Shown here one piece after another: positions 1 to 26,445 of a stretch of 26,445 bases of DNA (position 1 is its first letter; every line of letters starts with the position of its first letter). Where the stretch lies: the IMG/VR virus record IMGVR_UViG_3300042691_015169, positions 1 to 26,445 of that record; one strand, given 5' to 3'. Source of the DNA: a virus. The position numbers and the translations under genes are program-made. The notes under the pieces are model-generated. The model was not told the DNA's origin. It did not search any database and saw only the letters and a program-made list of their open reading frames with translations.

Positions 1-2
1 CG

Positions 3-110
3 GCGCCCGCCGCTGCTCCTGCACCTGCACCTGCTCCGGCGCCCGCCGCTGCTCCTGCACCTGCACCTGCTCCGGCACCCGCCGCTGCTCCAGTTGCAGA
101 GGCGCCTGTA
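3..110 (+). repeat. 36-bp tandem repeat encoding Ala/Pro 12-mer
   Basis: Two identical 36-base units (3-38, 39-74) are followed by a third that starts the same way and then diverges. The period is a whole number of codons, so copy-number change would keep the reading frame. The array may continue to the left of the window. Confidence 0.8.
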
Positions 111-158
111 GCCGAAGCTGCTCCGGCACCAGCCGCTCCGCCGGCTGCGCCTTTCTGA
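3..158 (+). CDS. C-terminal end of an Ala/Pro-rich repeat protein (partial)
   Basis: The reading frame is open from the left edge to a TGA at 156-158, so only the last 51 residues are visible. They are almost entirely Ala and Pro, in a 12-residue unit (APAAAPAPAPAP). The matching 36-bp DNA unit is present as two exact copies (3-38 and 39-74) and a third, diverged copy. A few Val and Glu residues appear before the end (PVAEAPVAEA). Such tails are usually extended, flexible linkers or surface-exposed C-termini. The body of the protein lies outside the window, so no function can be given. The repeat could equally be a fast-changing, low-complexity tail. The frame is convincing because every codon fits the Ala/Pro pattern up to the stop. 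Confidence 0.75.
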   Translation, partial: APAAAPAPAPAPAPAAAPAPAPAPAPAAAPVAEAPVAEAAPAPAAPPAAPF

Positions 159-186
159 TCTAACAAAATCAGAATCACGCCGACGT

Positions 187-234
187 TCGGTGCGCCAGCG
201 CTATGCCTTTTAGTGTATAGTTCTGGCGCACCGA
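187..234. terminator. 12-bp perfect inverted repeat between genes
   Basis: Bases 187-198 (TCGGTGCGCCAG) are the exact reverse complement of 223-234, and a further 4-bp pair (CTAT 201-204 with ATAG 217-220) lies inside the loop. It falls in the 98-base gap between the Ala/Pro gene and the next + gene. There is no T-run on either side. It could be an actinobacterial-type terminator without a U-tail, a 5'-leader hairpin of the gene at 257, or an operator, because the loop holds a copy of the intergenic ACTATA motif (reverse orientation, 212-221). Confidence 0.45.
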
Positions 235-256
235 CGCTTACTACGAAAGACTTGAC

Positions 257-1459
257 ATGCGCATTTTAATGACCGGGTTTACAGCTCTTCAAATTAACAC
301 TGAAAGACGCACTATTCAAAAAATTGACGTCCCTGCTTCAATTGCAAAAGCATTGGGAGAACGCGGCCACCAAGTTGACTGGCGACGAGTCACCCCAGGA
401 GAAGACCTCTCGCAGTACGACGTAATTTGGGTAAACTTAGCTCCTCTCAATTCTCTAAACGGGCGACAGGGTGCAATGGGAGCGCTGTACGCGCTAAGCT
501 CAGGAATACCGGCAGTTGGTTTTTTTGACGACTGGCAGTTTAGCTCTGTGTTCAACGCTTGTCGCGCGTTGAAGAATCATCCAGAGCTTTTGTATAAGTA
601 TCTCTTGACTGGCCCTCGTGGAGACGAACCAGCGACGTACTTTAGTCTTGCAGACGCGGAGGCTGCAGTCGAGCGAGTCAGAGCCGTCAACCCAGACGAA
701 GCAGACAAGTGCGCGATTGGAAGATACTTCTTTCACGATACGGACGAAAACATTAAGATCTACGAGAAGCAGCTCGTTGCCACTGCTGAAACAATGCTAG
801 ATGAGCGCTGGTCAAGAGGACTAGTCGCTGCCTGCCCCATGTACTCATTTGGAGATCGCTCGCTTGTGCGCAAGCGTATGCCAAAATCAATGAGTGGTAT
901 TGAGGCGCTTGATCCGAGCGCGACGATCTACGACATTCTCGCAACCTCTGAGCCAAAAGATGCAACTCTAAAAGAGCGCAAGTGGGTGCTTGGCGCACTG
1001 ATGCCGCACGACACCTGGCTTGAAAAGAAAAAGCCGGAGTGGCCAGTTGAGATTGTTGGTAGCAGGAAGCTAATTAAGAAGTTCGGCGGACAGCGTCTTG
1101 ACAGTGAAGCAGACGTTCTCGCGTTCTACAATGATTACTGGGGCATTCTTTCACCTCCGTATCCTCACGCGGGCTCTGGATGGTGGAGGAGCCGGTTTAT
1201 GTATGCGGCACGCGTCGGTTCCATTCTTGTAGCTGACAAAGGTGAAGGCGCGCCGCTAGGAGACGCGTACAAGCTAACGATTAAGCAAGTCGAGTCAATG
1301 TCAGATGCGGAGCTCGCTGCTGCTGCTGCCGCGCAAGGAGACGCTCTTCGCCCTCACATGCCAGCGTACGAGTCGTTCGTTGAGCATTGCGAGCGCATAG
1401 TTACTCGAGCGCTTGCAGAGGACTCTGGTCTAAAGATCAATCCAGACGGTTCTAGGTAG
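257..1459 (+). CDS. Putative GT-B glycosyltransferase, possibly DNA-modifying (paralogue A)
   Basis: A 400-residue protein. It starts with a beta-strand and loop (MRILMTGF), followed by a helix and the phrase GHQVDW, as in the N-terminal Rossmann half of GT-B enzymes. A strand near residue 55 (YDVIWVNLAPLN) and a later FFDDWQF recall the order of elements in T4 DNA beta-glucosyltransferase; this comparison is from memory and is weak. The C-terminal half (WPVEIVGS, then SPPYPHAGSGWWRSRF and GSILVAD) looks like a nucleotide-sugar-binding domain. The next gene is a diverged tandem copy two bases downstream. A cytosine methyltransferase and a nucleotide pyrophosphohydrolase follow in the same run, so glycosylation of modified DNA is a reasonable but unproven role; cell-surface or protein glycosylation is the alternative. 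The ribosome site is weak (GAAAG about 8 bases before ATG). Confidence 0.6.
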   Translation: MRILMTGFTALQINTERRTIQKIDVPASIAKALGERGHQVDWRRVTPGEDLSQYDVIWVNLAPLNSLNGRQGAMGALYALSSGIPAVGFFDDWQFSSVFNACRALKNHPELLYKYLLTGPRGDEPATYFSLADAEAAVERVRAVNPDEADKCAIGRYFFHDTDENIKIYEKQLVATAETMLDERWSRGLVAACPMYSFGDRSLVRKRMPKSMSGIEALDPSATIYDILATSEPKDATLKERKWVLGALMPHDTWLEKKKPEWPVEIVGSRKLIKKFGGQRLDSEADVLAFYNDYWGILSPPYPHAGSGWWRSRFMYAARVGSILVADKGEGAPLGDAYKLTIKQVESMSDAELAAAAAAQGDALRPHMPAYESFVEHCERIVTRALAEDSGLKINPDGSR

Positions 1460-1461
1460 CA

Positions 1462-2475
1462 GTGGCCAAAGTTCTAGTAACGGGGATGACTTCTCCTCAA
1501 TCGTCTAAAAAGCTCAACGCCAAATCGCTTTCTTTTGCGGGTGCAGCTTCTCAGATCTTAGAAAAGAGCGGGCACCGCGTTGAGTGGGGAGCTCCTAACG
1601 TCAACTTTTTAAGAAAAGACTATGACAAGTACGACGCTTTTCTTGTTGGCATAGCCCCAGCGCTAAGCGTTACAGCTAATAGAGCCTACGGAGTCTTGAG
1701 CTTTATTGACGCGTTTCGTGAAGATGAACGCCTCAAGTTCTTTATTGACTCGCCTAACATTTCTTCGATAGCGGCAAACCTTAGAGCTATTGACAAAGAT
1801 AAGACAAGGCTGTTTACGACTTTTTACGCGTTGAGAAAAGAGTACGAGGCGGTCATTATCAACATGAAGGTGAAGAACGCTGTTCTTTCAGCCGTCGAGT
1901 TCCTGAACTCAGAAGAGTGGCCTTCTACGATAATTCCGGTGACACCGTGGTCGTCAGCAGAGAGCTTTTCTTCCGCGCTTAGCGAGAATGCGGCTAAGTC
2001 CGTTTCTACTATCTGCGTAGATTCTTTTTTCATAGAACCCTCGCTTAGACTTTTCCACGGGGACCGGTCAAGAACGTGGCTGCTAAACACAGACAAAACA
2101 AAATGGATTGAGTCAACGCTTCACTCGCTTACTCTGCCGCACTCGTCAATGAAGAAGAAGCGGTCAGACGACGACGAGTCTGTTTTCAAAAGAATGCAAT
2201 CTTCATTTGGAGCTTTAATTAGCCCAGAAGATAACGGATCAATCTCATGGAGTCATCGATGGGCGCAAGCATTGAACGCTGGCGCTCCAGTTGCAAGCGA
2301 TTGGAAGATCACGTCGAGCATTGGCCCAGCATGGTCTCACTTAGCGGCTGGCATCGAAGAAATGTCGGAGATTGACAGATACGAACTTTCAGTGCTACAG
2401 CGCCAAGAATACACTTCATCAATCCCTTCTCAAGACACAGTGACAGATACATTGCAAAGAATCATAGGAGTATGA
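1462..2475 (+). CDS. Putative glycosyltransferase-like protein (paralogue B)
   Basis: 337 residues from a GTG start two bases after the previous stop; AGGTAG just upstream is a usable ribosome site. It lines up with the preceding protein throughout. LVTGMTS matches LMTGFTA, GHRVEW matches GHQVDW, YDAFLVGIAP matches YDVIWVNLAP, and the C-terminal SWSHRWAQALNAGAPVASD matches the WWRSRFMYAARVGSILVAD region. It is about 60 residues shorter and lacks several aromatic and charged residues of paralogue A. It may therefore have a different acceptor or be a non-catalytic partner. No family can be named with confidence. Its stop lies only one base before the ATG of the MazG-like gene, which points to one transcript. 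Confidence 0.55.
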   Translation: MAKVLVTGMTSPQSSKKLNAKSLSFAGAASQILEKSGHRVEWGAPNVNFLRKDYDKYDAFLVGIAPALSVTANRAYGVLSFIDAFREDERLKFFIDSPNISSIAANLRAIDKDKTRLFTTFYALRKEYEAVIINMKVKNAVLSAVEFLNSEEWPSTIIPVTPWSSAESFSSALSENAAKSVSTICVDSFFIEPSLRLFHGDRSRTWLLNTDKTKWIESTLHSLTLPHSSMKKKRSDDDESVFKRMQSSFGALISPEDNGSISWSHRWAQALNAGAPVASDWKITSSIGPAWSHLAAGIEEMSEIDRYELSVLQRQEYTSSIPSQDTVTDTLQRIIGV

Positions 2476-2476
2476 A

Positions 2477-2938
2477 ATGAAAATACTGTTCAATGAATGG
2501 TTAAAAAAGACACGCCAGCTTCAAGACCAAGTGTACAATGTCAACTATGAGCTATTGCACGGTGAAGACGCAGATAGCCTCAACTATCTCATCGAGTACA
2601 TCCGTTGGAACATGCTTGCAATTGACGATGAGCTCGCCGAAGTGCGCAAGGCAATTTCGTGGAAGCCGTGGCAACATGACGACCCGTACGCAGATCGCAA
2701 GGAGATCGTCAAAGAGTGCGTAGATGTCTTGCACTTTGTTGCAAACATACTCTGCGCAGCTGGAGCAACAGATGAAGAACTTGATGAAGAATATCTTGCA
2801 AAAATGCAAAAGAATGCTGACAGGCAAAAGAACGGCTACAAGGTTCTCGACGCGGGAGTCAAGTGCACCACTTGTTTTAGGGCGCTGGATGACTACGACA
2901 CCAGCAGCTGTAATACAGCCGAATGCCCCCATAAGTGA
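2477..2938 (+). CDS. MazG/dUTPase-like nucleotide pyrophosphohydrolase with Cys-rich tail
   Basis: 153 residues, with a strong ribosome site (AGGAG at 2466-2470, six bases before ATG). The helical core carries the all-alpha NTP pyrophosphohydrolase signature: DDELAEV at residues 50-56, then E80-C-V-D83 followed by VLHF, and a downstream YLAKMQKNADRQKNGY block typical of dimeric dUTPase/MazG-like phage enzymes. These hydrolyse (d)NTPs to monophosphates using Mg2+, for example to remove unwanted nucleotides before viral replication. An extra tail after residue 125 has C130xxC133, C145 and C150, which could bind zinc. Location in a cluster with a DNA methyltransferase fits nucleotide-pool or DNA-modification work. 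The exact substrate (dUTP, dCTP or other) cannot be read from sequence. Confidence 0.75.
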   Translation: MKILFNEWLKKTRQLQDQVYNVNYELLHGEDADSLNYLIEYIRWNMLAIDDELAEVRKAISWKPWQHDDPYADRKEIVKECVDVLHFVANILCAAGATDEELDEEYLAKMQKNADRQKNGYKVLDAGVKCTTCFRALDDYDTSSCNTAECPHK

Positions 2939-2939
2939 A

Positions 2940-3167
2940 TTGTGGGTACAAGTGCACACTGGAAACATTAAAGTAGGCGACGTTGTTCGTGTTAAGAACA
3001 ATGCATACTCTGGCTCGACTGGCTCGATACACAACGGCAGACTATGCGAAGTGGTTGAAATCTGTAACGGAGATGTCATCGTCAAATCAATTGACAACGC
3101 GCTGCCAGAATTAACTGCTACTCATCACCCGTCGTACAACTTAGAAAAATTGGTATCACTACTATGA
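2940..3167 (+). CDS. Small KOW/SH3-like protein, function unknown
   Basis: About 75 residues. The open frame extends upstream to 2724, but that part lies inside the MazG-like gene and reads as low-quality sequence. The real start is most likely TTG at 2940 (one base after the previous stop) or GTG at 2952. The core (IKVGDVVRVKNNAYSGSTGS, then LCEVVEICNGDVIVKSID) has the alternating hydrophobic strands and G-D-x-V-x-V opening of a small KOW/SH3 beta-barrel, a fold that often binds nucleic acid or protein. The last four bases overlap the next gene (ATGA), supporting translation here. No specific role can be assigned. Confidence 0.6.
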   Translation: MWVQVHTGNIKVGDVVRVKNNAYSGSTGSIHNGRLCEVVEICNGDVIVKSIDNALPELTATHHPSYNLEKLVSLL

Positions 3168-3370
3168 GAATACTCGCAAAGATTGAAGTATTTGGTGACT
3201 CTATCGATAGCATCATGTCAGCGGCTCGTGCCGAGTGGCGCAAGCTTTCTGCCAATGAGCATGCAGAACTCCCTGAAGGGTCAGAAATAAACATACAGGC
3301 TAAAACAGACGGCGTCACTACTGACTACGACACGTACGTAGGCACCCTGTTTATCAGAGTAAGCAAGTGA
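3164..3370 (+). CDS. Small phage protein of unknown function
   Basis: 68 residues, starting at ATG in a 4-base ATGA overlap with the previous gene and ending in a GTGA overlap with the next, so it is translationally coupled on both sides. The order is strand (MRILAKIEVFG), helix (SIDSIMSAARAEWRKL), acidic loop, strand (SEINIQAKT) and strand (TLFIRVSK), a plausible compact alpha/beta fold. No catalytic motif, membrane segment or metal site is seen. The coupling is the main evidence that it is a real gene. Confidence 0.65.
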   Translation: MRILAKIEVFGDSIDSIMSAARAEWRKLSANEHAELPEGSEINIQAKTDGVTTDYDTYVGTLFIRVSK

Positions 3371-3693
3371 AGACGCCTGCTCAACGCCAAGATGGCCGCG
3401 CGCGTTGCCTAAAAGAAGCTGCTGACATTATCTCCGGTCAAAGAGACGAGCAGTACGGGACACCTCAAGACAACTTCAAAAGAATAGCTAAGATTTGGTC
3501 AGCTATTCTGCCAATAGAAATCACTGAAGAAGACGTCGCGATGATGATGATCGGCGTGAAGATGGCAAGGTATGCGAACAAGCAATTTGGTTTTCAAGCC
3601 GACACGTGGGTCGACGTTGCTGGGTACGCAGCATGCGGCTACGAAGTTGGCGAAAATGCATCCGCTACTGCGGCCTCGCGTGATACGGTCTAA
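3367..3693 (+). CDS. DUF6378-like protein
   Basis: 108 residues from a GTG start overlapping the previous stop by four bases. It shows the pattern I associate with the phage family DUF6378: an N-terminal helix (CLKEAADIISGQRDEQYG), then DNFKRIAKIWSAIL, then EEDVAMMMIGVKMARY and a C-terminal WVDVAGYAACGYE. The conserved acidic and polar helix positions resemble other small all-alpha nucleotide-related proteins, but the biochemical activity of the family is not known to me. Its place between a pyrophosphohydrolase and a DNA methyltransferase hints at nucleotide or DNA metabolism. Confidence 0.65.
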   Translation: MKTPAQRQDGRARCLKEAADIISGQRDEQYGTPQDNFKRIAKIWSAILPIEITEEDVAMMMIGVKMARYANKQFGFQADTWVDVAGYAACGYEVGENASATAASRDTV

Positions 3694-3719
3694 ATCTGCA
3701 ATACTGACTAGGTAGGTTA

Positions 3720-4970
3720 ATGCAAATGAGTAAGCCAACTTTTATCGACTGCAACGGGCTAGCCGGCTTTATGAGCTACGGGTTCGTAAACGCGGGGATG
3801 GAAATGACTCTTAGAACTGGGACTCTTAACTTTGGTAACCCAGTCGCCGAGCTAAATCGCCATCATCTCGGTCATCAGTGGGCGTCATTTTTCTCGAACG
3901 TAGAAGAAGAATGGCCAACGCAAGATGCTGACGTTGTTATGGGGTGCCCGCCATGCTCCGGGTGGTCGACTTGGTCTGGCCCAGCAAACCGCGGCCCAGA
4001 CGCAGCAGCACATGAGCACACTCGCGCGTTCATGCGCTACGCCGCGAAGGTAAAGCCTCGCATGATTGTCTTTGAATGCGTACAGCAGGCGTACACGCAA
4101 GGTCGCGACGTAATGGTCAAATACCGCGACATGGTAGAAGAACTCTCTGGTAAGAAATATGACCTGTACCACGTCAAGATGAACAACCTACAGGTTGGTG
4201 GATTTTCCTATCGTCCAAGATACTTCTGGACAGCAGTAGAATCGGGAATGCCATTCGGCGCGCAAGCGACTGCGCCTGAAGAAATGCCAACAATGATGGA
4301 TGTCATCGGTGACCTCGAGCACTGCGATCTCACTTGGGACAGGCAGAAGTACAGTGGAAAGCCGTCTAAGTTCGTCGAGCGTCTTAGAAACAAAGACGGT
4401 CTCGTCGATGGCCACATGAACAAGCAGCAGATTGGTACTACTCGAATTAACGAGATCTTTGACATTCTTGGAGCAGACGGTTGGCCAGCCAGAACAGAAA
4501 TTGCTGAAGCATTGAAAATGGCTGTCGACAAGAACGGTGGAAAATTCCCACAGAATTGGCAGTCACTCGAGAAAAAGATCATCGACAACGACTGGTACAT
4601 GGGCTTCTCCGTCCCGAGCAGATGGGATGGCAAGTCATGGTGCAACGTACTGACTGGCGCTGCGCTTGATCTTGTCATTCACCCTACTCAGCCTAGACTA
4701 ATCACGCACAGAGAAGCCGCGAGAATCCAAGGTCTCCCAGACAACTGGGAATTTGCAGATGCAAAAGGGTACTCAGCACTTAGTGCGACGTGGGGCAAGG
4801 CAGTCTCTGCTCAGGCGGGGACGTGGATCGGGGAGGCGGTTGCAGCTGCCCTTGATGGCCAGCCAAACGGCCCTCAAGGTGACCTCATCGGTGACAGAGA
4901 GTGGCTAGTAAACACAGACAAGGGTTTCAGTAGGCAGTTTGCCAGAAAAAATTGGTACGCTGATAAGTGA
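3720..4970 (+). CDS. Cytosine-C5 DNA methyltransferase
   Basis: 416 residues; ATG preceded by TAGGTAGG, with a second ATG two codons in. The C5-methyltransferase motifs occur in order: a degenerate SAM-binding motif I (FIDCNGLAGFMSYGF, 8-22), the catalytic loop GCPPCSGWS (75-83, nucleophile C79), the motif VI glutamate in FEC (E119), motif VIII arginines in YRPRYF (R165, R167), a target-recognition stretch, then THREAARIQGLPDNW (329-343) and a motif X-like WGKAVS (358-363). Such enzymes transfer a methyl group from SAM to cytosine C5 in a defined DNA sequence. No restriction endonuclease is adjacent, so it is probably a viral self-protection enzyme, or the first step of a larger base modification given the glycosyltransferase-like neighbours. 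Asn is replaced by Lys in the usual GNAV motif. Confidence 0.88.
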   Translation: MQMSKPTFIDCNGLAGFMSYGFVNAGMEMTLRTGTLNFGNPVAELNRHHLGHQWASFFSNVEEEWPTQDADVVMGCPPCSGWSTWSGPANRGPDAAAHEHTRAFMRYAAKVKPRMIVFECVQQAYTQGRDVMVKYRDMVEELSGKKYDLYHVKMNNLQVGGFSYRPRYFWTAVESGMPFGAQATAPEEMPTMMDVIGDLEHCDLTWDRQKYSGKPSKFVERLRNKDGLVDGHMNKQQIGTTRINEIFDILGADGWPARTEIAEALKMAVDKNGGKFPQNWQSLEKKIIDNDWYMGFSVPSRWDGKSWCNVLTGAALDLVIHPTQPRLITHREAARIQGLPDNWEFADAKGYSALSATWGKAVSAQAGTWIGEAVAAALDGQPNGPQGDLIGDREWLVNTDKGFSRQFARKNWYADK

Positions 4971-4973
4971 CAG

Positions 4974-5004
4974 TTGCAGTTTTTGCTTAGTCCGATGATA
5001 TAAT
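4974..5004 (+). promoter_or_regulatory. Candidate promoter with perfect extended -10 box
   Basis: TATAAT at 4999-5004 is preceded by TGA, giving an extended -10 (TGnTATAAT). A TTGCAG at 4974-4979 is a possible -35, but with a long 19-base spacer. Transcription would begin near 5011, about 20 bases before the ATG of the pyrimidine-dimer glycosylase-like gene. This separates that gene from the methyltransferase operon. Confidence 0.6.
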
Positions 5005-5031
5005 GTCTGCAAAGACACAGGACGGTAGACA

Positions 5032-5544
5032 ATGCAATCATTTCTTACAAACACGCAGTCGTTTGAGCTTACGGCTCAGCACCTCGACAATAAGCGCCTT
5101 CACAAGCAGACGCTCGAGGCTTGGCAGTGTCTGCTTACAATGTGCGAACTTGACCCAGACGGCAACGACCGCAAGCCAAAAGGCTGGTCAAGCCACCCAG
5201 TAGTCAAGATGTGGCGAGGCCACGAGACATTGCTTGTCTCCTACATTTCTGCCACCTACTTTGAGTGGCGTAGCCGTGGCTATAAGTCCAGCCTTCTTGA
5301 GAAGACGTACCGCACCTACGACCGCGCAGTCGAGCTAGGCCGTATTTCTAACGAGCTTACTCTGCCGTCGTGGATGACAGATCTCGAGTACTTTGAGAAC
5401 CTTTGCTCAACTCATCGTACAGCGCTACTGTGTAAGAACTACGACTGGTACAAGCAATTCGGCTGGGCAGAAGACGCTGGCTTTCAGCCGCCAACCTATG
5501 AGTATCTGTGGCCGCACCAGGACGGATACGTAGTCGCCGCGTAG
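5032..5544 (+). CDS. Pyrimidine-dimer DNA glycosylase-like protein
   Basis: 170 residues. It has hallmarks of a phage/actinobacterial family related to T4 endonuclease V and annotated as pyrimidine-dimer DNA glycosylase. These are HLDNKRLHKQ (about 17-26), SHPVVKMWRGHE (about 53-64), a THRTALLCKNYDWYKQFGW block near the C-terminus and a final YEYLWPHQDG. The family is thought to excise UV-damaged bases; T4 endonuclease V itself cleaves the glycosyl bond of cyclobutane dimers and nicks the strand. For a virus of sunlit water a UV-repair role would make sense, but the habitat is inferred. It has its own promoter, and a small hairpin follows the stop, so it may form a single-gene unit. Confidence 0.72.
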   Translation: MQSFLTNTQSFELTAQHLDNKRLHKQTLEAWQCLLTMCELDPDGNDRKPKGWSSHPVVKMWRGHETLLVSYISATYFEWRSRGYKSSLLEKTYRTYDRAVELGRISNELTLPSWMTDLEYFENLCSTHRTALLCKNYDWYKQFGWAEDAGFQPPTYEYLWPHQDGYVVAA

Positions 5545-5559
5545 GCCTCTATTAGAGGC
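5545..5559 (+). terminator. Short hairpin directly after stop codon
   Basis: GCCTCT (5545-5550) and AGAGGC (5554-5559) form a perfect 6-bp stem with a 3-base loop directly after the TAG of the glycosylase-like gene. No T-run follows, so it is a weak terminator candidate or an RNA-stabilising end. Confidence 0.4.
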
Positions 5560-5593
5560 ACCAGGAGCCGCTCCACTGAACTTAAAGCCGGGC

Positions 5594-5603
5594 ACTATAT
5601 ACT
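5594..5603. promoter_or_regulatory. Intergenic ACTATATACT motif
   Basis: An exact ACTATATACT sits in the 119-base gap before the gene at 5664. The same 10-mer recurs at 22312-22321, with near copies at 22331-22340, 25545-25554 and (reverse) 212-221. All are intergenic. It contains TATACT, a good -10 box in the + direction, and TATAGT on the other strand. Confidence 0.4.
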
Positions 5604-5663
5604 TGGCAATAAGTGTCTTAGAAGTCAACTGAGAGCATCTAAACAGTATAAGATTTCCTCATC

Positions 5664-6002
5664 ATGCGGGATCTTAGAACCGGCGAGTGCCTGTGGTCTG
5701 AATGGACAGGTGAAGGTCTTTATTCTATAGACGCTTCTCCTGTGTTCTTCACGGAGACACACGTTGATCTTGAAAACGAGATCGTGAAAAGAGCGCTGGC
5801 ATCTGCTTTGCAGAGAGACGGTTCCGCTGTATCGCTTGGCGACGGGTTTAAACTCGTAGAAAGAGCGCAGGTACTTCACGGATACGCTGGAGTAGTTGAT
5901 GGAGATATTGACTACTTCGTTTGTGATGAACTTGGAGAGACGCGCGAAGGTGACGAAGTTGACGAGGTTTTAGAAATAACCTGGGTCAGCTTCAATGTTT
6001 AG
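5664..6002 (+). CDS. Protein of unknown function, possibly leaderless
   Basis: 112 residues, rich in acidic residues and beta-strands (GEGLYSIDASPVFF, HGYAGVVDGDIDYFVCDE, VLEITWVSFNV). I do not recognise it. There is no purine-rich ribosome site before the ATG. A TATAAG hexamer at 5647-5652 would place a transcript start about 4-6 bases upstream of the ATG, which fits a leaderless mRNA of the kind common in actinobacteria. Its stop overlaps the ATG of the WhiB-like gene by eight bases, so the two are probably co-transcribed and this protein may share its regulatory setting. The coding call rests on the overlap and the absence of any better frame. Confidence 0.55.
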   Translation: MRDLRTGECLWSEWTGEGLYSIDASPVFFTETHVDLENEIVKRALASALQRDGSAVSLGDGFKLVERAQVLHGYAGVVDGDIDYFVCDELGETREGDEVDEVLEITWVSFNV

Positions 6003-6483
6003 ACTAAATGACATTGACTGGCACGAAAAAGCCGCGTGCAAAGACCCCAAGAACAAAAGATTTAAGCCGTTCTTCTTTTCAAGCGTAAGAAGCGAAGTGT
6101 ATGACGCTAAGAATCTATGCTTTACTTGCCCAGTAAGAAAAGAATGCTTACAGTGGGCGCTAGACAATAAGCAAATATGGGGAGTCTGGGGTGGAAGAGA
6201 TGAGGCAGAAATTAGAAGAGCTCTTTCTGTCTCTCACACTGGGCAAGAAATACGCCGACAGCGCTTTCCAAACTGCCCTTACTGCGGCGCGCGGCCAACT
6301 AAGCTTTTTGTAGAAACGCGCGACGATCCAGACGGTACGCGCTGGACTACAATGAAAGTTGTAATCTGTTCAGAATGTGACTTTGAGTGGAAGAGCAGAA
6401 CTAGCGCCAACGCGGTGACCGCGTATCACGCGTCAAAGAAAGCCAAAGAAGAAAAGCTAAAGTCTAAGAAGCCGTCTTCTTAG
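5995..6483 (+). CDS. WhiB-like iron-sulfur regulator with C-terminal zinc ribbon
   Basis: 162 residues. The N-terminal 75 residues match the WhiB family. Four cysteines that would hold a [4Fe-4S] cluster are C15, C42, C45 and C51 (within AACKD and LCFTCPVRKECLQWAL), followed by the GVWGG turn at 63-67 and a basic stretch. WhiB proteins bind the region-4 domain of the principal sigma factor and alter promoter choice; phage copies can shut off host genes. Unusually, a second domain follows, with C94-P-Y-C97 and C125-S-E-C128, a typical zinc-ribbon arrangement, and a Lys-rich tail. Classical WhiB proteins end soon after the turn motif. The ribbon may add DNA or RNA-polymerase contacts. The gene overlaps the preceding one by eight bases, and its 3' end overlaps a converging small gene. 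Confidence 0.85.
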   Translation: MFRLNDIDWHEKAACKDPKNKRFKPFFFSSVRSEVYDAKNLCFTCPVRKECLQWALDNKQIWGVWGGRDEAEIRRALSVSHTGQEIRRQRFPNCPYCGARPTKLFVETRDDPDGTRWTTMKVVICSECDFEWKSRTSANAVTAYHASKKAKEEKLKSKKPSS

Positions 6484-6622
6484 CCGGAAGTTCGGTCTGC
6501 TTAGATTTTTCAATCTCTTCCTGTAGTTGCGCGATCATTGCGCGCGCTACTGAAAGCTGAAGAGTCATCTGCTTGTTCTGCTCAAGAAGATCGTCAATTA
6601 CTCGTTGTGTGTCTATCTGCAT
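6464..6622 (-). CDS. Small coiled-coil protein, 52 residues
   Basis: A short gene on the - strand. The start ATG (6622-6620) has a near-ideal ribosome site, AGGAGA five bases upstream. The protein begins MQIDTQRVIDDLLEQNKQ and continues with heptad-spaced Leu, Val and Ile (VIDDLLEQ, LQLSVARAMIAQLQEEIEK), then a Lys-rich end. This predicts one long amphipathic helix, probably an oligomerising coiled coil. It starts nine bases after the glycosyltransferase stop and is the last gene of the long - strand run. Its final 20 bases overlap the 3' end of the converging WhiB-like gene. Similar short helical proteins are common in actinobacteriophages, but I know of no assigned function. Confidence 0.72.
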   Translation of the reverse strand: MQIDTQRVIDDLLEQNKQMTLQLSVARAMIAQLQEEIEKSKQTELPAKKTAS

Positions 6623-6631
6623 AACTGTCTC

Positions 6632-7699
6632 CTAGTTTGTGTAATTAAGATCGTACCAGCCACTTCCCCACAATGACTGTAGTCTTGTGAAGTATTTCTC
6701 GTACATTTTTCCAACTGTGTCTAGACCATACCTATCTTTTGAGTACTTGCTAATGAGCGCTCTGTCAAGACTTGTTGCGTTTTCAGCTGCGTCAATAAAC
6801 TCGCGAAAAGTATGGCAGCGAAAGCCTGTTACTCCGTCAATGACAGTTTCTGTAAATGCTCCCCAGTCGGTCGAGATGACTGGTGCTCCGCACGCCATAG
6901 CTTCTACAGCAACAGTCCCAAACGGCTCGACGTAGATCGTAGGAGTAAAGACTGCAATCGCTCCGCCCATCAATTTTGCGCGCTCTTCTGTGCCAACAAC
7001 TCCGACGTACTCTCCGTACGATGGCGGCACTCCTTGCCCCGCGATAACAAGTCGTTTTCCGAGATGCTTGCAAACGTCAACTGCAATTTGATAGCCTTTG
7101 CGCTCGATTAACCGGCCAATGTACAGATAGTAGTCGTCAGGGGTTTCTTGCAATGGAAAATCGTCTACGTCGATGTAACTCGGAATTACTGTGTCGTAGA
7201 ATTTCCCGTCAAGCGCGTGCGGATCTGTGACTTTAGACCCGTAGCATGAGTGCATCCACGCATACGACTCAAAGACTTTGTAGTACGCGAATGATCCACC
7301 GTAACCAATGCCAAACTCGACGCTCAATTCGTTGGGGAACGCGTCGGCAATTGGCTTTGAAGCGTATCCCGCGATCAAGCAAATAAAATCACCGTGCTCT
7401 AGTCTGTCTTTGATAGCGACAATAGTATTGCAGTTGAAGCTTACCCAGTGCGGTAGGTTCCAGTCAAAAGACGCCGCTGAATAGTGATTATCGCCGACAG
7501 CCGCGAGCCGTTCTTCTTCTGTTATGCACATGACGTGCTCGTCGCATGGCGCTTCATTGAATTCACCGCCGTACAGATACACCGTGTGGCCAAGATTCTT
7601 CATCATAATGCAGAACTTACGCACCTTCTCGGTGTACGCGCAAGCGGTAAAGTCTTCTGTTGTATTAGTGTGCGGAAGACTGACTACGTGAAATCTCAT
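6632..7699 (-). CDS. GT4-family glycosyltransferase
   Basis: 355 residues from ATG 7699, which overlaps the previous stop (TAATG) and has GGTGG five bases upstream; a longer frame from a TTG at 7711 is less likely. The C-terminal half is a clear GT-B, GT4-type donor domain: YLYIGRLIERKGYQIAV, then RLVIAGQG, and the EX7E motif EPFGTVAVE at residues 258-266, followed by ACGAPVISTDWGAFTETV. Such enzymes move a sugar from a nucleotide-sugar to an acceptor with retention of configuration. It is unrelated in detail to the two proteins at 257-2475. Being co-directional with fibre, hydroxylase and halogenase genes, it may decorate fibre proteins or a small molecule; host surface glycans are the alternative. 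Confidence 0.85.
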   Translation of the reverse strand: MRFHVVSLPHTNTTEDFTACAYTEKVRKFCIMMKNLGHTVYLYGGEFNEAPCDEHVMCITEEERLAAVGDNHYSAASFDWNLPHWVSFNCNTIVAIKDRLEHGDFICLIAGYASKPIADAFPNELSVEFGIGYGGSFAYYKVFESYAWMHSCYGSKVTDPHALDGKFYDTVIPSYIDVDDFPLQETPDDYYLYIGRLIERKGYQIAVDVCKHLGKRLVIAGQGVPPSYGEYVGVVGTEERAKLMGGAIAVFTPTIYVEPFGTVAVEAMACGAPVISTDWGAFTETVIDGVTGFRCHTFREFIDAAENATSLDRALISKYSKDRYGLDTVGKMYEKYFTRLQSLWGSGWYDLNYTN

Positions 7700-7992
7700 T
7701 AGAACCACCAAAAGTGCTTAAGAATAGAAACAGACGCAAGAATGACCCACGCGAAATTGAACAAAATTATTGTCGGTAGCGTTTTTTCAGTAGAAGACCA
7801 TATCAACGCCACGCTTGACAGCACAGCGAAGATATAGAGCCACCACCACTGCTGCCCAAGTAGCAAGCCTGGGAAGATAATTGCAATTTTTGTTGCGAAT
7901 CCCCATGCTTCGACAATATTTGGTTTTGTCCAATAGTCTTTAGCAGACATTGTATGTACGGCATTAACTACTTTGTTTAGCGCTTTTCTCAT
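7699..7992 (-). CDS. Small integral membrane protein
   Basis: 97 residues. A positively charged N-terminus (MRKALNKVV) and a polar stretch are followed by about three hydrophobic segments: FATKIAIIFPGLLLG, WWWLYIFAVLSSVALIW and TIILFNFAWVILASVSIL. It ends HFWWF, and aromatic residues are unusually dense at the predicted membrane edges. It starts two bases after the DUF6065-like gene and its stop overlaps the glycosyltransferase ATG. No enzymatic motif is seen. It could anchor or transport something for the neighbouring enzymes, or act on the host envelope; neither can be shown from sequence. Confidence 0.65.
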   Translation of the reverse strand: MRKALNKVVNAVHTMSAKDYWTKPNIVEAWGFATKIAIIFPGLLLGQQWWWLYIFAVLSSVALIWSSTEKTLPTIILFNFAWVILASVSILKHFWWF

Positions 7993-7994
7993 GT

Positions 7995-8765
7995 TTACTT
8001 TTTTGATTTACGCTCAAGAAAAGAGTCAACTACTTTTGCTGCTTTTCTATAGGCTACGCCTGATGCCTCGGCTGGAGCAACACCGCCAGTGAGATACATG
8101 TTTGATGACGCGTACTTAAAAAAAGACTCGTCTACGTATTCGATGCGGTGAATGTCGTTCTTACGTTGGATAGGGATAACGTGCGCCAACGGCGTGCCTT
8201 GTTTGATCGTGAACTCAGAGTCTGTTTTGATGTTGAGAACTATATTTGCCATTTGATAATAGTCTGTGTTTACGATGTTTGGCAAAATCGAGTACTCTGC
8301 ATTTTCTTCATAAAACACTGGAAGAAACATTGAAGACCACCCCGGAGCTGTTTGTATTCTCCATGGTGTTATCAACTTTGGGTACGACATCTTTTCTATC
8401 TTGCGCGCTTCAGTCATCGGGCAGCTCCCAGTCTGCTCAAAGTGAAACCCGCTAGCCATTTGATAGTCGAGCTGCGGGTTAAACTGATCTGCCCGTATCT
8501 CCCAGACTCCTCGGTTGATGTTCGGAACAAACTTAAAAGTTGTCCAAGCTGGAATTGTTACTCCAAACTCTAAGAAATCAGAAATACCGGAGCAAGAACG
8601 AATTGACCCATCGCCTTTGTGCACTCGTCTGAACCACTGCGGAAGACGAGACTTGGAATTGACATAAGGCGCGTCATTGTAAAACCTGTTGTCTACTGTA
8701 GTGACTCTTATCGTTCCTGGCTTTACGCGCTTAAGCTTGTTGATATCTAGCTTCTCAATCTTCAT
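7995..8765 (-). CDS. DUF6065-like protein
   Basis: 256 residues; ATG overlaps the end of the halogenase gene by 11 bases. The layout fits a family seen in phages and bacteria near oxygenases and halogenases, which I believe is DUF6065, named from memory. Conserved-looking blocks are PQWFRRV, SGFHFEQTGSCP, WRIQTAPGWSSMFLP, ILPNIVNTDYYQMANIVLNI and the C-terminal FTIKQGTPLAHVIPIQR. The last block, with its small-residue turn and Pro spacing, suggests a cupin-like or double-stranded beta-helix barrel, but the usual metal-binding His set is not clear. The activity is unknown. Coupling to the halogenase gene suggests a shared pathway. Confidence 0.6.
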   Translation of the reverse strand: MKIEKLDINKLKRVKPGTIRVTTVDNRFYNDAPYVNSKSRLPQWFRRVHKGDGSIRSCSGISDFLEFGVTIPAWTTFKFVPNINRGVWEIRADQFNPQLDYQMASGFHFEQTGSCPMTEARKIEKMSYPKLITPWRIQTAPGWSSMFLPVFYEENAEYSILPNIVNTDYYQMANIVLNIKTDSEFTIKQGTPLAHVIPIQRKNDIHRIEYVDESFFKYASSNMYLTGGVAPAEASGVAYRKAAKVVDSFLERKSKK

Positions 8766-10236
8766 TTACCGTTTCCATTAGCGCTTGCTTATGATCTACT
8801 AGCTCTCTAGCATGTCTATTTATTCTGACTTCGTCAGACTTCTTTTCTACAATTTGTCGTATCTTAAGTCGATCAAGCGCGAGTGAGCTTGGCAGCGTCG
8901 GCACTAAATTCTGCCCCTGTGCGACATGTAAAAAGTTTCTTGACAGAAACATTAAGTGCCCTGCGTGCGGTACGTCTAGATGTCCCGGTGCTCTTTCACT
9001 CCAGAGATCTAAAAGCTCTTGAAGCGAGTCTGGAACCGGCGAGACAGAGATGTCTTTCCAAAAGTCAGTGTCTTGTCTGTCTGACATATAGTGAAGTCTC
9101 ATCATGTCTCGTATGTTGAGCATCATGTGAGCCATTTTTTTGTTGTAGTCTGCTGTTAACTTTTCTGCTCCGCGAACGTATGACGCACAGTATTCAGCAA
9201 TGTGCATTGCTTGAATAATCGTGCTACCAATACTTGTCGCCTCAAGCGGCTCAACAAAAGACGACGCCAAACCTACAGCTATGCAGTTCTTGTGCCACTG
9301 ATGCTCTAGGTACCCTGGGTCAAACTTAAATGAGCGAGCTGGCTCGATATTGTAGCCGCTAATTTTTCTTGCTTCTTCTACCGCTTCTTCTTCTGTCAAA
9401 TGACTAGACGAGTAAACGTAGCCGTTTCCTCTTCTCGTCTGCGTCGGTATTTCCCACATCCAGCCAGAAGATGCAGCTCTGGCTCTAGTGTACGGCCTTA
9501 TCTTTCCGTTTGGGTCAGACTCAGTTGGGAACGCGATTGCTGAATCAACAAGTAGATACTCCGAAAAAGACTTCCAAGAAGTGTTGTCGAGCTTTGACAT
9601 CAAATCGCGCTTAAAGCCAGTCGCGTCAATCCACACGTCGGCAGATACGCTCTCGCCGGAAGACAAATTTGCTGAGTCGATGTAGCCGTTTGGGTCAAGC
9701 ACTAAATTTGAAACTTCGTCATCAATAAACTTAATCATTCGTTTAAAGCAAACGCCGACTAAAAAGTCATTGAGTAAGAACGTATCAAAGTGATACTGAT
9801 TAGTGTTGTTGTGGAGATTCTCTCTGATGATTTTGTCTTGTACTAAGCCGATTGTTGACGTCTGAGTGGTGATGAGTTTGCTATTCTCTAAGTATGACAA
9901 GTATTCACCAATCAGACCATACGCTTCGACGTCGAAGATTGAAGCTACGCTATGGAAATAGTCAGGGATAGCCGTAGTCCAATTCTCAAAACGAATACCG
10001 TACTTGTGCGTCGCGCCTGTGTTCTTAATGACTTCTTCGACTCCGATATTGCACTTATCCATGAAAAAGCGCCAGTGTTCTGTGCTGCCTTCGCCGACGC
10101 CAACAATGCCAATCTTGCTAGACGACACATTTGTAATTTTGGAGTCTGGGAACGCTTGTCTAAGAACTATTGAAGTTATCAGCCCCGCCGTGCCGGAGCC
10201 AACAACGCAAAAGCTTAGACTATCGTGATGTCGCAT
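8755..10236 (-). CDS. FAD-dependent tryptophan-halogenase family protein
   Basis: 493 residues from ATG 10236, chosen over a TTG at 10254 because GAGG lies seven bases upstream. Hallmarks of flavin-dependent halogenases are all present: the FAD-binding GSGTAGL (13-19), GVGEGSTEHW (46-55), a lysine in THKYGIRFENW (K78) that lines up with the catalytic lysine of PrnA/RebH, DATGF (204-208), the diagnostic WxWxIP as WMWEIP (259-264), and SSFVEPLEATSI (325-336). These enzymes use reduced flavin, oxygen and halide to make HOCl or HOBr, which the lysine passes to an aromatic substrate. Viral members exist in marine cyanophages, one of which (VirX1) prefers iodide. No flavin reductase is visible, so the host would have to supply FADH2. 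The substrate is unknown; it could be free tryptophan or an aromatic side chain of a fibre. Confidence 0.9.
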   Translation of the reverse strand: MRHHDSLSFCVVGSGTAGLITSIVLRQAFPDSKITNVSSSKIGIVGVGEGSTEHWRFFMDKCNIGVEEVIKNTGATHKYGIRFENWTTAIPDYFHSVASIFDVEAYGLIGEYLSYLENSKLITTQTSTIGLVQDKIIRENLHNNTNQYHFDTFLLNDFLVGVCFKRMIKFIDDEVSNLVLDPNGYIDSANLSSGESVSADVWIDATGFKRDLMSKLDNTSWKSFSEYLLVDSAIAFPTESDPNGKIRPYTRARAASSGWMWEIPTQTRRGNGYVYSSSHLTEEEAVEEARKISGYNIEPARSFKFDPGYLEHQWHKNCIAVGLASSFVEPLEATSIGSTIIQAMHIAEYCASYVRGAEKLTADYNKKMAHMMLNIRDMMRLHYMSDRQDTDFWKDISVSPVPDSLQELLDLWSERAPGHLDVPHAGHLMFLSRNFLHVAQGQNLVPTLPSSLALDRLKIRQIVEKKSDEVRINRHARELVDHKQALMETVNED

Positions 10237-11383
10237 CAAAATACCTCGCAGCAAGTCTTGCTTTTTCTATCATTGGAAAATCAATTGGCCTCGGCGGAGG
10301 AAGCATTTGCACGGAAAACTGCCCCTCTCCGTTTATGCAGTCTTTTATCATCTGAGCCGTGACAGTTTCTGGGTCAATTCCAGGCATTCTGTTTACAACA
10401 AAAATGAGCACGGCTTCTTGCTGTAGTCTTCGCTCTGCACTCTTTAACTTTTCTAGCACTGCTGGGTGCGACGGGTGCTGCGCTTCAAGCGCGCTAAGTG
10501 TTTTGTACCTAAGTTGTTTTTTCAAATGAGTCTTAATTGAACTTGGCAAATTTCCTGTTTCGGAGAAGCCATGCCGTGGGTTGCCGTATCCGCGCATAAA
10601 TCGCTCCACTGGCATCGGCACTTCTGCTTCCTTAAGTTCTGCTATCATTTCTTCAGTGATTCCCAGCGTGTCAAGAAAAACCACCGCGTCTTTTGCAAAG
10701 TCTTCCGTCGCTAGACCAGCTATCTGCAGATCACGCCACTCAGCAAGCAGCCGCAATGTGCCGGAAAGTGTTCTAGACACTAATGTCACTACAGGCCAAT
10801 TTCTCCAAGTCATTCCAATTTTATGAATTGACTGAGAAGTAATGTGAGCAACTCCATTTACGTTTAGCAGCGGAACAAATCCACCAAGAGTTGACTGTTT
10901 CGCTAAAGAAAAATCTAATGGAGAAGGTTTAATCCCGTCGGTGGGGAAGTACATTCTTGGGCCGTACATCGTGTCGTCGCATCTGTTGTCCGCTGCGACT
11001 AATCGAGTTGAGTGGTTGATTACCTTTGTGTCAACTGACTTTAGAAAACCGAGAAATTGATGAGGGAGTAGCTCGATGTTTTCCCACGCATCAAAATTGT
11101 CTTCGTACACGTTCCAATGTAGAAGCTGAGAGTCCCCCGAGTCAGTGACTACTCTCATTGACCAAGCAGTCTGCCCGAAAGTCGGTATTGACTGAAAACG
11201 CAAAAGAGTACCAATTTCATGAGAAAACGCCTCGAAATCTAAGTACTCAGACTCGCCGGCGGGGGTGTCGTACACCACTGACACTGACTCGGCGGAATAG
11301 TCAATGAAAGCAAAGCACCCGTCAGGCGCGATGGAAAGCTCACTTATTGGTTTTACTACTGTAGCCATGTGACTAAACTGCAC
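10220..11383 (-). CDS. Unrecognised 387-residue protein between hydroxylase and halogenase genes
   Basis: I do not recognise this protein. It reads from GTG at 11383 (CTGGAAC just upstream), overlapping the hydroxylase gene by 28 bases; an in-frame ATG at 11368 is an alternative. Residues 1 to about 230 are strand-rich with many aromatics (FAFIDYS, HWNVYEDNFDAWENI, YGPRMYFPTDG, TWRNWPVVTLVSRT). Residues 230-387 are helical and charged (AVVFLDTLGITEEMIAELKEAE, SIKTHLKKQLRYK, LEKLKSAERRLQQEAVLIFVV). No signal peptide or membrane segment is seen. It overlaps the halogenase start by 17 bases. The tight coupling to both redox enzymes suggests a partner or substrate-presenting protein. Confidence 0.6.
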   Translation of the reverse strand: MQFSHMATVVKPISELSIAPDGCFAFIDYSAESVSVVYDTPAGESEYLDFEAFSHEIGTLLRFQSIPTFGQTAWSMRVVTDSGDSQLLHWNVYEDNFDAWENIELLPHQFLGFLKSVDTKVINHSTRLVAADNRCDDTMYGPRMYFPTDGIKPSPLDFSLAKQSTLGGFVPLLNVNGVAHITSQSIHKIGMTWRNWPVVTLVSRTLSGTLRLLAEWRDLQIAGLATEDFAKDAVVFLDTLGITEEMIAELKEAEVPMPVERFMRGYGNPRHGFSETGNLPSSIKTHLKKQLRYKTLSALEAQHPSHPAVLEKLKSAERRLQQEAVLIFVVNRMPGIDPETVTAQMIKDCINGEGQFSVQMLPPPRPIDFPMIEKARLAARYFDATSR

Positions 11384-11922
11384 TTTGTTCCAGACATCAC
11401 CGGATGCGCGATGTGCACGTACGGAAAATTAGAAGGGAACACTACTACGTCTCCTGCCTCTGCGTCTATTGTAACATCAAAAAACGGAAACTCGAGTTGC
11501 CCACCGGACTCTGGCGACTGAAGAAAGGCGACTACGCTGACAATTCTTTGATTGAGAGGGGCGTGGTCGTAGTGAGCATGATACTCGCCACCACCTGAGT
11601 ACTTTAAAAGTCTCCAACCTTCGTACCCGCTTGTCGAGACAATGTATTGTTCTCTGTAGTCTGGAAGTATCTCATCAAGAATTCGCTTAGAGATACCGCT
11701 AAACTTTTGCGCAAGAGCTGTTTGCGAATGCTCTAAATGAGTAATGTTTGCTTCTGCAGAAGTCCTGTAAGAAGATACTGAGCCAAGACCGACAGAAGAC
11801 GTTAGCCATTCGACCTCTGACCACGGGTTGTCGGTCTCTTTCTCTATCTCGTGCATAAAATCTGACGGATCTATAGCTGACTTATAGACGTTTATGCACG
11901 TCGCTATCTCTATGACATTCAC
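11356..11922 (-). CDS. 2-oxoglutarate/Fe(II) dioxygenase, prolyl-4-hydroxylase-like
   Basis: 188 residues; GTG start in a GTGA overlap with the previous gene. The C-terminal half is a double-stranded beta-helix of the P4H type: LLKYSGGGEYHAHYDHAPLN carries the iron ligands H117 and D119 (HxD), followed by VAFLQSPESGGQLEFP. The distal ligand H173 and the 2-oxoglutarate-binding K180 are in HIAHPVMSGTKCSLVTWL. All required residues are present, so it should be active, coupling decarboxylation of 2-oxoglutarate to hydroxylation. P4H-like enzymes act on proline or other side chains in proteins, while phage relatives often have unknown substrates. Nearby fibre genes encode about 500 residues of collagen-like Gly-X-Y sequence, an obvious candidate target. 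Confidence 0.87.
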   Translation of the reverse strand: MNVIEIATCINVYKSAIDPSDFMHEIEKETDNPWSEVEWLTSSVGLGSVSSYRTSAEANITHLEHSQTALAQKFSGISKRILDEILPDYREQYIVSTSGYEGWRLLKYSGGGEYHAHYDHAPLNQRIVSVVAFLQSPESGGQLEFPFFDVTIDAEAGDVVVFPSNFPYVHIAHPVMSGTKCSLVTWLQ

Positions 11923-12311
11923 GTTTTTTGCCTAATTACTTCGTCGAATACAGTATCCCCATTGACGACTACCTGTACTCTTTTGTCACCTTTAGTATTC
12001 ATTCTTGGTCTGAACTTTAACGCGTGCGCCTCTTTAATTTTTGGACTATGAGCGACATCATCTACAAAAAGTGCGCAGTCTTTTGACAGGTCTACAAATT
12101 CGTCTACAATGTCTAAAGACCAAACTCTGCCCGGCGTGTACAGATCTGAATACTCCACTGACTTTAGGCGTGGAGCAGCGACAATCTCAATCTCTGTGCT
12201 ATCTTCTGATACTTGAATCTCTAGTGAATAAGTTCTTGCTAACTTTTTGGCTTCTTCAGGTACTTCTCCGTTGCGACACATCTCTCGCGGGACAGATACG
12301 TATCTATTCAT
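11919..12311 (-). CDS. Unrecognised 130-residue protein
   Basis: 130 residues, ATG start; overlaps the gene before it by eight bases and the hydroxylase gene after it by four, so it is part of the same translationally coupled set. A short basic N-terminus precedes strand-rich sequence (YSLEIQVSEDSTEIEIVAAP, SKDCALFVDDVA, RVQVVVNGDTVFDEVI). The composition suggests a small soluble beta-sandwich or beta-barrel. No catalytic or metal-binding pattern is evident, and I cannot link it to a family. Its position immediately upstream of the hydroxylase suggests a structural or helper role for fibres or their modification. Confidence 0.6.
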   Translation of the reverse strand: MNRYVSVPREMCRNGEVPEEAKKLARTYSLEIQVSEDSTEIEIVAAPRLKSVEYSDLYTPGRVWSLDIVDEFVDLSKDCALFVDDVAHSPKIKEAHALKFRPRMNTKGDKRVQVVVNGDTVFDEVIRQKT

Positions 12312-12546
12312 CGCTGCTTAGCGCTGCTTTCTGCGCCTGAAGAGACTTAATTAGATCAATGTAGTGTTTAACTCGGCCGCGTGGCTCTTCCATGTTGATT
12401 GGCTCGTCCCAGGTATCGGCGTCAAACGTTTCTGGGTCTATTCCCACCTGGGGAAGAAGGCCGTACAAAGACGTTTGATAGCTATTTAGCTCTGCGTCGA
12501 TTGTTCTTTTTCTATCGTTCAAAGTGAAATCGTCAAAGATACCCAT
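12304..12546 (-). CDS. Small acidic phage protein, possible fibre-assembly factor
   Basis: 80 residues with an excellent ribosome site (AGGAG eight bases before ATG 12546). It begins MGIFDDFTLNDRKRTIDAEL and ends with a helix (VKHYIDLIKSLQAQKAAL); the middle is acidic with a DADTWDEP turn. Fibre-assembly chaperones of phages often lie directly downstream of the fibre gene and are small and helical, and this gene follows the last fibre gene by 15 bases. That is only a positional argument; no sequence feature proves it. Confidence 0.6.
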   Translation of the reverse strand: MGIFDDFTLNDRKRTIDAELNSYQTSLYGLLPQVGIDPETFDADTWDEPINMEEPRGRVKHYIDLIKSLQAQKAALSSDE

Positions 12547-12561
12547 TATGTGTTCTCCTAC

Positions 12562-13884
12562 CTAACTGTTGAGAATGATGTATGTTGAGCCTGAAGTAGC
12601 AGTAACCGTATCAGAGTCAGCAGTTGTCCCTGCTCGCACGTCGTAATTTAGACTAGACGGAGTTGCCTCAGTAATTATCACTATTGCTCCTCCTCCGCCA
12701 GCTCCGCCTCTTTTTCCAGTCCCTCCCGTCACTGCAGGAGAGCCGGTTCCACCAGCGCCTCCAGCTCCTCCAGCGCCGCCAGCGCCGCCAGCATAGTGCG
12801 GGCCGGCTGTGCAGCACGGAGCGTGAATAGTTGCTGAATGGTTATGGTGATACGAGTGGTGACCTGCGGGGATGTGAATCTTACCTGATGTGGTAGCTGG
12901 ATGATGGTGGTGGCCGCAGCAAGTATGTGGTTCGTGAATAACTGCTGAGTGATGGTGGTGATCTGTGTACCCAGGCGCCGCTGCTCCCGGTGTACCAGTG
13001 GCACCAGTGGCGCCGTTTGGCCCAGCTGGAGAAGTTGTCCCGGCAGAGCCAACTGCTCCGCTTACTCCAAGAGACATAATTGTGCCAGTGCCAGTGATTG
13101 TTCTGGCGACTATTGCCACGACTCCGCCGCCTGCCCCACCTGCGCCGCCTGCGCCGCCTGTAGCTGCAATGGGTGGGTTTGGAGCAGAGCCACTCGTTCC
13201 GCTTGCGCCTGAAGCGCCGGTGTTCCCCTTGCCTCCCGCTGCTCCGACAGTCGTCGCGTTTGGTGGCCATGCCCCTGTTGCGCCTGTAGCTCCTGCAGAT
13301 CCAGCAGACCCCGCTTTTCCAGGCCAAGTGTTTGTAAACCCAGACGGGGCAGGGCTTGCGTTTGTGTATGAAGTCGCCGCTATGCCAGTAGATCCAGCAG
13401 ACCCAGCAGATCCACCAGCTAAAAGAACAGGAACTGAACTTCCGTACGTAGCGTCGAGCGCGACGCCTGTCACTGCCTCTATTCTTTTGACTAAATACTC
13501 CGGCAGCACAGAAACCCCCGGATTTGTTGCTCCGCCGCCTTGACCGCCAATGCGATACGAAATTGCTGAAGAAACGTTTCCAGCTACTGTTCCCGTTGAT
13601 ACAGAAGAACCGGGTGAAGTTATTGTTCCATTTGTTGAACCACTGGTATTGCCAGTAACTGTCCCGATCCCAACAACTCCGTTAATTGTTGCAGTGTTCT
13701 TTACAAACACGCGAAACCCGTTTGTTAGTAGTACGTTGCCGAGCGGAACTGTCAAGTTGTTGTAGTACTTGTCAGAAGTAAGAGTCACGGTACCGCTAAT
13801 TGTTACGTCGCCATCTGCTCCTGTGCCATAGACCCAGTCGTTGCTAACGCGCGACGCACTTTGCTCAATTCTTGATATAGCCAC
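12562..13884 (-). CDS. Glycine-rich tail-fibre/adhesin with His/Cys cluster
   Basis: 440 residues from GTG 13884 (AGGTG upstream), one base after the preceding stop. Residues 1-60 (WVYGTGADGDVTISG, YYNNLTVPLGNVLLTNGFRVFVKNT) match the N-terminal part of the neighbouring 253-residue protein, so the two are paralogues. Most of the rest is Gly/Ala/Ser-rich (GGAGGAGGAGGGVVAIVAR, GGAGGAGGAGGAGGTG, GGAGGGGAIVII), as in glycine-rich phage adhesin tips. Between residues about 308 and 363 lies an insert with 18 His and 4 Cys as two CC pairs. HxH motifs in T4 long-fibre tips bind iron in a trimer, so a metal-stabilised tip is a fair inference. Role: probably host-receptor binding. Confidence 0.78.
   Translation of the reverse strand: MAISRIEQSASRVSNDWVYGTGADGDVTISGTVTLTSDKYYNNLTVPLGNVLLTNGFRVFVKNTATINGVVGIGTVTGNTSGSTNGTITSPGSSVSTGTVAGNVSSAISYRIGGQGGGATNPGVSVLPEYLVKRIEAVTGVALDATYGSSVPVLLAGGSAGSAGSTGIAATSYTNASPAPSGFTNTWPGKAGSAGSAGATGATGAWPPNATTVGAAGGKGNTGASGASGTSGSAPNPPIAATGGAGGAGGAGGGVVAIVARTITGTGTIMSLGVSGAVGSAGTTSPAGPNGATGATGTPGAAAPGYTDHHHHSAVIHEPHTCCGHHHHPATTSGKIHIPAGHHSYHHNHSATIHAPCCTAGPHYAGGAGGAGGAGGAGGTGSPAVTGGTGKRGGAGGGGAIVIITEATPSSLNYDVRAGTTADSDTVTATSGSTYIILNS
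12790..12963 (-). other. His/Cys-rich metal-binding module within the fibre protein
   Basis: Residues about 308-364 of the 440-residue fibre. The segment contains two related halves, HHHHSAVIHEPHTCC and HHNHSATIHAPCC, separated by a further HHHH and HIPAGHH. Eighteen histidines and four cysteines in under 60 residues strongly suggest metal coordination. It is flanked on both sides by Gly-rich sequence. Confidence 0.7.
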
Positions 13885-13885
13885 G

Positions 13886-14646
13886 CTACACCTGCTGTAC
13901 GTAGTAGTGGGTGCCCGCGTTCTGCCCAGTCACGTCTGTCGAGACTGAAGCAGGCAGCGCTGATGCAGATGAGACAACAAGAATTACTCCGCCGCCTGCG
14001 GGTGCGGTCCCTGGCGCTTTAATGTACCCAGTACCAGTTGCTGGGCCAGAGATATACCGTGCTGCTATGATGATCACACCGCCACCGGCTTGCCCTGACC
14101 CGCCAGCTCCTCCGCGAAGAAACGTTGGCCCGCCTGACGCTGTAATTGAGTAACCAGTGATTGCTTGACGAGCGACTTTAAAGTAGTCTGATCCGCCAAG
14201 AGCAGCTGTTGGTGCAGTAGCAGTGTAGCCAGTCGCGCTTCCACCAAGCGAGTGAGTCACTGCAGTTGTTGCGGCACCACCTTGCATAATTGATCCAGCA
14301 GTCGAGTACCCCGCAGTAAACCCGATAGTCGCGTTGTTGCCGTCAAACTTCAATGTTCCTTTGACAAAGATGCGGTACCCGTTTGGCGCAAGTCGCACTC
14401 CCGAGTTGATTGTCAAATCATTGAAGTACAAGTCTCTTGTCATTGAATAGACACTTGCAGACGGCGCCATGCTCAAGACCGTTGTTGTCCCGTCTAGCGT
14501 GGCGTCTCCGTCCATGCCGGTGCCGTACACAGAGTCAACTCCTTCGTTGTAGTACGCTGCCCACACAGAACCATCCCACTGCCAACTCTTAGAGCCGACT
14601 GTGTAAATCTGTGCTGTGTATGGGGAGGAGGGAAATGTAATTGGCA

Positions 14647-14647
<1 letters not shown>
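13886..14647 (-). CDS. Tail-fibre protein, paralogue of the His-cluster fibre
   Basis: 253 residues; its ATG overlaps the stop of the collagen-like fibre gene by one base (TAATG). The N-terminus (MPITFPSSPYTAQIYTVGS, then WQWDGSVWAAYY) is the short phage-fibre module that often carries an S-x-W-x-W-D-G-S-x-W pattern. A stretch from about residue 36 (DSVYGTGMDGDATLDG, then YFNDLTINSGVRLAPNGYRIFVKGT) is shared with the downstream 440-residue protein. The C-terminal half is Gly/Ala-rich (LRGGAGGSGQAGGGVIIIAARYISG). It lacks the His/Cys cluster. It is probably a short fibre or tip component that trimerises through the shared domain. Function is inferred from composition and context. Confidence 0.75.
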
Positions 14648-18375
<3,728 letters not shown>

Positions 18376-18390
18376 TCAAACTTAAGCTAA

Positions 18391-20187
18391 CTAGCCGATT
18401 ACGACTACTCTATACTGATCTGTTGTTGGCGCTGTCGCAAACGCGATGGTGACTGCGCTTGTTGTAGTTGCGGCAATATCCGCGATCACGACTGCGTAGG
18501 GAGAAGCGACCTCATGGATTTGAACAATGACATCGCGTGTGCCGAGGTTGTGAGTAACCGTGTAGCTCGTGTTCGAGCCGTCACCGACGTTTGCCGCATA
18601 ACGTGTCATGAAGCCAAGGTTTGTCTTCGCTCCAGCGGCGTCAGACGCGCCAGTGCCGCCGTCAGCTACCGCGATATCTGTACCGTTCCAAACGCCTGTC
18701 GTGATTGTCCCAACGGATGTAAGACTTGAAGAAGTAACTCCAGAACCGAGAGCGGACCCGCTAAGAACTGTAGTTCCATTGATCATGTAGACCTTGCCAG
18801 AGGCAAGATTGAGATGCTCAGAAGAAGTCCAAGCGTCAGTGCTGTCTACCCAGCTAAAAGTCTTATCTGTTGTGCCTTTTAGTGTGATACCGCCGCCATC
18901 TGCGCCGGCGTCAGACGGAGTTGCAGTCGACCCTAGCTCGATGTTCTTATCGTCTACTGTCACTGTTGTTGAATTGACAGTTGTTGTCGTACCGTTGACT
19001 GTTAGGTCGCCGGTGATCGTGAGGCTGCTTAGCGTACCAACAGACGTGATCGAGCTAAGGTTACCAGTAGTGATAACCGTGCCATCTACATCTGGCAAGG
19101 TGATTGTTCTATCGGCCGTAGGGTCAGTGACTGTCAGAGTTGTCTCGTACTCGTCTGCTGTTGCGCCTTCAAACGTAATGCCGGTTGTAAGAACTCCAAG
19201 AGAAGTAATTGCTGAGAGGTTTCCTGTTGTGACAACAGTGCCGTCTACGTTTGGCAGAGTAATTGTTCTGTCTGCTGTCGGGTCTACAACAGTGAGAGTA
19301 GTTTCATAGATGTCGTCGGTTGCGCCTTCGATAACGATGCTTGCGCCTGTAACGGTAAGACCGTTTGCGTAAAGGTTTGTAATCGTTGGGTTTGAAGAAA
19401 GAACAACGTTGTTCCCGCTGCCAACATAAGAAGTAATTGCGTTACCGTTAACGCTAAAGCTGTTACCGGCGCCAGCGGTGTCAAACGTTTTATTTGTGAA
19501 AGTGTCTTGAGTAGCCTTACCAACCAAAGTGTCTGTCGCGTTTGGTAGCGTGAGAGTACGATCTGCGGTCGGGTCAGTAACTGTTAGCGTTGTTTCGTAC
19601 GCGTCAGCAGTTGCACCTTCAAACGTGATTGAAGCGCCATTTATTGTAAGACCAGCAAACGTTGGGCTGTATGTTGCGTCCAGCGTGAGGTCGATAGCGC
19701 CGTCGCCAGCGTCGTCGTACGACGCTGTAATGCCGCTGTGTGAACCATTTGTGACAAGCTGCGCGCCTACGATGTCTTGAACCTGCTCTGTGCTTACGGT
19801 CGCACCGGAAATTGCGGAATCAACGTAGCCTTTAGAAGCAGCATGAGCATTGTCTGTTGGAGTTGCTGCAACTTTAATTTGAGAGTTTTCATCTCGAGCG
19901 ACAATGCTAGTCGCAGTAGCGTCTGACGTGCCGCTGATAGTGAGAGTAACTGCGCCGTTGCTTTCGCTTACAGAGAGGTAGCTCGAGTACGTTCCGCCTG
20001 ATGTGACGCTGTGGAGCATCTTTCTCCACGCCGAGCCCGAGTACACTTTAATTGTGTCTTCGGTCGAGTTATAGATCATTCGACCTTCAAAGTTGTTGCT
20101 CGACGGGTCAGAAGCAAGAACCTCAAACTTGCCGTTCAAAATTTGATTTTGATTGAGATCTAAGTTAGTTACAAATTTTGTCGCCAC
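18391..20187 (-). CDS. Tail-fibre protein with repeated beta modules (598 residues)
   Basis: GTG start at 20187. The first 60 residues (MATKFVTNLDLNQNQILNG, then GRMIYNSTEDTIKVYSGSAW) form a typical phage-fibre N-terminal module. The middle holds three copies of a roughly 50-residue unit, EGATxDxYETTLTVxDPTADRTxTLP, followed in two copies by DGTVxTTGNLS. A segment DLTVNGTTTTVNSTTVTVDDKNIELGS follows, of the kind seen in long structural phage proteins. The C-terminus (YAANVGDGSNTSYTVTHNLG, then VIVQIHEV) is a small beta domain also seen at the end of the next fibre gene. Probably an elongated trimeric fibre shaft. No enzymatic motif is visible. Confidence 0.82.
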   Translation of the reverse strand: MATKFVTNLDLNQNQILNGKFEVLASDPSSNNFEGRMIYNSTEDTIKVYSGSAWRKMLHSVTSGGTYSSYLSVSESNGAVTLTISGTSDATATSIVARDENSQIKVAATPTDNAHAASKGYVDSAISGATVSTEQVQDIVGAQLVTNGSHSGITASYDDAGDGAIDLTLDATYSPTFAGLTINGASITFEGATADAYETTLTVTDPTADRTLTLPNATDTLVGKATQDTFTNKTFDTAGAGNSFSVNGNAITSYVGSGNNVVLSSNPTITNLYANGLTVTGASIVIEGATDDIYETTLTVVDPTADRTITLPNVDGTVVTTGNLSAITSLGVLTTGITFEGATADEYETTLTVTDPTADRTITLPDVDGTVITTGNLSSITSVGTLSSLTITGDLTVNGTTTTVNSTTVTVDDKNIELGSTATPSDAGADGGGITLKGTTDKTFSWVDSTDAWTSSEHLNLASGKVYMINGTTVLSGSALGSGVTSSSLTSVGTITTGVWNGTDIAVADGGTGASDAAGAKTNLGFMTRYAANVGDGSNTSYTVTHNLGTRDVIVQIHEVASPYAVVIADIAATTTSAVTIAFATAPTTDQYRVVVIG

Positions 20188-20200
20188 GGCTCACTGCTTT

Positions 20201-20950
20201 CTAGGTTAAATACGCGTATCCGGAGAACGGAGAACTGAATGAAATAGTCACTTGTGTATCGCTATTATATGTTATGTCACCAATTACGACAGTTCCAGCG
20301 CTGTCAACTACCGTAACGGAAGGCCTTCCGCCGAGCGCGTGAGTAACTGTCCAAGTAGACGAAACAGACGACTGAGTATGAACGTGTCGTTGATTTGAAG
20401 TCAACGCCGAGTCTAGCGAATAAGCCGGGCTTGCTGGCCACGCGCCGTCGGCTTTTGGTCCGTAGTAGCTGCCAGTGTCAGAGTCAATGTAAATATCTCC
20501 ATCAACGCCGACTAAGTTAGAAGGTAGCCCCGAGTCAATTAGTACCCCTGGGCCGCGCGGTCCTGCTGGGCCTTGCACTACTATAGGGTTGCTAGCAGTA
20601 GTCCCTTCAGTGCCACTGCTAATTTCTGATCTAATGTCTACATCTGACCCGTCGCCGTACGGGAGAAGAGCGTAGAACGACTGAGGCTTTACTCCGTAAA
20701 GGCGAACGCTGACTTTGTACGCCCAGCCTTCTGGCCTAAGAAGAGCGTTATCAGTTACGGGAAGATCTATCTCAAACGCGCCATTTATATCTAGCGCTGC
20801 TGCTAAAGTGCTTTCAACAATTACTGCGTCATCTTCATCTACAACTCTTGTAGTCGGAGTAAATGTTACTCTGCCCTTTGCTGGCTCTCCTAAGGCAGTT
20901 AAGTAGGTTCCATAGACGGTACGCGTAAGAACGTCATTAGGCCATGGCAC
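20201..20950 (-). CDS. Fibre or tail-tip protein with C-terminal beta domain (249 residues)
   Basis: GTG start at 20950 with GGAG seven bases upstream; the ATG nearby is out of frame. The N-terminal half (RTVYGTYLTALGEPAKGRVTFTPT, then AALDINGAFEIDLPVTD) looks like an immunoglobulin/beta-sandwich module that extends phage tail proteins. A very short collagen-like bit (QGPAGPRGPG) and a YIDSDTGSYYGPK module follow. It ends with STWTVTHALGGRPSVTVVDSAG, the same domain type that ends the 598-residue fibre. It is the first fibre gene of the run and probably connects the fibres to the baseplate or tail tip. Function is inferred. Confidence 0.75.
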   Translation of the reverse strand: MPWPNDVLTRTVYGTYLTALGEPAKGRVTFTPTTRVVDEDDAVIVESTLAAALDINGAFEIDLPVTDNALLRPEGWAYKVSVRLYGVKPQSFYALLPYGDGSDVDIRSEISSGTEGTTASNPIVVQGPAGPRGPGVLIDSGLPSNLVGVDGDIYIDSDTGSYYGPKADGAWPASPAYSLDSALTSNQRHVHTQSSVSSTWTVTHALGGRPSVTVVDSAGTVVIGDITYNSDTQVTISFSSPFSGYAYLT

Positions 20951-21027
20951 GTCTTAGCTCCAATCTGACAGAAATCTCTGAAAGAATCTTATCAAATTGT
21001 GTGCCAGTGACACCCTGAAAGTTTAGG

Positions 21028-22044
21028 CTAATCTAGCCAAACTACGTATTCTGCTGTGACTCGTGCCTTGTCTGGGTCGATGAAGTGAAGGCGCTGCGAA
21101 GGCCGTCCTTTTGCGGCAATAAACTCTGCCGCGTAGACACTCTCAGACTCTGGAGAGCCAGTCACAAAGATGCGACCGCCGTTTGCCATTGTCAACGACA
21201 TGGGGGTGTGGAAGTGCCCCATGTATACGTCATGGAACTCAGGCACGACTCCGGTCGCCCAGGCGTTGCACTTGCGCAAAATGCCGAACGCGGGAGTGTT
21301 TCCACCAAACGACTTGATCTCGTCGCCGTGGACGAGAAGCGCTTTATAGTTTCCTACCGAGACAATTTGATACCAGTCAGGCGACATCTGCCAAGTGACG
21401 TTTTTGAGATCGCGAGTGCGCTCAGAAGCGATCTTGTACGAGATCGCATCAATGTTATCGTTTGCTGGCAGCTCGCCCTTGCGGCCGAGGCGGCCATGAT
21501 TGCCGTATTCACAGACGACGTTGACCTTCTCAAAAAATGCGGCTAAGGTTCTTACAATTGTCTCCTCGATGCGCACTGTCTCAAAAAGCTGCTCGAAAAG
21601 ATGAGCCTCGACTTCCCACGCCTGTCCGGGGAAGATTGTGATGCCTTCAACCATGTCGCCACCAAACATAATGGTGCATTCACGAACGGGGTGGTGCGCT
21701 CGCTGAATCTCAGTTAGCTCCATTACTTTTGAAGTAAACTGTTCCATTCTTCTTGAGCACGTCTCAATGTCGTACCCGCTTGTCTTCTTACCGAGCTGCC
21801 AGTCAGTCGGGTGAATTAGTGCTACTTCACCTCTGCCTTTTCTCGAGTCCTTGGCAATTTTTGGCGTAGGCATCGCCTTGCCTCTGCCAGAAGCAAGTGC
21901 GGCTTCGTGCGCTGCTGCAAACACTGCTTCTGTAATTGTTTCATTAGCTCGTTTTGCTTTGTATTCTGCCTGCTGCGCGCGCTTCAGAGCTTTGCGAAGT
22001 TCTGTGATTTCGCTTTCTGCGTTGATGTCATCTGCTAGACTCAT
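21028..22044 (-). CDS. Calcineurin-like metallophosphoesterase
   Basis: 338 residues; ATGA overlap with the small DNA-binding gene before it. A coiled-coil-like N-terminus (ITELRKALKRAQQAEYKAKRA) is followed by the metallophosphoesterase motifs: HPTDWQLG (D81), MFGGDMVEG (GGD128-130), EYGNHGRLG (GNHG 181-184), LLVHGDEI (238-241) and MGHFHTPM (GHFH 276-279). The two-metal centre hydrolyses phosphodiester bonds. The DWQLG start and the position next to replication genes suggest a nuclease-like role, as in SbcD/Mre11 relatives. The GNHD acid is Gly here, so the active site is not canonical. It lies upstream of the fibre genes, separated by a 77-base gap that may hold a promoter. Confidence 0.82.
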   Translation of the reverse strand: MSLADDINAESEITELRKALKRAQQAEYKAKRANETITEAVFAAAHEAALASGRGKAMPTPKIAKDSRKGRGEVALIHPTDWQLGKKTSGYDIETCSRRMEQFTSKVMELTEIQRAHHPVRECTIMFGGDMVEGITIFPGQAWEVEAHLFEQLFETVRIEETIVRTLAAFFEKVNVVCEYGNHGRLGRKGELPANDNIDAISYKIASERTRDLKNVTWQMSPDWYQIVSVGNYKALLVHGDEIKSFGGNTPAFGILRKCNAWATGVVPEFHDVYMGHFHTPMSLTMANGGRIFVTGSPESESVYAAEFIAAKGRPSQRLHFIDPDKARVTAEYVVWLD

Positions 22045-22280
22045 TTGATATCGGTCACCAATTCTCCGCGACGGTATCGGCTAATTACATTGGGCGCAAG
22101 CTTAAAACCGCGAGTTTCCAGTGCTTTTGAAATGTTTGACGCTGGAATGCCGTGGTCGTCCAACGCCTTTATGAAGTCTTTTCTGTCGCTGTCTGAAAGT
22201 TGCTCGGCAATTTCTTGAATCCGAGACCTGTTGCCTTTTCTTGCGCTATTCTTTTTGATCTCATCGAATAGGTCGCCCAT
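22041..22280 (-). CDS. Small helix-turn-helix-like DNA-binding protein
   Basis: 79 residues from ATG 22280, with an excellent ribosome site (GGAGG eight bases upstream); a TTG one codon earlier is possible. The C-terminal half, DDHGIPASNISKALETRGFK followed by LAPNVISRYRRGEL, looks like a helix-turn-helix reading head with a basic tail. It is the first gene of the long - strand run and faces the divergent control region. That position, plus the palindromes and direct repeats next to it, suits an autoregulator or replication regulator. Target sites are not proven. Confidence 0.7.
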   Translation of the reverse strand: MGDLFDEIKKNSARKGNRSRIQEIAEQLSDSDRKDFIKALDDHGIPASNISKALETRGFKLAPNVISRYRRGELVTDIK

Positions 22281-22305
22281 CAATGCTGCCTCCGTAGTGT
22301 TGTCT

Positions 22306-22340
22306 AACAGTACTATATACTGTTCACTGTACTATACATT
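22306..22340. promoter_or_regulatory. Palindromic operator region with two ACTATA-motif copies
   Basis: ACAGTA (22307-22312) and TACTGT (22318-22323) form an inverted repeat around ACTATATACT (22312-22321); a second copy, ACTATACATT, follows at 22331-22340. On the - strand these read as TATAGT -10 boxes 31 and 50 bases before the start of the first - gene. The -35 match for the upstream one is weak (TTGCCA with a 15-base spacer). The region could be a promoter, an operator, or both. Confidence 0.5.
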
Positions 22341-22433
22341 GCTAGTTACGTTGGCAATGAAACTATGATACAGTTGTCTACTCTACAAAATGTTCAAAAA
22401 CAACGCGCGAATGCGGCAAAAGACTGCGCCATT

Positions 22434-22442
22434 TGTTATAGT
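22434..22442 (+). promoter_or_regulatory. Extended -10 promoter for the replication genes
   Basis: TGTTATAGT (22434-22442) is an extended -10 box on the + strand, about 57 bases upstream of the HTH gene at 22499. A clear -35 is not seen. A transcript start near 22449 would fall at the edge of the direct repeats, so these may control it. Confidence 0.5.
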
Positions 22443-22449
22443 GACCGAG

Positions 22450-22476
22450 TCACAAATATCACAAATGTCACAAACA
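22450..22476. repeat. Three 9-bp direct repeats (TCACAAAYR)
   Basis: TCACAAATA (22450-22458), TCACAAATG (22459-22467) and TCACAAACA (22468-22476) are exactly adjacent. GTGAC-CGA-GTCAC (22441-22453) overlaps the first and is a perfect 5-bp palindrome. They lie in the 5' region of the primase operon. Iterated sites of this type are bound by initiators or repressors, so this may be an origin, an operator, or both. Confidence 0.7.
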
Positions 22477-22498
22477 TGCTAAGGGCGGCGGCAAGGTA

Positions 22499-22711
22499 AT
22501 GATTGACGAAGTATCTAAACGTCTCAGTGTGCGAAGAGTCGCTATGCTGTTCGGAATACCTCAACGCGTAGTGGCTCGAGCTGTAGCATCCGGCGAGCTC
22601 CCAGCTCTGATTACAAAAACCGAGACAGGCAGAGACAGAGCGTACATTATGCACGAGGACGCAGAGCGCTGGGTGTGCTCTCTGCACAGCGAAACACGAG
22701 TTGCCAGGTGA
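22499..22711 (+). CDS. Excisionase/MerR-type helix-turn-helix protein
   Basis: 70 residues with an HTH_17-like layout: LSVRRVAMLFGIPQRVVARA (DNA-reading helix-turn-helix), SGELPALITKTETGRDRAYI (wing), then HEDAERWVCSL. Proteins of this type act as excisionases or small transcription factors. The stop (TGA 22709-22711) overlaps the GTG of the primase-helicase gene by four bases, so the two are coupled. With iterated sites upstream, it could be the operon's own regulator or an origin-binding accessory. The ribosome site is a weak AAGG/GGCGG stretch. Confidence 0.72.
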   Translation: MIDEVSKRLSVRRVAMLFGIPQRVVARAVASGELPALITKTETGRDRAYIMHEDAERWVCSLHSETRVAR

Positions 22712-25323
22712 GCGGGTGGGAACTTGCGGACGGCCGCTTAGGCCCAGCAGCGGCGTGGTATGCGGCCAAAGGTTGGCACGTTCTTCCATGCTATGGGATT
22801 GCGAATGGCCGGTGCACATGCGGTGGTGCGCATGCTGAGCCGAAAGATGTCGGTAAACACCCAAGCATAGCCGAATGGAACACTCAAGCAACACCGAATG
22901 AAGATACTGTCAAGTCATGGTGGTCTTCTTCGTCTGATCAAAACGTTGCAGTCTATTGCCGCCCGAGCGGATTCTTTGTCATAGACATCGATCCGCGTGC
23001 GGGTGGCCCAGACTCGTTTGAGAAGTTTGAGTCATTGGTAGATGGCGCGCTGCCTCCCACTGTGGAAGCCATTACAGGCGAGTACTCAATGAACGGGAAG
23101 ATTCAGCGCGGTAGGCATTTGTTCTACCGCTGCGACGAGTCTGAAGCCTTAGTTGGAAACCTAAAAAAGTCAGGGCTTAGCGGGATCGACATTAAGCACA
23201 ATGGGTACGTGCTTATCGCGCCGTCGCGCCACTTTTCAGGAGTTTGCTACGAGTGGGCGCCAGGAAAAGCGCCATGGGAAATTGAAATAGCTCGCGCTCC
23301 TGAAGAGCTGCTAGTCGCTCTTCGCAAGAGAGGTAGAAGATCTGGAACGTCACTTGATGAAGGTGACTGGAGCTTCCTAGACTCGATGGACTTCGGCGGA
23401 GAACGAGTAGATGTTGATAGACTTCTTTCAGAAGGAATTGACGAAGGCTCGAGAGCAGTAGATATCTACTCCATGGCGTGCGCCCTCGCGAACAAGTTTC
23501 CAGTAGACACCGAAGCCGGCCGACTTGCTGTTGAAACAATGATGATTCGCTTTAACGCCGAAAAGGTTCGTCCTCCGCTAGAGCTTGAAGGCCCGGGTGG
23601 CTTGCTAATGCACGTGCGTCGTGCAATTCAATTCGTAATTGACAATCCAAAGACAGAACGGTTATGGCCAGGTCTGAAAGAATGGGCCAATAAGTCTACG
23701 GAGGAAAGTCGTGCGGCGATTGCGAAACAACAGGCAGCTAACTTACAGCGCGCTTCTGTCACGCCAGCGGAAACAAACCTTCCCGGTACTATTGGTGGCG
23801 CTGTTTACAGCGCTATGGTTGACGGCGACTCGCTATCGGCGGCGGCTAGCCTCACTAACATCGACGTACCGCTTGACCCAGATGCTCTTGGTGCAGAAGA
23901 AGGCGGAGAGCCAGGAAAACGAAGTCTTACTGACACTGGCAATGGACGCCGACTCGTTGACTCGTTTGGCCCCGCGGTTAGATACACTCCAGGGCTTGGC
24001 TGGTTTCATTGGGACGGCGGATATTGGAAACCTGACGTCGAAAATCTCGAGATGCGTGAGCTATGCAAAAAGGTTGCGCCAATCATTGCGAGTGAAGTCG
24101 TTCACTATCTTGATGATGCTGACAAGCAGTCAGAAGTAATTCGCTGGGCGCAGCAGGCCAAGTCAAACGCGCGAATTAACGGTGCAATAGAATCAGCTAC
24201 TTCTGACCCTCGAGTGCAGGTTGCAGTCGAGTCTTGGGATAGCGACGAAACTCTACTCGGGGTCGCTAACGGAGTAATCGATCTACGGACAGGCGAGCTG
24301 CTCAAAGGCCGCCCCGATCTCTACATTACGCGGCGTGCGCCTGTTGCGTACAACCCCGGGATTCGCAATGTTCGTTGGGAGCAATTCATAGACTTTGCGA
24401 CAGGCGGAGACAAAGAACTGCAAGAGTGGTTGCAAAAAGCTGCCGGCTATTCGCTTACTGGTTTGCGAACATATGACATTATGTTTCTTGTGTATGGGCC
24501 CCCTGGCTCCGGTAAAAACACTCTTGTAGAAGCGTTAGTAAAGGCGATGGGCACGTCGCAGTACGCATGGCCTCTTGACTCGAGCATTCTTGCTCAAGGC
24601 GATGGGCAAGCACACGGCTCGGACCTGTATCACTGGGCAGAGCTTCGCGGGCGTCGTCTCGTGTGGGTTGACGAGCTGCCAGAGTCTGAGCGCATGAAAG
24701 AAAACTCAGTCAAGAAGCTAACTGGCTCTTCTGAAATCTCTGCTCGTTCTCCTGGTGAAAAGCCATTTACATTTCAGTCTCGCGCGAAGCTTTGGATTAC
24801 AACCAACCACAGGCCAATCATCAGTGACGACGCGATGTGGCGGCGAATTCGCCCTGTGCCAATGACGAGAGTTCCAGAGAATCCAGACCCAGATCTCAAG
24901 CATTACTTGTTTGACCCAGAAGGCGGTCTACCAGCAGTGCTTTCTTGGGCAGTTGAGGGTGCGATTAAGCTACTTGGCTCTAGCGCGAGGGACGCGCTCG
25001 GTTGGTGCTCGGTTGTAAGCGAAGCTGCTGAAATCTACCGCAAGAACGAAGACCGTATCGGGTTCTTCCTTACTGAGGAAACTAAAGAGTCCGAGGGTGC
25101 GTCTATTCCTATCAAATCTCTCTACGCAGTCTACCGCGTGTGGTCAGAAGAGCGTGGAGAAAAGCCGATGACACAGATCGCGTTTCAGCGCAAGCTGAGT
25201 GAGCGAGGGCTAGAAATCAACGGTCTCGGCTCTAGGGCTGAAATCAGAGGTCACTTGCTCATGCCCAGGTCGGTATCAACAGGTGAAATTGACTGGGGCG
25301 TCGCAAGCAGGTTTGCAAGATGA
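22708..25323 (+). CDS. PrimPol-SF3 helicase fusion (replication primase/helicase)
   Basis: 871 residues if translation starts at GTG 22708, in a 4-base GTGA overlap with the previous gene; an in-frame GTG at 22675 gives 882. The N-terminal bifunctional primase-polymerase domain has CTCGGAHAEP and KHPSIAEWN, the metal-binding FFVIDIDP (D93, D95), RGRHLFYR and GIDIKHNGYVLIAPSRH. A linker and a D5_N-like region follow. The C-terminal SF3 helicase has Walker A GPPGSGKNT (597-605), Walker B RLVWVDEL (650-657), sensor LWITTNHRP (695-703) and a nearby WRRIRPVP. Such proteins prime and unwind viral or plasmid DNA, often initiating at an iteron-bearing origin, and the 9-bp repeats lie about 230 bases upstream. 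A small ribbon-helix-helix gene follows by ATGA overlap. Confidence 0.9.
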   Translation: MSGWELADGRLGPAAAWYAAKGWHVLPCYGIANGRCTCGGAHAEPKDVGKHPSIAEWNTQATPNEDTVKSWWSSSSDQNVAVYCRPSGFFVIDIDPRAGGPDSFEKFESLVDGALPPTVEAITGEYSMNGKIQRGRHLFYRCDESEALVGNLKKSGLSGIDIKHNGYVLIAPSRHFSGVCYEWAPGKAPWEIEIARAPEELLVALRKRGRRSGTSLDEGDWSFLDSMDFGGERVDVDRLLSEGIDEGSRAVDIYSMACALANKFPVDTEAGRLAVETMMIRFNAEKVRPPLELEGPGGLLMHVRRAIQFVIDNPKTERLWPGLKEWANKSTEESRAAIAKQQAANLQRASVTPAETNLPGTIGGAVYSAMVDGDSLSAAASLTNIDVPLDPDALGAEEGGEPGKRSLTDTGNGRRLVDSFGPAVRYTPGLGWFHWDGGYWKPDVENLEMRELCKKVAPIIASEVVHYLDDADKQSEVIRWAQQAKSNARINGAIESATSDPRVQVAVESWDSDETLLGVANGVIDLRTGELLKGRPDLYITRRAPVAYNPGIRNVRWEQFIDFATGGDKELQEWLQKAAGYSLTGLRTYDIMFLVYGPPGSGKNTLVEALVKAMGTSQYAWPLDSSILAQGDGQAHGSDLYHWAELRGRRLVWVDELPESERMKENSVKKLTGSSEISARSPGEKPFTFQSRAKLWITTNHRPIISDDAMWRRIRPVPMTRVPENPDPDLKHYLFDPEGGLPAVLSWAVEGAIKLLGSSARDALGWCSVVSEAAEIYRKNEDRIGFFLTEETKESEGASIPIKSLYAVYRVWSEERGEKPMTQIAFQRKLSERGLEINGLGSRAEIRGHLLMPRSVSTGEIDWGVASRFAR

Positions 25324-25517
25324 AGCTGCCTAGGCTTCCGCGACGTGGGGATGTTGTTCTTGTCTTCCGTGGGCAGCCTAGCGGAGAAGTTATATGCAAG
25401 GTGCGTCTTAGAAAAGACGAGTACGCTAGCATTGAAAGAGCAGCAAAGCTTTACGGAGAAACTATTGAAAGTCTCATAGACAAGACTATTGCAGGTATTG
25501 CAAAAAGTTCTCAATAA
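25320..25517 (+). CDS. Small ribbon-helix-helix-like DNA-binding protein
   Basis: 65 residues; ATG overlaps the primase-helicase stop by four bases. After a basic, Pro-rich start (MKLPRLPRRGDVVLVFRG) comes ICKVRLRKDEYASIERAAKL, then YGETIESLIDKTIAGIAKS, which fits a beta-strand plus two helices of the CopG/Arc type. These dimerise and bind operators. As the last gene of the replication operon it may regulate it, perhaps at the direct repeats upstream. This is inferred from the fold. Confidence 0.65.
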   Translation: MKLPRLPRRGDVVLVFRGQPSGEVICKVRLRKDEYASIERAAKLYGETIESLIDKTIAGIAKSSQ

Positions 25518-25525
25518 GTACCGCT

Positions 25526-25554
25526 TTGTCTGCGTAGACAATGTACTATATGCT
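25526..25554 (+). promoter_or_regulatory. Candidate sigma-70-type promoter in intergenic gap
   Basis: TTGTCT (25526-25531) and TATGCT (25549-25554) are separated by 17 bases, and the -10 lies within a copy of the ACTATA motif (25545-25554). A transcript would start near 25561 and run through a strong hairpin. AGACAA at 25536-25541 also makes TTGTCT part of a 6-bp inverted repeat, so the site could instead be an operator or a weak terminator. Confidence 0.4.
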
Positions 25555-25560
25555 TCATAA

Positions 25561-25654
25561 GGTTCAGGCGTCTCGGGAGAGGGGCGTCTTGGCCGGGAGG
25601 TGAGCGTCTCGTTTACACGGTTCGAGATTGCCCTCCCGGCCGCCTTACTTTTTT
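25561..25654 (+). ncRNA. Possible short structured RNA
   Basis: Between a promoter-like sequence (25526-25554) and a terminator (stem 25591-25641 plus T-run) lies a GC-rich stretch of about 95 bases. It contains two copies of GCGTCTCG (25568-25575, 25604-25611), a partial GCGTCT (25584-25589) and a nested hairpin (TCTCG 25607-25611 with CGAGA 25623-25627). No coding frame is seen on this strand. It does not fold into a tRNA. It may be a small RNA, the 3' end of the operon's transcript, or a recombination site. Confidence 0.3.
25591..25654 (+). terminator. Rho-independent-type terminator after the replication operon
   Basis: GGCCGGGAGG (25591-25600) pairs perfectly with CCTCCCGGCC (25632-25641), and a run of six T (25649-25654) follows after seven bases. 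It lies between the + operon ending at 25517 and the converging recombinase gene. The loop contains a second 5-bp stem. The T-run is inside the end of the recombinase gene. Confidence 0.65.
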
Positions 25655-26319
25655 GACTTGTCAACGTAATGTTTGACAGTCGCGGGATACCACTTCTTAT
25701 CAAACGCCGTCTTGACTCCGTCTTTGTTTAGACGATCGGCTATTGCTTTATACGACATTCCTTTGTTTCTGTACTGAATAATAGATTCGTACAATTCGTC
25801 ATTGATCATTTGTTTTGGGCCAAGGTCTACTCCCCATTTGAGACCTTTTTCTCTTCTGTCTTTGTGAACGTCTTTTTGTCGCTCTGCGATAATCCCTCTT
25901 TCCATCTCGGCAAGAGCGCTCATGATCGTCACGACGAAGCGACCTTGATAGCTCGCGGTGTCTAGGTTGAGATCGAGCATGACGATACGCCAACCGTTTG
26001 TGTTTGCTCTGTCGACGATGCTCAAAAAGTCCTTGGTCGACCTAGCAAGTCTGTCGATGCGAGTAACGAAGATCGCCGCGGCGTCGCCACGGTCAAGTCT
26101 CTCGAGCGCGTCACGTAGGACGGGGCGACCTTGAATTGACTTGCCAGAGCGCCCCTCTTCACGTAGGAGTTCTATCTCAGTAAAACCAGCCTGTTCGGCC
26201 GCTCGACGCAGATCTCGCTCCTGAGCGCCGAGAGACATACCGTCGTTGACCTGCATTTGAGTCGAAACTCGCGCGTACAGCAGGGCTATTTCTTTCCGCT
26301 CTTTTGACTTCTTTGCCAT
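25645..26319 (-). CDS. Small serine recombinase (resolvase/invertase type)
   Basis: 224 residues; ATG 26319 with AAAGG about ten bases upstream. The catalytic domain is complete: LLYARVST gives R17 and the nucleophile S19, IDRLARS gives R90 and R93, and LAEMERGIIAER starts the long helix. A C-terminal helix-turn-helix (GMSYKAIADRLNKDGV) binds DNA. Length and layout match resolvases and invertases, not the much larger phage integrases. Such enzymes cut both strands and recombine at short, nearby sites, giving dimer resolution or inversion of a segment, for example one that switches fibre genes. No matching inverted sites were identified by eye. The stop abuts the GC-rich hairpin region. Confidence 0.87.
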   Translation of the reverse strand: MAKKSKERKEIALLYARVSTQMQVNDGMSLGAQERDLRRAAEQAGFTEIELLREEGRSGKSIQGRPVLRDALERLDRGDAAAIFVTRIDRLARSTKDFLSIVDRANTNGWRIVMLDLNLDTASYQGRFVVTIMSALAEMERGIIAERQKDVHKDRREKGLKWGVDLGPKQMINDELYESIIQYRNKGMSYKAIADRLNKDGVKTAFDKKWYPATVKHYVDKSKK

Positions 26320-26399
26320 ATTTCATATACCTTTCAAGGCCATTTTGTACAACTTCTTTTGTAAACCTTTAACATTAATGGTATACGGAAGAGAGCCAT

Positions 26400-26445
26400 A
26401 TGTTGCAAGGGTTTGAGAGAGGCAAAATTGACAAACAATTTCTTT
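26400..26445 (+). CDS. Start of a further gene (partial, 15 residues)
   Basis: An ATG at 26400 is preceded by GGAAGAG about six bases upstream, a good ribosome site, and the frame stays open to the edge (MLQGFERGKIDKQFL). It diverges from the recombinase gene, so the 80-base gap before it should hold promoters for both. Too short to identify. Confidence 0.5.
   Translation, partial: MLQGFERGKIDKQFL

What the first reader, a model, noticed from the sequence alone, without database searches (positions are those of the whole stretch)
12790..12963. Duplicated His/Cys module in a fibre tip
Eighteen His and four Cys occur in under 60 residues, arranged as two similar halves (HSAVIHEPHTCC and HSATIHAPCC). 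In a trimer this would offer many metal sites. T4 fibre tips use HxH motifs with iron, but the CC pairs and the duplication are different and may add redox-sensitive or metal-dependent folding.
Basis: partly seen in the sequence, partly recalled or inferred. Interest (0 to 1): 0.62.

Follow-up and report, generated by a model that had tools for sequence, protein, structure and literature searches.

The report
Histidine-packed tip loop in phage adhesins
A tail-fibre tip protein of an uncultured actinobacterial phage carries a short stretch packed with histidine, and nearly 100 related phage tip proteins carry a histidine-rich insert of quite different sequence at the same site, which hints that these viruses use metal-binding tips to grip their hosts, although no metal binding has been shown.

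Summary
Residues 308-365 of a 440-aa protein (12562-13884, minus strand) hold all 18 His and all 4 Cys of the protein; no other gene in the window exceeds 5 His per 58 residues. The two halves are a real duplication (30 nt, 80% identical), and relatives have four copies.

The protein is not T4 gp37-like or a gp38 family member. It is a Gly-rich tail-fibre tip protein, last of the fibre genes. Its N-terminal domain matches the host-range adhesin of haloarchaeal Hafunaviridae (hhalign 97%). The module occupies one fixed insertion site. Among 111 complete long homologues from IMG/VR, about 99 carry a His-bearing insert there (7-38% His, 26 to ~290 residues). Insert sequence and length are hypervariable, while His content persists. 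Cys is optional and usually occurs as CC next to His.

Homologues without His exist: two have Tyr/Asn-rich repeats at the same site, a few distant ones have no insert, and the adjacent 253-aa paralogue never has one. His/Cys are therefore not needed for the fold, and the HxH spacing of T4 fibres is not enriched.

Best reading: a hypervariable, probably metal-coordinating, receptor-contact segment of an actinophage adhesin. Adhesin role likely; metal binding untested.

The parts
12562..13884 (-). 440-aa Gly-rich tail-fibre tip protein (putative adhesin) that carries the module
   Evidence: ORF; about 99 His-bearing homologues among 111 complete long ORFs; N-terminal domain of the family matches HRTV-15 gp33 'putative adhesin' by hhalign
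12790..12963 (-). His/Cys module, residues 308-365: 18 His, 4 Cys; hypervariable insert between two Gly-rich tracts
12916..12951 (-). first half-repeat HSAVIHEPHTCC (residues 312-323)
   Evidence: codons; direct repeat D2 (12933-12962)
12811..12840 (-). second half-repeat HSATIHAPCC (residues 349-358)
   Evidence: codons; direct repeat D2 (12822-12851)
13657..13884 (-). conserved N-terminal beta-rich domain (about residues 1-76), shared with the 253-aa paralogue and with haloarchaeal adhesins
   Evidence: (pLDDT above 90 over most of it)
12964..13437 (-). Gly-rich scaffold before the module (about residues 150-307)
   Evidence: invariant Gly columns; model
12667..12789 (-). Gly-rich C-flank GGAGGAGGAGG...GKRGGAGGGGAIVIIT that closes the insert site (about residues 366-406)
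   Evidence: model confidence
13886..14647 (-). 253-aa paralogue with the same N-terminal domain and no His insert
14647..18336 (-). 1229-aa collagen-like tail fibre protein (Gly-X-Y repeats)
   Evidence: PHROG tail fiber hits down to E 3e-146
18391..20187 (-). 598-aa virion/tail fibre-like protein
20201..20950 (-). 249-aa protein with a tail-fibre-like N-terminus (residues 3-106); first fibre gene of the cassette
   Evidence: phrog_14726; similar start to a fibre protein of OQ999401
12304..12546 (-). 80-aa protein directly downstream of the adhesin; relative in 38 of 111 homologous loci (possible assembly partner, inferred from position only)
11919..12311 (-). 130-aa protein next downstream; relative in 49 of 111 homologous loci

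Best explanation
The module is the hypervariable, surface-exposed insert of a Gly-rich tail-fibre tip adhesin of a phage infecting (probably freshwater) Actinobacteria. Shown: it sits at one fixed insertion site, between two conserved Gly-rich tracts, in the last fibre gene; inserts at this site diverge and change length much faster than the scaffold; about 99 of 111 complete long homologues have a His-bearing insert there (7-38% His). Inferred: the scaffold packs as a Gly-rich (polyglycine-II-like) tip that displays the insert as a loop. The dense His side chains, with CC pairs in some lineages, coordinate transition metals (Zn, Fe, Cu, Ni or Co), so that metal holds together a loop of otherwise low sequence complexity and shapes the receptor-contact surface. 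Sequence can then drift, and repeats can expand or contract, to follow the host while the ligand chemistry stays. The metal step is the weakest link.
For: Position and company: downstream end of a fibre cassette with PHROG tail-fibre hits, syntenic with the fibre region of Actinomycetia phage DSL-LC01. Homology of the family's N-terminal domain to HRTV-15 gp33 adhesin, hhalign probability 97.2%, E 3e-11; [quoted passage not shown] Insert census. In 61 homologues His is 30.4% of the insert and 1.0% elsewhere. Hypervariability: at flank identity 0.5-0.6 the module is 0.36 identical with 54% gapped columns against 17% in flanks. His codons: 177 synonymous vs 66 nonsynonymous changes in close pairs. 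CC pairs: 23 of 24 distinct CC contexts have a His shortly before. Five Tyr/Asn-rich inserts keep only two tight HxH runs, HTHYHWH and YHYHYNHSH. Actinobacterial host: WhiB in the window and in 14 of 39 relatives; WhiB is treated as an actinophage marker in PMC10202952.
Against: No metal binding was measured. AlphaFold2 gives the module pLDDT about 44, i.e. no structure as a single chain. Two homologues (L239, L265) fill the same site with Tyr/Asn/Thr/Pro repeats and no His, a few distant ones have no insert, and about a dozen have His fractions of 10% or less, so metal cannot be needed for every member. His-His spacings of 1 to 4, as in HxH or HxxxH sites, are depleted relative to shuffles. 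Much of the apparent conservation of His in alignments is what any His-rich sequences would give (0.77 observed vs 0.61-0.65 in shuffled controls). Homology to the haloarchaeal adhesin covers only 56 residues, a domain the His-free paralogue also has.
Confidence: 0.5

Rival explanations
1. His-rich receptor-contact loop without metal: the insert is a hypervariable adhesin segment whose His (and, in some relatives, Tyr/Asn) side chains bind host glycans, teichoic-acid phosphates or proteins directly by hydrogen bonds, stacking and pH-dependent charge.
For: The same site holds Tyr/Asn/Thr-rich repeats in L239 and L265 and mixed Tyr/Asn/His in five others, as if polar ring residues in general were wanted. 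Fast divergence and indels. Hypervariable segments of Gly-rich adhesins are held to determine receptor choice in hafunaviruses (PMC8651126, PMC9229481).
Against: Ordinary receptor loops are not known to me to be 20-38% His over 50-220 residues; such a strong, family-wide bias to one residue, plus CC pairs beside His, is hard to explain by glycan contacts alone (inference).
Confidence: 0.27
2. Metal as structural cement rather than receptor chemistry: the insert is a His/Gly polymer that is cured by Zn or Cu like the His-rich ends of mussel byssal collagens or Nereis jaw protein, stiffening or cross-linking the ends of collagen-like fibres.
For: His 30% and Gly 12% of the inserts, next to a 1229-aa collagen-like fibre. 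Mussel preCols combine a collagen core with 20-100 residue His-rich ends that coordinate Zn, and metals stiffen worm jaws through His (PMC6477608).
Against: One module per adhesin at a defined loop site, not at chain ends; no evidence for cross-linking; hypervariability is not expected for a purely mechanical cement.
Confidence: 0.13
3. Low-complexity filler: a tolerated loop in which short repeats expand and contract by slippage and happen to be His-rich, with no selected role for His.
For: Repeat number varies between relatives (2 vs 4 HSAxIH copies; tandem NPHPAGHNPHVAG in L205/L203).
Against: His-bearing inserts of unrelated sequence in about 99 of 111 homologues, mixed CAC/CAT codons, and excess of synonymous over nonsynonymous changes at His codons.
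Confidence: 0.07
4. Ferrojan-horse metal bait: the tip carries iron so that the phage adsorbs through a host iron or metal uptake receptor.
For: Phage tails with His-bound iron have been proposed to do this (PMC11705849); the inserts could hold several metal ions.
Against: The proposal concerns siderophore-bound iron receptors, known to me chiefly from Gram-negative outer membranes; the hosts here are probably Actinobacteria. HxH motifs of the T4 type are not enriched.
Confidence: 0.03

Closest known systems
Gly-rich tail-fibre adhesin of Hafunaviridae (HRTV-15 gp33, HF2 HrrHF2_490)
   Same: Homologous N-terminal domain (hhalign 97.2% over 56 residues), Gly-rich scaffold interrupted by variable segments, last fibre gene of the tail module, small gene downstream
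   Different: Haloarchaeal adhesins are Asn/Gly/Ser-rich with no His module; the window protein has a single large His/Cys insert and belongs, by gene content, to a phage of Actinobacteria
gp38 adhesins of T-even phages (Salmonella phage S16 gp38, PF05268/PF21721)
   Same: Small Gly-rich tip protein with conserved Gly tracts separating variable segments; alike in architecture
   Different: No profile similarity to S16 gp38 (hhalign probability 0.2%); no PF05268 or PF21721 match (S16 gp38 itself matches); no PDB fold match
T4 gp37 receptor-binding needle and other HxH iron-binding fibre tips (e.g. Alteromonas phage R22Y gp12)
   Same: His residues at a fibre tip that could bind metal
   Different: HxH spacing not enriched in the inserts, no sequence or fold match, much higher His density, CC pairs, hypervariable sequence
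Metal-binding His-rich domains of mussel preCols and Nereis jaw protein
   Same: His-rich low-complexity segments beside collagen or Gly-rich sequence (PMC6477608)
   Different: Analogy of composition only; no homology claimed or tested

Membership tests
Gly-rich adhesins related to those of Hafunaviridae | Homologous N-terminal domain | tested here: met
   hhalign probability 97.2%, E 3.3e-11, 56 columns
Gly-rich adhesins related to those of Hafunaviridae | Gly-rich tracts separating hypervariable segments | tested here: met
   invariant Gly columns; module diverges faster than flanks
Gly-rich adhesins related to those of Hafunaviridae | End of the tail/fibre gene module | tested here: met
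Gly-rich adhesins related to those of Hafunaviridae | Mutations change host range | not testable with these tools
   needs isolates; reported for hafunaviruses in PMC8651126
T-even gp38 adhesins (PF05268, PF21721) | Match to the GP38 / Gp38_N profiles or to S16 gp38 | tested here: not met
T-even gp38 adhesins (PF05268, PF21721) | Polyglycine-II helical sandwich fold | tested here: inconclusive
   Gly-rich parts modelled with fair to high confidence without helix or strand; no PDB match; coordinates could not be inspected
T4 gp37-type HxH iron needle | Enriched HxH motifs | tested here: not met
   spacing 2 seen 464 times vs 518 expected (z -3.4) in 51 dereplicated inserts; only the small Tyr/Asn group has strict HxHxH runs
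T4 gp37-type HxH iron needle | Trimeric intertwined fold with bound iron | not testable with these tools
   no multimer or metal prediction available
Metal-binding protein | Binds metal ions | not testable with these tools
   composition only
Diversity-generating retroelement target | Reverse transcriptase in the same phage | tested here: not met
   0 of 33 records with PF00078; records are fragments, so not a full exclusion

The most novel reading that the evidence does not exclude
A widespread class of phage adhesins whose receptor-contact loops are built mainly of histidine and are folded by bound metal rather than by a hydrophobic core, so that the phage can change loop sequence and length almost freely while keeping a working, metal-loaded tip with up to some 60 His per chain.
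Probability: 0.35. Interest if true: 0.8.

Novelty: new variant of a known kind. Interest (0 to 1): 0.6.

Why it matters
Receptor-binding loops of phages are usually diversified by point mutation, shuffling or retroelements within ordinary protein chemistry. A family in which the loop is typically 20-38% His, hypervariable in sequence yet constant in that chemistry, would show another way to keep a diversifying tip folded, would make aquatic actinophages carriers of transition metals, and would give short, testable metal-binding peptides. It also labels a recognisable adhesin gene in phages of aquatic Actinobacteria, where receptors and host ranges are largely unknown.

Tried and rejected
Matches to annotated phages: none by tblastn for the window protein, its N-terminal domain or four relatives; a fifth, distant relative (L217) gave weak Halorubrum virus hits only. 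Pfam and PHROGs on the window protein: nothing. PDB by sequence and by fold: nothing meaningful; the weak hit to YcdH (E 1.5), which I know as a zinc-binding protein with a His-rich loop, was discarded as His composition. Viral fold library: global matches to collagen-like proteins of Pandoravirus/Orpheovirus and uncultured phages, TM about 0.2-0.4, judged to reflect Gly-rich repeats. Diversity-generating retroelement: no reverse transcriptase. T4-like HxH spacing: not enriched. Conservation of His in protein alignments as proof of selection: dropped, because shuffled modules align almost as well; the codon comparison was used instead, with pairs that are not independent. Search of GTDB genomes: one weak fragment (L109), no host link.

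Full report
What is there. The count of 18 His and 4 Cys in 58 residues is correct. The rest of the protein has none of either, and no other gene of the window exceeds 5 His per 58 residues. The two halves are a diverged duplication at DNA level, 30 nt at 80% identity; in relatives such as L005 the same unit occurs four times.

Where it is. The window is a 26-kb viral contig. Its gene order (recombinase, primase/helicase, small terminase, calcineurin-like phosphoesterase, tail fibres, tryptophan halogenase, glycosyltransferase, WhiB) matches that of the 129-kb Actinomycetia phage DSL-LC01 from Dishui Lake (primase/helicase 81% identical), a lake from which uncultured phage genomes were assembled (PMC10611076). 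WhiB genes in the window and in 14 of 39 related records point to an actinobacterial host; WhiB is used as an actinophage marker (PMC10202952). DSL-LC01 itself has collagen-like fibres but no His-rich protein in its fibre cassette, so the cassette appears exchangeable. 'Freshwater' rests on DSL-LC01 and is otherwise my inference.

What the protein is. It is the last of five consecutive fibre genes on the minus strand: a 249-aa protein with a tail-fibre N-terminus, a 598-aa protein, a 1229-aa collagen-like fibre with strong PHROG tail-fibre hits, a 253-aa paralogue, and the 440-aa protein. The 80-aa and 130-aa genes that follow have relatives in 38 and 49 of 111 homologous loci. No PHROG, Pfam or PDB entry matches the protein. 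The N-terminal domain of the family does match the 'putative adhesin' gp33 of Halorubrum virus HRTV-15 (reached through the distant relative L217; profile comparison 97.2% over 56 columns). [quoted passage not shown] Membership in the T-even gp38 family was tested directly with S16 gp38 and is not met.

The module is an insert at a fixed site. In every full-length close relative a His-rich stretch lies between a Gly-rich tract and the flank YAGGAGGAGG...GKRGGAGGGGAIIIIT or a close variant. In 61 homologues the stretch is 30.4% His against 1.0% for the rest of the proteins. With wider searches, using the part before the insert as query, 212 complete ORFs with this domain were found. Of these 111 are long versions; about 99 of them have an insert with 7-38% His, and most of these exceed 15%. 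Inserts run from 26 to about 290 residues and belong to many unrelated-looking sequence types (HSAxIHxPHT; HHPHNDGPHGGxHHWDGHxWHA; NPHPAGHNPHVAG; HHHTPGGHHH), which is what makes the shared composition telling. The insert boundaries were set by a simple rule, so the fractions are approximate.

Exceptions matter. L239 and L265 fill the same site with Tyr/Asn/Thr/Pro repeats and no His; five others are about 20% Tyr and 20% Asn with their His in two tight runs, HTHYHWH and YHYHYNHSH. A few distant Gly-rich homologues lack an insert, and the 253-aa paralogue never has it. So neither His nor Cys is required for the scaffold. Cys is optional: it is absent from most long inserts; where present it is often CC, 23 of 24 CC contexts having a His shortly before, with a recurrent HCCxxH[DN] pattern.

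Selection. The insert diverges faster than the flanks and is full of indels (identity 0.36 and 54% gapped columns where flanks are 0.5-0.6 identical with 17% gapped). In close, ungapped pairs His codons show 177 synonymous and 66 nonsynonymous differences, others 505 and 244; since eight of nine single-base changes in a His codon alter the residue, His is being kept. The pairs are not independent, so this is a direction, not a rate. Protein-level conservation of His was not used, as shuffled modules give nearly the same value (0.61-0.65 vs 0.77).

Structure. AlphaFold2 gives a confident beta-rich N-terminal domain and mostly well-defined Gly-rich parts without helix or strand, compatible with polyglycine-II packing but not proof of it. 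The module has pLDDT about 44 in the window protein and below 50 through most of a 169-residue insert in L067. Single-chain prediction without metal is silent on metal binding. Fold searches found no solved relative and only Gly-repeat matches among viral models.

How it probably works. A Gly-rich tip protein displays one large hypervariable segment to the host. The segment's constant feature is imidazole density. The simplest chemistry that keeps such a low-complexity, fast-changing segment folded and useful is transition-metal coordination, which needs ligands but little sequence. This is inferred; T4-type HxH geometry is not the rule here, because spacings of 1 to 4 between His are depleted relative to shuffles. 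The main rival is a loop that contacts the receptor directly through polar ring residues, to which the Tyr/Asn-type inserts lend weight.

Novelty. I found no description of such inserts in the searchable literature (open-licence papers only), and no annotated phage in the INPHARED set gave a match to a His-bearing member by tblastn. Individual parts are known: Gly-rich adhesins with variable segments, HxH iron sites in fibre tips (PMC11705849), and metal-cured His-rich structural proteins (PMC6477608). The combination is a new variant of a known kind.

Noticed in passing
L010:4103-4957 (+): Another tail fibre in a phage carrying the His-module gene has a classical run THTHTLSAHTHTLGSHTHTLSNHTHAITVDG, so T4-type HxH fibres and the His-rich adhesin coexist in one phage.
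   Followed up: no
L242, L254, L261, L262, L267 (insert regions): Tyr/Asn-rich inserts (NPTNYGSN repeats) with two conserved tight runs HTHYHWH and YHYHYNHSH; a better candidate for strand-like metal sites than the window's own module.
   Followed up: partly
L026:5663-7522 (+), residues about 430-570: This homologue carries an extra C-terminal domain (phrog_4245 match; looks like a DUF1566/Lcl-type domain) after the Gly-rich flank.
   Followed up: no
window 8755-10254 (-) and 11356-11922 (-): Phage-encoded tryptophan halogenase (Pfam E 1e-98) and a 2OG-Fe(II) oxygenase downstream of the fibre genes; a halogenase is also in DSL-LC01 at the same place, so fibre-linked modification enzymes may be a trait of this phage group.
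   Followed up: partly
L205, L203, L201, L221, L224 (insert regions): Inserts made of near-perfect tandem units such as NPHPAGHNPHVAG, a possible record of recent repeat expansion at the adhesin tip.
   Followed up: no
window 13886-14647 (-) and 12562-13884 (-): The adhesin and its His-free 253-aa neighbour are paralogues; in the Tyr-type phages (L239, L265 and others) the short paralogue lies downstream instead of upstream.
   Followed up: partly
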